A stretch of DNA of 64,000 bases. Origin: Marinicella marina (lineage in GTDB: Bacteria > Pseudomonadota > Gammaproteobacteria > Xanthomonadales > Marinicellaceae). Position numbers and translations under genes: made by a program. The notes beneath the pieces were generated by a model. The model was not told the origin of the DNA. It was given only the letters and a program-made list of their open reading frames with translations, and searched no databases. Each line of letters starts with the position of its first letter. The stretch's first letter is position 1. Positions 1 through 64,000 of this stretch are shown one piece after another. The stretch lies in NCBI RefSeq assembly GCF_030065545.1, contig NZ_JASJNC010000002.1, positions 434,001-498,000 on the forward strand, written 5' to 3'.

Positions 1-2046
1 AACTCCAACTATTTAGAAGGCGTAGAATCAATCGTGTATTCGGGTGAAGTGTTTAATGACGGCAGTGTCAACGCCACCGAGCGTGAAGTGGCTGAATACT
101 ATCCGGGCACCGGTGAGTTCATCAATTTTGATGCCGCATCAAGGACCCGCACGCCGATGTCTGAAGAAGGCGAGGTCACTTTTAATTTTGAAGGTGAGTC
201 ACTGCAGGCGGTGGTCCATTTCATCTTGGGTGAGGTGTTGAAAGAAAATTACGTCATTGCCCCAGGTGTGAGCGGTAAAGTAACCTTTGCCACGGCCAAG
301 CCTGTTTCTAAAAAACAAATCGTACCCATTTTGGAAATGATGTTAAGTTGGAATAAGGCAGCACTGGTGCGGGTCGATGACCGCTATCACGTGTTACCAG
401 AAGGTCAGGCCATCAAAGGTTTGTTGACTCCCAGGCTCAGCAAAAACGCAGACGGCGGTGGTTATCAGGTCTTGGCGGTGCCTTTGACCTACGTATCGCC
501 AACTGAGATGGAAAAAATTCTTGAGCCTTATGCCAAAGCTGGTGCGGTGGTGAAAGCCGATAATGCCAGAAACATCTTGTTCCTATCTGGTACCAACAGT
601 GAATTAACCAACTATTTAGATACCATTGAAATTTTTGATGTTGATTGGCTTTCAGGCATGTCAACAGGCATTTTTTACCTGAAACAAGTTGAATCAACGG
701 ATATTTTAACTGAACTGGAAGCGCTATTTGGTGAAGGCGCAGATAACCCGCTGGCTGGCATGTTCCGATTTTTGCCTTTAGAAAGGTTAAATGCCATTAT
801 GGTTATCACGCCACAAGAAGATTACTTGCACCAAGCGAAAAAATGGATTGACCGTTTAGATCGTGCTGATTCAGACGGCGCCTCTAATTTATATGTATAC
901 AGTGTCAAAAACATCAAAGCCGATGATCTGGCAGCTTATCTCAATGACGTGTTTGGCGGCACCAGTGGCTCCAGTTCTTCCAGAAAAGCCAGTGGCGGTT
1001 CTGTGGTCCCTGGGCAAACTGGCAAAGAGGTCAGTTCATCGGGTGCCAGTAACACCAACACCAATCGCCGCAGAACCAGTAATAACTCAAGCGGTTCGGG
1101 TATCAACGACATCTTTATATCTGCCATCGAAGATTCCAATCAATTGTTGATTAAGGCGGGTGTGGTGGATTATGAAAAGATTTTATCGGCCATTGAGCGA
1201 TTGGATATTGAGCCGCTACAAGTATTGGTGGAACTGAAAATCATCGAGATCACATTGAATGATGCTGTTTCTTACGGCATGGAGTTATTGTTTGGAGACG
1301 AAATAGCCACGACACCTGTGGTCACACCAGACCCTGAGACTAAAAGCTGGCCATATAATTTCAGCACTTCAGGCTCAACTGTTGGTAGTGGTGGTATATC
1401 CTACCGCTTTCTGGGCACCGAAGCCGAGGCGCGATTAGACGCACTGGAAAGTGAAAACAGGGTGGCCGTTTTATCCAGTCCATCGCTGCTGGTTTTGAAT
1501 AACAAAAATGCCACCATCAACGTCGGTGATCAAATTCCCATCACCAATGTCGGATCGGTTGGTAGTGGTAACGTGAACAACGGCACCATTTCCAATACTC
1601 GGTATATCCAAACTGGTGTACAGGTTGATATCACACCACGGGTTAATCCGGGCGGGTTGGTTTATATGGAAGTCAGCCAAGACGTCAGTACACCGGGTGC
1701 ACCTGATGCCAATGGTCAAAGACCGATTGCATCGCGACAATTAAATACAGAAATCGCCGTACAAAGTGGTAATACCATTGTTATGGGTGGATTAATCAGT
1801 GAAAATGACGGCTTCAATCGTTCCGGTGTTCCAGGCTTGAGTCGCATCCCATTTTTGGGTGGCGTTTTTGGTAGAAAGTCAAAATCGACAGACCGGACAG
1901 AATTAATGTTGCTGATCACCCCAACTGTAATTGAGAACCCTGAACAAGCCCGGCAACTAACCACTGAGTATGCAAAAAAATTCAGAGGCCTGAAGCCACT
2001 TAATGTAAAAGACGATGAAACCAACAATGAGAATGAAAATGATTAA
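1..2046 (+). CDS. gspD: Type II secretion system secretin GspD (5' end outside window)
   Basis: Outer-membrane secretin that forms the exit channel of the type II secretion system. The reading frame is open from base 1, so the signal peptide and true start lie upstream; the first possible start here is a GTG at 34. Visible in order: an N0 domain (about 178-400), N1 and N2 repeats (about 460-880), an N3 domain interrupted by a Ser/Asn/Gly-rich loop (about 955-1100), then the secretin core with ENRVAVLSSPSLLVLNNKNA, the VGDQIPITN segment and the late motif VPGLSRIPFLGGVFGRK followed by TELMLLITPTV. The loop in N3 is common in GspD. The tail after the secretin core is short and acidic. No other gsp gene is visible downstream, so the rest of the system is upstream or elsewhere. 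Assignment as GspD rather than PilQ or another secretin rests on the N0-N3 layout; confident. Confidence 0.93.
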   Translation, partial: NSNYLEGVESIVYSGEVFNDGSVNATEREVAEYYPGTGEFINFDAASRTRTPMSEEGEVTFNFEGESLQAVVHFILGEVLKENYVIAPGVSGKVTFATAKPVSKKQIVPILEMMLSWNKAALVRVDDRYHVLPEGQAIKGLLTPRLSKNADGGGYQVLAVPLTYVSPTEMEKILEPYAKAGAVVKADNARNILFLSGTNSELTNYLDTIEIFDVDWLSGMSTGIFYLKQVESTDILTELEALFGEGADNPLAGMFRFLPLERLNAIMVITPQEDYLHQAKKWIDRLDRADSDGASNLYVYSVKNIKADDLAAYLNDVFGGTSGSSSSRKASGGSVVPGQTGKEVSSSGASNTNTNRRRTSNNSSGSGINDIFISAIEDSNQLLIKAGVVDYEKILSAIERLDIEPLQVLVELKIIEITLNDAVSYGMELLFGDEIATTPVVTPDPETKSWPYNFSTSGSTVGSGGISYRFLGTEAEARLDALESENRVAVLSSPSLLVLNNKNATINVGDQIPITNVGSVGSGNVNNGTISNTRYIQTGVQVDITPRVNPGGLVYMEVSQDVSTPGAPDANGQRPIASRQLNTEIAVQSGNTIVMGGLISENDGFNRSGVPGLSRIPFLGGVFGRKSKSTDRTELMLLITPTVIENPEQARQLTTEYAKKFRGLKPLNVKDDETNNENEND

Positions 2047-2449
2047 ACTATTAGGGATTGCCGCGCTATCCATGCTGTTGTTAACTGGCTGCCAAACTAA
2101 TGAAGATTTAGAAACCAGCGTCAACAATCGATGGGCTGCCATCATCAGCAATGATTTGGAAGGTGCATACAGCTATTTTTCGCCTGGTTACAAAGAAATT
2201 GAGAACTTACAAAGCTTTCAAGTGAGGATGGCCACCGCCATGATAAACATGAAATGGACTGCTGCTAAATACAAAACATCAAACTGTGAATCTGAGTCAG
2301 TTTGCAATGTTTCAGTTGAAGTTGATTACACCTATACTTTCCCTCGCCGAAGTTTTGGCAAGACCGAAGCAAAAACCACGGTTTATGAGAATTGGATCAA
2401 GATTGATGGTGCTTGGAGGCATGTGCCGAAGAGCGAAGATATTAAGTGA
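2015..2449 (+). CDS. Small lipoprotein overlapping gspD, function unknown
   Basis: The predicted protein has a basic N-terminus, a hydrophobic stretch and the lipobox LLLTGC, so it should be a lipoprotein of about 120 mature residues. The body (NNRWAAIISNDLEGAYSYF, then FSPGYKEIENLQSF) resembles small NTF2-like folds, with two Cys in CESESVC. The ORF overlaps the end of gspD; ATGs at 2015, 2027, 2033 and 2039 are all possible starts and none has a strong ribosome site. Overlap with gspD implies co-translation. That could mean a pilotin or accessory role for the secretin, but it does not look like GspS/AspS pilotins, so this is only a positional inference. A similar-sized NTF2-like lipoprotein occurs at 16236. 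Confidence 0.7.
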   Translation: MKPTMRMKMIKLLGIAALSMLLLTGCQTNEDLETSVNNRWAAIISNDLEGAYSYFSPGYKEIENLQSFQVRMATAMINMKWTAAKYKTSNCESESVCNVSVEVDYTYTFPRRSFGKTEAKTTVYENWIKIDGAWRHVPKSEDIK

Positions 2450-2489
2450 AATCAAGCGATTTGATAGGAAGATTAATATAAAAAAGTAC

Positions 2490-2518
2490 TTGTTTATCTG
2501 TTGCAGATAATTTATCAT
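2490..2518 (+). promoter_or_regulatory. Candidate promoter with a dyad in the spacer
   Basis: TTGTTT (2490-2495) and TATCAT (2513-2518) are separated by 17 bases upstream of the secreted-protein gene at 2606. The spacer holds a perfect inverted repeat TTATCTG-TTG-CAGATAA (2494-2510), which could be an operator, or a weak terminator hairpin for the lipoprotein gene before it. Other promoter-like pairs exist in this AT-rich 156-base gap, so the choice is uncertain. Confidence 0.3.
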
Positions 2519-2605
2519 TCACGTTGCTATCTTGTATAGCTTCGTTCATATGAGCGGGGATATTTATATATAGCCCTGATATTTTTATTAAATTTGGAGT
2601 TAGAA

Positions 2606-4009
2606 ATGAAAAAAAACAAACTAACTATGGGTGTTGTTGCTGGTTTAGCAGGCGTTGCTGGTTTAGCAAATGCTGCACAGCACATCAACCCAGAAGGTAC
2701 TGGTGAGGTACTGATTTATCCTTACTACACAGTAAGCAATGGCTTAAACACTTTGTACTCAGTTGTTAACACAACTGCTGATGCAAAAGCTGTTAAAGTA
2801 CGTTTCTTAGAAGGTGAGAACTCTGTTGAGGTTCTCGATTTCAACGTTTACTTGTCTGCTTTTGACGTTTGGACTGGTGCTTTGACTCCAGTATTGAACG
2901 CTGACGGCGCTGTTGTAAACGGTAATCACTCAACTGGAGACACTTCTTGTGCTCCTTACTTGCCAAAAGCAAGCCAAGACTTCTTGCCTTTCGCTATCCA
3001 AGAAACTGATCCTTTGTCAGTTGCTGCTGGAAATGCTTCTTTGGCAGACAGAGCTGTTGAAGGTCACTTCGAAGTATTAGAAATGGGTTCATTCTCAGCT
3101 GGTACTGTTTCATACGCTTCTTCTGATCACGGTGAAACTGGTGTTCCAGCTAACTGTGGTTTCTTCGCTGACGCTTGGTTAGACGAAACTTATAACGAAG
3201 ACGTAACTGAGCCAACTGAAGGCGGTTTATTCGGTTCTGCAGTATTGGTTAACGTTGCTGAAGGCGTTGCCATGACTTATGACGCGATTGCTGTTGATGA
3301 TTTCTGGTTGAACGGTGCTGGTCAGCACACTGCTCCAGGTAACTTGGCACCTTCTATCGCTTCTGGTGATACTAACATCGCTATCTTCGACGAAGGTGTT
3401 GGTGTTAACTTGACTTACCCTAATGGCGCACAAGCTATTTCTGGTTTGTTCACTAAGCAAGAAATCTACAACGAGTACGCTTTAGATTCAATCGTTGCTG
3501 GTAAAACTGAGTGGGTTGTTACATTCCCAACTAAAAACCCACACGTAAATACTTTGGGTGCGGTTCCAGTTATTCCTCCATTCGATACTTTCTGGAATGG
3601 TGTTAACTCTTGTCACGAATTCGGCATCACTATGTGGGACCGTGAAGAGCAAGAAGAAACTCCAGCTGGCGGTGTGATTTCTCCACGTCCTCCTGAAGGT
3701 GAGAACCCAGAGTTCTGTTATGAGTCAAACGTATTAAGATTCTTACGTCCTAATGCTGACGCTTCAGCTGCTAGCATCTTTGGTTCTACTAACTTAGTTA
3801 CTGTTAGAACTCCTGCTACACCTGTTGCAACTGAAAATGGTTGGGCACGTGTATCTTTTGATGCTTACACAGACGCTTTAGGCTACACTGGTTTACCAGT
3901 AGCTGGTTTCTCAGCACAACAATTCACTAATGCGGGTGCCGCAGAAGGTTTGTTGGCTCAGTACGCTGGCTTGTTCGTACATAAAGGTTTGATTTCATCT
4001 GCGCCATAA
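2606..4009 (+). CDS. Secreted protein of unknown function, probably very abundant
   Basis: 467 residues with a clear Sec signal peptide (MKKNKLTMGVVAGLAGVAGL, cleavage after ANA). The ATG at 2606 is chosen over the in-frame TTG at 2594 because GGAG (2596-2599) sits six bases before it. The mature protein begins AQHINPEGTGEVLIYPYY and has only four Cys (in TSCAPY, ANCGFF, NSCHEF, EFCYES), suggesting two disulfides; no transmembrane segment, lipobox or C-terminal anchor is seen. Codon use is strikingly uniform (mainly GCT, GGT, GTT, ACT, TTG/TTA, very little GCC or GTG), unlike its neighbours and typical of highly expressed genes. It is monocistronic, with a strong terminator just downstream. 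Function not recognised; a surface-layer, structural or binding role is conceivable but unproven. It may be a type II secretion substrate, given gspD nearby; that is inference. Confidence 0.85.
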   Translation: MKKNKLTMGVVAGLAGVAGLANAAQHINPEGTGEVLIYPYYTVSNGLNTLYSVVNTTADAKAVKVRFLEGENSVEVLDFNVYLSAFDVWTGALTPVLNADGAVVNGNHSTGDTSCAPYLPKASQDFLPFAIQETDPLSVAAGNASLADRAVEGHFEVLEMGSFSAGTVSYASSDHGETGVPANCGFFADAWLDETYNEDVTEPTEGGLFGSAVLVNVAEGVAMTYDAIAVDDFWLNGAGQHTAPGNLAPSIASGDTNIAIFDEGVGVNLTYPNGAQAISGLFTKQEIYNEYALDSIVAGKTEWVVTFPTKNPHVNTLGAVPVIPPFDTFWNGVNSCHEFGITMWDREEQEETPAGGVISPRPPEGENPEFCYESNVLRFLRPNADASAASIFGSTNLVTVRTPATPVATENGWARVSFDAYTDALGYTGLPVAGFSAQQFTNAGAAEGLLAQYAGLFVHKGLISSAP

Positions 4010-4042
4010 GCACAGATTGAAATAATTCTTTTTAAAGAACTG

Positions 4043-4073
4043 AAAAGGCAAGATTTATCTTGCCTTTTTTTTT
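4043..4073 (+). terminator. Rho-independent terminator after the abundant secreted protein gene
   Basis: An 11-bp stem AAAAGGCAAGA / TCTTGCCTTTT with loop TTTA, running into nine T residues, 34 bases after the stop codon at 4009. Confidence 0.9.
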
Positions 4074-4134
4074 GAATAAAATATTAACAAGCTCTGATGT
4101 ATAATCCGAGTTTTAAACCTAATTAGAGAACGAA

Positions 4135-5385
4135 ATGAGAAAACGGTCAATTCTAATCATCACACTGCTCTTCAGTTTTACTGTTGGTGCAGAGAAATTA
4201 ATCTTCAGTAACAATGACGAAGAAGTCAACATCACCGGTGATGTGGTTATTGACAACCAAAGTGGTGATGTCACAGTCACTACTGAAAATGGATCATTTT
4301 TAATTGTTCCAGAAAACCAACCTGTTATTCTGGGGTTTTTCCCAGATGAATATGACATCACCATAGGCGAATCTGTGGGAGTCAGCTGGGTCGTTGCCAA
4401 TGCCGATACTTGTAATGCCAGTACGGTTGGTAACAATTCAACTTGGGAAGGCAATAGGACTGCCACTGATGGTAAGAACCCGCCTTCACCCGAAGTTGTT
4501 CTATTTGATAATTTACCAGCTACCTTACAGCTTGAATGTAGTAATGGTTTAAGTAGTGTGACAGAGTCTTTCACTATCAGCGAACAGCAAGGAGTGATTT
4601 CAACCGATCCTTCTATTGATTCATTCACAGTTAATGGTTCTTCTGCCACTTCAGTGGTGGTAACTGGGCCAGGTGCCACAGCAACTATCGCATGGAGTGC
4701 TTCAGATGTATCTACATGTGCAGCCAGCTCAAACCCAACATTATTAGGGTGGAACAGTGCTTCAATAGGTACAAATGGAACAACATCACCTTTATCAATC
4801 ACAGAAACCACAACTGTTTCGTTGGATTGTGATAATTTGCCGGTTCAAACTCGAACCATTATTTTCCAAACACAAGTAGATCCAGCCTGTGCTTCTACAG
4901 TGTTGCCAAATAATTTAACAGAAGGTCCAGTTCAGACAGATTACACACTTTTGAATGATGGTTTTCCATTTGGTACCAATGATGACACCAACGCCATTGC
5001 TGATTTTAACGTCACCCAGTATATGGAAATTTCAGGATTCAGTACATCACAAACAAATTTCAGAAGAAAGCTTCAGTTCTTCCCAACACCATCTAACTTT
5101 AATAGTCCATTTGCGACCACTATGAGTATCAGTCGTTGCCCTGGAGACTTTAATCCATCTACTGCTATTTGTACCAGATTGTTCGTGACCACACAATTTC
5201 CACAAGTAAGGATCTCAACCAATCCAAGTGATGACCCTAACACCTTCTGTGTGATTCAGCCGGGCCAATCATATTATTTGAACTTCTTGCATGACAATGA
5301 TCCATTTGATCAAACTCCTGGCAGATGTGGCTTCCAAACTGACAGCAGATGTGCCGTATTTTTCAATGAATTAGAAGATCAGTAA
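4135..5385 (+). CDS. Secreted Cys-rich protein with two Ig-like repeats
   Basis: 416 residues starting with a Sec signal peptide (MRKRSILIITLLFSFTVGA, cleavage near GAE). Residues about 62-145 and 155-240 look like two copies of one beta-sandwich unit: each begins with a hydrophobic strand, has a central Trp (VSWVVANADTC; IAWSASDVSTC), a second Trp (STWEGN; LLGWNSA) and ends with a strand holding the partner Cys (LQLECSNG; VSLDCDN). The remaining C-terminal 170 residues form a separate Cys-containing domain (PACAST, SRCPGD, AICTRL, TFCVIQ, GRCGF, SRCAVF). No anchor is visible. It precedes a chaperone-like gene by two bases, so both are probably in one operon and the chaperone may help fold it. 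Function not recognised. Confidence 0.8.
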   Translation: MRKRSILIITLLFSFTVGAEKLIFSNNDEEVNITGDVVIDNQSGDVTVTTENGSFLIVPENQPVILGFFPDEYDITIGESVGVSWVVANADTCNASTVGNNSTWEGNRTATDGKNPPSPEVVLFDNLPATLQLECSNGLSSVTESFTISEQQGVISTDPSIDSFTVNGSSATSVVVTGPGATATIAWSASDVSTCAASSNPTLLGWNSASIGTNGTTSPLSITETTTVSLDCDNLPVQTRTIIFQTQVDPACASTVLPNNLTEGPVQTDYTLLNDGFPFGTNDDTNAIADFNVTQYMEISGFSTSQTNFRRKLQFFPTPSNFNSPFATTMSISRCPGDFNPSTAICTRLFVTTQFPQVRISTNPSDDPNTFCVIQPGQSYYLNFLHDNDPFDQTPGRCGFQTDSRCAVFFNELEDQ

Positions 5386-5387
5386 TT

Positions 5388-6356
5388 ATGATAAAAGCTT
5401 TATTTTGGTTGATTCTTAGTCTACAACCAGAACAAACCATACTGGAACAGGGTTCTTCCTCTGTTCCAGTTTCTGATTTAGACGCTTATGTTTTATCATT
5501 AAGCCCTGAGAGCCGTCCTGGCTTCATCAATGACAAGATGCAGATTGAAAAAAACATCATCACCATGCTCAACCTCAACATCGTTCATGATTATATCAAT
5601 GAACAAGGTCTTGATACGCATGAGGGATTTAACAAGATTCCTGACTTGGTTAATCAGACGGTTGATGAAATGGCCGATGATTATGATGAAGCCTTTTTCG
5701 TTAAGCTTGGGCTTGATAAAAGTGACACTTTAGAGAAACTCAAAGCATTCATTATCAAAAAAGAATATTTTGCCAGAATGCCTACGTATCTGCAGTCTGA
5801 ACTTGAAAAAGGAGCGATTGATCAATTGGTGAGTGAATACTTCATGCTAAATTTGAAGGAATGGACCGTACCTGAAAAACGAGACCTTTCACTGATAAAG
5901 ATCAATGAACAAAAATTCACAGTTGAAGAATTGAAAGCAATACTTATTGATTTGATTAGTAATGACAGTTTTGATTATTTCAGTGATATTGCACCTGAAA
6001 TTTCAGATGATGATTCAGTAAAGTACAATCAAGGTCACTTGAAAGAATTTAGGGCGGTAGACTTAGACTTCCCGTTCACTGATGAAATCTTTGAAGCAAA
6101 TATCAATTCAACCATACCAAAACTATTCAAACACGAAGGTTATTTCTACTTGATAAGGGTTAATGCGAAAATAGATGAGGTGAAACCAAAACTTGAGGAT
6201 TACAGTGATCAAATCAAGGCTGATTTATTGCCACAGATTGTAGAGAAAAAACTACAGAATATCATCAATACACAAGCAAAAAACAAAGTTAATATGGACC
6301 CTGAAGTGATGGCACAGGTTTTTGAAAGGTATAATCCGCTGTTGACTGAAGAGTAA
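5388..6356 (+). CDS. Parvulin-like peptidyl-prolyl isomerase or chaperone, divergent
   Basis: 322 residues. The layout resembles SurA/PrsA-type proteins: a helical N-terminal part (about 40-150) and a C-terminal part resembling a degenerate parvulin domain (about 165-265), with the pattern of a G-x-L-x-x-F segment (QGHLKEFRAVDL), a FTDEIFEA helix and a strand YFYLIRVNAK, then a basic helix. Key parvulin residues are not clearly conserved, so chaperone activity is likelier than isomerase activity. The first 13 residues are hydrophobic and could be a short signal or anchor. It starts two bases after the secreted Ig-like protein and its stop touches the ATG of the ABC permease (TAAATG), so it is co-transcribed with both. 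Its client could be the preceding secreted protein; that is inference. Confidence 0.62.
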   Translation: MIKALFWLILSLQPEQTILEQGSSSVPVSDLDAYVLSLSPESRPGFINDKMQIEKNIITMLNLNIVHDYINEQGLDTHEGFNKIPDLVNQTVDEMADDYDEAFFVKLGLDKSDTLEKLKAFIIKKEYFARMPTYLQSELEKGAIDQLVSEYFMLNLKEWTVPEKRDLSLIKINEQKFTVEELKAILIDLISNDSFDYFSDIAPEISDDDSVKYNQGHLKEFRAVDLDFPFTDEIFEANINSTIPKLFKHEGYFYLIRVNAKIDEVKPKLEDYSDQIKADLLPQIVEKKLQNIINTQAKNKVNMDPEVMAQVFERYNPLLTEE

Positions 6357-7112
6357 ATGTTTAAGTTTTTTCTGAAGAAAGAGGTAACAGACCGTTACCT
6401 TGGTAATTCTTCTGCGATAGTATGGATCATTTTCCATCCGTTGATTACACTTTTGATTTATAACCTGGTATTTGGTGTTTTGTTTAAGGCCAGGGTGCCT
6501 GATCTGCCAGCCAATGCATTCATTACCTATTTAGCGGTTGGTTTGTGGCCTTGGATGGCTTTTTCTGAGTCTGTACTTGGTTCCATCAATGCTGTGGTCA
6601 ACAGAAAGGATTTATTAGGCAAAGTTAAAATAGATCTCAGGCATGTAGTTACTGCAGGAACCACAGCAAACTTCTTGCTACATGGGATTGGCTTTTTAGC
6701 CATCCTTATTTTGTTGGCGATAATGGATCGGTTGACATTGAGTATCAACCTTTGGTTATTGTTTGTGCCCTTATTGGTTTTGTATGTTTTGGCCATTGCT
6801 CTGAGTTTATTGTTTGCTGCTTTTTATGTGTTCTACCGCGACCTCAAGCAAATTGTGTCAGCACTTCTGCCCCTGTTATTCTTTTGTACCCCAATCATTT
6901 ATTCTTGGACATTAATTCCAGAATCTGCTCAACCTTATTTTTCAATCAATCCTCTGTTACCGATTTTTAATTTTATTCATGATGTTACTTTTGGTTTGAA
7001 TGAATTGGGTTGGTTGAGCTTGTTCAAAATATTTGTTTTATCGATTCTGTTATTACTCATAAGTAACTGGTTCTTTAAAAAACTAGCGCCTCGATTTGAT
7101 GATTTTGCCTGA
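6357..7112 (+). CDS. wzm: ABC-2 type polysaccharide export permease (Wzm-like)
   Basis: 251 residues with about six transmembrane helices, an N-terminal FLKKEVTDRYLGNSSAIVW segment and the IYSWTLIPESAQPYF region before the last helices, all typical of the ABC-2 membrane proteins that export O-antigen, capsule or teichoic acid (Wzm/KpsM/TagG). It pairs with the ATPase gene that starts 10 bases after its stop. Together they move an undecaprenyl-linked polysaccharide across the inner membrane. Whether the product is an O-antigen or another surface glycan cannot be told from this gene alone. Confidence 0.87.
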   Translation: MFKFFLKKEVTDRYLGNSSAIVWIIFHPLITLLIYNLVFGVLFKARVPDLPANAFITYLAVGLWPWMAFSESVLGSINAVVNRKDLLGKVKIDLRHVVTAGTTANFLLHGIGFLAILILLAIMDRLTLSINLWLLFVPLLVLYVLAIALSLLFAAFYVFYRDLKQIVSALLPLLFFCTPIIYSWTLIPESAQPYFSINPLLPIFNFIHDVTFGLNELGWLSLFKIFVLSILLLLISNWFFKKLAPRFDDFA

Positions 7113-7122
7113 GGACTCCTCA

Positions 7123-8283
7123 ATGAGTTTGATTAAGATTGAGAACATCAATAAATTCTACCCGCATGTAGCTACCAACCAACAACGGGTTAGGGGCATG
7201 CTTAAAATACTGCTTAATAAAAACGATGACAGCGGTAAACACATCTTAAAAGACATTTCATTTTCGGTAAACAAAGGTGAGTCACTGGCCATCATTGGTA
7301 AAAATGGTGCCGGTAAAAGTACTTTATTAAAAATTATTTCAAGTGTTATTCAGCCGACTTCTGGTCGGTTTGAAATTAACGGTACTGTGGGAGCTTTACT
7401 GGAGTTGGGTTCTGGGTTTGACCCTGAATATACAGGTATTGAGAATCTGCGCATGTCAGCCGCTCTGTATGGTTTACAAGGTGATGATGCCGATGAAAGA
7501 ATAAATAACATGATTAAGTTTGCCAACATCGGTGAATACATCAATGAGCCAGTGAAAAACTATTCATCAGGCATGGTTGTTAGATTGGGTTTTTCGGTTA
7601 TCACGCAAACCAAACCTGATTTGTTGATAACTGATGAAGTGCTTGCGGTTGGAGATCACAGTTTTCAATTAAAATGCCTTACTTGGATTGATCAATACTT
7701 AAAAAATGGTGGTACCTTACTGTTGGTGTCACACAGTGTTTACCATGTGCAAAAACTCTGCGCCAAAGCACTGTGGTTAGAGCAAGGTGTGATGAAAGGC
7801 TATGGTGATGTGTTTGAAGTGACTCAAGCCTATCAAGCTTCAATTACCGATCACAACAGCATGCCTTCAGGAGATCAAGTCAATCGTGCCACTTACCACA
7901 TCCATGACTTCATCATCAGACACCAAGGTCAAGTGAGTTATGAATTTCCATTTAACAGCGACATTGATATAGAAGTTCAAGTATATACGCCAGATGATAA
8001 AATTCCTGGTATTTGTTTTGGGATTGCTACACATGATGATCAGCCGGTTTATGGTACTTATTCAGAACTGTTTAAAACCAAGCCAACAATCGATGAAAAT
8101 GGCATGATTACCTATCGTTTGAAATTGCCTGGACTCAAGCTGATGCCGGGTATGTATGAATTTAAGTTTCACACCATGACACCTGACAACATACAAATGA
8201 TTGATACGTTTAAAAAATTAGTCAAAGTCAAAGGACAAAGTCGTGAACATGGTGTCTATCAAATAACAACTGATTGGAAGTAA
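7123..8283 (+). CDS. wzt: Polysaccharide export ATPase with C-terminal glycan-binding domain (Wzt-like)
   Basis: 386 residues. The nucleotide-binding domain (about 1-235) has Walker A GKNGAGKST, the ABC signature YSSGMVVRLGF, Walker B LLITDEVLAVGD and the H-loop LLLVSHS. It is followed by about 150 residues rich in beta strands, matching the C-terminal domain of Wzt proteins that recognise the modified end of the glycan before export. The ATG at 7123 is preferred over upstream TTG/ATG codons because GAGG (7111-7114) lies eight bases before it. It is coupled to the permease gene and followed by glycosyltransferases and a methyltransferase, which fits ABC-dependent O-antigen export. Confidence 0.88.
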   Translation: MSLIKIENINKFYPHVATNQQRVRGMLKILLNKNDDSGKHILKDISFSVNKGESLAIIGKNGAGKSTLLKIISSVIQPTSGRFEINGTVGALLELGSGFDPEYTGIENLRMSAALYGLQGDDADERINNMIKFANIGEYINEPVKNYSSGMVVRLGFSVITQTKPDLLITDEVLAVGDHSFQLKCLTWIDQYLKNGGTLLLVSHSVYHVQKLCAKALWLEQGVMKGYGDVFEVTQAYQASITDHNSMPSGDQVNRATYHIHDFIIRHQGQVSYEFPFNSDIDIEVQVYTPDDKIPGICFGIATHDDQPVYGTYSELFKTKPTIDENGMITYRLKLPGLKLMPGMYEFKFHTMTPDNIQMIDTFKKLVKVKGQSREHGVYQITTDWK

Positions 8284-8284
8284 G

Positions 8285-9085
8285 TTGACTGTGCAAATTA
8301 TTGTTCCTATTTATAATGCCTATGATGTTGTTAAACCGGCTTTGTTGGCACTGAAGAAGCATAATTTGAATGACGATGTGCTGTTGATCAATGATGCATC
8401 TACTGACCACAGAATTAAATCGCTGCTGAATGATATGCCCAGTCATTGGCAAGTGCGGCACAATCAAGACAATATGGGTTTTGTGAAAACAGCTAACATA
8501 GGCCTGAGAAACAGTTCATCACACAGCATTCTTTTGAACTCAGACACTTTGGTTACCAGCGCTTGGTTAGACAGGTTCAAACAAGCCACCATTATTTGCC
8601 CCGATATAGGTACAGCGACACCCTGGTCTAACAACGCTGAAATTTGCTCACTGCCGGAAACATTGAAAGTTAACCCCGTACCGGATGACATCGATGATTT
8701 GGCCACACAACTGGCTCAAAAACACCAACCATTGTATCCGGAATTGCCTACTGCAGTTGGTTTTTGTATGTTAATTTCAGCTGCTGCGAAACAACAAGTG
8801 GGGCTGTTTGATGAGTCCACATTTGGATGGGGCTATGGTGAGGAGAATGATTATTCCTTGCGAGTAAGCCAAGCTGGTTTGCGTAATGTGTTGGTGGATA
8901 ATTGCTATGTGGCGCATATTGGGAACCAGTCTTTTAAAGAGAAAGACTTAAGGCCCAATGAAGAAACCATGCAGCGACTACTTAAAAAGCACCCAGATTA
9001 CCTGCAGTTGATTCAAAAATTCATTGAAAAGGACCCGTTAGCAACAACAAGAAAGTCAATCATTGCTAAAATAGGCGCTTTTTAA
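8285..9085 (+). CDS. Family 2 glycosyltransferase
   Basis: 266 residues of GT-A fold. VQIIVPIYNAYDVV opens the nucleotide-sugar fold, VLLINDASTD holds the base-binding Asp, LLNSDT is the DxD-like metal site, and the catalytic region reads FGWGYGEENDYSLR. No membrane segment is present, so it acts at the cytoplasmic face. The start is a TTG at 8285 or, more usually for the family, a GTG at 8291 placed behind GGAAG; both follow the ATPase stop almost directly. It lies in the glycan export operon and probably adds one sugar to the exported chain; donor and linkage are unknown. Confidence 0.85.
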   Translation: MTVQIIVPIYNAYDVVKPALLALKKHNLNDDVLLINDASTDHRIKSLLNDMPSHWQVRHNQDNMGFVKTANIGLRNSSSHSILLNSDTLVTSAWLDRFKQATIICPDIGTATPWSNNAEICSLPETLKVNPVPDDIDDLATQLAQKHQPLYPELPTAVGFCMLISAAAKQQVGLFDESTFGWGYGEENDYSLRVSQAGLRNVLVDNCYVAHIGNQSFKEKDLRPNEETMQRLLKKHPDYLQLIQKFIEKDPLATTRKSIIAKIGAF

Positions 9086-9098
9086 ACAACCATCAAAC

Positions 9099-9971
9099 AT
9101 GACTGAAAGCGGTTTAACTTTTACAGGTGAACGGTTCCTGCCTGATTGCGAACGTGAAATCTGGTATGAACATTACCATCGGTACACCATGGCATTGGAT
9201 TGGGTTGCTGACAAAAAAGTGTTAGATGCAGCATGTGGTGAAGGCTATGGCAGCCATTTGATGGCACAAACTGCAAGCTCAGTCGATGGTGTTGATATTG
9301 ACCCCACTGCTGTCGAACACGCTACCAGCAGGTATCAAAGATCTAATCTCAAATTTCATCAATCTGACGTGCTTAACTTAGCATTCGAGGATGACAGCTT
9401 CGATGTAGTGGTTTCTTTTGAAACCCTTGAGCATTTGGCTGAGCATGAAGCCTTATTGGCAGAATTTAAACGGGTATTAAAACCTGATGGTGTGTTGTTG
9501 ATTTCAACACCTGATAAAAAAGAATACAGTGATAAGACCGGTTTCAATAATGAGTATCATGTGCGTGAATTGTATCAAGACGAGTTCAAGCAGATGATTG
9601 ATGAGGTGTTCACACAGCAGCATTGGTTTGGACAGAAGTTGCTGTTTTCATCGGCCATATGGCGATTGGATACCACCCCAAAAACAGTTCAGTTTGATTG
9701 TTTGGACAGTAAGAACAATGTTTCAAATCAGCCATTGTTTGAGCCGGTTTACTTAATAGTAGCCGCCAGTAATGGAGACCTCAGCAACAGTAAGGGTCAG
9801 GACTTATATAACTTCACTGAGCAATCAGAACAAATTTATGGTCATTACAACGCGGTCATCAGGGCGCACATAAAAGCTGAGAATGACTACAAAGCTTTGG
9901 CTGAAAAGCAACAATCTTGGCTCAATCACCCAATCATCGGTCGTTGTATCAGATGGTTTGAGAGGAAATAA
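9099..9971 (+). CDS. SAM-dependent methyltransferase
   Basis: 290 residues. Motif I VLDAACGEGYGS, the acidic strand-2 loop VDGVDIDP, motif II-like SFDVVVSFETLEHL and ISTPDKKEYSD show a class I (UbiE/COQ5-type) methyltransferase fold. The N-terminus (FTGERFLPDCEREIWYEHYH) is of the type seen in methyltransferases of surface-glycan loci. It lies between glycosyltransferases, 13 bases after one and 2 bases before the next. A likely role is methylating a sugar or the chain end, which would fit the terminal-group recognition expected of the ATPase at 7123. That substrate is inferred, not shown. Confidence 0.85.
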   Translation: MTESGLTFTGERFLPDCEREIWYEHYHRYTMALDWVADKKVLDAACGEGYGSHLMAQTASSVDGVDIDPTAVEHATSRYQRSNLKFHQSDVLNLAFEDDSFDVVVSFETLEHLAEHEALLAEFKRVLKPDGVLLISTPDKKEYSDKTGFNNEYHVRELYQDEFKQMIDEVFTQQHWFGQKLLFSSAIWRLDTTPKTVQFDCLDSKNNVSNQPLFEPVYLIVAASNGDLSNSKGQDLYNFTEQSEQIYGHYNAVIRAHIKAENDYKALAEKQQSWLNHPIIGRCIRWFERK

Positions 9972-9973
9972 AT

Positions 9974-11776
9974 ATGGAATTTGAATTTAATTTTGGTGAA
10001 CAACAAATAAGTAAACCAGCACCTTTAGACAACACACTCTATGCCTCAGTATCAGGCACAGTGCAGCAACTGTCACAAGAAGAACTGGTTTTTATGGATC
10101 ACCAAGAGGGTGTTAATCATGTGATGACACTCCAAGTGCTTCAAGCGATGGGCTTGACCCAACAATTTAAGCCCATGCATGAACATGTGAATGTCATCGA
10201 GGCCAACATTGCAGAACTTAAAGGTCAGCAAGAGGCGATAAAAAAAGTGTTGGGTTTTCTGAAAAACAAAGGGTTGTTGGTCAGTGCCGATGACTGGTTG
10301 GCAAAGATAAAAAGCCAGCACCAACAATCCCGTGAGGTGCCGTATGCTGGTATGGTCATCAGAACATGCCAAAGACCAGAGAATCTACAGCGCCTGCTAG
10401 AATCCTTGGCCAGTTATGAAGAATCCGAAACCCTGGATAAAACCGTGTTGGTTTTTGATGACTCTCCAGATGTGAAATCACAAGAAGCCAATCAGAAAAT
10501 ATGCATGAACGCTGAGATGAGCGTTAAATACCATGGCCAGTCTTGGCAAAATCAATTCATTGGCATGTTGTGTGATGAATTTGAACAAGACCGTCAATCA
10601 ATTGAATGGTTGCTAACAGAGCGTGATGGTTTCACTGGTGGTCGGGTATGGAATTTGGCTTTGTTGGCTTTGGCTGGCAAAAAATTCACTTTTTATGACG
10701 ATGATTATTTGATTCAACCGCGCAAGGCAGCCAATCATGATGTTGAACAAATCAATTTATCTGATCATGCCAGTTTGGATGTCGGTTTTGGTTTGTCGGT
10801 GCGTGACATCAAAGAAAAAAGTGCTGAAGTGGAGTCGCCAATCATGGCACAAATGATTTCAGCATGTGGTGATCATTTTGGTCATTGGCTGAATCAAGAA
10901 AATCAAGTTAAACCCACCTCATTGTATGGTTGGCGCCTGATTGATTTAGATCGCTTAAATGAAAATTCACTGATTAAATCCACTGGTAATGGCACCTGGG
11001 GCAGTCCCCGCTCTGAAAGTAATTATTGGCTGTACTTATTGGAGGGCGAGCAACGTGAGGCCTTTTGGCAGGATCGTGAAACCTATTTGGAAAACATAGA
11101 AGCCTCGCACTTGATGCATTACTCGCCAAATTACCAAGCCCTGCGCTGCTCAAATTTTGCGCCATCTGCCATCGATAACAGTACATTGACCCCATTTGCG
11201 ATGCCTATCAATAAGAATGAAGACCATTTCTTTAATTGCATGATGTTGGGTTGTTATCCTGATCAAGTCTCATTACATTTCCCCTTCATGATGGGCCACT
11301 TACAAGTCAGCACCCGTGACCGCAGTAGCTTTAATCACATCGCCAGAAGGCCAAATTTTAACAGCTTTGTGGCAGATTATATCTCCTCCATTTTTATTAA
11401 TATTCACTCTCGTGATGTCAATGCCCGGTTCACCAGTATCAAAGCTGCGATAACAGACTTACAAACAGGTTCTGATCAAGCATTGGCCAATAGATTACAG
11501 GAGTACATGACTAAAACCCGTTCGGATTTGGTGATGTCTCTACAGAACATACTCGATCAAGTTCCTGACGCACCCATTTACTGGCAGGCCGATGTTCGTG
11601 AAATAGTACAAGCCAATGGCAAAGCCATTAAATCCAACCAGTCTCCAGTGTTGAGTGACTGGGATGAGACCATGGACTTAGAGTCATGCATTGCTAAAAT
11701 CAGGCATGACTTAAAAGAAGTGGTTGATGCCATGGATGTCTGGCCAAAACTGTGGGCATTTTGTCTGGGGCAGTGA
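9974..11776 (+). CDS. Large glycosyltransferase-like protein with PqqD-like N-terminus
   Basis: 600 residues. Residues about 20-115 resemble a PqqD-type winged-helix domain (strand-rich start, then FLKNKGLLVSADDW). Residues about 125-300 look like a GT-A domain: YAGMVIRTCQRPENLQRLL, VLVFDDSP as nucleotide-binding strand, and FTFYDDDYLI as a DxD metal site. The remaining 300 residues contain STGNGTWGSPRSE, a helical region and the segment PINKNEDHFFNCMM, which may act as the acceptor/catalytic ED-type site. No signal peptide or membrane helix is obvious. It sits in the glycan operon 2 bases after the methyltransferase and overlaps the region just upstream of the next glycosyltransferase. I do not recognise a characterised homologue; its unusual length and N-terminal domain suggest a specialised acceptor, possibly a protein or peptide. 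Confidence 0.65.
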   Translation: MEFEFNFGEQQISKPAPLDNTLYASVSGTVQQLSQEELVFMDHQEGVNHVMTLQVLQAMGLTQQFKPMHEHVNVIEANIAELKGQQEAIKKVLGFLKNKGLLVSADDWLAKIKSQHQQSREVPYAGMVIRTCQRPENLQRLLESLASYEESETLDKTVLVFDDSPDVKSQEANQKICMNAEMSVKYHGQSWQNQFIGMLCDEFEQDRQSIEWLLTERDGFTGGRVWNLALLALAGKKFTFYDDDYLIQPRKAANHDVEQINLSDHASLDVGFGLSVRDIKEKSAEVESPIMAQMISACGDHFGHWLNQENQVKPTSLYGWRLIDLDRLNENSLIKSTGNGTWGSPRSESNYWLYLLEGEQREAFWQDRETYLENIEASHLMHYSPNYQALRCSNFAPSAIDNSTLTPFAMPINKNEDHFFNCMMLGCYPDQVSLHFPFMMGHLQVSTRDRSSFNHIARRPNFNSFVADYISSIFINIHSRDVNARFTSIKAAITDLQTGSDQALANRLQEYMTKTRSDLVMSLQNILDQVPDAPIYWQADVREIVQANGKAIKSNQSPVLSDWDETMDLESCIAKIRHDLKEVVDAMDVWPKLWAFCLGQ

Positions 11777-11781
11777 GTTCG

Positions 11782-12588
11782 ATGCACAACATTGATGTGG
11801 TTGTGGTGAATTACAATGCCGGTGATGTGTTACAGCAATGCCTCAGTAAATTAGTTAAGGGTATTGATTCAGGCATTAATGTAGTGGTGGTGGATAATCA
11901 TTCAACTGACGACTCATTGGTGCGATTAAAAAAACAATCATTTGCTAAACAATTAAAACTGATAGAAAATTTGCAAAATTCAGGTTTTGCTAAAGGCTGT
12001 AATCAAGGCGCTGCTGCGGGTGAAGGCGAGTTCCTGGCTTTTATTAACCCTGACTGCTTCATCAGCCATGAACAATTACAATCAATGGTGGCAGAATTAA
12101 GCCGCAATCAGCAGGCAGCGATGATTGGCTGCCGTGTGTTGAATACCGATGGTACGCTGCAAGCCGCCTCTCGTCGTCGATTGCCCACTTTCTGGCGTAT
12201 CTTGTTTCAACTGACTCGACTCAGCCACATACCAGGAGTCAAGGGTGTCACCATCAATAGCCCTGCTGCTGTTGATGGTGTGTTACAAGTTGAAGCGGTG
12301 AATGGTGCCTGTATGGTTGTCAGGCGCCGAAGTTTTGATGCCATCGATGGCTTTGACGAATCATTTCCATTGCACTTTGAAGACTTGGATTTATTTGCGC
12401 GGTTGAAAGCCGTTGGGCATGACATCATTTATATTGATTCAGTGGCGGTGACACACCTCAAAGGGCACTCATCCAAAAACACCAGAGAAGTCAGCCAATG
12501 GAAAAGACAAGGGCTTTTACGTTACCTGAAGAAGCATCGACCACGGTGGGAATATCAAGTGACTAAGTGGTTGCTTGGCGCAAAATAA
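11782..12588 (+). CDS. Family 2 glycosyltransferase (rhamnosyltransferase-like)
   Basis: 268 residues. IDVVVVNYNAGDVLQQCL, VVVVDNHSTDDSL, the metal-site motif INPDC, GACMVVRRRSF, FDESFPLHFEDLDLFARL and the late VTHLKGHSS segment define a GT2 enzyme of the kind often labelled rhamnosyltransferase (WbbL-like). The ATG at 11782 is chosen; a GTG at 11752 in the same frame would overlap the previous gene and adds residues outside the fold. It ends the glycan operon and overlaps the 3' end of the convergent rsmI by 26 bases. Sugar specificity is not determinable. Confidence 0.85.
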   Translation: MHNIDVVVVNYNAGDVLQQCLSKLVKGIDSGINVVVVDNHSTDDSLVRLKKQSFAKQLKLIENLQNSGFAKGCNQGAAAGEGEFLAFINPDCFISHEQLQSMVAELSRNQQAAMIGCRVLNTDGTLQAASRRRLPTFWRILFQLTRLSHIPGVKGVTINSPAAVDGVLQVEAVNGACMVVRRRSFDAIDGFDESFPLHFEDLDLFARLKAVGHDIIYIDSVAVTHLKGHSSKNTREVSQWKRQGLLRYLKKHRPRWEYQVTKWLLGAK

Positions 12589-13423
12589 AGTTATACACCT
12601 GTTTTTTATTGAGTCCGTAATGATCAGCCACGACTTTGGCCACCGTTTTTGGTGGCAGCAGTGGCATCAGTTGGGCAATCAATGCAGCCGGCTGGCTACC
12701 AATTTCATCGGATACCGCAGGTTTTTTATTTAAAACCGCCAGCACAAATTCACCCTTCTGATGGTTGTTGTTGCTTTCGACCAGCTGTAATAGCTCAATG
12801 GCAGTACCGGTGAAAATTTGCTCAAAAGTTTTGGTCAACTCGCGACCCATTGCGACTTCAGCGGTTTCACCAAAAACTTCAATCAAAGCTTCAATCGATG
12901 CAACTATACGGTGTGATGACTCATAATACACATGGGTGGCTGTGGTCTCTAGCCAAGATACAAACTCGGCCACCCTTTGTTTGGATTTGGGTGGAACAAA
13001 GCCATGAAATACAAAAGGTTGGGTATTGATGGCTGCTACGGAAAGCAAGGCAATCAAAGCCGATGGCCCGGGTATGGGCACCACTTTTATGTTATTTTCG
13101 TGGGCCAAACCCAATAACGGAAAACCAGGGTCGCTGATCAGTGGCGTGCCTGCATCTGAGACCAGTGCCACATCATCTCCATTGATGAGCCGTTCAATCA
13201 GTTTATGCGACTGTTTTGCTTCGTTGTGTTGATGTAAGGCAACGGTTTTGGTGGTGATGCCATGGGCTTGAAACAAACGCATGCTGTGGCGAGTGTCTTC
13301 ACAAGCCACTAAGTCACATTGATTGAGAACCTCTAACGCACGCAAGGTGATGTCATTGAGGTTGCCTATAGGCGTGGCCACCACATAAAGTGTGCCGCTT
13401 GCTGTTGCAGAAGATTGATTCAT
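12563..13423 (-). CDS. rsmI: 16S rRNA 2'-O-ribose C1402 methyltransferase RsmI
   Basis: 286 residues from the ATG at 13423; the frame extends further upstream, but MNQSS followed by GTLYVVATPIGNLNDITLRA is the normal family start. Motifs: CEDTRHS, ALVSDAGTPLISDPG (SAM-binding loop), PIPGPSALIALLSVAAI and FHGFVPPK, all characteristic of the tetrapyrrole-methylase-fold RsmI family. It 2'-O-methylates C1402 in the ribosomal decoding centre. It is divergent from lpoA with 40 bases between starts, the same neighbourhood as yraL-lpoA in Escherichia coli. Confidence 0.95.
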   Translation of the reverse strand: MNQSSATASGTLYVVATPIGNLNDITLRALEVLNQCDLVACEDTRHSMRLFQAHGITTKTVALHQHNEAKQSHKLIERLINGDDVALVSDAGTPLISDPGFPLLGLAHENNIKVVPIPGPSALIALLSVAAINTQPFVFHGFVPPKSKQRVAEFVSWLETTATHVYYESSHRIVASIEALIEVFGETAEVAMGRELTKTFEQIFTGTAIELLQLVESNNNHQKGEFVLAVLNKKPAVSDEIGSQPAALIAQLMPLLPPKTVAKVVADHYGLNKKQVYNFILRQATT

Positions 13424-13463
13424 CGAACAGTATTTTAATGACTTCTGGGTTAAAATCCTAAAC

Positions 13464-15233
13464 ATGAATACGAAATTTAAAAACCCCATCATTATTGCTG
13501 TTGTATTGCTGCTACTGAGCGCCTGTGGTTCAGGCCCTTCAGGTCCAGGCATGAAGCCAACGGACTCAAAAGCAAAAACCACTGGCTTGGACTTGTATGC
13601 TCAACAAGATTACTTTTCAGCCGCACAATGGCTACAGCAGGCTTGGGAAAGTAACAACAAAGATGCTGCGGTATTCGAATCATTGCTTGATACCTGGAAA
13701 CAACTGGGTGAAATGCCACAATTATGGAAATTACTGAGTGAATCTAGCTTGCGTACACCTATTGTCAAAGTGATTGAGGCCGAGTTAATGCAAGAAGCCG
13801 GTGAATGTGCTCAAGCGCTGATGAAATCAGATGAATTGGCCTCACCACCTACAGATGAAATATGGCAACAAAGGTATTGGCAAGTCAGGGCCAATTGTTT
13901 GCAGAGTGAACAACGCCATTTACAAGCTGTGGTTGCGTTGGTTCAACTTAAACAGTCTGTCGACGACGAGTTGATGAGCCAAGTATGGGACAATGAAATT
14001 GTAAATAACCTGATTCGCATTGATCAAGCTGAGTTGATCATGGCCATTGGCGATGATTCTTATGATTATGAAACACAAGGCTGGTTCGAGGCCGCTTATG
14101 TTAACTTTGGTGCTGATGGCGTGTCAGGGGAAAACTGGTTGTTGTTGTGGACGGAACATCCGGCGGCGCAATATTTTTTAGACATGAATCAGGTCAATAA
14201 ACAACAGTCAGTGGCGATTTTATTACCTCTGTCAGGTCGTTTCCAAGCAGCAGCCAAGGCCATTCAGAAAGGTTTACTCACTGCTTCAGTGGTGGATGAG
14301 GGTAACCAATTTGATTTGCAATTTTTTGACACGGGAAGTCAGGCAGAAAATATCTCAGCGGCTTGGTATGCGGCTCAAGAGCAAGAGGTTGATTTAATTA
14401 TTGGTCCCTTGGATAAATCAGCCATCGAAAAAATCGAAGCAATGCCCGCACCGGCCATACCAGTGGTGTTGTTGAACCAATCTGAATCCGATTATTTTCA
14501 ATTCACTTTATCGCCCGAGGTTGAAGCAGAGCAAGCCGCCGAACGCATGTATGAAGATGGCCAAAGAAGGGCCATAATCTTGGCACCCAATGACCCCTGG
14601 GGGGAACGGATGACCAAAGCATTTGCGCAGCGTTTTGTCGATTTAGGTGGACAAATCATTGATAACAGCTATTTCCAACCAGAGCAGAATGATTACTCAG
14701 CGCAGTTACGTCAAACGCTTGGTTTGATTGAGAGTCAGCTCAGGGCCAAAAACTTACAAAGCTTTTTAAAACTGAATTTGGCTTCTGAAGAAGTGGTTCG
14801 TGCCGATATGGATGCCATTTTCCTGGCAGCACGACCTGATTTTGCCCGTTTGATGGTGCCACAACTTAAGTTTCATCGTGCCAATGAAACCCCAGTGTAT
14901 GCCACCTCCCATGTATTTGATGGCTTCAATAACGAACAGCACAACAGAGATTTACAAGGTGTTAAGTTTGCCATCAGCCCCATTGAGTTACCTAACAGCC
15001 AGTGGCATGAAATACTGCCTTTTGAGCTGTCAAGGATTGGCAACAGTAAAAACCTATTTGCTTTGGGTTATGATGCGTACCAATTAATCACTCGTTTACA
15101 ATGGATGAGCCGGGTCAACAGTGGCATGATTGAGGGTTTAACAGGTAAAATAAATTTGGGCTTTGATGGTCAGTTCAGGAGAGGGCTTAAGTGGGCAGAA
15201 TACAACAATGGCTCAATCGTTGCTTTGCCTTGA
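13464..15233 (+). CDS. lpoA: Penicillin-binding protein activator LpoA (LppC family)
   Basis: 589 residues. The lipobox LLLSAC ends a short signal peptide, giving an outer-membrane lipoprotein. The N-terminal half (about 30-240) is helical and TPR-like; the C-terminal half (about 250-585) is a periplasmic-binding-protein fold beginning QQSVAILLPLSGRFQAAAKA, with LIIGPLDKSAIEKI and AIILAPNDPWGERMTKAF. This is the LpoA architecture: it reaches through the peptidoglycan to stimulate PBP1A. The neighbours rsmI, yraN and dolP support the assignment. Confidence 0.93.
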   Translation: MNTKFKNPIIIAVVLLLLSACGSGPSGPGMKPTDSKAKTTGLDLYAQQDYFSAAQWLQQAWESNNKDAAVFESLLDTWKQLGEMPQLWKLLSESSLRTPIVKVIEAELMQEAGECAQALMKSDELASPPTDEIWQQRYWQVRANCLQSEQRHLQAVVALVQLKQSVDDELMSQVWDNEIVNNLIRIDQAELIMAIGDDSYDYETQGWFEAAYVNFGADGVSGENWLLLWTEHPAAQYFLDMNQVNKQQSVAILLPLSGRFQAAAKAIQKGLLTASVVDEGNQFDLQFFDTGSQAENISAAWYAAQEQEVDLIIGPLDKSAIEKIEAMPAPAIPVVLLNQSESDYFQFTLSPEVEAEQAAERMYEDGQRRAIILAPNDPWGERMTKAFAQRFVDLGGQIIDNSYFQPEQNDYSAQLRQTLGLIESQLRAKNLQSFLKLNLASEEVVRADMDAIFLAARPDFARLMVPQLKFHRANETPVYATSHVFDGFNNEQHNRDLQGVKFAISPIELPNSQWHEILPFELSRIGNSKNLFALGYDAYQLITRLQWMSRVNSGMIEGLTGKINLGFDGQFRRGLKWAEYNNGSIVALP

Positions 15234-15598
15234 TCAACAACAAGACAAAGCACAGCAATGGCCAACAAGCTGAAACTTTTGCTGCTCAATATTTGCAGCG
15301 ACAAGGTCTGAAGCTATTGGACCAGAACTACAACACCAAATTAGGTGAAATTGATTTAATTATGCGAGATGGCCAATGCCTGGTTTTTATAGAAGTCAAG
15401 TTCAGAGCGCGCAGTGATTGGGCCCACGCCGCTGAAACGGTGACCTTGAGCAAGCAACAAAAGATTATCAGAACGGCACAACTGTATTTACAAAACAAAC
15501 AGCTTTCAGATCGAGTGTATTGTCGTTTTGATGTGGTGGCTATAGATAATGAGATCAACGAGGAAAACCTGAATTGGCTGAAAAACGCTTTTTGCTAA
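15191..15598 (+). CDS. yraN: YraN family protein (UPF0102), nuclease-like fold
   Basis: 135 residues. QQAETFAAQYLQRQGLKLL, then GEIDLIMRDGQCLVFIEVKF with the E-x-K pair, and the ALYL-like helix RTAQLYLQNKQLSDRV match the restriction-endonuclease-like UPF0102 family. The role in the cell is not established. The GTG start at 15191 overlaps the lpoA end by 43 bases; a TTG at 15230 is an alternative that would still overlap. Lies between lpoA and dolP as in enterics. Confidence 0.9.
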   Translation: MGRIQQWLNRCFALINNKTKHSNGQQAETFAAQYLQRQGLKLLDQNYNTKLGEIDLIMRDGQCLVFIEVKFRARSDWAHAAETVTLSKQQKIIRTAQLYLQNKQLSDRVYCRFDVVAIDNEINEENLNWLKNAFC

Positions 15599-15658
15599 AC
15601 CCAACCGGTAGTTCGTGTTTAAGCGACTGCTGTAAAATAGATTGTTATGAGGACATTT

Positions 15659-16252
15659 ATGATGAAACCAACCCGATTCACCCAAGTCAGTTTACTGGCG
15701 ATTGCTTTGATGAGTACCTTAACCGCATGTGCGCCGGTCATCATCGGCGGGGCCATAGTCACAGGCGTTAACATTGCCCACGATCGACGCAGTGCAGGTC
15801 AGGTATTGGATGACAAAATCATCACTGCCAGCGTGAAGAATGAAATCAGAAAATCATTGATTGATGATTCACGCATCAAAGTGGAGGCCTACAATGGTGT
15901 GGTTTTGTTGGCAGGTGAAGTTAAAAACCAAGAGGACCGAATCAAGGCTGAAGATTCAGCAGCCATCAAAGACGGTGTCATCAACGTGGTCAATGAGCTC
16001 AAGTTGGTGGATGAAATTTCGCACATTGGTAAACGCAGTAAAGATGGTTACATTGGTTCAAAGGCCAAAGCATCGTTGCTAAAAATTGACATGGAAGGTT
16101 TCGATCCGACCCGAGTTCATATCACCACAGCAAACCGTGAAGTTTACCTCATGGGTATTGTGAGCCGTGATGAGGCAGACGCTGTGGTCGAGCGAATCCG
16201 TCATTTACGCGGTGTAGATCGTGTGGTGAAAATATTTGAATACACTGACTAA
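15659..16252 (+). CDS. dolP: Outer-membrane lipoprotein DolP with two BON domains
   Basis: About 197 residues with lipobox LTAC and then APVIIGGAIVTGVNIAHDRRS, a strongly conserved DolP/YraP start. Two BON domains follow (about 48-110 and 120-190), each with a G-x-V strand: NGVVLLAGEVKN and NREVYLMGIVSRDE. DolP supports outer-membrane integrity and the Bam machinery, and binds anionic phospholipid at the division site. GAGGA (15649-15653) points to a start at ATG 15659 or 15662, not 15647. The diaA gene normally found between yraN and dolP is absent here. Confidence 0.93.
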   Translation: MMKPTRFTQVSLLAIALMSTLTACAPVIIGGAIVTGVNIAHDRRSAGQVLDDKIITASVKNEIRKSLIDDSRIKVEAYNGVVLLAGEVKNQEDRIKAEDSAAIKDGVINVVNELKLVDEISHIGKRSKDGYIGSKAKASLLKIDMEGFDPTRVHITTANREVYLMGIVSRDEADAVVERIRHLRGVDRVVKIFEYTD

Positions 16253-16694
16253 TTGCTTGTTGCTGCTGGCTTGCGGTTTACTCAGCGCTTGCCACATCAA
16301 CCTCAATATGGCGAAGCAAACGCGACCACCAGAGAATGTGGCGGTTGATTTTGTCGCAGCTTATAACCAACAAAACATCGATGCCATGTTACAGCTGGTC
16401 GATGTTGATGTGCAGTACATGTTCATCGAACAAAACCAATTGTATACAGAGACGGCTGATAAAAATGCATTATCTAACTTTCTGAAGGGCTATTTTAAAC
16501 AAAACCCCGATGCACAGTCAGCAGTGGTTTCATCACAACAGTCTGGCAACTTCATACATCAGGTTGAACGTGCTTTGTGGCAGGATCAAAATGGCGTGGC
16601 AAAAACTCAGTGCAGTTTGTCTGTCTACGAGTTAAATGCTGGTTTAATCATCAATGTGTGGTATTTCACGGCTTATCAATGCGACCAGAACTAA
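16236..16694 (+). CDS. Small NTF2/SnoaL-like lipoprotein, function unknown
   Basis: 152 residues. A short signal peptide ends in lipobox LLSAC; the mature part has the NTF2-like pattern AVDFVAAYNQQNIDAMLQLV, the segment VQYMFIEQ and a C-terminal strand-rich half with two Cys (KTQCSLS, AYQCDQN). The apparent start is a TTG at 16236, 16 bases inside the end of dolP, implying translational coupling. Similar NTF2-like proteins have many uses, so no function is assigned. The overlap with dolP suggests an envelope role. Confidence 0.65.
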   Translation: MNTLTNCLLLLACGLLSACHINLNMAKQTRPPENVAVDFVAAYNQQNIDAMLQLVDVDVQYMFIEQNQLYTETADKNALSNFLKGYFKQNPDAQSAVVSSQQSGNFIHQVERALWQDQNGVAKTQCSLSVYELNAGLIINVWYFTAYQCDQN

Positions 16695-16719
16695 CATAGT
16701 AAGCCATTGAATTAAAACT

Positions 16720-16766
16720 GATTGAGATGGCCCAGCTGGCTGATGCCTGCAGGGCAAACCTCAATC
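16720..16766. other. Intergenic hairpin between lipoprotein and peptidase genes
   Basis: GATTGAG (16720-16726) and CTCAATC (16760-16766) form a 7-bp outer stem; GCCC and GGGC inside can extend it. There is no T-run, so it is not a standard terminator. It begins 26 bases after the stop at 16694 and ends 14 bases before the ATG at 16780. Confidence 0.3.
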
Positions 16767-16779
16767 TCACTGGCCTATC

Positions 16780-18177
16780 ATGTTGCAACAACTTAAAACA
16801 AGCACCACCATGCTGCTACTCATGATGTTGTCATTTGTGGCTTTGGCCGCTGATGAAATCACCATCAACTATGCCCACCAAGACAAGACACTTGAAGTGA
16901 TGCATTGTTTTACCTCAGCTCCAGATTATGTTGAGGCCAATGACCGGGTACTACAAAACGCCTCTAGCAACATCCTCTGGCAAGGCCAAAAAGCAGCAGT
17001 ACACCCAGGTTATATTGAGTTACCTGACCAACAAGCCGGCTGTTTGTCTTATACAGTTGATGGTGATGCCGTCACCTCCAAACAACTGAAGCAACAGCAC
17101 CCTGGTGAATTGCTGCTGAAAATTGATGCCATGTTATGGCAACCAGATGATATGAGGGTACGAGATTTACCCCATGTCATCTTCAACCATGCAACCCATA
17201 TTCACATTTCATCACCTTGGCAATTGCTCAGCCGATCAGCGCAAAAAACCAGCTATTTAAAAAAACCCAGCCCGAAATATTCAGATGGCTATATAGCAAT
17301 TGGTGAACTGCAGACAGAGCGAATTATATTGTCAGACTCTCAATTGCGTTTGGCCATCTTGGCTGGCGCCTATCGCCATCGCCAATCAGACATCAGCCAT
17401 TGGGTCAAAACCATGGCGGAATCAGTGGCTCAAGTGAGTGGTGGTTTTCCACTGGATGATGTGCAGGTATTGGTGGTGTTGATTGACGGTGATGGCGGAG
17501 CCGTGCCTTGGGGCCAAGTGAATCGTGGTGGTGGTCAAGGGGTTTTATTGGTGGTCAACGCGAATAAGGGCAGTACTGAATTGATGGCCGATTGGACCGC
17601 ACCACATGAATTCAGTCACCTACTGACTCCTTATACGCCTTATGACCGGTGGTTGTCTGAAGGATTTGCCAGCTACCACCAAAACATCAGTCGCTTGCGA
17701 ACAGGTTTGTTGGATGAAAAAACGGCGTGGTCGAAATTGGTGGCTGGGTTCGAACGTGGCCAACGGTCAGCGGCAAAAATCAGCGCACCCGTTTTAAAGC
17801 AATCAAACCGTCGGCATAATATGCAAATGTACTGGGGTGGGGCAGTGATTGCACTTAAGGCTGATGTGGCGTTGCAGCGCGAAACCAATGGACAAGTGAC
17901 CTTATCTGATGCTTTGGCTGGCCTGCAAACATGCTGTTTGGGGCAAGGTCGCGGCTGGTCAGCAAGGGCTTTATTTTCACAATTGGATGCCATCACCAAC
18001 ACCCAGGTTTTTACTGAGCTCTACCAACAAGAAGTGCTGCGCAAGCCATACCCTGAATTTCATTCAGTACTGGATGAGTTGGGTATCAAAACATCACCCT
18101 ATGGTGAGGTTGAACTGAATGACAAGGCACCACTGTCAATGGTAAGGAAGCGCATCGCCAATGCCGAAGCGGGTTAA
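16780..18177 (+). CDS. Secreted HExxH metallopeptidase-like protein
   Basis: 465 residues with a Sec signal peptide (hydrophobic stretch MLLLMMLSFVALAA, cleavage near ALAADE). Around residue 276 the zinc motif PHEFSHLLTP gives H-E-x-x-H, and the third ligand Glu about 20 residues later is in WLSEGFASYHQ, a gluzincin layout like M1/M61 peptidases. Upstream, the strand VLLVVNANKG fits the edge strand that binds substrate. The first 150 residues are a strand-rich N-terminal domain with Cys in VMHCFTS and AGCLSY. Smaller than typical M61 glycyl aminopeptidases (about 600) and lacking a visible PDZ domain. A secreted or periplasmic peptidase is likely; substrate unknown. Confidence 0.72.
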   Translation: MLQQLKTSTTMLLLMMLSFVALAADEITINYAHQDKTLEVMHCFTSAPDYVEANDRVLQNASSNILWQGQKAAVHPGYIELPDQQAGCLSYTVDGDAVTSKQLKQQHPGELLLKIDAMLWQPDDMRVRDLPHVIFNHATHIHISSPWQLLSRSAQKTSYLKKPSPKYSDGYIAIGELQTERIILSDSQLRLAILAGAYRHRQSDISHWVKTMAESVAQVSGGFPLDDVQVLVVLIDGDGGAVPWGQVNRGGGQGVLLVVNANKGSTELMADWTAPHEFSHLLTPYTPYDRWLSEGFASYHQNISRLRTGLLDEKTAWSKLVAGFERGQRSAAKISAPVLKQSNRRHNMQMYWGGAVIALKADVALQRETNGQVTLSDALAGLQTCCLGQGRGWSARALFSQLDAITNTQVFTELYQQEVLRKPYPEFHSVLDELGIKTSPYGEVELNDKAPLSMVRKRIANAEAG

Positions 18178-18183
18178 TTTAAC

Positions 18184-18480
18184 TTATCCCAAAGCGACAA
18201 GTAAATCTTCTAAAACTGCTTGTTTTTGAATCAATTTGAGTTTGGTCTTACGATTGAGTTTTTTGAACTTTATTTCAATTGATTGGGCTTGCGCACGATC
18301 GCCCACAGCGACTTGGTAGATTTTCTTTAAATCCGCAAAGCGGCGGGTGAATTTGGCCCCCAGCGGTGCACCTTGGCGGTGTTGTTGTAATCGCACATCA
18401 GGATCAATGGCGATGCCCGTGTACAATATTTTATGGTCACACAATAACACGTAAAGGTGGTATTGTTTTTTCTCAGTCAT
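18184..18480 (-). CDS. GIY-YIG nuclease-superfamily protein (YhbQ-like, UPF0213)
   Basis: 98 residues. YHLYVLLCDHKILYTGIAID is the GIY-YIG core in its YhbQ form, with the conserved Arg in DPDVRLQQHRQG and FTRRFADLKKIY next, and a C-terminal helix containing IEIKFKKLNRKTK. These small proteins have a nuclease fold; roles in DNA repair have been proposed. The start overlaps the rnfE stop by 8 bases, so it is the last gene of the metG-rnf operon, in the place where many gammaproteobacteria have nth (endonuclease III). Confidence 0.85.
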   Translation of the reverse strand: MTEKKQYHLYVLLCDHKILYTGIAIDPDVRLQQHRQGAPLGAKFTRRFADLKKIYQVAVGDRAQAQSIEIKFKKLNRKTKLKLIQKQAVLEDLLVALG

Positions 18481-19129
18481 GACTCACGATGGTGGTATGA
18501 GATGCTTTGATTTTCATGTCGCGCTTGTTTTTAATAGCAACCAATATGGCCAAAGCAAAAAAGGCACCAGGTGGCAAGATGGCCAATAAAAAACCATCGT
18601 AATTGGGAAACAAAGTCAGTTCGATGAAATGACCCCACTGACCAAATAATAAATGCGCTTGGCTGAACAATGTGCCTTGTCCAATGACTTCACGCATGAT
18701 ACCGATTACAAACATCACCAAGGCAAAGCCGAGACCGACAAAAAAGCCATCTTTGACGGAGATCAACCAGGCATTTTTTGACGCAAATGCTTCTGCCCTG
18801 GCCATAATCAGGCAGTTGGTCACAATCAGAGGGATAAAGATGCCCAAGGTGAGGTACAACTGGTGGAAGTAGGCGTTCATCATCATTTCTAGGGTGGTGA
18901 CCACACTGGCAATCAGCAACACAAATAAAGGAATGCGGATCTCTTTTTTGGTTATGGGCCGAATCAACGAGACCAATAGATTGGTGACCACTACCACAAC
19001 AATGGTGGCTAAACCCATGCCCAAGGCATTGATGGCGGTATTTGAAACCGCCAACAATGGACACAAACCCAACATCTGAACCAGCGCAGCATTGTTGTCT
19101 AGCAGACGGGTACGGATAAATTCATTCAT
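18473..19129 (-). CDS. rnfE: Rnf electron transport complex subunit RnfE
   Basis: 218 residues, about six transmembrane helices. NAALVQMLGLCPLLAVSNTA, then LFVLLIASVVTTLEMMMNAY and IPLIVTNCLIMARAEAFASK are conserved RnfE/NqrD motifs; the Cys in LGLCP and TNCLI are the paired residues that hold an iron-sulfur centre with RnfA at the membrane centre. Its start overlaps the rnfG stop by 4 bases. Confidence 0.95.
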   Translation of the reverse strand: MNEFIRTRLLDNNAALVQMLGLCPLLAVSNTAINALGMGLATIVVVVVTNLLVSLIRPITKKEIRIPLFVLLIASVVTTLEMMMNAYFHQLYLTLGIFIPLIVTNCLIMARAEAFASKNAWLISVKDGFFVGLGFALVMFVIGIMREVIGQGTLFSQAHLLFGQWGHFIELTLFPNYDGFLLAILPPGAFFALAILVAIKNKRDMKIKASHTTIVSHD

Positions 19130-19791
19130 GATTCACTCACCTCATCATCAAGGTACTGACGATGATACAACAAGGCTTGTTTGATGGCGGAAACTACCGC
19201 CCTGGGCGTGATGGTGGCGGCAGTGATTTGGTGAAAAGTACCTTGGTCTTTTTTGACTTTCCATTGATTTTCAGGGGGAGAGCCTAAGGACTTTGAGGGA
19301 AATTGTTGAATCCAATCACTTTTCTCAGGCTCGATCAAATCCCCCAAGCCAGGTGTTTCTTTGTGTGCAATGATTTCAACTGTGGTTATCTGTCCGCCGT
19401 CATCGCCGCCAACCTTAACCCCAACCAGTAGCTCAATGTCACCCGAGTAACCATCGCGAGCTATCACTGGTATGGCCATGAATGTCAGCCTGCCATTTGT
19501 TTTGCCCAAATAAAGTGTCTCTTCCTGGCGGTGACCCAATTTGATTGGCTCATAGATCATTTGTGCATCGGCCAATAAGTCATTATCAATCAATTCATTG
19601 GGTATTAATCGTTGCAGTGATGCCAATTTGTTGGCTAATTTTATCGCTGCTATCTTGTCGGCTGTGAGGTGATTGCTCAGCATCAATAAGCCACTGGTGA
19701 ACAAGGTCATCAGGCTCAATATGATTGGCAAAAGCCATTTATTTGATGGCTTATTTATGGGCTTAGATTCGGCTTGATCAGACATGCTCAT
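19126..19791 (-). CDS. rnfG: Rnf electron transport complex subunit RnfG (FMN-carrying)
   Basis: 221 residues: one N-terminal transmembrane helix (WLLPIILSLMTLFTSGLLML) and a periplasmic FMN-binding domain. The covalent flavin site is near residue 192 in ITAATITPRAVVSAIK; the family motif is S/T-G-A-T-S/T, here with Ala instead of Gly. GHKE-like segment IIAHKETPGLGDLIE is typical. Overlaps rnfD by 14 bases. Confidence 0.94.
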   Translation of the reverse strand: MSMSDQAESKPINKPSNKWLLPIILSLMTLFTSGLLMLSNHLTADKIAAIKLANKLASLQRLIPNELIDNDLLADAQMIYEPIKLGHRQEETLYLGKTNGRLTFMAIPVIARDGYSGDIELLVGVKVGGDDGGQITTVEIIAHKETPGLGDLIEPEKSDWIQQFPSKSLGSPPENQWKVKKDQGTFHQITAATITPRAVVSAIKQALLYHRQYLDDEVSES

Positions 19792-20854
19792 TCACCTTGC
19801 TTTTCTTGCCGTAAGGGTTTGGAATGGTCAATCGGTCAATCAAAGGCACCGACATGTTCATCAGTAATACAGCAAATGCCACACCGTCTGGGAAAGCCCC
19901 AAAATTTCGAATCAAAACAGTCAGAATGGCAACGCCTGCACCAAAAATAATTTTGCCTCTGAAAGAGGAGCAACCTGAGGTGGGGTCAGTGGCGATGAAA
20001 AAAGCCGCCAGCATGATACCGCCTGAGAAAATGTGTTGCTGTGGTGATAAAAACACATCGCCATTAAATAAATAAAACGGTGTAGAAGCTGCGATGGTGG
20101 TCATCAAAACGGCTGCGGGTACGTGCCAAGTAATGATGCGTTTGTACAGTAAAATGGCGCCACCTATGAACAACCAATTAGCTATCCATTCCCAGCCCAT
20201 ACCACCAAAATCACCAAAAATGGGCAGTGCTGTCATTTCACTCAAGCTGTAGCCTTGTTGTAAACCGGTTTGGACTGCTGCCAAAGGTGTGGCTGCAGTC
20301 ACGGCATCAATGTGTTCATTCGGCCGGCCGGTGAATACCCAGTCAATGATTTCCAAAAGACTCAAAGTTTTGATAGAGTCCATGGCTTCTAGCAAGCCCA
20401 CGGGTGGCAGCCACAAAGACATAGACTGGGGGAAAGCAATTAAAATAACACAAAAGCCGACCATCGCAGGATTGAATATATTGTGGCCAATGCCACCAAA
20501 TAAGTGTTTGGCAACAACAATGGAGAAGAACATCCCCACCACAGCCACGTACCATGGTGCTATTGGTGATATACACAGCACAAAAAGCCAGGCTGTGACC
20601 AAAGCACTGAGGTCAGTGATGAATGGCTGCATGGGCTGTTGGCGCCATTTCAAGCACCACCATTCGAACAAGTAGGCACTGCCAATGGCCAGAATCATTT
20701 GCAATAAAATTCCGAGACCAAAATAATAAACATGTGCCAGAGTGGCTGGTAATAAGGTCAAACAGACCCACATCATAACCCGCTGCACACTGATCCGTGC
20801 TGGAATGTGTGGTGCACTGGCGGTGTTTAATCTGTTAACATCTGTGCTACTCAT
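19778..20854 (-). CDS. rnfD: Rnf electron transport complex subunit RnfD (FMN-carrying)
   Basis: 358 residues with about nine membrane segments. The flavinylated Thr is near residue 188 in IDAVTAATPLAAVQTG. GIGHNIFNPAMVGFCVI and FFIATDPTSGCSS are strongly conserved family segments. ATG 20854 is chosen over a TTG three bases upstream; it overlaps the rnfC stop (TGATG). Confidence 0.95.
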   Translation of the reverse strand: MSSTDVNRLNTASAPHIPARISVQRVMMWVCLTLLPATLAHVYYFGLGILLQMILAIGSAYLFEWWCLKWRQQPMQPFITDLSALVTAWLFVLCISPIAPWYVAVVGMFFSIVVAKHLFGGIGHNIFNPAMVGFCVILIAFPQSMSLWLPPVGLLEAMDSIKTLSLLEIIDWVFTGRPNEHIDAVTAATPLAAVQTGLQQGYSLSEMTALPIFGDFGGMGWEWIANWLFIGGAILLYKRIITWHVPAAVLMTTIAASTPFYLFNGDVFLSPQQHIFSGGIMLAAFFIATDPTSGCSSFRGKIIFGAGVAILTVLIRNFGAFPDGVAFAVLLMNMSVPLIDRLTIPNPYGKKSKVNEHV

Positions 20855-22410
20855 CAACCCTCATCATCCACTTTGGCTTGTTCTTGTTGTTTGATTCTGG
20901 CAAGCACCGCTGACATTTCTGCTTTGGCGTCTTTTTTGTTGCTTAATTTTGCTGTTTTGCGGCGGCGTTTGGCTTGTCTTTCGGCTTTGATGCGCTCCAA
21001 TCTGGCCTCACGTTCATCATGGCGAATTTTGGCTTGTTGTGCTTTGGCTTTTTTGTGGTCCAAGTAAGTCAATTCAGATTTGGCAAAGCGGTAAAAATCG
21101 ACCAAGTTGATGTGGCTGGGACACACCCATGAACAGGCGCCGCATTCAATACAATCGAAAACATGGTGTTCACGGGCTTTCTCTAAATCATTGTGTTCGT
21201 CGTTGCCATTGATGTACCACAGCAATTGTTGCGGCAGCAGTTCCTGCGGACATACTTTGACGCAGTCACCACAGCGTATGCATGGCATCGCATCAATTTC
21301 TGGTTTGGTGCAGTCAGCTGGTAAGGCCAGCAAACAGTTGGTGGTTTTTTCAATGCCAATGTCAGCATGTGGCATGGCATAACCCATCATCGGCCCACCA
21401 ATGATCAATTTATCAAGGTCTTGAAAGTCACAGGCAGCCAATTGCAGCAGGTGTTGAAAAGGCGTGCCTATCAAGGCCTCGTAATTGCGTGGTGACTCAA
21501 TCGCATCGCCAGTGACTGTAATAACCCTGCTGATCAGTGGTTTTCGCAGTTCAATGGCATCATATACTGCTTTGGCGGTGGCCACATTCTGCATGATAAG
21601 CCCCACTGAAAGCGGGGTTAAACCGCTGGGAACCTCAATGCCAGTGAGCACCTTGATTAACTGTTTTTCGCCACCCGTTGGATAAATGGTAGGCACTTTA
21701 ATCACGCTCAAGTCAAAGCCTTGGGCAACAAGCTCGAGCTTTTTGATGGCTGCATCCAGTTGTTTCTTAACGCCGCCGATGTTGTCTTCAATGGCAATGA
21801 TGGCGCGGTTGGCCTGTGCTGCTTTCAATAACCACACGGTGCCTCTGACGATGGCCTCGGGTTCATCCAGCATCAGCCGCTCATCACAGGAAATATAGGG
21901 TTCACATTCTGCACCATTGATGATCAGTGTTGGCGCCGTATCGGTTTGAGTGGCGTGGTATTTGATGTGAGTCGGAAAGCCTGCACCGCCCATGCCAACA
22001 ATACCAGCAGCGCTGATTTGTGCAATGATTTCTTGGGCAGATGCCGGCAGTTTGAGTTTTTCTGGGCGTGTTAACCAAGTGTCTTCGCCGTCGGGCTCAA
22101 TGACCACACACACCGCTTGTTTTGCCTCGGCACTGGCGGTTTGCCGTTCCTCGATGGCCACCACAAGTCCTGATGTGGGGGCGTGATAAACGGTGCCTAA
22201 TGAATCTTCAGGTTCAGCAATGACCTGGCCTTTGAATACATGGTCACCAATGGCAACCACCGGTTCCGAGGTGTGTCCGCGACTGGATTTGATGGCGATG
22301 ACAAGCTGCTCTGGCAGTCCTGCTGGTAACATTGGTTTTTCACATGAGGCTTTTTTGTGGTGTCGCAACACCAAACCCCCGTGAAAGTGTGACAGCCTGT
22401 CTTGATTCAT
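20854..22410 (-). CDS. rnfC: Rnf electron transport complex subunit RnfC (NADH-binding)
   Basis: 518 residues. [15 protein letters not shown] opens the protein; [12 protein letters not shown] and [17 protein letters not shown] form the NADH/FMN-binding part; two ferredoxin sites are [12 protein letters not shown] and [13 protein letters not shown]. The C-terminus is a Lys/Arg-rich helix ([14 protein letters not shown]). It is shorter than Escherichia coli RsxC, whose C-terminal repeat region is absent here. Confidence 0.96.
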
Positions 22411-23006
22411 GACAAAGCCTCCGGAAATCCTTGGGCCTCGCGCACGGTGTGCATCAAGGATGGTTTGGGCTTTCTGTTGATGGGTGCCGGTAATGGCGCT
22501 GGAATTTTAATGATACAGTCAACCGGACAAGCTGGAATACATAAATCACAACCGGTACATTCATCCAGTATGACAGTGTGCATTTGTTTTGCTGCACCGA
22601 CGATGGCATCGACGGGACATACTTGAATACATTTGGTGCAGCCGATGCAATCAGGCTCAACGATTTCCACCACCTGATCGGCTTCTTCGGCACCGTTCTC
22701 TGGATTCAGTTCAAGCACTTCAACATCCAATAACTCGGCCAATTTTTTGATGCCTTCCTGGCCGCCCGGTGGGCATTGGTTGATGGGTGCCTCGCCAGCT
22801 GCAATGGCTTGAGCATAAGGTTTACACCCAGGATAATTACATTGGCCACACTGGGTCTGCGGCAGGATGGCATTGATTTGTTCAACAATCGGATTGCCTT
22901 CGACTTTGAACTTTTTCGAGACCCACAGAATCAACAAACCAAAGGCCAAGGCCAGTAACACCATACTTAACAGGGCCAAAACCCAATGGTCAATCCAGGC
23001 CATCAT
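22407..23006 (-). CDS. rnfB: Rnf electron transport complex subunit RnfB (ferredoxin)
   Basis: 199 residues: an N-terminal membrane helix, then a 4Cys [4Fe-4S] site ending [20 protein letters not shown], and two 4Fe-4S ferredoxin motifs [20 protein letters not shown] and [16 protein letters not shown]. It passes electrons between soluble ferredoxin and the membrane subunits. ATGs at 23006 and 23003 are both possible; the gene overlaps the rnfA stop. Confidence 0.96.
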
Positions 23007-23581
23007 GAGGTCATCCCCGAAAAGCCCATGAATGCCAAAGACATCAAACCCGCTGTCATCAGAGCAATGGGTAAGCCCCTGAATGAGGGTGGCACATTGG
23101 CCATTTCTAAACGTTCTCGAATGGCCGAAAACAGCACCAGCACCAGGCCAAACCCAACGGCTGCACCAAAACCAAAAAAGGCTGATTCCAACAATGAGTT
23201 TTGCTTTTGAACATTCAATAAAGCCACGCCTAACACCGCGCAGTTGGTGGTAATCAACGGCAGGAATAAGCCCAGTACCTGGTACAGCAAAGGCGATGAT
23301 TTGTGCAGTATCATTTCAGTGATTTGTACCGTCACAGCTATCACCAGGATGAAGCTCAAAGTTTTTAAATACTCTAATCCCAGCGGTTGTAACAAGTACT
23401 CATTGACCAAGTAACTGGCAATAGAGGACATGGTCAAAACAAAGGCCGTAGCAAAGCTCATACCCAAGGCTGATTGGTATTGGGTCGATACACCCATGAA
23501 TGGACACAGTCCTAAAAATCGCACCAGCACAAAGTTATTGACAAAGGCAGCGCTGATAAATATGAGGAATATATCGGTCAT
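23003..23581 (-). CDS. rnfA: Rnf electron transport complex subunit RnfA
   Basis: 192 residues with about six transmembrane helices. [20 protein letters not shown] and [15 protein letters not shown] carry the Cys pair shared with RnfE/NqrE. First rnf gene; its start is 10 bases after the metG stop, so metG and rnfABCDGE are probably co-transcribed. Confidence 0.96.
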
Positions 23582-23591
23582 GGCTGAAGCG

Positions 23592-25640
23592 TTACTTCAC
23601 TCGCATGCCCGGTTGGGCGCCATCATGTGGTTCCAAGATATACAAATCATCACCACCAGGTCCAGCTGCCAAAACCATGCCCTCTGAGACACCAAAACGC
23701 ATTTTCCTTGGGGCTAAATTAGCCACCATCACGGTGTGTTTACCAATCAAGTCCTCAGGTTTGTATGCCGATTTGATACCGGCAAAGACTTTCTTTGTCA
23801 CGCCGCCTAGGTCCAGAGTCAGTTGTAACAATTTGTTGGCTTTCTCGACGTGTTGGGCATCGATGATTTTAACCACCCTTAAATCCACTTTGGCAAAGGC
23901 ATCAAAATCAATTTCTTCACTGATGGGATCTGCCTCTAACTGACCATTTGATTCAGTCTTTTTTGTGCTAGTAGTGGCTTCTAAGTCTTGTTTGCTTTGT
24001 TCAATAATTTTATCCAATGTCTCTGCCTCAATGCGACTGATTAGCGGTTTGAATTGATTGATCTTATGACTCAACAACGGTTCATTGATGGCATACCAAT
24101 CGTTCAATTCCACGTTCAAGAATGTCTCGGCTTTGCTGGCCGTGAAGGGTATAACCGGCGCCAACCAACTCATCAAAACACGAAACAAGTTGATACCGGT
24201 AGAACACACTTGGTGTACCTCTTCTTGTTTGTTTTCGTCTTTGATTGCGACCCAAGGTGCCATGTCAGCAATGTACTGGTTGGCCTTGTCAGCCAAGGCC
24301 ATGATTTGGCGGATGGCAGCGTTGTATTTACGTGCTTCGAACAACTGCGCAATTTCCTCTGAATGGCTGAGAAACTCTGCATACAATTCGGTATTGTGTA
24401 GTTCAGTGGACAAGGTTGAGTTAAATTTCTTTTTGATGAACCCGGCACAACGTGATGCGATATTGACGACTTTACCGACCAAATCTGAATTGACCCGTTG
24501 GCGAAAGTCTTCCATGTTCAAATCAATATCAACCAGTCCATCTGACAGTTTGGCGGCATAATAATAACGCAAGTAGTCAGGGTTCAAATGTTCAAGGTAA
24601 GTCGATGCTTTGATGAATGTGCCACGGGATTTACTCATTTTGGTGCCGTTGACCGTTAAAAAGCCATGCACATAAACAGCATTGGGTAACTTCATGTTGG
24701 CGCCTTGTAACATCGCTGGCCAAAACAAAGAATGAAAATAGAGGATGTCTTTACCGATGAAATGGTACATTTCATGTTCTGTATTGGGATCAATCCAAGG
24801 TGCAAATTCTTCACCGTTCTGTTCGCAAACGTATTTCAGACAGGCTAAATAACCCACCGGCGCGTCCATCCATACATAAAAATATTTGCCTTCTTCCTCA
24901 GGAATTTGGAAGCCAAAATAAGGTGCGTCACGAGAAATGTCCCATGACTGTAAGCCGGCTTCAAACCACTCTGCCAGTTTGTTGCTGACTTCCTCTTGTA
25001 GTGAACCAGAGTCTACCCAGGTTTTCAGCATGGGTTCAAAGTTTTTCAAATTCACAAACAAATGTTTGGACTCTTTCATCACCGGGGTGGCGCCACTCAC
25101 CACCGATATGGGATTAATGATTTCGGTCGAGTCATAGGTCGAACCACAAGATTCACAGCCATCGCTGTATTGATCTTCGGTGCCGCATTTGGGGCAGGTG
25201 CCTTTAACAAAGCGGTCTGGAAGGAACATCGATTTTTCCGGATCAAAATACTGCTCAACCACTTTTGATTCAATGTGTCCGGCGGCTTTGAGTTTCAGGT
25301 AAATCTCTGAGACTAAGGCTTGATTCTCAGGCGAATGGGTGGAATGGTAATGGTCGTAGGAAATCCCAAAGGCTTGTAAATCGCGCCAGTGTTCTTCGCG
25401 AATGGCATCGACCATGGCCTCCGGCGTCATGCCTTGTTTTTCGGCATTGAGCATGATGGGAGTACCGTGCGCATCATCGGCACATAAAAACTTCACTTCA
25501 TGACCTCGGGCGCGTAACAAGCGAGCCCAAATGTCCGACTGACTGTGTTCAACAAAATGGCCTAAATGCAGTGAACCACTGGCATAGGGAAGGGCAGATG
25601 TAATCAAGATGTTTCGTTTTGAAGAAGCAGTTATTTGCAT
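23592..25640 (-). CDS. metG: Methionyl-tRNA synthetase
   Basis: About 682 residues. [20 protein letters not shown] contains the HIGH-type motif (HLGH); KMSKSRGTF near residue 330 is the KMSKS loop; four Cys in CPKCGT and CESCGST bind zinc. The last 110 residues (from [20 protein letters not shown]) are the C-terminal tRNA-binding dimerisation domain. The ATG at 25640 is chosen rather than the TTG at 25652. It sits just upstream of rnfA on the same strand. Confidence 0.97.
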
Positions 25641-25733
25641 GTGCTGACGCAATTAATTTAAAGCGCCATATTATCTCATGAGACCTGCCAAAGGTCTATG
25701 TTTGTCGCCACCAGAGGGGCTTAAATTGGGGTT

Positions 25734-25970
25734 TTAACTGACTAAAAATCGATGGACACCATAGCCTGAGAGTATTCCCAGTATGAGCCAAAAGAAAAAG
25801 CGCATCTCACGCCAGAATTCGCCGTCCCATTGTTCAAACATAAAGCGTGATTTGGCCGGTCTGAACCAGTATTTGATGCTGTCGAGGAAATCATTCGAGT
25901 CGGCGAAAAAGAACCGACTCGAAAACTTTAAAACAGCCATGCCACCGGCGATGGCTAATATGATTTCCAT
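25734..25970 (-). CDS. Small membrane protein, unknown
   Basis: 78 residues with a hydrophobic segment at each end (MEIILAIAGGMAVLKF and MRFFFWLILGILSGYGVHRF) and an aromatic, charged middle (SIKYWFRPAKSRFMFEQWD). Its ATG is 18 bases after the S9 peptidase stop on the same strand, so co-expression is likely. No family recognised; the coherent topology and position argue for a real gene. Confidence 0.55.
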   Translation of the reverse strand: MEIILAIAGGMAVLKFSSRFFFADSNDFLDSIKYWFRPAKSRFMFEQWDGEFWREMRFFFWLILGILSGYGVHRFLVS

Positions 25971-25988
25971 AGGGTTGAAATGAAAACT

Positions 25989-27923
25989 TTATTCGCCGAT
26001 GTGTTTATCCAAGAAGGCCAGCATTTTTTCATACAGTTCAATGCGGTAAGGTACTTTTTGAAAGCCATGCCCGTCTTCTTTGTACATGGTTTCATATTTT
26101 ATGCCTTTTTCTTTCAGTTTCTCTTCTAGTAAATAAGCATTTCCAATTGGCACTCTTACGTCTTCTTCACCGTGTACTATAAGCAAAGGCGCCTTGAGCT
26201 TATCTAAATTGTATGCAGGAGATCTTTCGGCATTAAGTTTTTCATAATCTGGACCCAACATCCTCTCGAAAAACCACAGTCGTGCTTTTTTATTTTGTTT
26301 GAAAGAGTCAGCTTTGCGCAACTGATAGTCCAAGTCGTATGGGCCGGCGTCAGGTATCGAACAGGCATACAAGTCAGGCTCTTTAACCACTGCTTGCATG
26401 GATGCATAGCCACCATAACTTACACCATGAATACAAATCCTGTCCTTATCAGCATAACCCTGTTCAATGGCCCATAATGTGGCATCAGTAATATCGTCTT
26501 GCATCTTTGCGCCCCATTCGTGAAAGCCAGCTTCCTGAAAACCACTGCCGTAGCCTCCAGAGCCTCTAAAATTCAATTGTAAAACAAGGTAACCTCGATT
26601 AGCAAAAAGTTGAGGGCGTTCCCGCCAAGCCCAATAATCTCGGGGTCCATAAGGGCCACCATGAGGGTATACCACCATCGGAAGATTCTTTAACTCTTTG
26701 CCTGGAGGTAGAGTTAATTGACCATACATTTTAAGGCCATCACGGGCTTTCATAATGAAAGGTTCGATTTTGGCCATTTCATTGGGTTTTATGTGTGGCA
26801 TAGAACTGGCCAGGTAACTGACTTTTGAATTTTTACGATTAAAAACGTAAAAATCACCGGGGTTTTGGTCGCTGCGCACACGTATTGTGGTAGTGGACTT
26901 GTCGTTGGTGTATGCACCCACCGATAAATCTGAATTCGGGAAACTGGCTCTTAATGATTTATGGAATTGAACTTCATCAGCCAGGGACTCATCTTTCAAA
27001 TAGAAAAAATCTGGATAACCTGCTTCGTATCTGACTCCTATCAACTCTTCATCAGCGCTGTATATACCGCCTAAAATATCTGCGTCTTCATGGCGATAAA
27101 TCAATTCAATATTTCCTGACTTGAAGTCATATGAGAAGAAACCGTGAGCTCCCATGTCAGATAAGTCGAAATTGGAAATGAAGTAAAACTTGGTGTTATC
27201 CTTATTGAATCCTAAGTCTTGAACAATGGGTCTTTCGTCTCTTTTGTTATCAAATTCAACTTGCGCCCACTCCCCACCAGGTTGTTTGGTGTGAAAATAA
27301 ATCTGGTCATCATCAAAGTCGTCCCTGTCAACTGGGTCAAACTCAATTGCGATACGTGGCTCATCATTATTATCAACCACTATATCAACAACAGATGAAT
27401 TCATTCCTCCTATTGTGCTGGGCTCATCTGCCAAGTAATTGGTTTTGAGGGTGAAAATATTCATTTTATGCACCTTAACCCCGTCTCTTTGTCGTTTGAG
27501 AATCAGAACGTGGTCTTCATCGTTTTCTAACGTAGAGACTATGCCTGAGTATTGCAGTGGAATGCCTTCTCTTTTTTTGCCATCATAGTTGGCAAAATAG
27601 GCTCGATAGTCCTTGGCTGCACCATCCAACCAACCGGTTATGTTGCCACCAACAAAATATAACCTTTCATTTGTTATCCAGTTGAATTGGACGATTTCTC
27701 TGTCCTTGCCAACATCGAAAGAAAAAATTCCCTTCTTGTTTTTTAAGTTCATGGTGCCTAATTTGACACGATCGCCTTCCTCATAGGTGTATGCGATGTG
27801 TTTGCCATCAGGTGAAATCTGGACGTTTTTAAATTGTGATTTTTGTGCAAAGTCTTCTAAAGGAATAACTCTTCCTTGGGCTGTAAATGCTGAAAACAGC
27901 AACATTAATACTATAAGTCTCAT
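25989..27923 (-). CDS. Secreted S9-family prolyl oligopeptidase-like peptidase
   Basis: 644 residues with a Sec signal peptide (MRLIVLMLLFSAFTAQG). The middle is a beta-propeller beginning FKNVQISPDGKHIAYTYEEG. The C-terminal hydrolase domain has PMVVYPHGGPYGPRDYWAW (oxyanion region), the nucleophile Ser near residue 501 in HGVSYGGYASMQAV, Asp near 587 in GEEDVRVPIGNAY, and His near 619 in KEDGHGFQK. This is the dipeptidyl/acylaminoacyl peptidase type common in Xanthomonadales and marine gammaproteobacteria; it likely degrades peptides in the periplasm. A small membrane-protein gene follows. Confidence 0.92.
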   Translation of the reverse strand: MRLIVLMLLFSAFTAQGRVIPLEDFAQKSQFKNVQISPDGKHIAYTYEEGDRVKLGTMNLKNKKGIFSFDVGKDREIVQFNWITNERLYFVGGNITGWLDGAAKDYRAYFANYDGKKREGIPLQYSGIVSTLENDEDHVLILKRQRDGVKVHKMNIFTLKTNYLADEPSTIGGMNSSVVDIVVDNNDEPRIAIEFDPVDRDDFDDDQIYFHTKQPGGEWAQVEFDNKRDERPIVQDLGFNKDNTKFYFISNFDLSDMGAHGFFSYDFKSGNIELIYRHEDADILGGIYSADEELIGVRYEAGYPDFFYLKDESLADEVQFHKSLRASFPNSDLSVGAYTNDKSTTTIRVRSDQNPGDFYVFNRKNSKVSYLASSMPHIKPNEMAKIEPFIMKARDGLKMYGQLTLPPGKELKNLPMVVYPHGGPYGPRDYWAWRERPQLFANRGYLVLQLNFRGSGGYGSGFQEAGFHEWGAKMQDDITDATLWAIEQGYADKDRICIHGVSYGGYASMQAVVKEPDLYACSIPDAGPYDLDYQLRKADSFKQNKKARLWFFERMLGPDYEKLNAERSPAYNLDKLKAPLLIVHGEEDVRVPIGNAYLLEEKLKEKGIKYETMYKEDGHGFQKVPYRIELYEKMLAFLDKHIGE

Positions 27924-28020
27924 TTGGTTTCCTGTAATTCAAGTGTTATTGTAAATAGGTTGGGGTAAAATTAGATTTGATATATTGTTATTATGAATTA
28001 TTTTAGATAACAATCTTTAT

Positions 28021-29721
28021 TCAATCAATCTCTTTCTTCATAATCAGCAGGTTGCCGTAACCGTCTTTGGGGGTGGCAAATTCCCAGGAGTCCATCACGC
28101 TGTCGATGAAGTTGATGCCCATTTGGCCGGGCAGGGGGTTGGAGAGGTCGCGCGGTTTAATGGTGCTGTCATAAACTTCGGGGGCAAAATCACGCAAATA
28201 AAACACCAAGGTTTTGTTTTGTTGTTTGATTTCCAGTTCTATTTCCCCATCAGCCATGCCTTTGTAGGCGTGTCTGATGATGTTGGTTATGGCCTCGTCC
28301 ATGCTTAAGATGATTTGTTGGCAGCATGATTCATTGAAACCCACGGATGCAGCCACTTGGTGGATTTGGTGCCTGACTTCTTTGAGTTGGCATGGGCTGG
28401 CTTTGAACTGTTGTGCCAACAATACTTTTTCTTGTAAATGATCGCGCTTTTCAATCAATAGCACCGTGGCATCATCATTCAAAGTATGGCGCCTGGCTGA
28501 GGTGATGAGCTTGCCAATACGCACCTCGGGTGATTCAGATTCGGTGTTTTTAATGTCCTCTATGATGCCGTCCAATTCGCGCCGTTGGTTGTCTTGGTTG
28601 CGGGCATCGGTCAGGCCGTCTGTCAGCAGATACAGCCCGCCCTGATTGAGTTTCATTGATTGTTGTTCAAAGGACAAATCACTGGCTTTTATGCCCAAAG
28701 GAGGGGCATCGGCATTCCAGGTTTTGATGTTGCATTGAGGGCATTTGTAAATCACCGGTGGTAGTCCGGCATTTGACCAAGTCGCTACATCTGTCTTTGG
28801 GTTGTAGTAGCCTACAGCAGCACATACAAACAAACCTCTGGAGGCTTTTTCACACAATTCTTTGTTGGCTTTGGCCAGCCACTGGCCGGGTGGCAATTGG
28901 TCTTTACCAATCCAGCGCAGAAGGCTGCTGGCTCTGACCATTAACATCGATGCATCCAAACCTTTACCTGATACGTCACCAATGATGAATCCTACGGTGC
29001 CGTCATTGAGCTCAAAATAATCATAGAAGTCTCCCGAGACTTCATTGGCTGAAATGTTGGTTCCCACCACAGGAAAGGGTGGCCTTAAACGTCCCGGTAA
29101 CAGCGAACGCTGTAGTTTTCTGGCTAATGTCAGCTCTTTTTTTATGCGTTTTTGTTCAACAAAATTCAAGGTAAAACGGGCATTCTGCACAGCCAAGGAA
29201 ATCGGTGTGGCCAAAAGCCGTAAAATATCACTGTCTCGCTTTTGGAACAATTCTTCATCTAACTTATTCAATACTTGTAACACCCCAATGGTCTGGCTTT
29301 GGATAATCAAAGGTGTACATAACACAGATTTGGTTTGAAAGCCGGTTAAGGTATCCACGTGACAGATAAAATCAGCGTCTTTTTTTGCATCAATGATCAT
29401 TTGGCTTTCGCCGGTGGTGAAAGTCCTGCCAATGATGCCGGTGTCGGTCTTGATGGCCATGTCAGTCACATCAACTGGGCCCGCGCTGGCTCGGCACACC
29501 AAATTAACTTGTTCGCGATCCACCAAAAAAATACTGGCCGCTTCAGCGTCCATATAACTTTTGATTCTTTTCACTGCCCGCATCAAGATGTCATCGATGT
29601 CCATTGACTTAACAAAATCTTGGCTTAAATCAGCCAATAAAGTCAACTGCTCTAGCGTGCCAGCAGATTGTTGGGTGGGGTCGGACTGGTTACCAGTGAA
29701 TAAGTTGTTATCAACTTTCAT
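28021..29721 (-). CDS. GAF-PP2C (RsbU/SpoIIE-type) phosphatase with C-terminal HATPase domain
   Basis: 566 residues in three parts. A GAF sensor (about 25-190) ends GVLQVLNKLDEELFQKRDSD. A PP2C/SpoIIE phosphatase (about 205-410) has metal Asp in GDFYDYFEL, IIGDVSGKGLDASM and LLTDGLTDARN, plus a CPQC pair. An RsbW-like HATPase (about 430-560) has the N-box MDEAITNIIRHAYKG and MGINFIDSVMDSWEF. This suggests a partner-switch regulator carrying both phosphatase and anti-sigma-type kinase domains; the target STAS protein is not in this window. The start overlaps the end of pssA by 11 bases. Confidence 0.87.
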   Translation of the reverse strand: MKVDNNLFTGNQSDPTQQSAGTLEQLTLLADLSQDFVKSMDIDDILMRAVKRIKSYMDAEAASIFLVDREQVNLVCRASAGPVDVTDMAIKTDTGIIGRTFTTGESQMIIDAKKDADFICHVDTLTGFQTKSVLCTPLIIQSQTIGVLQVLNKLDEELFQKRDSDILRLLATPISLAVQNARFTLNFVEQKRIKKELTLARKLQRSLLPGRLRPPFPVVGTNISANEVSGDFYDYFELNDGTVGFIIGDVSGKGLDASMLMVRASSLLRWIGKDQLPPGQWLAKANKELCEKASRGLFVCAAVGYYNPKTDVATWSNAGLPPVIYKCPQCNIKTWNADAPPLGIKASDLSFEQQSMKLNQGGLYLLTDGLTDARNQDNQRRELDGIIEDIKNTESESPEVRIGKLITSARRHTLNDDATVLLIEKRDHLQEKVLLAQQFKASPCQLKEVRHQIHQVAASVGFNESCCQQIILSMDEAITNIIRHAYKGMADGEIELEIKQQNKTLVFYLRDFAPEVYDSTIKPRDLSNPLPGQMGINFIDSVMDSWEFATPKDGYGNLLIMKKEID

Positions 29722-30514
29722 CGTTATCAGCAGTTGGTTTGGGTGGCTTGGAATCTTTGGTTTTTTTACCAGCCCGTTTGCGTTTGATACTCATCACAGT
29801 GAATACAATACCTGAAAGGGCATAACCACTGAAAACCACGAATAATACCCATGCGGTTTTGATGGTAAGCAGGACAAATATCAGCACCAGTATAAGAATC
29901 CATACAAAGGAAACATTCTCTTTGAAAGGAATTGTCTTGAATGAATAATAGCGGAATCTGGAAACCATCAATAAGCCAGTGATGATGGTCATGGGCAGCG
30001 CAATGTATTTCAAATCAACACCACTTAACTCAAGTTCAACGCAAACCCAAACAAAAGCGCTGAGCACAGCAGCAGCAGCTGGTGAAGGTAAACCTTGGAA
30101 ATAGGCTTTGTCAGCGACCCCGATTTGGGTGTTAAAACGAGCCAAGCGCAAAGCGCCACTGACGGCATAAATGAACGCTGCCAGCCAACCCAGCTTGCCA
30201 AGCACTGGGTTGACCTCGCTGAGGTAATAAAGCGACCAATTGAACATCAATAAAGAGGGCGCTACGCCAAATGATACCAGATCAGATAGGGAGTCATACT
30301 GCTCGCCAAATTCAGACTGGGTATTGGTCAAGCGTGCTACTCGGCCATCCAAAGCGTCCAGTAATGCCGCAATAAAAATACAAACACTGGCCATTTCATA
30401 CTTGCCTTGAATGCCTGCTATGATTGAGTAGTACCCGGCAAACAATGCACCGGTGGTGAACAGGTTGGGCAGCAAATAGATGCCCTTTCTTTGTGGTGGT
30501 GTCGTTTTACTCAT
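29711..30514 (-). CDS. pssA: CDP-diacylglycerol-serine O-phosphatidyltransferase
   Basis: 267 residues with several transmembrane helices. The CDP-alcohol phosphotransferase signature is complete: DALDGRVARLTNTQSEFG followed by EQYDSLSDLVSFGVAP, with three Asp in the D-G-x2-A-R-x8-G-x3-D-x3-D pattern. It makes phosphatidylserine, precursor of phosphatidylethanolamine. The ATG at 30514 gives the usual family start; the frame extends to a TTG at 30550. This is the integral-membrane (subclass II) type, not the PLD-like enzyme of enterics. Confidence 0.93.
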   Translation of the reverse strand: MSKTTPPQRKGIYLLPNLFTTGALFAGYYSIIAGIQGKYEMASVCIFIAALLDALDGRVARLTNTQSEFGEQYDSLSDLVSFGVAPSLLMFNWSLYYLSEVNPVLGKLGWLAAFIYAVSGALRLARFNTQIGVADKAYFQGLPSPAAAAVLSAFVWVCVELELSGVDLKYIALPMTIITGLLMVSRFRYYSFKTIPFKENVSFVWILILVLIFVLLTIKTAWVLFVVFSGYALSGIVFTVMSIKRKRAGKKTKDSKPPKPTADNDES

Positions 30515-30559
30515 GACTTCAGTTATATTTTGTTGATGTTTATTGTACAAGATTTGCTG

Positions 30560-30589
30560 TTAAACACGCTTGAAATTTACTGCTATAAT
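30560..30589 (+). promoter_or_regulatory. Candidate promoter for the DUF4124 gene
   Basis: TTAAAC (30560-30565) and TATAAT (30584-30589), spacing 18, with TGC just before the -10 (extended -10). The -10 lies 33 bases upstream of the ATG at 30623. Confidence 0.45.
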
Positions 30590-30622
30590 TTCTATGATGA
30601 CTAAAAACCCCGGAGAAATCAT

Positions 30623-31084
30623 ATGTCACGCATTTTAATCACGATGTTGTTGGTGATGTTTGTTGGTCAGTCAATGGCCACAAAAGTATACAAATGGGTG
30701 GATGAAAATGGTCAAATCCATTATTCATCACAAAAACCAGTGAATCAAAAAGTTGAAACTATCAAACTCAGAAAAGCCCCCAAGGTAACTGCTGCGAGTG
30801 AGCAGGCAGATACTGAAGAAGGTGCTGAGACTGCCACTGATGAGGCAACAACGGACGATGCTGAGGATGCGGCAGAGGCGGCAGCCAGAGAGCAGCTGGC
30901 TGCAGCTGACCGTGTCAATCGCCAGAAACAATGTGAATTGGCCAAAAATAACTATGCTGCATTGAACCGCACCATCAGGGTTGTTAAAACCAATGAGAAT
31001 GGTGAAACAGTTCGAATGACTGATGATGAGCGGGTCAAAGCATTGGCAACAGCCCAAAGAGGCATAGATCAGTACTGTAATTAA
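30623..31084 (+). CDS. DUF4124-domain secreted protein
   Basis: 153 residues with a signal peptide (cleavage after SMA). ATKVYKWVDENGQIHYSSQK is the DUF4124 motif, a small strand unit common in gammaproteobacterial envelope proteins. It is followed by an Ala/Glu/Asp/Thr-rich low-complexity linker (residues about 58-95) and a C-terminal helical part with Cys in KQCELA and QYCN. CCGGAG precedes the ATG. Function unknown. Confidence 0.82.
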   Translation: MSRILITMLLVMFVGQSMATKVYKWVDENGQIHYSSQKPVNQKVETIKLRKAPKVTAASEQADTEEGAETATDEATTDDAEDAAEAAAREQLAAADRVNRQKQCELAKNNYAALNRTIRVVKTNENGETVRMTDDERVKALATAQRGIDQYCN

Positions 31085-31156
31085 CCTCACCACGACAAGC
31101 ACATCATCTCAGCTTGGAAAGAGGGCTGATATGTGGCTGTTGATTAAGGCAAACAA

Positions 31157-32251
31157 ATGAATCGCAGAAAAATACTTAAAACCGCCGCATTGGCGACCAC
31201 AGCAGCTGGCTTGGCCGCTTGTAAACAAAACCCCACCACGGCCTCTGATAATCAGCAGTCAGCTACAAAAATCACCTGGAAAATGGTCACAGCTTGGCCG
31301 AAAAACTTTCCCGGTTTAGGTACCGGTGCGCAGTTTTTGGCTGATGCCATCAATGCCATGTCTGGTGGCCGCTTGACGGTTAAAGTGTTTGGCAGCGGTG
31401 AATTGGTGCCTGCCTTTGAAGTTTTTGATGCGGTGTCAGCAGGCACGGCACAAATTGGTCACAGTGCCGCTTATTATTGGAAAGGCAAAGTGCCTGAAGC
31501 GCAGTTTTTTGGGGCGGTTCCCTTTGGTATGAATGCCAATGAAATGAATGCGTGGTTGTATCACGGTGGTGGATTGGAATTGTGGCAAAAAGCCTACGCA
31601 CCTTTTGGCTTGAAGCCTTTGCCAGCAGGTCAATCAGGGGTGCAAATGGGTGGTTGGTTTAACAAAGAAATTAAATCCAAGGAGGACATCAAAGGATTGG
31701 TGATGAGAATTCCTGGTATGGGTGGAGAAATTTTAGCCAGAGCCGGAGGCACACCACAGGCTTTACCCGGGGCTGAGTTGTTTACTGCCCTGCAAACCGG
31801 CACGATTGATGCCACCGAATGGGTGGGTCCCTATAATGATTTGGCTTTTGGTTTATACCAGGCAGCACAGTTTTATTATTACCCGGGTTGGCACGAACCA
31901 ACCGCATGCTTAGAAGCCATGATTAACCAAGAGGCTTTTGATGCTTTGCCCAAGGATTTACAAGCCATCGTGGAGTTGGCTGCCATGGCCGCCAACCAAA
32001 ACATGCTGGCCGAGTTCACCGCCAATAACCAACGCGCACTAGAGACTTTGGTACAGCAGCATCAAGTTGAGATCAAACAATTCCCAACTGAAGTGTTGGC
32101 TGAATTTAAGTCTCATGCCAGTGATGTGTTGATTGAATTGAGTCAACAAAATGACTTAGCTGGAGAAATTTATAACTCTTATAAGTCGTTTGCTGAGCAG
32201 ACCCGGAACTGGCTTGAAATTTCCGATTTGGCTTATTTAAAAGTCAGATAG
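31157..32251 (+). CDS. TRAP transporter substrate-binding lipoprotein (DctP family), Tat signal
   Basis: 364 residues. MNRRKILKTAALATTAAGLA has a twin-arginine motif, and LAAC a lipobox, so it is probably a Tat-exported lipoprotein. The body is a DctP fold: VKVFGSGELVPAFEVFDAVS, GQAQ-like turn, MRIPGMGGEILARAGGTPQA, and the family motif FTALQTGTIDATEWVGPYND. The MRIPG and GGTPQ parts resemble the TakP/SmoM-like, 2-oxoacid or lactate-binding group. No membrane subunits (dctQ, dctM) are near, so it is an orphan binding protein in this window. Confidence 0.9.
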   Translation: MNRRKILKTAALATTAAGLAACKQNPTTASDNQQSATKITWKMVTAWPKNFPGLGTGAQFLADAINAMSGGRLTVKVFGSGELVPAFEVFDAVSAGTAQIGHSAAYYWKGKVPEAQFFGAVPFGMNANEMNAWLYHGGGLELWQKAYAPFGLKPLPAGQSGVQMGGWFNKEIKSKEDIKGLVMRIPGMGGEILARAGGTPQALPGAELFTALQTGTIDATEWVGPYNDLAFGLYQAAQFYYYPGWHEPTACLEAMINQEAFDALPKDLQAIVELAAMAANQNMLAEFTANNQRALETLVQQHQVEIKQFPTEVLAEFKSHASDVLIELSQQNDLAGEIYNSYKSFAEQTRNWLEISDLAYLKVR

Positions 32252-32273
32252 TGGTTACATGCAGGCTTGATCA

Positions 32274-34739
32274 GTGAATAAACCAGATTGGCTTCAGGCT
32301 TTTCCGTTCATAAATAAACACTGGCGGGATATTTCTACCCTACAAGCAAAGTTCAATGGTTTGGTGCAGTTTGATATAGCCAGCGATTGGCAGCAATTCA
32401 TACAACAATCACAGCAGCATCATGCCAGTTTTGATTGGTTTCACTTACTCCGACTTTATCGACATTCGCGTTTGGCTTATTTGGCCTATCAGGACATTGC
32501 TTTGCCATTAGAGCAGCATGTAAAAACCATGCATATGGTGTCGGCCTTGGCAGATCACTTGATTCAAGTAGCCCATCAGGTCGCTGCTGAAGCAATGCAA
32601 CAAAAACATGGCGTGGTCCTCGATGAGGATGGCCAGGCGGTTGAGTTAATGGTATTTGCTTTGGGTAAGTTAGGCACTTATGAACTGAATTATTCCTCTG
32701 ACGTAGATTTGGTTTTTCTGTATGAGGGCGGTATTCAGTCTGACGGCAAACGATCATTGGCTGCGGCAGACTACTTTATTCGTATGGGACAAAAAATCAT
32801 CAAACTGTTGGATTTTTTCAGCCAGGATGGCCAGGTTTATCGAGTTGACATGCGTTTGCGTCCGTTTGGCTCAGCCAGTCCTTTGGCTTGTTCAGTCAAG
32901 GCCTTACAGCATTATATTTTACACGAGGGTCGTGATTGGGAACGCTTCGCGTGGATGCGTGCCAGAATGATTTGTGGCCAGAGTGAGCTGCCAGTTAGGA
33001 AAATCATTCAGCCGTTTATTTATCGCCGACACCTCGACTATCAAGTGCTGGATGCCTTGCACAGCATCAAAAATGAGATTGCTGCGCATTCGACTGAAGA
33101 TGCAGATAACATCAAAATGGGCTTGGGTGGCATTCGTGTTGTGGAGTTCATCATCCAAAGTTTGCAATTGGTTTTTGGCGGGCGCATGCAACAATTGCAA
33201 GGTACATCGATTCACCCCCAAATTCATAATCTTGCCGCCTTGCAAAAACTAAATAACAATGATGCCAAAACTTTAGAAAATAATTGGCTGATGTTGCGGA
33301 AAATTGAAAACTTGGTTCAAGCCGTTGATGACCAAGCCAATCATGAATACCCAACTGACCCACTAGTGCAGAGAGTGATTGCAGCTGCTTTGGGTTTTAA
33401 TGACTGGCAATCAGCAGCGGCTGGAATCAAAACTCAACGGCGGCAAGTCTCACGTGTCTTTGATGAGCTTTTCAGTACCCATAAAGAGGGCGAAAAACTT
33501 GATGCCAAGCAACGTTCAGTGATTCATCATTTATTAGGTCGTTTGCCCACTTCACGCATGCCCCAACCCAGGTTAGAGCAGGTCACTCAATTGTTTGAAT
33601 TGGTCATTAAAAAAACCCAAGATGAAGTCGTCTTAAGTCGCTTTTCCGATTTACTTAAAAACATCATCAATCGCCCTGCTTATATGATGATGTTGCTAAA
33701 AGAACGTAATTTGTTGACTGCGTTGTTAGGGTTGCTTGGTGAAGATGCTTATTTCGCCAGTAGCCTACAGCAACATCCAGTGCTGTTGGAGCAGTTATTT
33801 GAATATGAGTCTTTTGTTGATTTCGACCAACAGATTTTAGATCAACGATGGAAAGCTCAACAACATGCTGTGGTTGATGTCGAAAGCTGGATGGAGTCAA
33901 TCAGACAATTCAAAAATGTACATCAGTTCAACCTCATGATGGCCTGGGTCAAAGGTGACCTGAGTGATGCAAGGGCCTGTGAACTGTTAACTGTTTTGGC
34001 GCAGTATTTACTGCAGCAAGTCGTTGTCTACAGTCACATGGAAGTCGGTGAGAAATATCCTGAAGCAGCAATTAAAGTGGATGATTTGATTGTCATTGCT
34101 TATGGTTCAGCAGCCACGGGTGAAATGTCGATTCATTCGGATTTAGATTTGGTTTTTGTCTTTGATGGCTTATCAATGGATCATTCCATGCGCCAATTTT
34201 CTCAACGCTGGGTCAAGCGAATCATGAGCCATTTAAGCAGTCAAATGTATAACGGTAAGTTATACGATTTGGACATGCAACTCAGGCCCAATGGCAGCGC
34301 TGGTACTTTAATCACCACCACCAAAGAATTTGCAAACTACCAACACCATCGTGCCTGGGTTTGGGAGCATGCGGCGATGATAAAATCTAAAGTGCTGGTG
34401 GGAAATTCTGCGCAAAAAAAATGGCACCAAGCTTTGCGAGCGTCTGTCATCGCTCAGCCCAGAGATGCATTGCTTGTTGATCAAGCCATGCAAGACATGG
34501 CGTTGAAACTTGCGGCCAAGCCACAAGCAAAAAACCACCAACTGGAGTTTTCGTTGTTGGCCACCGTATTAAAACAAGCGGTGAACCACCCTGAATTATT
34601 ACAACTGCATCAAATCCATCACTTACAACAAAAACTTTCAGAGTTGAAATTGTTGAAAGCCGATGAATTGGATGATAGGAGCACAAAAAAAAGCCCCATT
34701 GGTGATACCAATGGGGCTTTTACAGCAGTTAAAAATTAA
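32274..34739 (+). CDS. glnE: Glutamine synthetase adenylyltransferase GlnE, C-terminally shortened
   Basis: 821 residues from a GTG start. Two nucleotidyltransferase halves are present: adenylyl-removing (FALGKLGTYELNYSSDVDLV; RVDMRLRPFGSASPL; GLGGIRVVEFIIQSLQL) and adenylyl-transferring (IAYGSAATGEMSIHSDLDLV; YDLDMQLRPNGSAG). Escherichia coli GlnE is about 946 residues; the first half starts somewhat late and the C-terminus is short. The expected second GGITDIEF-type motif is degenerate (AKNHQLEFSLLATVLKQAV) and the last helices are missing. The final codons read through the terminator hairpin of convergent fadE. GlnE controls glutamine synthetase by reversible adenylylation; whether the transfer half is fully active here is open. 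Confidence 0.9.
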   Translation: MNKPDWLQAFPFINKHWRDISTLQAKFNGLVQFDIASDWQQFIQQSQQHHASFDWFHLLRLYRHSRLAYLAYQDIALPLEQHVKTMHMVSALADHLIQVAHQVAAEAMQQKHGVVLDEDGQAVELMVFALGKLGTYELNYSSDVDLVFLYEGGIQSDGKRSLAAADYFIRMGQKIIKLLDFFSQDGQVYRVDMRLRPFGSASPLACSVKALQHYILHEGRDWERFAWMRARMICGQSELPVRKIIQPFIYRRHLDYQVLDALHSIKNEIAAHSTEDADNIKMGLGGIRVVEFIIQSLQLVFGGRMQQLQGTSIHPQIHNLAALQKLNNNDAKTLENNWLMLRKIENLVQAVDDQANHEYPTDPLVQRVIAAALGFNDWQSAAAGIKTQRRQVSRVFDELFSTHKEGEKLDAKQRSVIHHLLGRLPTSRMPQPRLEQVTQLFELVIKKTQDEVVLSRFSDLLKNIINRPAYMMMLLKERNLLTALLGLLGEDAYFASSLQQHPVLLEQLFEYESFVDFDQQILDQRWKAQQHAVVDVESWMESIRQFKNVHQFNLMMAWVKGDLSDARACELLTVLAQYLLQQVVVYSHMEVGEKYPEAAIKVDDLIVIAYGSAATGEMSIHSDLDLVFVFDGLSMDHSMRQFSQRWVKRIMSHLSSQMYNGKLYDLDMQLRPNGSAGTLITTTKEFANYQHHRAWVWEHAAMIKSKVLVGNSAQKKWHQALRASVIAQPRDALLVDQAMQDMALKLAAKPQAKNHQLEFSLLATVLKQAVNHPELLQLHQIHHLQQKLSELKLLKADELDDRSTKKSPIGDTNGAFTAVKN
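34685..34722 (-). terminator. Terminator for fadE lying inside the 3' end of glnE
   Basis: A perfect 15-bp stem (34689-34703 with 34707-34721, loop GAT). On the minus strand it ends in eight T residues (complement of the A-run 34685-34692), so it terminates fadE transcription. It is also translated as the last codons of glnE. On the plus strand the T-run is only four, so termination there would be weaker. Confidence 0.85.
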
Positions 34740-37207
34740 GCTACTTTGCTTTGCTCGCTGTCATCTGTTTGAGCTTTGGTGCGATCAAATGCGTCGAATG
34801 GATAATCATCCACTGCCACAATTTCAGCCACTTCTGCCCTGACTTTGGTCAGAGAGTTGAACTCGCTTTTGTTAATGATGTCATTCTCCAAAGCTTGAGC
34901 CAACTGTTTGCTCGGATCGATTTCATTGATTTCGCCGCTCTTAATGGCTTTCAAAATTCTTCTTTCCAAAGGTTCAGTATCAATCACTTTGGCCAACACG
35001 TGATTCATTTTGGCCACGTAGTGATATTCAGACTCTTCTTTGTCAATGCCATCTGTTAAACGCTGGCGTGTTTCATTCGGCGACAACAGCAGGCTGGCTG
35101 CTTTGTGGCCCAAACGATCCCCTGGTGGTAATTCGTGTGTACCCAGTGGGAAAATAACGCGACGCAGGAAGATGCCAACACCTTTGCTGGGGAAGTTGTA
35201 GGACAACATTTTTAAGGCTTGCTCAATTTCATAAAAATGATGGTGCATGGCCCAAGCCACAATGGGTTGGTCAGCACTTTGGTTGCCTTGGTCGCGGTAT
35301 CTCTTCAGTACCGCAGAGGCCATGTATAAATGACTCAATACGTCACCCAAACGGGCCGATGTTTTCTCACGTTTTTTCAATGAACCACCGAGGGTTAACA
35401 TCGATATGTCAGCAGCGAAGCCGAAAGCCGCACTGTAACGAGTGATTTTTGAATAAAATTTCTTAGTGAATTTATCACCAGGACTGCGGTCGAAACGCCA
35501 AGTACCTAAGCCTTGGAAGAAAGAACGCACACCATTTTGGAAGGTGTAACCCATATGTTGAAACAAGTACTTATCAAACTTTTTCAGTGATTCACTCATG
35601 TCTGGTAAGTGCGCCGCTTCCATTTCTTTGAGGACGTATGGATGACACCTGATGGCACCTTGGCCAAAGATGATCATGCTTCTGGTTAAGATGTTGGCAC
35701 CTTCAACAGTGATCCAAATGGGTGCGCCCATCCAAGCCCGGCCTAAATAGTTTTTGGGGCCCATGATAATGCCTTTACCACCATGGATATCCATGGCATC
35801 AGAAATCATGTCTCTGGCCATGTCAGTTACGTGCATTTTAGCAATGGCAGAGGGAACTGCTGGTTTTTCACCGCGATCAACTGCCAATGCAGTCATCGTT
35901 GCGGTAGCAGCAGAAGTATAGGTTTTACCCGCGATGCGACACAAAGCTTCTTCGATACCCTCGAAACGTCCGATGGGCAGGTTAAATTGTTTGCGGATTC
36001 TGGCATAAGCACCCGTTGCAAAAGCATTCATTTTGGCGCCACCAGTTGAACATGATGGCAATGAAATGGCTCGACCAACAGATAAACATTCAACCAACAT
36101 GCGCCAGCCGTGTCCAATCATTTCTTGACCACCAATGACGTAATCCATTGGAATGAAAACGTCTTTGCCTCTGATTGGACCGTTCATGAACATCACATCT
36201 AAAGGTAAATGTCTTCTGCCAATGTCAATGCCTTTGGTGTCCCTGGGAATCAAGGCCAGCGTAATACCTAATTGTTTTTTATCGCCCAATAAACCGTCTG
36301 GGTCCATCATTTGGAAAGCCAAACCAACCACCGTGGCAACGGGTGCCAGGGTGATATAACGTTTGTCAAAGTTGAGGTTGATCCCCAAAACTTCTTTGCC
36401 ATCAATTTTCTTTTTACAGATAACACCGGTATCAGGAATTGAGGTAGCATCTGAACCCGCTGATGGACCAGTCAAACCAAAACAAGGTATTTCCTTGCCT
36501 TGGGATAATCTTGGCAAGTAATGGTCTTTTTGTTCTTCGGTACCGTATTCCAGCAGTAATTCAGCAGGGCCTAAAGAGTTTGGTACAGCAATGGTTGCAG
36601 CTGCAACAGCACTTCTGGAAGAAACTTTCTGCAGCACTGCCGAATGACCCAAAGCAGTGAATTCCAAGCCGCCATACCTTTTGGGGATAATCATGGCGAA
36701 GAATTTGTTTTTCATCATGAAGTCCCATACCTCTTTAGGCATGTCACCTTTGTCATGATTGAATTCATGTTCGTTCAACATGCGACACAGTTCAGCAACT
36801 GGCCCTGCCAAGAACTCTTTCTCGTCACTGCTCAGTTCAGGTTTGTCGATGTCGTGTAATTTCTTAAAGTCTGGTTTACCGGTAAATAACTCGGCATCCC
36901 AATAGACTGTGCCCGCTTCCAGCGCCACTTTCTCGGTTTCAGAAAGTTCTGGTAGAGCTTTGCGATAGAATTTCAAAAAGCCTTTGGTGAAATACTGTTG
37001 TCTGACGCCCTTTAAGTTCAAGAACAGCGCCGGTACAGCAAATACCAAAGCGGCCAAAACAGTGGTAATAAAGCCTGCATCAAAATACCAAATGCCAGCA
37101 ACCAATGTAATCGCGGTTAAAACAGTCCAGCTGGTTACGCTCATGCGAAAATACCCAGCGACTAGTGTGGCGGCTAATAAAAGCCCAATTAAAGTCAAAA
37201 AAGTCAT
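34736..37207 (-). CDS. fadE: Acyl-CoA dehydrogenase FadE
   Basis: 823 residues, near the 814 of Escherichia coli FadE. Two N-terminal membrane segments are followed by the acyl-CoA dehydrogenase core: FGLTGPSAGSDATSIPDTG, the flavin-binding region, AKMHVTDMARDMISDAMDIH and GGKGIIMGPKNYLGRAWMGA. A long C-terminal extension is typical of FadE. It catalyses the first step of fatty-acid beta-oxidation at the membrane. It converges on glnE (the stops overlap) and is divergent from a TetR gene that probably controls it. Confidence 0.95.
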   Translation of the reverse strand: MTFLTLIGLLLAATLVAGYFRMSVTSWTVLTAITLVAGIWYFDAGFITTVLAALVFAVPALFLNLKGVRQQYFTKGFLKFYRKALPELSETEKVALEAGTVYWDAELFTGKPDFKKLHDIDKPELSSDEKEFLAGPVAELCRMLNEHEFNHDKGDMPKEVWDFMMKNKFFAMIIPKRYGGLEFTALGHSAVLQKVSSRSAVAAATIAVPNSLGPAELLLEYGTEEQKDHYLPRLSQGKEIPCFGLTGPSAGSDATSIPDTGVICKKKIDGKEVLGINLNFDKRYITLAPVATVVGLAFQMMDPDGLLGDKKQLGITLALIPRDTKGIDIGRRHLPLDVMFMNGPIRGKDVFIPMDYVIGGQEMIGHGWRMLVECLSVGRAISLPSCSTGGAKMNAFATGAYARIRKQFNLPIGRFEGIEEALCRIAGKTYTSAATATMTALAVDRGEKPAVPSAIAKMHVTDMARDMISDAMDIHGGKGIIMGPKNYLGRAWMGAPIWITVEGANILTRSMIIFGQGAIRCHPYVLKEMEAAHLPDMSESLKKFDKYLFQHMGYTFQNGVRSFFQGLGTWRFDRSPGDKFTKKFYSKITRYSAAFGFAADISMLTLGGSLKKREKTSARLGDVLSHLYMASAVLKRYRDQGNQSADQPIVAWAMHHHFYEIEQALKMLSYNFPSKGVGIFLRRVIFPLGTHELPPGDRLGHKAASLLLSPNETRQRLTDGIDKEESEYHYVAKMNHVLAKVIDTEPLERRILKAIKSGEINEIDPSKQLAQALENDIINKSEFNSLTKVRAEVAEIVAVDDYPFDAFDRTKAQTDDSEQSKVA

Positions 37208-37232
37208 GGTTGTTTCCTAAGTTTTTAGTAAC

Positions 37233-37246
37233 ATACGGTATAGTAT
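37233..37246. promoter_or_regulatory. Operator-like dyad 1 in fadE/TetR region
   Basis: ATACGGTATAGTAT, of form ATACG-N5-GTAT; with flanking bases it reads CATAC-N6-GTATG. It overlaps the predicted fadE -10. Matches the second dyad at 37270. Confidence 0.6.
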
Positions 37247-37270
37247 GGTGTTAGTTTGTGCGTTTGTCAA
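37242..37270 (-). promoter_or_regulatory. Predicted fadE promoter
   Basis: On the minus strand, -35 TTGACA (37270-37265) and -10 CATACT (37247-37242) with 17-base spacing, 34 bases before the fadE ATG at 37207. The perfect -35 makes this one of the better promoters in the window. Confidence 0.6.
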
Positions 37271-37283
37271 TACGCAAGCGTAT
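37270..37283. promoter_or_regulatory. Operator-like dyad 2 in fadE/TetR region
   Basis: ATACGCAAGCGTAT, a 6-bp inverted repeat with AA centre, same ATACG-N5-GTAT form as the dyad at 37233, starting 37 bases later. It touches the outer edge of the fadE -35. Confidence 0.6.
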
Positions 37284-37302
37284 GGAAAATTTAAAAATCT
37301 CA

Positions 37303-37330
37303 TTGACCACGCAGGAATTATCTTTATGAT
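37303..37330 (+). promoter_or_regulatory. Candidate promoter for the TetR gene
   Basis: TTGACC (37303-37308) and TATGAT (37325-37330), spacing 16, upstream of the ATG at 37376. A further GTAT-AAA-ATAC dyad (37365-37375) abuts the start codon. Confidence 0.45.
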
Positions 37331-37375
37331 AATACTCGCTTGTAACTATTTCATTATGCCCAGCGTATAAAATAC

Positions 37376-37957
37376 ATGAAAAATAACAACAAAAAGAAAT
37401 CATTAAACCCTGCAGATTGGGAACTGGCCACTTTAGATGTCATTGCTCATCAAGGCGTCAGTGCGGTTGCTGTTGAGAACATTGCTAAGGCACTTGGAGT
37501 TACCAAAGGCAGTTTTTATTGGCATTTTACTAATCGCAAAGACTTGATAGTGGCGGCATTGAAACGTTGGCAGAAAGATGACCGTGCTGTGATTAAGGAA
37601 AAAATTTGGTCACTTCCTGATGCACATGAGCGATTGAAGGCTTGGTTTTTACTCAGTGCAGAGCCATTACAAAGCCATTTGATTTATGCCACTTTACTGG
37701 CAGACAGACAGCATGACTTTGTTGCCAAAGTGCTCAAAGAAGTGACCTTGGAACGCTTGGCATACCTGCAGAAATCTTATCAGGGCATCGGCTATGATGA
37801 GGCCACTTCAAAACAACAGGCCTTGCTGTCTTATTCGGTATATGTCGGCTACTTGCACATGGCCAAAACCTTGCACGGCAAATTCAAAGACACAGAAAAT
37901 ATCGAAAACTATGCAAAATACGTGGCATCGCAGTTGATTCATGAGCCCGAGCAATAA
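37376..37957 (+). CDS. TetR-family transcriptional regulator, likely controls fadE
   Basis: 193 residues. The helix-turn-helix is VENIAKALGVTKGSFYWHFT, ending with the family hallmark NRKDLIVAALKRW. The C-terminal domain is helical and of the ligand-binding type. It is divergent from fadE, and the 168 bases between them contain two matching dyads on the fadE promoter, so it is most likely a repressor of fadE that releases on an acyl-CoA or similar signal. Not close enough to FadR (GntR family) or PsrA to name. Confidence 0.85.
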   Translation: MKNNNKKKSLNPADWELATLDVIAHQGVSAVAVENIAKALGVTKGSFYWHFTNRKDLIVAALKRWQKDDRAVIKEKIWSLPDAHERLKAWFLLSAEPLQSHLIYATLLADRQHDFVAKVLKEVTLERLAYLQKSYQGIGYDEATSKQQALLSYSVYVGYLHMAKTLHGKFKDTENIENYAKYVASQLIHEPEQ

Positions 37958-38062
37958 GTTGTTAACATAATTGACAATAGAATAAAGTTGTTTATCGTTG
38001 TGGTTTTTGCTAATATCGACTTTAATACGATATTTAGATAACTATAATTATTATACCAAGTC

Positions 38063-38959
38063 ATGCTTCGCCTTATAACTACAATATTATTGTCGGCGTT
38101 CTGCACCAGTAACATGGCCGCAGTGATGGCTTATTCTGTGGCTGATGATAATTTTGAAATGCCAGATCATTTGGTGGTTATTGACCTTGAGACCGGTGAA
38201 TATGAAAGCAGAGGTAAGATTGCAGATCCTTACATAGCGCTTGAGGGTTTGGCTATATCGCCAAGCGGTGTTTTATTCGGTGCCGATGACAACACCAAGA
38301 CGCTGGTTCAAATTAACACCAATGAGGCCCGTGCTTTCCCAGTCAATAACGTCAATCAAAACCTCGGTTTTGGCGCCATTCCCGCCAGTTATGATTTTGG
38401 TATGACCTTCAGCTGTGATGATAAATTACACATGGTCGTTAAAGACACCCAAGAATTATACGAAGTCAATGCCTCCACAGGTGAAGCCAGTTTGATAGGT
38501 AATACTGGACATAATTTCACTTCTTTGGCCGCTTGGGGTGATGACTTGTATTCAATTGCTTCTGGTGAGTTTACGCTGTACAAAGTAGACAAAACGACAG
38601 CAGAGGCCACTGTTGTTGGTGAGCTGGGCGATTTGGGTGGTGACATCGAATTGGCTGGTTCAGGCATGGCATTTGATGAATCAGGCGATTTATGGATGGT
38701 GGTCAATTTGCGCTTATCTGATCCGCTGAACCCTTTCCCATCACGGGTATTCAAAATAAATACCACAACGGGTGAGGCAACTTTAGTTTCAGAAACGTTG
38801 GTTGGTATTGAGTCCTTGGCCATCAGTGGTCCTGGTGGCTGTGAGTTCGGTCCTGGTGGTGTACAACCAGTTCCTGTCGATAATCCATTTTCTCTGTTGT
38901 TGCTGATTTTGGCGATGATGGGTGTTTCAGCATTCACGCTGCAACGCAGCAGTATTTAA
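38063..38959 (+). CDS. Secreted propeller-like protein with C-terminal sorting-type signal
   Basis: 298 residues with a signal peptide (cleavage near NMAAVMA). The body has repeated blades of the form ETGEYESRGKI, STGEASLIGNT, TTAEATVVGEL, TTGEATLVSET, as in DUF4394- or NHL-like propellers. The C-terminus has a short Pro-containing motif (VPVDNPF), a hydrophobic helix (SLLLLILAMMGVSAFTL) and basic end QRSSI, matching the three-part layout of IPTL/PEP-CTERM-type sorting signals. It may be anchored and then processed by an exosortase or rhombosortase-like enzyme; none is seen in this window. Function unknown. Confidence 0.75.
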   Translation: MLRLITTILLSAFCTSNMAAVMAYSVADDNFEMPDHLVVIDLETGEYESRGKIADPYIALEGLAISPSGVLFGADDNTKTLVQINTNEARAFPVNNVNQNLGFGAIPASYDFGMTFSCDDKLHMVVKDTQELYEVNASTGEASLIGNTGHNFTSLAAWGDDLYSIASGEFTLYKVDKTTAEATVVGELGDLGGDIELAGSGMAFDESGDLWMVVNLRLSDPLNPFPSRVFKINTTTGEATLVSETLVGIESLAISGPGGCEFGPGGVQPVPVDNPFSLLLLILAMMGVSAFTLQRSSI

Positions 38960-39041
38960 ATCCAAACAGCCACTTACCCTTCCATCTTCACACTTTTTTA
39001 ATTATTGATACAGCATGCGCAATTTATTGAACTGCTGCTGT

Positions 39042-39069
39042 GTTTAGACTACCTTTTAGCAGTTATAAT
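39042..39069 (+). promoter_or_regulatory. Candidate promoter for tatABC
   Basis: A TATAAT -10 (39064-39069) with a weak -35 near GTTTAG (39042-39047), 33 bases before the tatA ATG. Confidence 0.35.
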
Positions 39070-39102
39070 ATCACTTCACATAATCTTATTGGAGAACCAG
39101 TC

Positions 39103-39321
39103 ATGGGAATCAGTATGCCTCAATTGCTTATCATCTTGTTGGTGGTGGCGTTGATATTCGGTACAAAAAAGCTCAGAAACATAGGTAATGATTTGGGCAG
39201 CGCAGTCAAAGGCTTCAAGAAAGGAATTTCTGACGAAGAGACCCAAGAGCTCAAAGACCAGAGTGCTGAGGATGAGAATAAACAGACCACACAAAACAAA
39301 GAAGATTCAGTACAAAAATAA
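39103..39321 (+). CDS. tatA: Twin-arginine translocase subunit TatA
   Basis: 72 residues: [20 protein letters not shown], the hinge and an amphipathic helix [19 protein letters not shown], then an acidic tail. ATG 39103 is chosen over upstream in-frame starts because GGAG (39091-39094) precedes it and it gives the normal TatA N-terminus. TatA oligomers form the pore for folded proteins. Stop and tatB start overlap by one base (TAATG). Confidence 0.95.
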
Positions 39322-39629
39322 TGTTTGATATTGGTTTTACCGAGTTATTGGTCGTCTTTGTGGTGGCATTGCTGGTGGTGGGTCCTGAACGCCTGCCGAT
39401 GGTGGCTCGAAAGTTTGGCATGTATGTTGGTAAAATGAGGCGTTCTTTTCAGTCAATCAAGGACGAAGTGGAACAAGAACTGGAAATTGAAGCAGTCAAA
39501 GCACAACTCAAAGAAAATGCCATGATTGCTGAGGCCAAAGAACTTGAGGCGGAAATGAAGAAAACCATCGGGCCAAGTGATAAAAGTGCGGCCAAAACAC
39601 CACAAAACAATGAATCAAACACCCAATGA
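39321..39629 (+). CDS. tatB: Twin-arginine translocase subunit TatB
   Basis: 102 residues: [20 protein letters not shown] with the conserved Glu, GPERLP, then an amphipathic helix and a charged coiled tail. It binds signal peptides with TatC. Overlaps tatC by 4 bases. Confidence 0.95.
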   Translation: MFDIGFTELLVVFVVALLVVGPERLPMVARKFGMYVGKMRRSFQSIKDEVEQELEIEAVKAQLKENAMIAEAKELEAEMKKTIGPSDKSAAKTPQNNESNTQ

Positions 39630-40381
39630 CTGATCAAGAACAATCATTGGTGTCTCACTTGGTCGAACTGAGAGGCCGCCTATTGAAAGCGGTTTTATCT
39701 GTTTTAATTTTGGTGGTGGTTATGTTCCCATTTGCCGGTGAGATCTATACCATTGTGGCGAAACCAGTGATGGATAATTTGAGTCAAGGTACGGCGATGA
39801 TAGCCACCGGTGTTTTATCACCTTTTCTGACTCCCTTTAAAATGGTTATTATATTGGCTATCATTATCAGCATGCCGGTGATCATCTATCAAATATGGGC
39901 TTTTGTGGCACCCGGACTGTATAAACGAGAGAAAAGGGTGGCCATGCCAATTTTGATTTCAAGCATCATCCTTTTTTATATGGGCTGTGCCTTTGCTTTT
40001 TTTGTGGTGTTCCCCATTTTGTTTGTATTCCTGCCCAGCATTGCACCAGAGGGTGTAACTTACATGCCAGACATCAACTCTTACCTCGACATTGTTGTCA
40101 GGTTGTTTTTTGCCTTTGGTTTGGCCTTTGAAATACCAGTTGCGGTCATTATTTTGATTTCTTTGGGAGTCACCTCGGCTGAAAAACTGGCCAATGCAAG
40201 GCCTTATGTGATCATTGGAATCTTGGTTGTTGCTATGTTGTTGACACCACCGGATCCAAGTTCACAGGTGTTGTTGGCCATCCCCATGTGGATCTTATTT
40301 GAGTTTGGCATCATGATGGGCAAAATTTTACGTAAGAAAAATCAAAAAAATAAAGCAGCATCTGACCAGGAAGGTGCCTGA
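39626..40381 (+). CDS. tatC: Twin-arginine translocase subunit TatC
   Basis: 251 residues, six transmembrane helices. SLVSHLVELRGRLLKAVL is the conserved N-terminal segment; FVAPGLYKREKR, the long loop FLPSIAPEGVTYMPDINSYL and FGLAFEIPVAVIIL contain the conserved Pro and Glu of the signal-peptide site. A short Lys-rich tail follows. Confidence 0.96.
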   Translation: MTDQEQSLVSHLVELRGRLLKAVLSVLILVVVMFPFAGEIYTIVAKPVMDNLSQGTAMIATGVLSPFLTPFKMVIILAIIISMPVIIYQIWAFVAPGLYKREKRVAMPILISSIILFYMGCAFAFFVVFPILFVFLPSIAPEGVTYMPDINSYLDIVVRLFFAFGLAFEIPVAVIILISLGVTSAEKLANARPYVIIGILVVAMLLTPPDPSSQVLLAIPMWILFEFGIMMGKILRKKNQKNKAASDQEGA

Positions 40382-40409
40382 ATATAATAACCTTTGTTTC
40401 AATTAATCT

Positions 40410-43061
40410 ATGAGTGCTCAAAAACAAATTATTTATCGCAAAGACTACCAAGCCCCAAATTATTGGGTCAAAGCTGTTGACCTGGCTTTTATGGTAGAGG
40501 CGGAACACACACTGGTCAAAGCCAGAATCAATTTCAGCCAAAACATACAATTCGACAACACTGAATTGTTTCTAGATGGTATTGACCTGGAGTTATTGGA
40601 AATTCAGATCAACGGCAAGCTACTTGAATCAAACCAATACAAACAATCAACCGCTGGATTACATTTATATGACCTGCCAAAGGAATTTGAACTCAAGACC
40701 ACGGTAAAAATATACCCAGCCAAAAACACCGCACTGGAGGGCTTGTATCAATCAGGTGATTTCTTTCTTACCCAATGTGAGGCAGAGGGATTCAGAAAAA
40801 TAACTTACTATTTAGATCGCCCCGACGTCTTAGCACCGTTCATGGTGACGATTGTTGCTGATCAATCTCAATATCCGCTGTTACTGTCTAATGGTAACCC
40901 ACTCTCATCGGGTCAGTTGGGTGGCAACCGGCATTACGCCAAATGGTTTGATCCGCATCCGAAACCCAGCTATTTATTTGCATTGGTCGCTGGTGATTTG
41001 GCAGTCATCACCGATTCATACCAAACTTCGGAAGGTCGTGAGGTCACTTTGAATATATATACCGAAGCACAAAACGTTGATGCTTGTGATTTTGCCATGC
41101 AATCGTTAATCAATTCGATGCGTTGGGATGAAGAACGATTTGGTTTGGCTTATGACTTGGATGTGTATAACATCGTTGCCACAGATGATTTCAATATGGG
41201 GGCCATGGAAAATAAGGGTCTGAATATATTCAACTCGAAATATGTTCTGGCTAAGAAAGACACCGCAACTGACACTGATTTTATTAATGTTGAAGCGGTG
41301 ATTGGACACGAATATTTTCATAATTGGACCGGTAACCGAGTGACTTGTAAAGATTGGTTTCAGCTCTCTCTGAAAGAGGGTTTGACGGTATTCAGAGACC
41401 AAGAGTTTACTGCTGACAGACAATCTCGCTCAGTAAAAAAGATAGAGGATGTGCGCTATCTACGAGCAGCACAGTTTGCTGAAGACGCCTCACCCATGTC
41501 GCACTCAGTCAGACCAGATTCATACATCGAAATCAATAATTTTTATACCCTCACTGTTTATGAGAAAGGCGCCCAAGTGGTTGGTATGTACCACACCTTG
41601 CTGGGTGAAGCTGGTTTTCAAAAAGGCATGAAATTGTATTTTCAACGGCATGATGGCCAAGCCGTCAGTTGTAATGATTTCCGTAGAGCCATGGCTGATG
41701 CCAACCAAGTAGATCTGGAACAGTTTGAATTGTGGTATTCGCAAAATGGCACGCCACAAGTGGATGTGCAAGAGTCTTATGATGCTGAAAAGCAACAACA
41801 CAGTATCACTTTGAGCCAAAAAGCACCGAAAAACTTTCAAGACCTTGAAGCTTGGCAGGCCATGCACATACCGGTCAGAATGAGCTTGTTTAACAGCCAG
41901 GGCGATGCGTATGTTCTGGATAATGATAACAACCAACAAACAGTCATTGAATTAAAAGAACAGTCACAAACCTGGGTGTTTGAGTGCATCAATGAAGCTC
42001 CTGTAAGTTCATTGTTTCAAGGTTTTTCAGCGCCGGTCATAGTTAACCATGAGCGCAGCAGTGATGAGTTGGCTTTCTTGATGAAACATGATTCAGATTC
42101 CTTCAACCGCTGGGATGCGGCACAAAAGATGCAATCGTCGATCATCATCAATAAGTACCAAGCCTTGTTGAATGATGAGCCCTATGACTGCCCAAGTTAT
42201 TTTCTTGATTCATTCAGGCATGTTTTGTTGGACAATGAGACCGATCCGGCATTGATTGCTGAGGCCATCACCTTGCCGGCATTAAAGTCCATGATGCTGG
42301 CGCTTAACGAAGTTGATATCTTGCTGTTGAATGAGGCCAAAGAATGGCTGGTTGCTATCATCAGTAAAGCGCTGAGTATTGAGTTTTTGTCGGTTTACAA
42401 CCAAAACTATGTGTCAGAAACCTACCAGGTCAATGCCAGACAGGTGGGTAAAAGAAGTCTCAAGAATCGATGTCTTTGGTATTTGTTACAGAATAACAAG
42501 CATGACAAAAATTACCAAGAAATGGCGCAACTGGCTCAGCAACAATACAAAACAGCTGATAATTACACCGATGCGATGGCCGCCTTAAGCGGTTTAACTC
42601 ACCAGCAGGTTTCAGGTTTTGAAGATTTATTGGGTGAATACTACACCCAATGGCAAGACAACGCCTTGGTGATTAACAAGTGGTTATCAATCCAAGCCAC
42701 CATTCCAGCTGAAGACACCCTTGAACGGGTCAAACAGCTGATGGACTTGCCGATTTTTTCACTGAAAAACCCTAATGCGGTGCGCAGCGTAATTGGCGCT
42801 TTTTGTGCCGGCAACATCACACAATTTCATGCCAAAAACGGCAGCGGTTATGCGTTCTTGGCTGACCAAGTTATTGCTTTGGATGCCATCAATCCACAGG
42901 TGGCAGCCAGAATGGTTGGTATATTCAATGATTTTCAGCAATTCAATGCACGCATTCAAGCAAAAATGTTGTTAGAAATGAAACGCATACATGCCACTGA
43001 AAACCTATCTGCCAATGTGTTTGAGATCATTGATCGTTCTATTCAAATGGCCAAAGTGTGA
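40410..43061 (+). CDS. pepN: Aminopeptidase N (M1 family)
   Basis: 883 residues. The exopeptidase motif is GAMENKGLNIF; the zinc site is VIGHEYFHNWTGNRVTCKDW with H-E-x-x-H near residue 298 and the distal Glu in SLKEGLTVFRDQEF. Domain order and length match Escherichia coli PepN (870), a cytoplasmic broad-specificity aminopeptidase. No signal peptide. Confidence 0.96.
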   Translation: MSAQKQIIYRKDYQAPNYWVKAVDLAFMVEAEHTLVKARINFSQNIQFDNTELFLDGIDLELLEIQINGKLLESNQYKQSTAGLHLYDLPKEFELKTTVKIYPAKNTALEGLYQSGDFFLTQCEAEGFRKITYYLDRPDVLAPFMVTIVADQSQYPLLLSNGNPLSSGQLGGNRHYAKWFDPHPKPSYLFALVAGDLAVITDSYQTSEGREVTLNIYTEAQNVDACDFAMQSLINSMRWDEERFGLAYDLDVYNIVATDDFNMGAMENKGLNIFNSKYVLAKKDTATDTDFINVEAVIGHEYFHNWTGNRVTCKDWFQLSLKEGLTVFRDQEFTADRQSRSVKKIEDVRYLRAAQFAEDASPMSHSVRPDSYIEINNFYTLTVYEKGAQVVGMYHTLLGEAGFQKGMKLYFQRHDGQAVSCNDFRRAMADANQVDLEQFELWYSQNGTPQVDVQESYDAEKQQHSITLSQKAPKNFQDLEAWQAMHIPVRMSLFNSQGDAYVLDNDNNQQTVIELKEQSQTWVFECINEAPVSSLFQGFSAPVIVNHERSSDELAFLMKHDSDSFNRWDAAQKMQSSIIINKYQALLNDEPYDCPSYFLDSFRHVLLDNETDPALIAEAITLPALKSMMLALNEVDILLLNEAKEWLVAIISKALSIEFLSVYNQNYVSETYQVNARQVGKRSLKNRCLWYLLQNNKHDKNYQEMAQLAQQQYKTADNYTDAMAALSGLTHQQVSGFEDLLGEYYTQWQDNALVINKWLSIQATIPAEDTLERVKQLMDLPIFSLKNPNAVRSVIGAFCAGNITQFHAKNGSGYAFLADQVIALDAINPQVAARMVGIFNDFQQFNARIQAKMLLEMKRIHATENLSANVFEIIDRSIQMAKV

Positions 43062-43098
43062 CACAAAGCACACGTCTGATTTGAATGAAATATTGGCT

Positions 43099-43142
43099 TT
43101 GAATTATTAATAAATGGGATTAAAATTCAATCAATAATTCAA
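43099..43142. promoter_or_regulatory. Inverted repeat upstream of oxyR
   Basis: TTGAATTATT (43099-43108) and AATAATTCAA (43133-43142), perfect 10-bp arms separated by 24 bases, ending 15 bases before the oxyR ATG. No T-run. It could be a site for autoregulation or an mRNA hairpin near the ribosome site. Confidence 0.4.
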
Positions 43143-43157
43143 TAAATCGATTGTGAT

Positions 43158-44069
43158 ATGCATTTTCCAACCATTAAACAACTGAAATATTTCAATGCCC
43201 TCATTGAACATAACCACTTTGGCAAAGCAGCGGAAAGCTGTTTTGTATCGCAGTCAGCATTCAGTGTAGCCATTAAAGAACTCGAGAATGCTTTGGGTGG
43301 TCGTTTGGTGGATCGGACCAACAAAAGTGTCACAGTCACTAATTTAGGTCGCGAGATATACCAACAGTCTTTGGCTGTTATGGGTGAAATGAAAAAAATG
43401 CTCGATTTGGCCCAAGGCAATATGATGCCATTGTCTGGACAATTATCACTGGGCATGATTCCAACCATCGGCCCGTTTGTGTTGCCAGAGTTATTGCCGG
43501 AATTGAAGCGGCAATACCCAGATTTGGATTTAGAGATACACGAGGGCAAATCTGCAGATATTTATGATCAATTGATGCGCGGCCAGTTGGATGTGATTTT
43601 GTTGGCATTGCCCTATGAAATGCGCAGCGTTGAGACCTTAACCTTATTTAAGGATCGATTCAGACTCATCAGTTCGGTCAATAATCAATGGCTGAAAGGG
43701 CGCAAATTTGATATTGATGATTTGGATGATGGTTCGGTTTTATTATTAGATGATGGCCATTGTTTGCGAGACCATGCCATCAGTGCCTGTCACATCAAGC
43801 ACGTTGATAAAGTCAGCCAGTTCACTGCCAGTAGTTTATTGACTTTGGTTGAAATGGTTAAACAAGATCTGGGCGTCAGTTTCATTCCTGAGATGGCATT
43901 GAATTTACCGATATTCAACAGTGAAGAAGTTAAGGTAGACGCTTTGGAATTTGACGCTTATCGTGAGATAGGTTTGGCTTGGCGCAAGGGCAGCACCCGT
44001 GCCAAAGAATTCCAAATGTTGGGAGATTGTGTGGTGCAAGCCATTGAGGAAAAGATCACCCTTTATTAA
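43158..44069 (+). CDS. oxyR: Hydrogen-peroxide sensor OxyR (LysR family)
   Basis: 303 residues. The LysR helix-turn-helix is in FGKAAESCFVSQSAFSVAIK; the regulatory domain keeps both redox cysteines as C202 and C211 in DDGHCLRDHAISAC, with C-x8-C spacing as in Escherichia coli OxyR (C199, C208). Oxidation to a disulfide turns it into an activator of catalase and peroxide defence genes. No such target is adjacent; pepN precedes it and csbD follows. Confidence 0.94.
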   Translation: MHFPTIKQLKYFNALIEHNHFGKAAESCFVSQSAFSVAIKELENALGGRLVDRTNKSVTVTNLGREIYQQSLAVMGEMKKMLDLAQGNMMPLSGQLSLGMIPTIGPFVLPELLPELKRQYPDLDLEIHEGKSADIYDQLMRGQLDVILLALPYEMRSVETLTLFKDRFRLISSVNNQWLKGRKFDIDDLDDGSVLLLDDGHCLRDHAISACHIKHVDKVSQFTASSLLTLVEMVKQDLGVSFIPEMALNLPIFNSEEVKVDALEFDAYREIGLAWRKGSTRAKEFQMLGDCVVQAIEEKITLY

Positions 44070-44220
44070 TGCAGCGCCGCTTAGTTGGTTTTCAGCCGAT
44101 GTTGGTGTCAACGTACAAGGGTGATTCTGCTGTTGTGGAGCATGCTGTTAACATCTTTTATACGTGTCTTTTATTGCACATCATTAGAATAGGTATTTCT
44201 TAATAATTTGGAGATACATT

Positions 44221-44424
44221 ATGAATTGGGACATCGTAGAAGGTAAATGGGAAAGATTCAAAGGCGAAGCACAGATTAAGTGGGGTAAACTCACAGATGA
44301 CGATTTGGATGTGATTTCCGGAAATAAAACCAAGCTGGCCGGAAAAATCCAAGAAAAATATGGCTACAGCAAAGAACGTGCTGAGGAAGCTGCTGAGGAA
44401 TGGAAACAAACACTCGAAAGCTAA
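44221..44424 (+). CDS. CsbD family stress protein (YjbJ-like)
   Basis: 67 residues. MNWDIVEGKWERFKGEAQIK, GKLTDDDLDVISG and KTKLAGKIQEKYGYSKERAE are the full CsbD pattern. Hydrophilic, cytoplasmic, usually stress-induced; molecular function unknown. GGAG (TTTGGAGATAC) precedes the ATG. A terminator follows. Confidence 0.93.
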   Translation: MNWDIVEGKWERFKGEAQIKWGKLTDDDLDVISGNKTKLAGKIQEKYGYSKERAEEAAEEWKQTLES

Positions 44425-44447
44425 ACCCAAGTAAGCACGTAAATCCT

Positions 44448-44476
44448 AAAAACCGCCTTATTCAAGGCGGTTTTTT
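44448..44476. terminator. Bidirectional terminator between csbD and the RND adaptor gene
   Basis: Stem AAAAACCGCCTT / AAGGCGGTTTTT with loop ATTC (44460-44463), T-run after it on the plus strand and A-run before it, so it can end both csbD and the convergent efflux operon. Confidence 0.88.
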
Positions 44477-45533
44477 ATTCCATTAATTGAATAGTCTGTT
44501 GATCACGCAAACGCTCATTGCCTCTGATAACCACCTCATCACCGACAGCCACTTCGCCTTTGACCGCAATCATGTCGCCTGATGCCAGTCCAGTTTCAAC
44601 TTCTACTTTATGTGCCAAACCTTCTTTGACAACAAAAAGATGTGCGCCTTGACGTCTCAATACCAAGGCATCTCTGGGCACCGCAACCACCTGTTGAGGC
44701 AAACTTTCTGGCACCATCAATTGAATGGGTTCTCCAGGTAGCAGTTGTTCTGATAAATCTTTCAAATGAATCTGAATCTGTCGGCTGTTTGAAGTGGCCG
44801 CTGGAATGAAACGTTCGACTTCAGCAGTGAAGGTTTGACCGGCTTGATCAATAAACTGCCACTGTGCACCCACTTGTAATATTGATTTAAGCCTATAGGG
44901 TAGTTGGGCCAGTATCTCAGTCTCTGTTGCTGACATGATCTCCAGAAAATCTTGTCCTTCGTTCAAGAACTGACCAGGTTGGGCCAGCTGCACAGTCACA
45001 AAACCCTTAAACGGCGCTTTAGGCGTCAAGTTGCTGATGTCGTTTTCAATTTGTTGTAAGCGTGATTTGGCTTGGGCTAAATCTGCGGTAGCGGCTTTTA
45101 AATCGGCCTTATTTTTGTCCAAGGCTGTACCAGATGTGAGGTTTTGGTTTTTCAGCGATTCCAAACGCACCGATTCAGATTGAAGAAAATCGACTTGGGC
45201 TTGTTGACTGGCTATGGCATTGCGTAATTCATCCAGCCTTAAAGCATATTCCTCATCAGCAATCAGCCCCAGTGGTTCACCTCGCTCAATGATTTGACCA
45301 ATATTGGCTATTTCAATCACGCGACCGCTGGATTGGGCCCTGATGGTGGTGATGTATTTTGCTTTTGAAAAAGCGGCAACTGCACGCGTGGGAGCCATTT
45401 CAGTGCTGATTGCTGTTGCTGTTTTTACCATTGCAGGTGGTGGCCCCTGTTGTGCCCACAATGGGTTCATGCCCATAACAGACAACAACATGAAGGCGAT
45501 GCTTTTGGGCCATTTTATTTTATGTGGTTGCAA
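44475..45533 (-). CDS. RND efflux periplasmic adaptor (membrane fusion protein)
   Basis: 352 residues with signal peptide (cleavage near LWA-QQ). It has the adaptor layout: lipoyl half VIEIANIGQIIERGEPLGLI, a coiled-coil hairpin rich in Gln/Leu/Lys (about 95-165), second lipoyl half TPKAPFKGFVTVQLAQPGQF, beta-barrel and membrane-proximal domain with VAVPRDALVLRRQGAHLF. It links the inner-membrane pump to an outer-membrane channel, not found here. Overlaps the pump gene by 14 bases. Confidence 0.92.
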   Translation of the reverse strand: MQPHKIKWPKSIAFMLLSVMGMNPLWAQQGPPPAMVKTATAISTEMAPTRAVAAFSKAKYITTIRAQSSGRVIEIANIGQIIERGEPLGLIADEEYALRLDELRNAIASQQAQVDFLQSESVRLESLKNQNLTSGTALDKNKADLKAATADLAQAKSRLQQIENDISNLTPKAPFKGFVTVQLAQPGQFLNEGQDFLEIMSATETEILAQLPYRLKSILQVGAQWQFIDQAGQTFTAEVERFIPAATSNSRQIQIHLKDLSEQLLPGEPIQLMVPESLPQQVVAVPRDALVLRRQGAHLFVVKEGLAHKVEVETGLASGDMIAVKGEVAVGDEVVIRGNERLRDQQTIQLME

Positions 45534-48500
45534 CTTGAGACTCCTGTTGATTTGTTCCAGTTAATTTTAATAAACTTGGTAATAAGACCAAGGTGAAAAG
45601 GGTACTGATGAGCATGCCGCCAACAATCACAGCAGCCAAGCCACGATACAGTTCGGTGCCTGACCCTGGCATCAACAACAAAGGCAACATGCCAAAGATG
45701 CTGGTAAAGGTACTCATAAATATGGGGCGCAAACGCAGCCTTACTGCGTTAGAGACCGCATCACTGGTACTCATACCGAGTTTTTCAGCATCACGTGCGC
45801 GCAGTACCAATAAAATCGCATTGTTGACCACTAAACCCAGCAGAATCACAAAGCCAATCATGGTCAATAAATCCATCGATTGGCTTGAATCTCCAAAGCC
45901 GCGTAAGATGCCATCCAGCACTCGCAAACCCAAAATGCCACCCACTGTGGCCATCGGTAGCGTGGTCACCACCAATAAAGCATCTTTGAATGATTGGAAC
46001 ATGGCACTGATTAATAGGTAAAGGATGATGATGGCCAACAAGAAAGAACCTGATAAACTCGACAAAGCTTCATCCAGTGCTTCAGCAGTACCCCGGTAAG
46101 ATACGCTGCTGCCATCTGATAAACGTTCCAATACAAAAGGCGTAAGTTCAGCTTTAAGTAAGTCAATGGCAGATTCCAGTGGCATGTCGGTTGGCGGTGT
46201 TACTTGTAAGGTCAAGGTTCTGGCCCGATCAACCCTTAATATTTGTGTCGGTCCAGCGGTCCTCTCAATGAAAGTGAGTTGGTCTAATGGCACCACATCG
46301 CCATTGGTGGTGTACAGCGGTGTGGCGGCTAAATCCTCAGGGGTTTGCCAGTGTTCTGCACGCAGTACCACGTTCATGCGCTTATTGCCATCGAAGTACT
46401 CGCCAACGAAAGCACCGGTTCCCATTGAACGCAAAACTGTGTTGAGTTGGTTGCGTGACCAACCAGCCTCTGCAATCGCCCGGTCATTGGGCTTGATGTT
46501 GATTTCTGGCGCCCCTAACTCCAGCCCAGGAGTGGTGCTCAAGCGAACACCTGGAATCATTTGTTCGACTTTATCGTAGGCCAATTGACCGACAATCAAT
46601 AATTGGTCAAAATTTTCAGTTTGGATGTCGACATTGATGCTGCGCCCAGTTCTTGAGCCACCGCCAAACACACCACGGCGTCCAGCAAAACCACGTGTGT
46701 CTGGCATGCCCCTGAGAATTTCACTGTTTACGATGCCAAGCATTTGGCCCATGTCTTCATCATTTTCCATGCGAAAACCCATGAAACCACCGCCACCAAA
46801 AACACCAAAAAAGTAACTTTGGACTTTGGGTGCTTTTTCACCTTCATAATATGGCCGCATGCGCTCAGCAACCACCTCTGCCAACTCTTCTTTAGCGATT
46901 TGATAAGACATCCCTGGCGGTGCTTGGACGCCACCAAATGCAAAATTTCTTTTACCTTCAGGCAGATAATCAGCAGGAGGTCGCAGAAAGTAAGCCAAAG
47001 TCAGAGGAATGATCAGCAGCGCAGCAACCCAGCTGATTTGTTGCGTTCGAGTGGCTGTCAGGCGATTCAAAAAGTCAGTGATCGATTGCCAAGTTTGACC
47101 ATGTTTGTCATCGAAATCCGATCGGTGAATGAATTTAACCGTGGCGGCTGGTAGGACTGTGATGGCCACAATCAGTGAAAAAACCACTGAAATGGATATG
47201 GTCAATGCCAGATCAGTGAATAATTGACCCGCTTCATCTTTGAGAAACACCACGGGTAGAAAAATCGCCACGGTGGTCGCGGTTGATGCCAGCAATGCGC
47301 CCCAAACTTGTTGTGAACCGATCTTTGCCGCTTCATCGGCAGACTTACCCATTTCACGGTGTCTGACAATGTTTTCCAGAACCACAATGGCGGCATCCAA
47401 AACCATGCCCGTAGCAAAAGCCAATCCAGCCAATGAGATGATGTTCAAGGTGCGACCAAAGGCATCCAATAATATGAAGGCACCCATCAAGCAAATAGGG
47501 ATGGCCACAGCGACAATCAATGCTGGGGTTTTTTTGCGCAGAAAGGCCCACAAAATAAAAATGGCCAGTAACATACCCAGAATCAGGTTATTTCGAACCA
47601 TATCAACTGAACCATTGGTATAAATAGATTCATCATATACTTGTGTGATATAGAGTCCTGCGGGATCCAATGTGGTCTCTTGTAGTTCGCTTACTTTGAG
47701 TTTGATGTTGTCCATCAAATCAAGTAAGTTCACACCCGCCTCGGGAATGATGTTGGCGGCGATTGATTGGCCACCATTTTGTAAAATCAAGCCGCTGGGG
47801 TCTTGCAGCACCACGTCAATTGTCGCTATGTCTTTGAGGTAAATGGGTTGCCCCTCACGCCAGTCAATGACGTAATCAGAGAGTGCTTGATAGTCATATT
47901 TGCTCTCAAAACGCATGGTGTATTTTCTTTTGCCCACATCTTTGGTGCCCATCGATGTGTTGGTGAAATTGCCACCGACTCCGCCCAGTTGGGTCAAGTC
48001 CACTCCCAGAGCGGCTGCTTGATAAGGATCGTAACTGATGCGCACCTCATAATTGCGTCCACCAAATGAGTTGGCCGATGAAACGCCATTGACTTGTTCT
48101 AACTTTGGTAAAAAGTTGTCGTTGACGAAATCTTGGTAGGTAACAATGGATTGTTTATTTTCTGGTTTTGGTCTGATAGCAAACCAAGCAATGGCGTTGC
48201 CAAAATTCCTGCCACCAATCCGCAATGTGGGCTCGTTGGCATCCACCGGATAACCCGGTACTTGGTTGAGGCGGTTAATGACTTCAATCAGAGAGCGTTG
48301 CATATCAACATCGGCACCGAACTCCATGTCGATGCTGGCTGATGCGTAGCTGGCAGTTGCTGCCATGCGCTCGACCCCAGGCATGCCACGAAATACATTC
48401 TCTTGTAGCTCCAAAATTTCTGATTCAATTTCTTCCGGTGCAGCACCTGGCCAACTGGTAGAAATGTTGATGGTGGGGCGTTCCACATTGGGTGCCATTT

Positions 48501-48603
48501 GAATGGGTAAACGATTCAAACTGATGTAACCAAAAATGACAACCAATATAATGGCCACCAATACAGCAACTTTATTGGATAATGCGGCTTCAGTTAATTT
48601 CAT
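45520..48603 (-). CDS. RND efflux permease (HAE/AcrB-like with CusA-like TM4)
   Basis: 1027 residues, 12 transmembrane helices in the usual RND two-repeat arrangement; N-terminal LNRLPIQMAPNVERPTINIS and WPGAAPEEIESEILELQENV are family-typical. In TM4 the relay motif reads GMVLDAAIVVLENI (one Asp, not the DD of AcrB) and TM10 reads GLVVNNAILLV (Asn in place of the AcrB relay Lys). A Gly-rich loop (FGVFGGGGFMGFRMEN) lies in the second half. AAGGAG precedes the ATG. No local regulator or TolC-like gene is seen. Substrate unknown; drugs or hydrophobic compounds are plausible. Confidence 0.92.
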   Translation of the reverse strand: MKLTEAALSNKVAVLVAIILVVIFGYISLNRLPIQMAPNVERPTINISTSWPGAAPEEIESEILELQENVFRGMPGVERMAATASYASASIDMEFGADVDMQRSLIEVINRLNQVPGYPVDANEPTLRIGGRNFGNAIAWFAIRPKPENKQSIVTYQDFVNDNFLPKLEQVNGVSSANSFGGRNYEVRISYDPYQAAALGVDLTQLGGVGGNFTNTSMGTKDVGKRKYTMRFESKYDYQALSDYVIDWREGQPIYLKDIATIDVVLQDPSGLILQNGGQSIAANIIPEAGVNLLDLMDNIKLKVSELQETTLDPAGLYITQVYDESIYTNGSVDMVRNNLILGMLLAIFILWAFLRKKTPALIVAVAIPICLMGAFILLDAFGRTLNIISLAGLAFATGMVLDAAIVVLENIVRHREMGKSADEAAKIGSQQVWGALLASTATTVAIFLPVVFLKDEAGQLFTDLALTISISVVFSLIVAITVLPAATVKFIHRSDFDDKHGQTWQSITDFLNRLTATRTQQISWVAALLIIPLTLAYFLRPPADYLPEGKRNFAFGGVQAPPGMSYQIAKEELAEVVAERMRPYYEGEKAPKVQSYFFGVFGGGGFMGFRMENDEDMGQMLGIVNSEILRGMPDTRGFAGRRGVFGGGSRTGRSINVDIQTENFDQLLIVGQLAYDKVEQMIPGVRLSTTPGLELGAPEINIKPNDRAIAEAGWSRNQLNTVLRSMGTGAFVGEYFDGNKRMNVVLRAEHWQTPEDLAATPLYTTNGDVVPLDQLTFIERTAGPTQILRVDRARTLTLQVTPPTDMPLESAIDLLKAELTPFVLERLSDGSSVSYRGTAEALDEALSSLSGSFLLAIIILYLLISAMFQSFKDALLVVTTLPMATVGGILGLRVLDGILRGFGDSSQSMDLLTMIGFVILLGLVVNNAILLVLRARDAEKLGMSTSDAVSNAVRLRLRPIFMSTFTSIFGMLPLLLMPGSGTELYRGLAAVIVGGMLISTLFTLVLLPSLLKLTGTNQQESQVATT

Positions 48604-48725
48604 AGTCAGTCTGACTCCTTAGATAAGGGTTTATTTTATCAAGTGCAAGGACACTGTGTCTGTGCCACAAGTAACCAGTACCCATTCTATTTTATCATGG
48701 AGTATATAGAATCCATTTAAATGTA

Positions 48726-49457
48726 TCATTGGTGAGGTGGTTCTATCCAAATCATAGTGGCCATGCGATGAGGGTTCTGGTTCTCACGCCAGGAATAATA
48801 GTTACCACTGAGGTAGGTGCATTCATTGGATTGTTGAATCTGTTTTACGCCACATGCTTGCAGTTGTAAACTGGCCAGTTGATATAAATCTGCGTGGCTT
48901 TTTCCTTGACTGATTGGACTGAAAGCAGAGGCAGCATCAGGGTGCTGATTGAGGTAATTTTCGACAAAAGCAGCATCCACTTCATATTGGGCAGCCTGAA
49001 TGCAAGGCCCAAACCAGGCGTAAACCTCGTGGCTGCTGTTTATCTTCTTTACTGTCAAATCCAAAATGCCAGCAATCAAGCTGCGCCATCCGCAATGTAC
49101 TGCCGCAACAAAAGAAGTTTGCTTGTCAGTCATTAATACCGGTAAACAATCGGCCGTCATTATCGCGCAAACAATTCCTGGTTTGCGGGTGAAGCAAGCA
49201 TCGGCTTGATGCTGAAAATGAGTTTGCGGCATTTCTTGGTACTCAATTATTTGGTTACCATGAACCTGTCGCAATAACTTTACATGATGGGGCAGTTGGA
49301 ACTTTTCAGTGAGTTGCTCAAGTCCAATTTTATGATGGTGTTCCGGGTGTACGCAAAAAGCTTGATTGGGAGATAAAAATCGAGTGGTTTGTACCGCACG
49401 AATCGATGGTTTTGGGTCATCTGCTTGAGTGAGCCATTGGTTGATGGGGTGTGTCAT
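48726..49457 (-). CDS. pgeF: Purine nucleoside phosphorylase/polyphenol oxidase PgeF (YfiH, DUF152)
   Basis: 243 residues from ATG 49457. VHGNQI and QADACFTRKPGIVCAIMTAD, then CLPVLMTD, VAAVHCGWRSL and WFGPCIQAAQYEVD are the metal-site motifs of the YfiH family. These enzymes were called laccases; later work supports a role in peptidoglycan-precursor editing (PgeF) and purine phosphorolysis. It is downstream of rluD on the same strand, the usual gammaproteobacterial order bamD / rluD-pgeF. Confidence 0.92.
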   Translation of the reverse strand: MTHPINQWLTQADDPKPSIRAVQTTRFLSPNQAFCVHPEHHHKIGLEQLTEKFQLPHHVKLLRQVHGNQIIEYQEMPQTHFQHQADACFTRKPGIVCAIMTADCLPVLMTDKQTSFVAAVHCGWRSLIAGILDLTVKKINSSHEVYAWFGPCIQAAQYEVDAAFVENYLNQHPDAASAFSPISQGKSHADLYQLASLQLQACGVKQIQQSNECTYLSGNYYSWRENQNPHRMATMIWIEPPHQ

Positions 49458-49602
49458 AATAAAAAGAAGGGCCAATTTAAGTAATTATGTGGAAGAGGGA
49501 GTAAAGCCACATGAATCTAGGAATTGAGTAATCGGCCCCTTTGGAATATTCCGATAAACTAATATTAACCAAAAATGCGAACAAATGCTCATGTTTTGTG
49601 AA

Positions 49603-50604
49603 TTATTCGACGTATTCCACCTCAAAATCGTCATTTTCTTGCTGTTTTTGGTCCAGATATGCCAAATCATCAATCAACTGACACAAATCGTCAGGTATTT
49701 CAGCTTCAACTGATATGTATTTATTTGTGAATGGATGTATAAATTCAAGCTTTTCGGCATGCAAAGCCTGTCTTGGATAGGCACGAATGATGTCCTTCAT
49801 TTCATTATCAACGCTGGCATCTACACGTTTGGGGTTGCCATACAATGGATCGCCAATCAAAGGATGACCGAGGTGGTGCATGTGCACCCTGATTTGGTGT
49901 GTTCGTCCTGTTTCTAAATTCACTTTCAAACTGGTGTAATGATCAAAAAACTCAATGGGTTCATAATGGGTAATCGCTTGTTTACCATTCATCACCACCG
50001 CCATTTTAATTCGCTGGGTTTTGTGTCGGCCCATTTGGTTGTCAATCTGACCGGCAAACGGGATGTGACCTTTCACCACACAAAAATACTGTCGCTTGAT
50101 GTCGTGTGTTTTCAGCAGATCTATCAGTTTTAACTGACACTCAGATGTTTTTGCTACCACCATCAATCCAGATGTGTCTTTGTCCAGTCGATGTACAATG
50201 CCTGCTCGGTTAAGCATGGCCTGATTTTCACTCAGGGCCAATAATCCATTGAGCAATGTGCCATTGGGGTTGCCGCTGCCTGGGTGCACCACCAAGCCGG
50301 CTGGTTTGTTGAGGATCAACAGGTAATCATCCTCAAATACAATGTCCAAATCCATGGCTTCAGGTTGATCATTTACTGCTTGTTCCAATTGTATATCAAG
50401 CGCTATCACCTCAAATCCTTTCAAAAGGGTTTTGCTTTTGGTATTATTGCCGCTGATTTTGACATTTCCTTGTTTTATCCATTGTTGAATGGTTCCTCTG
50501 GAATGTTCTGGAAAAAGTGACGTCAAATATTGATCAATGCGTGTACCCTGAGCATCAGCGGTAACATGGATTGTTTGTTTTATGGTGTGTGTAGATTCGG
50601 TCAT
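49603..50604 (-). CDS. rluD: 23S rRNA pseudouridine synthase RluD
   Basis: 333 residues. An S4-like domain (RIDQYLTSLFPEHSRGTIQQ) precedes the catalytic domain with LLILNKPAGLVVHPGSGN and the catalytic Asp in GIVHRLDKDTSGLMVVAKT, then LETGRTHQIRVHMHHLGHPL. It makes pseudouridines 1911, 1915 and 1917 of 23S rRNA. It is divergent from bamD, as in many gammaproteobacteria. Confidence 0.95.
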   Translation of the reverse strand: MTESTHTIKQTIHVTADAQGTRIDQYLTSLFPEHSRGTIQQWIKQGNVKISGNNTKSKTLLKGFEVIALDIQLEQAVNDQPEAMDLDIVFEDDYLLILNKPAGLVVHPGSGNPNGTLLNGLLALSENQAMLNRAGIVHRLDKDTSGLMVVAKTSECQLKLIDLLKTHDIKRQYFCVVKGHIPFAGQIDNQMGRHKTQRIKMAVVMNGKQAITHYEPIEFFDHYTSLKVNLETGRTHQIRVHMHHLGHPLIGDPLYGNPKRVDASVDNEMKDIIRAYPRQALHAEKLEFIHPFTNKYISVEAEIPDDLCQLIDDLAYLDQKQQENDDFEVEYVE

Positions 50605-50632
50605 GGGGGTATTTTACCTTGACCTAATTGGG

Positions 50633-50666
50633 TTTAACCAATGAAAATCCGGATGATTTAACCAAT
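50633..50666. repeat. Direct repeat in the rluD/bamD intergenic region
   Basis: TTTAACCAAT occurs at 50633-50642 and 50657-50666, 24 bases apart start to start (about two helical turns). Could be a tandem protein-binding site; no other copy noted nearby. Confidence 0.4.
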
Positions 50667-50743
50667 CTTTACAGGCCCAAACGTTAATCTATCTCGTTTT
50701 TGAATTTTCAACTGTAACAGAGATGGAAAAAATAGGTATAGAT

Positions 50744-51580
50744 ATGTTGCACAACAACAAAACACACTGGGCAAAACTTTGTCTACTCATCATCTTATCA
50801 GTGGCCGTATTGCAAGGCTGCGGCAAAAAAGATGAAATCAGGGAAGTTGAAGTCACAAAACTCAGTGATTTAGAGATGTATTTGGCCGGTAAGCGGGCAT
50901 TGGATGCCGGGGCTTGGTCAACAGCAGCTTTGAAATACAAAGCATTGCGTTCGCACTATCCTTTTGGCCACTACACCGAGCAAGGTTCATTGGAATTGGC
51001 CTATGCACAATATAAGATGTATCAAATGGAACAGGCTATTTCTAGTGTTGATCGGTTCATCAAGAATTACCCAGCGCATAAAAATTTAGATTACGCCTAT
51101 TATCTGAAAGGTTTGATTTACTTCGATTCAGACCGCGGTTTGATGCAACGCATTAATCCAGATAAGTCAGCTGACAGGAACCAAGAAAACGTGCGCAATG
51201 CATTTACCGCATTCAGAAACTTCATTGAACGTTACCCAGAGAGTTCATATGCACCTGACGCGCAAAAACGCATGATTCATTTAAAAAACAAGCTCGCTGC
51301 CTATGAAGTTCAGGTTGCTCGATATTATTTGCGCCGAGGTGCACCCATTGCTGCGGTGAACCGTGCTAAGTTTGTGCTGGAATCTTTTCAAGACACGCCG
51401 GCTGTGCCGCATGCGCTGGCTTTGATGGTTGAGTCATATAAAAAATTGAATGAAGATGAATTGGCTATGCAAAGTGAAGAAATGCTGGCCGCAAACTTTC
51501 CAAATCATAATTACCTCAGCGAAGGTAAATTAGATTTAAGTACAGACGTGCTGGAATGGAAGGACATTTGGCCTTTCTGA
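50744..51580 (+). CDS. bamD: Outer-membrane assembly lipoprotein BamD
   Basis: 278 residues. Signal peptide with lipobox LQGC, then TPR repeats: AGAWSTAALKYKALRSHYPF, ELAYAQYKMYQMEQAI, FIKNYPAHKNLDYAYYLKGL, and AFRNFIERYPESSYAPDAQK. These are the BamD family signatures. The ATG at 50744 (AGG 7 bases before) is preferred to 50723. Essential part of the Bam complex that inserts outer-membrane proteins. Confidence 0.95.
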   Translation: MLHNNKTHWAKLCLLIILSVAVLQGCGKKDEIREVEVTKLSDLEMYLAGKRALDAGAWSTAALKYKALRSHYPFGHYTEQGSLELAYAQYKMYQMEQAISSVDRFIKNYPAHKNLDYAYYLKGLIYFDSDRGLMQRINPDKSADRNQENVRNAFTAFRNFIERYPESSYAPDAQKRMIHLKNKLAAYEVQVARYYLRRGAPIAAVNRAKFVLESFQDTPAVPHALALMVESYKKLNEDELAMQSEEMLAANFPNHNYLSEGKLDLSTDVLEWKDIWPF

Positions 51581-51667
51581 TTATTCATTAAAACAAGCAG
51601 AGGCCAGTCAATATGATGTCATTTGGCTGGCTTTTTTACATCCACCCATAAAACGAGGAAAAGCGCG

Positions 51668-52258
51668 ATGGACATATTATCAGCAACCATTCTGTTTTTT
51701 TTGATTCTAGACCCTTTGGGCAATGTACCGATTTTTATTTCGCACCTAGAAAAATGTGAAAATCGCTTCAGGGTTTTGGCCCGAGAGCTGTTATTGGCCT
51801 TGGCCATCCTGTTTTTGTTTTTGTTTTTCGGTAAACAAATGCTGGAGTTTTTGCACTTAGAACAAACTTCAGTGTCTTTGGCTGGCGCCATCATTTTGTT
51901 CATCATCGCGTTGCGGATGATTTTTCCAGTGAGTAAACAGTACGGCGATGAGGACATGGATGACGACCCATTCATCGTGCCGCTGGCCATTCCATTGGTT
52001 GCAGGGCCCTCCATTCTGGCAACTTTAATCTTACTGGCCAGTAAACATCCGGAGCAGTTCAATGTTTTGGCCATTGCCTTGTTCATTGCATGGTTGTTAT
52101 CGGCCATTATCTTATTTTCGGCCACAGCCATGCAAAAATACTTAGGCAAAAATGGCATGATAGCCATCGAACGCCTGATGGGTATGATATTGATAGCGAT
52201 TGCTGTGCAGATGTTTTTGGATGCGATCAGGGCATTTTTGGTTTCAATTAAAATCTAA
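51668..52258 (+). CDS. MarC family integral membrane protein
   Basis: 196 residues, six hydrophobic segments. ILFFLILDPLGNVPIFISHL, LSLAGAIILFIIALRMIFP-type and PFIVPLAIPLVAGPSILATL are MarC (UPF0056) motifs. GAGGA (51655-51659) supports the ATG at 51668. Transport function is not established for the family. Promoter-like sequence and the CoA operon follow. Confidence 0.92.
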   Translation: MDILSATILFFLILDPLGNVPIFISHLEKCENRFRVLARELLLALAILFLFLFFGKQMLEFLHLEQTSVSLAGAIILFIIALRMIFPVSKQYGDEDMDDDPFIVPLAIPLVAGPSILATLILLASKHPEQFNVLAIALFIAWLLSAIILFSATAMQKYLGKNGMIAIERLMGMILIAIAVQMFLDAIRAFLVSIKI

Positions 52259-52286
52259 GTATGGATTAAATACAGCTGATATTCAC

Positions 52287-52314
52287 TTGCTATTCAGGCA
52301 AAGCACCCTATAAT
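52287..52314 (+). promoter_or_regulatory. Predicted promoter of the pantothenate/CoA operon
   Basis: TTGCTA (52287-52292) and a perfect TATAAT (52309-52314), spacing 16, about 85 bases before the first start codon at 52400. Confidence 0.6.
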
Positions 52315-52356
52315 TTCACCAGCACTGATTCATCGAGAACAGTGACTTATTAAACG

Positions 52357-52377
52357 GGTCAACCAATTGGCTTGACC
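52357..52377. promoter_or_regulatory. Dyad in the leader of the pantothenate/CoA operon
   Basis: GGTCAA (52357-52362) and TTGACC (52372-52377) flank a palindromic CCAATTGG core, giving a 21-base symmetrical element in the transcribed leader, 22 bases before the start codon. It could be an operator or an RNA hairpin near the ribosome site. Confidence 0.5.
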
Positions 52378-52399
52378 ACCAACTATGAGGACTTGATCT

Positions 52400-53203
52400 G
52401 TGAATCGACAGGTACCTGAAAAAATCGCCATTGTGGGTAATGGCAAAGTGGCTAAACACATGATTCATTATTTTGAATCAGTCGGACAGCCTTATATTCA
52501 TTGGTTTCGTCAAACCACTGACTCAACTCAAACTGCTGGACTTTCCAGACTGGCACGTTTCAAACAAAAACTTTTTACCACACGTGATACCCATGGGGGC
52601 AATTTCATCAGTGTATTGGGCCCTGTCCAAAAAGTACTGTTACTGTTACCCGATGACCAGATTGAACCATTCATCCAGTCACATCCTGAACTGAAGTCAA
52701 GAACCTGTATTCACTGTTCTGGTTCATTGCAAAGTGAACTGGCCATTGGCTGTCATCCACTGATGACATTTGGTCCAGATCTTTATGAGCTTGATTGTTA
52801 TAAAAAAATTCCTTTCGTGGTTGATGAAGGTGCAGATTTCTCACAGCTGTTTCCGTTGTTGTCTAACCCGTCTTACAGCATCAAAAGTGAACACAAAGCC
52901 ACATACCATGCATTGTGTGTGATGGCTGGAAACTTCAGTCAAATGCTCTGGCGAGCGGTCAATGAGCAATTGCCTGAACTTGGGTTACCTGACCATGTCA
53001 TGAATTTGTACCTGGCACAAAATACCACCAATTTCATTGTAAATCCGCAGGCCGCCGCCACTGGGCCGTTGGTGCGTGGGGACCAACTTACCATCGGCAA
53101 ACACATTAAAGCGCTACAAACTAATCCGTTGGCTGATATTTACCAAGCCTTTCTGGATTTACACCAATCGCCCGCTACCCAACCTCAGAGGAAAAGTTCA
53201 TGA
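52400..53203 (+). CDS. panG: DUF2520 Rossmann protein, probable ketopantoate reductase PanG
   Basis: 267 residues from a GTG. N-terminal NAD(P)-binding turn IAIVGNGKVAKHMIHYF, strand VLLLLPDDQI, IHCSGSLQSELA and the C-terminal DUF2520 region with LCVMAGNFSQMLWRAV and ATGPLVRGDQLTIGKH. It opens an operon for pantothenate synthesis that lacks the classical panE gene. DUF2520-type proteins in the Francisella pan operon have been described as the alternative ketopantoate reductase PanG (recalled, not checked here). The position between promoter and panB strongly supports that role: ketopantoate to pantoate. Overlaps panB by 4 bases. Confidence 0.78.
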   Translation: MNRQVPEKIAIVGNGKVAKHMIHYFESVGQPYIHWFRQTTDSTQTAGLSRLARFKQKLFTTRDTHGGNFISVLGPVQKVLLLLPDDQIEPFIQSHPELKSRTCIHCSGSLQSELAIGCHPLMTFGPDLYELDCYKKIPFVVDEGADFSQLFPLLSNPSYSIKSEHKATYHALCVMAGNFSQMLWRAVNEQLPELGLPDHVMNLYLAQNTTNFIVNPQAAATGPLVRGDQLTIGKHIKALQTNPLADIYQAFLDLHQSPATQPQRKSS

Positions 53204-53988
53204 TTTCTATAAATCATTTATATGCCAAACAACAAGCAGGTGAGAAGTTGACGATGTTAACTTGTTATGACTATTCATCGGCACGCATCATGAATCAATC
53301 AGACATCGAGATGATACTGGTTGGTGATTCTGCTGCCATGGTGATGCACGGCGAAAATTCGACCCTGCCAATTGATGTTGATACCATGGCACAACATGTG
53401 AAGGCAGTGGCCAAAGGAGCTCCTGACAAGTTCATCATTGGTGACATGCCATTTTTATCCTATCGGAAATCGTTGGATGAAAATATGACAGCGGTTGAGA
53501 AACTGATGAAGGCCGGTGCCCATGCCATCAAGCTAGAGGGCGTGGCGGGCAATGAAGATTTAATCAAACACATTGTTGAATCTGGGGTGCCGGTAATGGG
53601 ACATTTGGGCTTGACCCCGCAGTCTGTCAATCAATTCGGTGGATTCAAGGTGCAAGGTAAATCCAGTGACGAGCGCGTTCGTATCATTAATGAGGCCAAA
53701 AAGCTCGAGTCATTAGGTTGTTTTTCCGTGGTGCTCGAATGTGTACCTGATGAATTAACTCAGGAACTGGTGCAGCACATTGACATGATATCTATTGGTA
53801 TTGGTGCAGGTTCTGCGGTCGACGGTCAAGTACTGGTGATGCAGGATATGTTGGGCTTTTCATCTCAATTCAGTCCTAAATTTTTGCGCCGCTACCTGAA
53901 CACGGAACAGTTATTTCTCGAGGCTTTCAATGCCTTTGCCAAAGATACCAGGGAACAAAATTACCCGGATGACTCGGAGCAATACTGA
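53200..53988 (+). CDS. panB: Ketopantoate hydroxymethyltransferase PanB
   Basis: 262 residues. KLTMLTCYDYSSARIMNQS, ILVGDSAAMVMHGENSTLPI and AGAHAIKLEGV with VPVMGHLGLTPQSVNQFGGF are the PanB TIM-barrel motifs. It makes ketopantoate from 2-ketoisovalerate and methylenetetrahydrofolate. ATGA overlap with panG and single-base overlap (TGATG) with panC. Confidence 0.96.
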   Translation: MISINHLYAKQQAGEKLTMLTCYDYSSARIMNQSDIEMILVGDSAAMVMHGENSTLPIDVDTMAQHVKAVAKGAPDKFIIGDMPFLSYRKSLDENMTAVEKLMKAGAHAIKLEGVAGNEDLIKHIVESGVPVMGHLGLTPQSVNQFGGFKVQGKSSDERVRIINEAKKLESLGCFSVVLECVPDELTQELVQHIDMISIGIGAGSAVDGQVLVMQDMLGFSSQFSPKFLRRYLNTEQLFLEAFNAFAKDTREQNYPDDSEQY

Positions 53989-54758
53989 TGCATCAAATCA
54001 AACAAATCAATGCCTTGCAGGCATACCGTGCTGAGCTAAGAGGCACGGTTGGTTTTGTACCCACAATGGGTGCCTTACATGCAGGACATTTATCATTGAT
54101 TGAGGTGGCACTGAATGAAAATGACCATGTATTGGTCAGTATTTTTGTTAACCCAACACAATTTGATCAATCCAGCGACTTAGAGAATTACCCCAATCAA
54201 CTGGCTGAGGACCTGAGACAACTAGAAAAAATAGGCGTCACTGCTGTGTTTACTCCAGATTATGCAGCGTTGTATCCAGATAATTACAATTACCAAATCA
54301 TTGAAAAAGAACTCAGTCAGCGGTTTTGTGGTGCCCACAGGGCCGGACACTTTGATGGCGTATTGTCAGTGGTGATTAAACTTTTAAACCTGACTGTCAG
54401 TGATAAGGCGTATTTTGGAGAAAAGGATTATCAACAGCTGCAACTGATCAAAGGCATGGTTGCAGCTTTTTTCATTCCTTGTGAGATTGTTGCTTGTCCG
54501 ATCATCAGAGAGCCCGACGGCCTGGCCATGAGTTCAAGGAACGTGAGATTGAGTGCAGTGGAGCGAAAAATTGCCCCCGAGCTTTACGCCACCCTGATCA
54601 ATCAAGATTCACTGGCCGATAAAACCAGTCATTTGAATGACATTGGATTCGAAGTTGACTACTTAGAACAGCTCGATGATCGTTTGCTTATCGCAGCCAG
54701 ATTAGGGCAAGTACGCTTGATAGATAACGTACCCATCAGTGCAGGAGCGAGGTCATGA
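53988..54758 (+). CDS. panC: Pantothenate synthetase PanC
   Basis: 256 residues. GFVPTMGALHAGHLSLIEVA has the HIGH-type motif, VSIFVNPTQFDQSSDLENYP binds pantoate, FDGVLSVVIKL and FGEKDYQQLQLI follow, and REPDGLAMSSRNVRLS is the KMSKS-like loop. Joins pantoate with beta-alanine using ATP. Overlaps coaC by 4 bases. Confidence 0.96.
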   Translation: MHQIKQINALQAYRAELRGTVGFVPTMGALHAGHLSLIEVALNENDHVLVSIFVNPTQFDQSSDLENYPNQLAEDLRQLEKIGVTAVFTPDYAALYPDNYNYQIIEKELSQRFCGAHRAGHFDGVLSVVIKLLNLTVSDKAYFGEKDYQQLQLIKGMVAAFFIPCEIVACPIIREPDGLAMSSRNVRLSAVERKIAPELYATLINQDSLADKTSHLNDIGFEVDYLEQLDDRLLIAARLGQVRLIDNVPISAGARS

Positions 54759-55285
54759 AACGATTGTTATTGATGTCTGGTTCGATTGCTTGTGCCAAGG
54801 CAACACAATTGATATCAACCTGGGTCAAACAAGGTGATGAGGTACGCGTGGTATGTACCCCGGGTACTTTAAACTTTGTTGGCGAAGCGACGCTGGAAGG
54901 CTTAAGTCAAAACCCAGTAATGACCTCGGTTTATGAGTCGGGAGCCATGATGGATCACATCCATGTCAGTCGTTGGGCAGATCAGATTATCTTGTGTCCA
55001 GCCACTGCTAATGTGATCAATAAATTGGCTGCTGGCATTGCTGATGATGCCGTAACCACAGTATTTGTGGCGGCATTTGGTTTACAAAAACCACTGTTGG
55101 TTGTGCCGGCGATGAACACCATGATGTGGCAATATCCCGCAACTCAGGTCGCAGTTAATACCCTACAAGACTGGGGGGTGACTTTGCTGGCACCCGAGCA
55201 AGGTGACTTGGCATGTGGTGAGCAGGGTGCAGGGCGTATGCCTGAAATAGAAGATATCCTCAAAAAACTGGAGCACTTGGTATGA
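54755..55285 (+). CDS. coaC: Phosphopantothenoylcysteine decarboxylase CoaC (separate protein)
   Basis: 176 residues, a HFCD-family flavoprotein: LLMSGSIACAKATQLI (flavin phosphate loop), catalytic His in MDHIHVSRWADQI, PATANVINKLAAGIADD, PAMNTMMW substrate loop, and the active-site Cys in GDLACGEQGAGRMPE. Normally this is the N-terminal half of CoaBC; here it stops cleanly and the CoaB domain is a separate, overlapping (ATGA) gene in another frame. Decarboxylates 4'-phosphopantothenoylcysteine. Confidence 0.93.
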   Translation: MKRLLLMSGSIACAKATQLISTWVKQGDEVRVVCTPGTLNFVGEATLEGLSQNPVMTSVYESGAMMDHIHVSRWADQIILCPATANVINKLAAGIADDAVTTVFVAAFGLQKPLLVVPAMNTMMWQYPATQVAVNTLQDWGVTLLAPEQGDLACGEQGAGRMPEIEDILKKLEHLV

Positions 55286-55941
55286 AAATATTAATAACTG
55301 CTGGCGGTACCAAGGAGTACATTGATGGTGTGCGTTACATCGGTAACAGCAGCAGCGGTAAAACCGGTGCAGTGCTCAGTGATTATTTGTCTCGGCAAGG
55401 TCATGATGTTACCTGGTTAGGGGCCAAAGCAGCAATCAAGCCAAGGCAGCCAGTGGCACAAATCTGTTATGAAACGTTTGAGGAACTGGCGCATGAATTA
55501 GCGCAAGCTTTGAAACAGCACCATTATGACGTTATTTTTCAAGCTGCCGCTGTCAGTGATTTCAAAGTAACTGCAGTGCTGTTAGATGGACAAAAGTTTG
55601 CGGCTGGACGTGATGTGAAGTTACCCACAGCCGATCAGGTCGAATTGCAGTTAAGCAAACAACCCAAGCTGGTTTCAGCACTGAAATCTTGGTCTTTGAA
55701 CCCAGCGGTCACCGTGGTGGCCTTCAAATTAACTAACTCAAATGACAGCGATGTCAGACAGGCTGCTGTTAACAAGTTGATCAATCAAGCAGCCATAAAT
55801 TTTGTCGCACACAATGACTTGCATGAAATCAGTGAGCAAAGCCATAGGTTCACTTTACACAGCAAAAAGCACACTGAGCAATGCGACGACATCAGAGCTT
55901 TGTGCGATGCCATATTGAGTAAGACAGAGGTGATGGCATGA
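55282..55941 (+). CDS. coaB: Phosphopantothenate-cysteine ligase CoaB (separate protein)
   Basis: 219 residues. LITAGGTKEYIDGVRYIGNS then SSGKTGAVL is the nucleotide-binding start of the CoaB domain; FQAAAVSDFKV and the Lys-containing DVKLPTADQVELQLSKQPKLV match the monofunctional ligases of streptococci and enterococci more than the KIKK type of fused CoaBC. VVAFKLTN and NFVAHNDL follow. Joins 4'-phosphopantothenate and cysteine, using a nucleotide triphosphate (CTP in bacteria). Starts exactly at the domain boundary, overlapping coaC by 4 bases and coaX by 4. Confidence 0.92.
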   Translation: MKILITAGGTKEYIDGVRYIGNSSSGKTGAVLSDYLSRQGHDVTWLGAKAAIKPRQPVAQICYETFEELAHELAQALKQHHYDVIFQAAAVSDFKVTAVLLDGQKFAAGRDVKLPTADQVELQLSKQPKLVSALKSWSLNPAVTVVAFKLTNSNDSDVRQAAVNKLINQAAINFVAHNDLHEISEQSHRFTLHSKKHTEQCDDIRALCDAILSKTEVMA

Positions 55942-56717
55942 TTTTATGTTTAGATATAGGTAACAGTCACATGCATGGTGGTGTATTTGACGGCGATGAA
56001 CTGAAAGTACAATTCAGGATGGCCTCAAAAACCGGTGCATCCTCCGATGAGTACGGTGTTTTCTTACGCAGCGTATTACGCGAAAATGGTATCAACCATG
56101 AACAAATAGAAGCGATATCACTGTGTTCTGTGGTGCCAGAAGTGTTGTATCCCATCAATGCCTGTTGTCAGAAATATTTTGATATTGAACCGTTTGTATT
56201 ACAAGCTGGGGTTAAAACGGGTTTACAGATAGGTTATCGCAACCCGTTGGAAGTCGGGGCAGATAGAATTGCCAATGCCATTGCCATCACGCATTTGTTT
56301 CCCAACCAAGATGCCATTGTGATTGATTTAGGTACAGCGACCACATTTTGTGCCATCTCTGCTGCCAGAAAGTACCTTGGAGGAGTCATCATGCCAGGCA
56401 TGAAGATGTCTATGAAGGCACTGGAATCTGGCGCCTCAAAGTTGGGCTCAGTTGAGATTGTTGAGCGCGAAGAGGTATTGGGAAGAACCACCAATGAAAG
56501 CATTCAATCGGGTTTGTTTTATGGTGCCAGAGGCGCCATCAAAGAAATCATTCAGGGCTTAAAACAACAGTCCTTCAAAGGCAACCAACCACATATCATA
56601 GGTACCGGCGGATTCACATCTGTGTTCAGAAGCGCCGGTATCTTCAACGAAATCATTCCAGATTTGGTCCTCAAGGGCCTGTATCTGGCATACAAAATTA
56701 ATCAGGAGAAAAATTGA
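55938..56717 (+). CDS. coaX: Type III pantothenate kinase CoaX
   Basis: 259 residues of the ASKHA fold. CLDIGNSHMHGGVFDGDELK, the GADRIANAIAI motif, VIDLGTATTFCAIS and GGVIMPGMKMSMKALES are the CoaX signatures. Type III kinases need monovalent cations and are not inhibited by CoA, so flux would have to be controlled elsewhere. The stop overlaps the panD start (TGATG). Confidence 0.95.
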   Translation: MILCLDIGNSHMHGGVFDGDELKVQFRMASKTGASSDEYGVFLRSVLRENGINHEQIEAISLCSVVPEVLYPINACCQKYFDIEPFVLQAGVKTGLQIGYRNPLEVGADRIANAIAITHLFPNQDAIVIDLGTATTFCAISAARKYLGGVIMPGMKMSMKALESGASKLGSVEIVEREEVLGRTTNESIQSGLFYGARGAIKEIIQGLKQQSFKGNQPHIIGTGGFTSVFRSAGIFNEIIPDLVLKGLYLAYKINQEKN

Positions 56718-57109
56718 TGAATTTAACCATGTTACACAGCAAAATCCACCGCGCCACCATTACTGACGCCAACTTGAACTACGAGGGTTCTGTGTCAATC
56801 TGTCCCGATTTGATCAAAGCCGCTGGCTTGTTGATTAACCAACAAATTGATGTTTTGAACTGTAACAGCGGTTCCCGCTTGACCACCTATGTGATTGAGG
56901 GCGGTCCAGGTGAAATCTGTTTGAATGGTGCTGCAGCCAGACACAACCAGCCAGGTGACTTGGTTATCTTGGCAGCTTATTGTTCGCTTGATGCCGAGGA
57001 GGCTAAAACCCACCAACCCAATCTGGTTTTTGTTGACAGCGAGAATAACATCAGTAGCTTAAAAAATGCCGAGACACATCAAAAAGAAAACTTTGAGCAT
57101 GCGGCTTAA
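56717..57109 (+). CDS. panD: Aspartate 1-decarboxylase PanD
   Basis: 130 residues. MLHSKIHRATITDANLNYEG then SVSICPDL contains the Gly-Ser self-cleavage site that forms the pyruvoyl group; GSRLTTYVIEG, NGAAARHNQPGDLVIL complete the fold. Makes beta-alanine for PanC. Preceded by AGGAG; ATG 56717 chosen over TTG 56714. The last ~25 residues are a variable tail. Confidence 0.95.
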   Translation: MNLTMLHSKIHRATITDANLNYEGSVSICPDLIKAAGLLINQQIDVLNCNSGSRLTTYVIEGGPGEICLNGAAARHNQPGDLVILAAYCSLDAEEAKTHQPNLVFVDSENNISSLKNAETHQKENFEHAA

Positions 57110-57160
57110 GCAGCAAGTTCGAAGTATTCTGATTTAGCAGCTTACTCATCTATCATCAAG

Positions 57161-57190
57161 AGGCGGTATCAGTTAGAATAGGCCGCCTTT
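57161..57190 (+). terminator. Possible weak terminator after panD
   Basis: AGGCGG (57161-57166) and CCGCCT (57183-57188), loop of 16 bases, only three T residues after it. Lies in the 99-base gap before ilvE. Confidence 0.3.
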
Positions 57191-57208
57191 GAACCAGGGT
57201 ATACAAAC

Positions 57209-58198
57209 ATGGCTGAATTTGGGCAAGCATTTACCACGAAAATGTCGGTGGCATATTACAAGGATCAGCAGTGGTCTGATGCAAAAGTTCAACCGTTGGC
57301 ACCATTCAGTTTGCACCCTGCCACCCACGTCTTACATTATTCGAGTACTTGTTTCGAAGGCTTAAAAGCTTACCGTTGGCAAGACGGTTCTATCCACTTA
57401 TTCAGGTACCAAGAAAACATCAAACGTTTGCGCAACAGTGCGGCGTCCTTGTGTTTGCCGGTTCCATCAGCAGCCTTGGTTGAGCAGGCGATTTTGTCTG
57501 CCATCCGTGCGGTAGAAAAAGAGATACCTGCACTGCCAGGTGCTTTGTATGTGCGGCCCACATTGATTGGTACGGAGTTGAACATTGGTGCAGCTGGCCG
57601 TGGTTCTCATGAAGCAATGTTGTATGTTATTACCTCACCAGTGGGTGACTATTTTGAAGGTGGTGTGAGGCCTTTGAAATTATTGATTGATGATGAAAAT
57701 ATGCGCTCTACACCGAAATTTGGGCAGGTCAAAACCGGCGGCAATTATGCCGCTTCTTTGGGGTCTGTGACCCAAGCCAGAAAAGAGTTGGGTGCTGATC
57801 AAGTGTTATTCTGTCCAGGTGGTCAAGTGCAAGAAACAGGTGCAGCTAATTTCATGGTAATCAAAGGCCAGAAAATCATCACCAAATCCCTTGATGGCTC
57901 TATTCTGCCTGGTATCACCAGGGACTCATTGCTCACAATCGCCAAAGAGTCTGGCTATCAAATTGAAGAAGTGAATTATTCTGTGGCCGATTTGTTGCAG
58001 ATGTTGCCTGATTCAGAAGCTTTCTTATCAGGAACAGCAGCGGTGGTTTCACCAGTGGGTTCATTGATTCATAATGGCACCATCCATCAAGTGGGTGATG
58101 GTGGCGTTGGTGCCAAAACCATGCAACTGAGAACTGCTTTAACCGCAATCCAAACCGGCCAGGCCAAGGACCCATGGGTTTGGACAACCGGTATTTGA
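57209..58198 (+). CDS. ilvE: Branched-chain amino acid aminotransferase IlvE
   Basis: 329 residues of fold-type IV PLP enzyme. THVLHYSSTCFEGLKAYRW, RLRNSAASLCLP, the Lys in FGQVKTGGNYAASLGSV that binds PLP, and FLSGTAAVVSPVGS define BCAT. It interconverts valine, leucine and isoleucine with their 2-keto acids; 2-ketoisovalerate is also the PanB substrate, which makes its place next to the pantothenate operon meaningful. Start is ATG 57209. Confidence 0.93.
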   Translation: MAEFGQAFTTKMSVAYYKDQQWSDAKVQPLAPFSLHPATHVLHYSSTCFEGLKAYRWQDGSIHLFRYQENIKRLRNSAASLCLPVPSAALVEQAILSAIRAVEKEIPALPGALYVRPTLIGTELNIGAAGRGSHEAMLYVITSPVGDYFEGGVRPLKLLIDDENMRSTPKFGQVKTGGNYAASLGSVTQARKELGADQVLFCPGGQVQETGAANFMVIKGQKIITKSLDGSILPGITRDSLLTIAKESGYQIEEVNYSVADLLQMLPDSEAFLSGTAAVVSPVGSLIHNGTIHQVGDGGVGAKTMQLRTALTAIQTGQAKDPWVWTTGI

Positions 58199-58294
58199 TT
58201 CAAAACCAAGCTTATTTTTAACATCAGTCTATCCCATGTGGGTGTTTTTGCTGTTTAAGTTTCATCGCCGATCACAGGATTTAACAAAATTTCA

Positions 58295-58323
58295 TTGTGG
58301 TATTCACACCGGTATCTTATTAT
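58295..58323 (+). promoter_or_regulatory. Candidate promoter for the MscS-type channel gene
   Basis: TTGTGG (58295-58300) and TATTAT (58318-58323), spacing 17, about 114 bases before the ATG at 58437. Confidence 0.45.
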
Positions 58324-58408
58324 AACTGTATTGTAAGTGACTCATAGTGCTGTGTTTTTGCTGTTCATTGGGGACACAAACCAACCGGCTTTATGAGTTA
58401 TTTTGACC

Positions 58409-58427
58409 GCACTTGAAGTGCCTTTTT
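58409..58427 (+). other. Small hairpin plus T-run just before the ribosome site
   Basis: GCACT-TGA-AGTGC (58409-58421) followed by C and five T (58423-58427), then AGGA and the start codon at 58437. Could act as a short attenuator or merely a chance structure. Confidence 0.3.
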
Positions 58428-58436
58428 AGGACATTC

Positions 58437-60632
58437 ATGTACCACACTGGAGACAAACTGATCAGAATATTTGTACTGCTGTTGCTCACAGCGTTGATAC
58501 CGGCTCAAGCCCAGAACCCACTTGATTTATTGACTGGGTCAGAACAAACCACTTCCTATGAAGTGCCTAAACCCAATGAATTAACTGTTAAATGGTGGCA
58601 AGAAGCGAAAAAAAACGCCCCAGTTGAAGATCCTTTTTTTCAATTGAAACAATTGTCAGCATCGCTTGAGATTTACCAAGACCAAGCAACTTACCCAATC
58701 GATAATGTCGCCCTTAAATCAATCAGTCAATTTCAAAATAACCTCGATCAAATAATCAATCTATCTGAAGTTGAAACCGAGGCCGAGAACATCGTCTTTG
58801 AAAAACAAGACGCTTATTCCTTAGATGAAATCTATGCCATTAAAAAAATGGTCAGGGATTCTGAACGTGAAAAAATTCAACGCCAAGATGACATCAATGA
58901 ACTCAGGAACAATGCCAAGATACAATACCAGGCGATTGATGCCTTGATCATCCGTCACAGAAATTTACCCAAAGAATCCTTGGGTAAATTGGAAACGGGC
59001 TTGCAGTGGATCGAAAGCCGTTCTTGGATGGCGCTGTATGAAAAACAGGCGGATTTGCTTGAGGTGAAACAGGCTGACCAAGAAAAGCAGCTGAGCGATT
59101 TAAACAATCACCTTGAAGATGCCATCAACTTAATCCAACCAGACGTTGAAAAGACCGCCAGTTTAGAAAAGGCTCTTGAATCGCTGGATGCACAAATCGA
59201 TGAAGCTGACAAACAGGTCCAGTCTGCCAATATTCGCATCACTTTGCCTGAGACAGATGATTTGTTAGGTAGTTTGCAGACTGATGTTAAAAAACTAGAA
59301 TTAGCCAATAACATGTTGGCTTTGAACTTGCTGCAATTAGAACAAATTCAGAAAAAAGCCCAGCTGGATTGGTTGGACAGTAATCAGCCAGATAAGGCTT
59401 TGGATGATGACTTGATCCTTGATCATGTCAACAAAGCCAGTGAATTGTTGGCCATGTCAGAAGCCAATCTCGATAAGTGGAAAGCCCTGGCACAGGACAT
59501 CTTGATTTCGCCAGCGATTAATTCTGAATTAAAAGCCAACCGCAAAATCAAAGATGCAGCCAGTAAAAGGAACCGCTTGGCCCAAACCCTTTTATTAAGT
59601 CTTGATGATTTGTCTTGGCAACAAGAACGGGTCAGTTTCATCGAAAGCCTCTTAACCAAGCAAGTCATCAACAGCAAAGACGGCATCAATCGGTTGTGGG
59701 CCCAAATCAAGTCATACAGCTCTGGTGTGTGGTTTGGTTTCGAGCGCCTGGCCAATCAAACACTGTTTAAAATCAATGAAACGCCAATCACATTGATGCC
59801 ACTTTTGCGTTTGATTGTCATCGTATTGATTGGTTATTTGGTCTCCAAACTGGTGCGTTTTGTATTGCACCGAGTTGAATCAAGGCGCAAGGTCGAAAAA
59901 TCTTCGGTGTTTTTTATTTTAGATAAGTTGATTCATTACATGATCATCTTTATCGCCACCATTGCAGGCTTTACCACCCTTGGCATCGATTTCACCAATT
60001 TGACATTAATAGCTGGTGCATTGTCGGTTGGTATTGGTTTTGGTTTGCAGAACATAGTCAGTAACTTTGTTTCTGGTTTGACCATCATGTTTGAACGCAG
60101 TCTCAAGGTGGGTGATTACATTGAGATGGAAGATGGTTACACCGGTTCGGTGATGGAGATCAATGCCAGAAGCACGCGCATCAATACCAACGACAACATC
60201 GACGTGGTGATTCCAAACTCAGATTTGGTGACCAATAAAATCATCAACTGGACCCTGCGTGATTCGATTAAACGGGTGAAAATACCATTTGGCGTGGCTT
60301 ATGGTACAGACAAAGAGAAAGTCAAAGCAGCAGCCATTGAGGCTGCTGAGAATGTCAGTTATACCTTGACCAACATGAAAGGCAAAGAGCCTGAGGTGTG
60401 GATGAAGGGTTTTGGTGACAATTCATTGGATTTTATCTTGTTGGTTTGGGTTTCAAAATACGGTGTCAGAAGGCCCAATCGCATCAAAGCCTCATTTCTT
60501 TGGGAGCTTGATACCGCTTTCAATAAATACGGTATTGAGGTGCCATTTCCACAACGTGTGATTCATTATGCTGATCAGCCAGCAGATGATGAGCTTGAGG
60601 CGGAAAATGAAGGTGGAAACAGTCAGGCATAA
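58437..60632 (+). CDS. Large MscS-family mechanosensitive channel
   Basis: 731 residues from ATG 58437 (AGGA before it). Signal peptide ending near AQA, a long periplasmic coiled-coil-rich region (about 30-400), a transmembrane segment near LMPLLRLIVIVLIGYLVSKL, then the MscS core: FTNLTLIAGALSVGIGFGLQ, NIVSNFVSGLTIMFERSLKV, GDYIEMEDGYTGSVMEINAR, VVIPNSDLVTNKIINWTL and the C-terminal cytoplasmic domain. Resembles MscK/YbdG-class or MscM-type channels that respond to osmotic stress. A strong terminator follows. Confidence 0.9.
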   Translation: MYHTGDKLIRIFVLLLLTALIPAQAQNPLDLLTGSEQTTSYEVPKPNELTVKWWQEAKKNAPVEDPFFQLKQLSASLEIYQDQATYPIDNVALKSISQFQNNLDQIINLSEVETEAENIVFEKQDAYSLDEIYAIKKMVRDSEREKIQRQDDINELRNNAKIQYQAIDALIIRHRNLPKESLGKLETGLQWIESRSWMALYEKQADLLEVKQADQEKQLSDLNNHLEDAINLIQPDVEKTASLEKALESLDAQIDEADKQVQSANIRITLPETDDLLGSLQTDVKKLELANNMLALNLLQLEQIQKKAQLDWLDSNQPDKALDDDLILDHVNKASELLAMSEANLDKWKALAQDILISPAINSELKANRKIKDAASKRNRLAQTLLLSLDDLSWQQERVSFIESLLTKQVINSKDGINRLWAQIKSYSSGVWFGFERLANQTLFKINETPITLMPLLRLIVIVLIGYLVSKLVRFVLHRVESRRKVEKSSVFFILDKLIHYMIIFIATIAGFTTLGIDFTNLTLIAGALSVGIGFGLQNIVSNFVSGLTIMFERSLKVGDYIEMEDGYTGSVMEINARSTRINTNDNIDVVIPNSDLVTNKIINWTLRDSIKRVKIPFGVAYGTDKEKVKAAAIEAAENVSYTLTNMKGKEPEVWMKGFGDNSLDFILLVWVSKYGVRRPNRIKASFLWELDTAFNKYGIEVPFPQRVIHYADQPADDELEAENEGGNSQA

Positions 60633-60660
60633 AAAAAGCGGCCATCGGCCGCTTTTTTTT
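60631..60660. terminator. Bidirectional terminator between the channel and cytochrome genes
   Basis: GCGGCC-ATC-GGCCGC core flanked by A-run (60631-60637) and T-run (60653-60660), so it terminates both convergent genes. Confidence 0.92.
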
Positions 60661-60674
60661 GTTATTGCTTGGTC

Positions 60675-61169
60675 TTATTCTAAGTGGGCTGTCATGTACT
60701 CTACTGTGACTTTGACTTGTTCATCGGTCAAAGCGGCATTACCGCCTCTGGCGGGCATCATGCCATAATCGCCGACAAAACCTTCGATTGCGTGCTGAAC
60801 CAACTTGTCCATGCCTTGGGCCAAACGCAATTCCCAAGCCGCGGCTTCAAGTTTTGGGGCGCCGCCAGCTCCTGACACATGACAGGCAGCACAGGCGTTG
60901 TTATAAATCATTTCACCATCCAATGAGCCATCGAACGCAGCAGCCAAGGCCGCCGGCTCCAATTCAACAATGGCGTTGGGGTCAGTATTTACAGCAGCCA
61001 CAGGCTTAATCAATTCTGCAATGGCACTGCGATCGGCTTCGCTTTTGATGTTAGCAACCAAATTATTCTGCATGGACATACCAACCAAAATCAGAGCAAC
61101 GGTTAAAACCACCAGTGCGGCGAGTAGAATAGAAAAATTTCTAAAAAATATCGAATCTTTATTACTCAT
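60675..61169 (-). CDS. Cytochrome c5 family monohaem cytochrome
   Basis: 164 residues: N-terminal membrane anchor (ILLAALVVLTVALILVGMSM), a linker with Ala/Pro, and a class I cytochrome domain with haem site ACAACHVSGAGGAPKL and the axial Met in GDYGMMPARGGN. The C-terminal helix is VKVTVEYM. Probably membrane-tethered electron carrier in the periplasm. Divergent from the Lhr-type helicase gene, 68 bases apart. Confidence 0.9.
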   Translation of the reverse strand: MSNKDSIFFRNFSILLAALVVLTVALILVGMSMQNNLVANIKSEADRSAIAELIKPVAAVNTDPNAIVELEPAALAAAFDGSLDGEMIYNNACAACHVSGAGGAPKLEAAAWELRLAQGMDKLVQHAIEGFVGDYGMMPARGGNAALTDEQVKVTVEYMTAHLE

Positions 61170-61237
61170 GAATTATCCTGTGTTGTGTAATTTAACTTTA
61201 ACCGCCGCATTATAAATAATAAGCATCACTTTGCCAA

Positions 61238-64000
61238 ATGTTTAATCCAGTCATCACCCAATGGTTTACGCAAGTATTCAAGCAGCCGACACCAGTGCAA
61301 CAGCAGGCTTGGCAGGAAATTGCTTCTGGTAAAGACGTATTGATAGCTGCGCCCACTGGCTCTGGTAAAACGCTGGCAGCTTTCCTCAGTGCCATCAATC
61401 AACTGTTTGAAGCGCGTGCTGATCAAGCCACAGGCTTGAAAGTCATCTATGTTTCCCCTTTGAAAGCGCTATCCAATGACATCAACATCAACCTACAACA
61501 GCCGCTTTTGGCGATCAATCAATTAGATCATGAGATTCAAATTAACAGTGCAGTATGGACAGGCGACACCCCCAGTTATCAGCGCGATAAAATCAAACGA
61601 CAACCACCGCATATTCTGGTCACCACCCCAGAGTCGCTCTATAACATCTTAACCTCTGCAGCAGGGCGCAGCATGTTAGCCAGTGTGGAGTCAGTCATCA
61701 TCGATGAGGTGCATGCCCTGGCGCCAAATAAAAGAGGGGCGCATTTGTTGTTATCATTGATGCGTTTGGAGGCATTGACTTTGCGGCGGCCACAACGAAT
61801 CGCCATATCTGCCACCCAAAGACCGATTGAAAAGATGCAAAGTTATGTTTTGCACCAAGACAATTCATCTGTGGTTGATTTGGGCCACAAGCGAGACATG
61901 GAATTGCGCATAGAAATTCCGCCAACGGCTTTATCGGCAGTGATGTCCAATGAGCAAATGGCTGAAGTTTATGAATTGTTGTCTGAGCAGATTAAAGGAC
62001 ATCAAACCACCGTTGTATTTGTAAATAATCGACGCTTGGCAGAGCGTGCTGCCAAGCATTTGGCTGAGCGCGTGGGTGAAGATGCGGTAACAGCGCATCA
62101 TGGTTCATTGGCCAAGGAGCACCGACTCAAAGCCGAACAAGCGCTCAAAGCAGGCCAGCTCAAGGCCATTGTTGCCACGGCATCACTAGAGCTGGGGATA
62201 GATATTGGTGATGTGGACCTGGTGTGCCAACTGGGTTCTCCGGGCAGCATTCAGGCCTTGTTGCAGCGGGTGGGTCGATCGGGACATGGCGTCAATCGAA
62301 CACCCAAGGGACTCATCTATCCATTGACCATTGATGATTTGTTAGAAACCAGTGCTGCCTTGATGGGGGTCGAATCAGGTGTTTTAGAGGAAACCGAATT
62401 TCCCCAGCAACCCTTGGATGTGTTGGCACAACAGATTGTTGCCGAAGTTTCACAGAAGAATTGGCAAGCCAAACAGCTTTATCACCTGTTCAGTGGTGCC
62501 AGTATTTATCAAGGCCTGACATTTGCTGAGTTTGAACAAGTGGTGTCGATGTTGGCCGCTGGATACTCAGGTCGTTCAACTTATCAAAAAGCATTGGTTT
62601 TCTATGATGAGCTAACTGGTGAGATCAGACCGAGGAAAGCCGCAGCATTGACCGCCTTACTCAATGGTGGCACCATCCCTGAACAGTTTGATTATGATGT
62701 GCGCCTGCTGCCAGATGATTTGCAAATCGGTACCCTGAATGAAGACTTTTCATTCGAAAGTGTGGCGGGTGATATTTTTCAGTTAGGCAACCATTCATAC
62801 CGCATACTGCAAGTGAAAACAGGCACCGTGTATGTTGAGGATGCTGCAGGGCAACCTCCCAACATTCCCTTTTGGTTTGGTGTGCAAATGTGGCGTTCAG
62901 ATGCATTGAGTCGCTGTGTTTCACAACTGCGTCAGGATTTTAATAACCATTTAATAGAAGGTCAGACGTTACCGCAACTCGCTGTCAATGAGTTTGGCGT
63001 GGCACAACTCATTAATTATTGTTGCAAGACCAAAGAAGTGCTTGGCACCATTCCGTCACAACAAGACGTTGTGGTTGAGCGTTTTTTTGATGGTAACAAC
63101 GACATGCATCTAGTCATTCATTCGGTTTTTGGCTCCAGAGTAAATCGTGCTTGGGGTTTGGCTTTGCGTAAAAAGTTTTGTCGGCAATTCAATTTTGAAC
63201 TGCAAGCGGCCGCACTTGAGGATGCTTTGATTTTGTCGCTGAGCTCAACCCACAGTTTTGAATTATCTACCATCCAAGCATATTTGAAACCTGATACCGT
63301 CAAAGAAGTTCTGATTCAGGCCTTGTTAGACACGCCATTCTTTGTGACCCAGTGGCGCTGGAATGCATCGGTGGCTTTGGCCGTTAAAAGACGCCGAGGT
63401 GGTAAGAAAGTGATACCGCAATTCCAACGCAATGAGGCAGAGGATTTGGTGGCTGAAATTTTTCCAGACCAGATTGCCTGTGCGGAGAACATAGCCGGTG
63501 CCCGCAGTGTGCCTGATCACCCCTTGGTGGCGCAGACCATCACAGATTGTACCGAAGGCATCATGGATGTGAAACAACTGGCATCAATCTTGGCCGGCAT
63601 TGATGCTAAAGCAATTAACATACATTATATAGACAGTCACACACCATCACCCACATCATTGGCCATCATCAATGCCAGAAATTATGCCTTCTTAGACGAA
63701 GCGCCAGCTGAAGAGCGCAGGACGTTGGCGGTTCAGTCGCAACGCTTAGATGAGTCTTTTACCGCGCAAAAACTCAATGATTTTGACATACAGGCATTCA
63801 ATCAATCGATCAAACCATTGGTTCGAGACTTGGATGAGTTGCATGAGTGGATCTCATACCATGGCTTGTTGTGGACGGATGAGGTTGGCCCACACCAACT
63901 GGGCATTGAACAATTGTTGTCAGCCGGACGCATCCATGAGGTTCAATACGAAACAAAAACAGCTTATTGCACTTTGCACGCAGCTGCACTGGTCCAGCGG
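61238..64000 (+). CDS. Lhr-type ATP-dependent helicase (3' end outside window)
   Basis: 921 codons from ATG 61238 with no stop before the window ends. Helicase motifs: VLIAAPTGSGKTLAAFL (Walker A), VIYVSPLKALSND, VTTPESLYN, SVIIDEVHALAPNKRGAHL (motif II), IAISATQRPIEK (motif III), VVFVNNRRLAERAAKH (motif IV), IVATASLELGIDIGDVDLV (V) and LLQRVGRSGHG (VI), the last part being the Lhr pattern. Following residues form the winged-helix and Lhr-specific beta-barrel domains. Bacterial Lhr proteins act in DNA repair; the long forms exceed 1,400 residues, and this one is unfinished at the edge. No strong ribosome site is visible; the frame has a stop just upstream of the ATG. Confidence 0.9.
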   Translation, partial: MFNPVITQWFTQVFKQPTPVQQQAWQEIASGKDVLIAAPTGSGKTLAAFLSAINQLFEARADQATGLKVIYVSPLKALSNDININLQQPLLAINQLDHEIQINSAVWTGDTPSYQRDKIKRQPPHILVTTPESLYNILTSAAGRSMLASVESVIIDEVHALAPNKRGAHLLLSLMRLEALTLRRPQRIAISATQRPIEKMQSYVLHQDNSSVVDLGHKRDMELRIEIPPTALSAVMSNEQMAEVYELLSEQIKGHQTTVVFVNNRRLAERAAKHLAERVGEDAVTAHHGSLAKEHRLKAEQALKAGQLKAIVATASLELGIDIGDVDLVCQLGSPGSIQALLQRVGRSGHGVNRTPKGLIYPLTIDDLLETSAALMGVESGVLEETEFPQQPLDVLAQQIVAEVSQKNWQAKQLYHLFSGASIYQGLTFAEFEQVVSMLAAGYSGRSTYQKALVFYDELTGEIRPRKAAALTALLNGGTIPEQFDYDVRLLPDDLQIGTLNEDFSFESVAGDIFQLGNHSYRILQVKTGTVYVEDAAGQPPNIPFWFGVQMWRSDALSRCVSQLRQDFNNHLIEGQTLPQLAVNEFGVAQLINYCCKTKEVLGTIPSQQDVVVERFFDGNNDMHLVIHSVFGSRVNRAWGLALRKKFCRQFNFELQAAALEDALILSLSSTHSFELSTIQAYLKPDTVKEVLIQALLDTPFFVTQWRWNASVALAVKRRRGGKKVIPQFQRNEAEDLVAEIFPDQIACAENIAGARSVPDHPLVAQTITDCTEGIMDVKQLASILAGIDAKAINIHYIDSHTPSPTSLAIINARNYAFLDEAPAEERRTLAVQSQRLDESFTAQKLNDFDIQAFNQSIKPLVRDLDELHEWISYHGLLWTDEVGPHQLGIEQLLSAGRIHEVQYETKTAYCTLHAAALVQR

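Follow-up and report, generated by a model that had tools for sequence, protein, structure and literature searches.

Two conserved 18-bp palindromes in the fadE promoter of Marinicella as probable operators of a TfmR orthologue

In this work we describe two 18-bp palindromes, O1 and O2, in the fadE promoter of Marinicella (order Lysobacterales), found in a 64,000-nucleotide stretch of the genome G000 (G000:C12:434001-498000), called the window below. We put at close to 0.9 the probability that both are bound by the product of the divergent TetR-family gene, an orthologue of Xanthomonas TfmR, acting as a fatty-acid-responsive repressor with fadIJ co-regulated. That both sites are operators of this regulator on the fadE promoter had been proposed in a sequence-only reading of the same DNA, and the proposal is now supported by footprints in the genus and in the order, by further copies of the site at fatty-acid genes, fadIJ and fadH among them, and by the published properties of X. 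citri TfmR (PMC6637906). The sequences show the sites, how they lie in the promoter and how far they are conserved, together with the orthology and the shared regulon.

The palindromes lie in the gap (37208-37375) between fadE and the divergent TetR-family gene, and both flanking genes are solid by family models (Table 1). The fadE product scores 1098 bits against NCBIfam NF007000 (cut-off 600) and contains Pfam ACDH_C; it scores 1093 bits against NF038187 (FadE_coli), which is under that model's own cut-off of 1300. The regulator matches Pfam TetR_N with 48 bits (cut-off 24), and its AlphaFold model is all-helical and TetR-like (pLDDT 91). The fadE promoter, TTGACA-17-CATACT on the fadE strand (from 37270 to 37242), shares the top rank among promoter-like matches of the interval (10/12 in the promoter scan), in agreement with the perfect TTGACA noticed earlier. 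The motif ATACG-N5-GTAT is exact at the two places where it had been reported (37233-37246 and 37270-37283), and the fadE -10 does sit within the first site, in the right half of O1. The second site had been described as abutting the -35; the two are indeed adjacent, but they do more than abut, as the overlap with the -35 is one base (A37270) for the 14-mer and two bases for the 18-bp palindrome. The operator consensus is CMATACGN4NGTATGG with free centre bases, and a free-centre palindrome of this kind is a typical site for a TetR dimer. Position 12 of the palindrome is mostly C in O2 and mostly A in O1, where it gives the last T of CATACT, so that operator and promoter letters overlap.

Table 1. 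Coordinates of the features discussed (positions in the window, except for the last line).
Feature	Position	Strand	Description	Evidence
fadE	34736..37207	-	823-aa acyl-CoA dehydrogenase	NCBIfam and Pfam
O1, ACATACGGTATAGTATGG	37231..37248		Operator 1, covers fadE -10	Conserved in genus and order
fadE -10	37242..37247	-	CATACT, 17-bp spacer	Promoter scan; CATACT here in 75/96 order loci
fadE -35	37265..37270	-	TTGACA	99% mean identity, 16 genus loci; promoter scan
O2, CAATACGCAAGCGTATGG	37269..37286		Operator 2, overlaps fadE -35	Conserved in genus; part of order loci
tfmR -35	37303..37308	+	TTGACC	Invariant, 16 genus loci; promoter scan
tfmR -10	37325..37330	+	TATGAT, 16-bp spacer	Genus-conserved; promoter scan
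GTAT-AAA-ATAC	37365..37375		Proposed earlier; rejected as operator	Not conserved
tfmR orthologue	37376..37957	+	193-aa TetR-family regulator	Pfam TetR_N; order-wide orthologues
Paralogue palindrome pair, L121 (G012:C1)	1686 and 1718		TetR gene at 990-1535	

In a MAFFT alignment of 16 Marinicella loci, mean identity to the window reaches 94% in O1, 96% in O2 and 99% in the fadE -35; it is 43% in the DNA between the two operators and 54% in the leader. Across the order O1 is present in all 96 distinct loci, so the motif is conserved in relatives, the lack of which the sequence-only reading would have taken as a refutation. O2 is found in 60 of the 96 and absent from the other 36; its distance from O1 is 36-38 bp, except for two loci with 48 bp. 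A TTGAC -35 mostly lies 16-18 bp from the -10 hexamer. The conserved sites read ATAC-N6-GTAT, with half-sites that are constant across the order; this invariance is partly by construction, since the scan that gathered the 18-mers across the order favours ATAC/GTAT, and the genus alignment is unaffected by it. A comparable 18-mer occurs in 4 of 4800 shuffled regions. The exact 14-mer ATACGN5GTAT was discarded as a genome-wide test of its own, being uninformative with 15 genome matches against 14 for the backwards pattern. Three things stand above chance: the 18-bp site in full, its occurrence as a pair 37 bp apart on the promoter, and the conservation. That there is no operator at all, and that we see chance together with ordinary conservation of promoter hexamers, is extremely improbable: the -10 and -35 do account for part of the conservation, and the 14-mer is not enriched genome-wide, but in the genus alignment the palindrome halves lying beyond the hexamers vary as little as the hexamers do, and the site is found again at fadIJ, fadH and fabAB, which is not the case for a reversed profile.

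This recurrence was observed with a sequence-only profile derived from Marinicellaceae sites and run on 18 Marinicella genomes, with roughly calibrated E-values. Among the candidates scored, the best places in G000 are O2 (E 0.005), a site upstream of fadI on contig C19 (0.010) and O1 (0.05), the next one being at 0.68, and the profile finds both fadE sites and one fadIJ site in most Marinicella genomes. A control profile with reversed letters gave 4 matches at E<=1 in the 18 genomes, among candidates scored. The genome-wide scan near fad genes that had been suggested as a check is thus positive once the full 18-bp site is used. The fadI-fadJ site has the form TTGACA-ATACGCATGCGTATGGT-GAAAAT, in which the operator fills the 17-bp spacer between -35 and -10, and this form is kept in many Marinicella and in sister genera. 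Run on 81 genomes, an order-wide profile returns mostly the tfmR/fadE locus among the candidates scored.

We examined fadH because X. citri TfmR binds it in vitro and in vivo (EMSA, ChIP; PMC6637906). A site lies 36-56 bp before the fadH start in 5/5 Xanthomonas/Stenotrophomonas genomes, for example CCGTACGCCAGCGTATCC and CCATACGCAAGCGTATCC, for a background rate of about 0.9% per 300-bp stretch for sites as good as these; the five genomes are related and do not count as five independent events, and no Xanthomonas fadH site was used in motif building. In G000 the fadH gene is present with no site within 300 bp, which indicates that the regulon differs between genera. A sister genus of Marinicella has sites at fadH, and 4 of its 5 genomes examined have one or two sites before fabA-fabB, at a distance of 173-214 bp (L178/L179, about 1938-1980), which suggests a link from control of fatty-acid degradation to unsaturated fatty-acid synthesis. 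The Marinicella genomes tested gave no close fabA match.

The regulator has full-length relatives across Lysobacterales; in most cases their gene is oriented divergently to fadE, or to an alpha/beta hydrolase gene with fadE behind it. This synteny agrees with the published Xanthomonas arrangement tfmR-mhpC-fadE, in which mhpC is present. Identity to most Xanthomonadaceae orthologues is 37-43% over the full length, with a conserved core, and 40 orthologues show no variation in the recognition-helix region, TKGSFYWHF. From synteny together with best match, the TetR gene of the window is identified as the orthologue of Xanthomonas TfmR, the comparison having been made through same-genus sequences in place of XAC3052 itself. 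Known equivalog models all score the regulator far under cut-off, and sequence and fold searches of the PDB return only generic TetR matches, from which the ligand is not readable.

The possibility that the sites belong to another regulator, for example a paralogous TetR protein whose recognition helix is similar, and that the divergent gene is a bystander, appears very unlikely. Several Marinicella do have a second TetR gene whose helix, VTKGSFYHWF, resembles that of TfmR, and this gene comes with its own CATACC-N4-GGTATG pair 32 bp apart (Table 1). A good fadI site is present in G014, where neither tfmR nor fadE was detected, this genome being a draft in 460 contigs. Against these two points, the association of the sites with tfmR at fadE holds throughout the order, binding to mhpC/fadE and to fadH is documented for TfmR itself in X. 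citri (PMC6637906), and G018, which belongs to the same family and is complete (4.7 Mb in 2 contigs), has no close match for tfmR, fadE or fadI and likewise none for the operator. In G009, which is without tfmR and fadE, the fadI site has a changed half.

In X. citri, TfmR (XAC3052) represses mhpC/fadE 50-100 fold, binds the mhpC-fadE promoter with a Kd of 87 nM, and is displaced by fatty acids of C14 and longer and not by C6-C8 (PMC6637906). Binding, repression and ligand of the Marinicella protein are inferred by analogy with this work. TfmR dimers would occupy the two 18-bp palindromes, about 3.5 helical turns apart, O1 over the -10 and O2 overlapping the -35, and would keep RNA polymerase off the fadE promoter by steric block; at fadIJ, the third operator copy in the 17-bp spacer would cause the same block. 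Long-chain fatty acids or their CoA esters, once they build up, would bind TfmR, which would then leave the DNA, so that three beta-oxidation enzymes, the acyl-CoA dehydrogenase, the thiolase and the hydratase/dehydrogenase, would be made together.

The two operators might both be bound by TfmR and nevertheless have different jobs, O1 repressing and O2 helping to activate fadE or acting on tfmR. They are not equivalent, as O1 is always kept across the loci in which O2 can be missing, and O2 lies partly upstream of the fadE -35. X. oryzae TfmR is moreover reported to activate hrpX and rpfG (PMC11173191), which means that TfmR need not act as a repressor only and fits an activating role of O2. 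We consider this division of labour unlikely, because O2 overlaps the fadE -35 and is separated from the tfmR -35, on its upstream side, by 16 bp, because the spacer-filling fadIJ site fits repression only, and because in X. citri without TfmR fadE goes up 50-100 fold with no change at the tfmR promoter (PMC6637906).

The same X. citri result bears on autoregulation, which had been proposed to act through GTAT-AAA-ATAC at the tfmR start codon. This motif is present in the window, but the segment that holds it (37362-37375) averages 18% identity across the genus, so it looks like a chance occurrence and we rejected it as an operator. Since the genus alignment reveals no conserved operator overlapping the tfmR promoter, and since deletion of tfmR in X. 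citri left tfmR promoter activity unchanged (PMC6637906), we do not retain autoregulation. A conserved half-site, GCGTATGGTTAAA, is found just before tfmR in Xanthomonadaceae (Xanthomonas/Lysobacter loci, e.g. L073) and not in Marinicella; it is possibly a tfmR promoter element or a half-operator.

The proposed repression of fadE by TfmR from both O1 and O2 can be compared with known systems of fatty-acid control. The closest is TfmR of X. citri, also a TetR regulator divergent from fadE, for which no tfmR autoregulation is seen. The two proteins share only about 40% identity, and Marinicella differs in having no mhpC between the genes, no fadH site in G000, and a fadIJ site; the operator is common to fadE and fadH in Xanthomonas and to fadE in Marinicella. 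PsrA (Pseudomonas, Shewanella) and Smlt2053 (Stenotrophomonas) are, like TfmR, TetR-family fatty-acid-responsive repressors of beta-oxidation genes, but PsrA is 18% identical to TfmR and its site, G/CAAAC-N2-4-GTTTG/C, is unlike the ATAC/GTAT sites described here. TetR-type FadR (Bacillus, Thermus) has the same fold and logic, being a fad repressor that long-chain acyl-CoA releases. The fold matches of our regulator include Bacillus FadR with stearoyl-CoA, along with many other TetR proteins that match equally well, and a specific relation in sequence is not seen, the corresponding NCBIfam equivalog, NF053878, giving 27 bits for a cut-off of 200. GntR-type FadR of Escherichia coli represses fad genes and activates fabA/fabB. 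It shares with the TfmR sites the control of fad and, as in the sister genus, the link to fabA/fabB, but it belongs to an unrelated protein family, our regulator matching TetR_N only. FadP, a predicted TetR-family regulator of fatty-acid degradation described as confined to beta-proteobacteria (PMC5343134), resembles TfmR in family and in predicted role.

TfmR was already published as a regulator of fatty acids and virulence in Xanthomonas. Neither a consensus nor a binding-site description is given in the X. citri paper (PMC6637906), and we found no TfmR motif in the X. oryzae paper (PMC11173191) or in the wider open-access literature, relative to which the 18-bp operator is newly defined. 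Together with the conserved regulon, the motif allows target prediction in any Lysobacterales genome, and it helps to ask how the metabolic and virulence roles of TfmR connect. Alongside FadR, PsrA and FadP, TfmR is also a further example of how control of fad passes between regulators that are unrelated. More tentatively, TfmR may be the master fatty-acid regulator of Lysobacterales, controlling in the sister genus both degradation (fadE, fadIJ, fadH) and unsaturated synthesis (fabA-fabB). We hold this to be possible rather than probable; if true, TfmR would have evolved independently into a counterpart of E. coli FadR, a protein unrelated to it.

Several further matches were recorded. Three with no fatty-acid gene lie inside a coding sequence (L118), by an ABC transporter (L117) and by an acetyltransferase-like gene (L213), for which reason weak single matches are not trusted. 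A weaker site, CATACGC-NN-CAGTATC (G000:C21:287843, L119; also L186 and L187), adjoins a phospholipase gene of the VolA/Pla-1 family in at least three Marinicella, this gene being divergent from a DASS symporter in two, and weak matches similar to it occur in other genomes of the genus. In one Marinicella (G013:C1:544764, L120), an enoyl-CoA hydratase gene is preceded by a strong site. Judged by eye from the translations, sites also lie upstream of an apparent DUF4442 hotdog-fold (thioesterase-like) gene in two genera (L202, Xanthomonas; L215, G040) and near a second acyl-CoA-dehydrogenase-like gene (L195, S. maltophilia; L204, G066). In two genomes of a third genus (L182 and L185, in G022 and G024), a weak site, CAATACTGTGGCGTATTG, is found about 110 bp upstream of citrate synthase. 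Finally, the region downstream of tfmR in the window (38063-38959) encodes a DUF4394-like protein that carries a membrane tail at its C-terminus; in G004 (L087), tfmR is likewise followed by a related gene.
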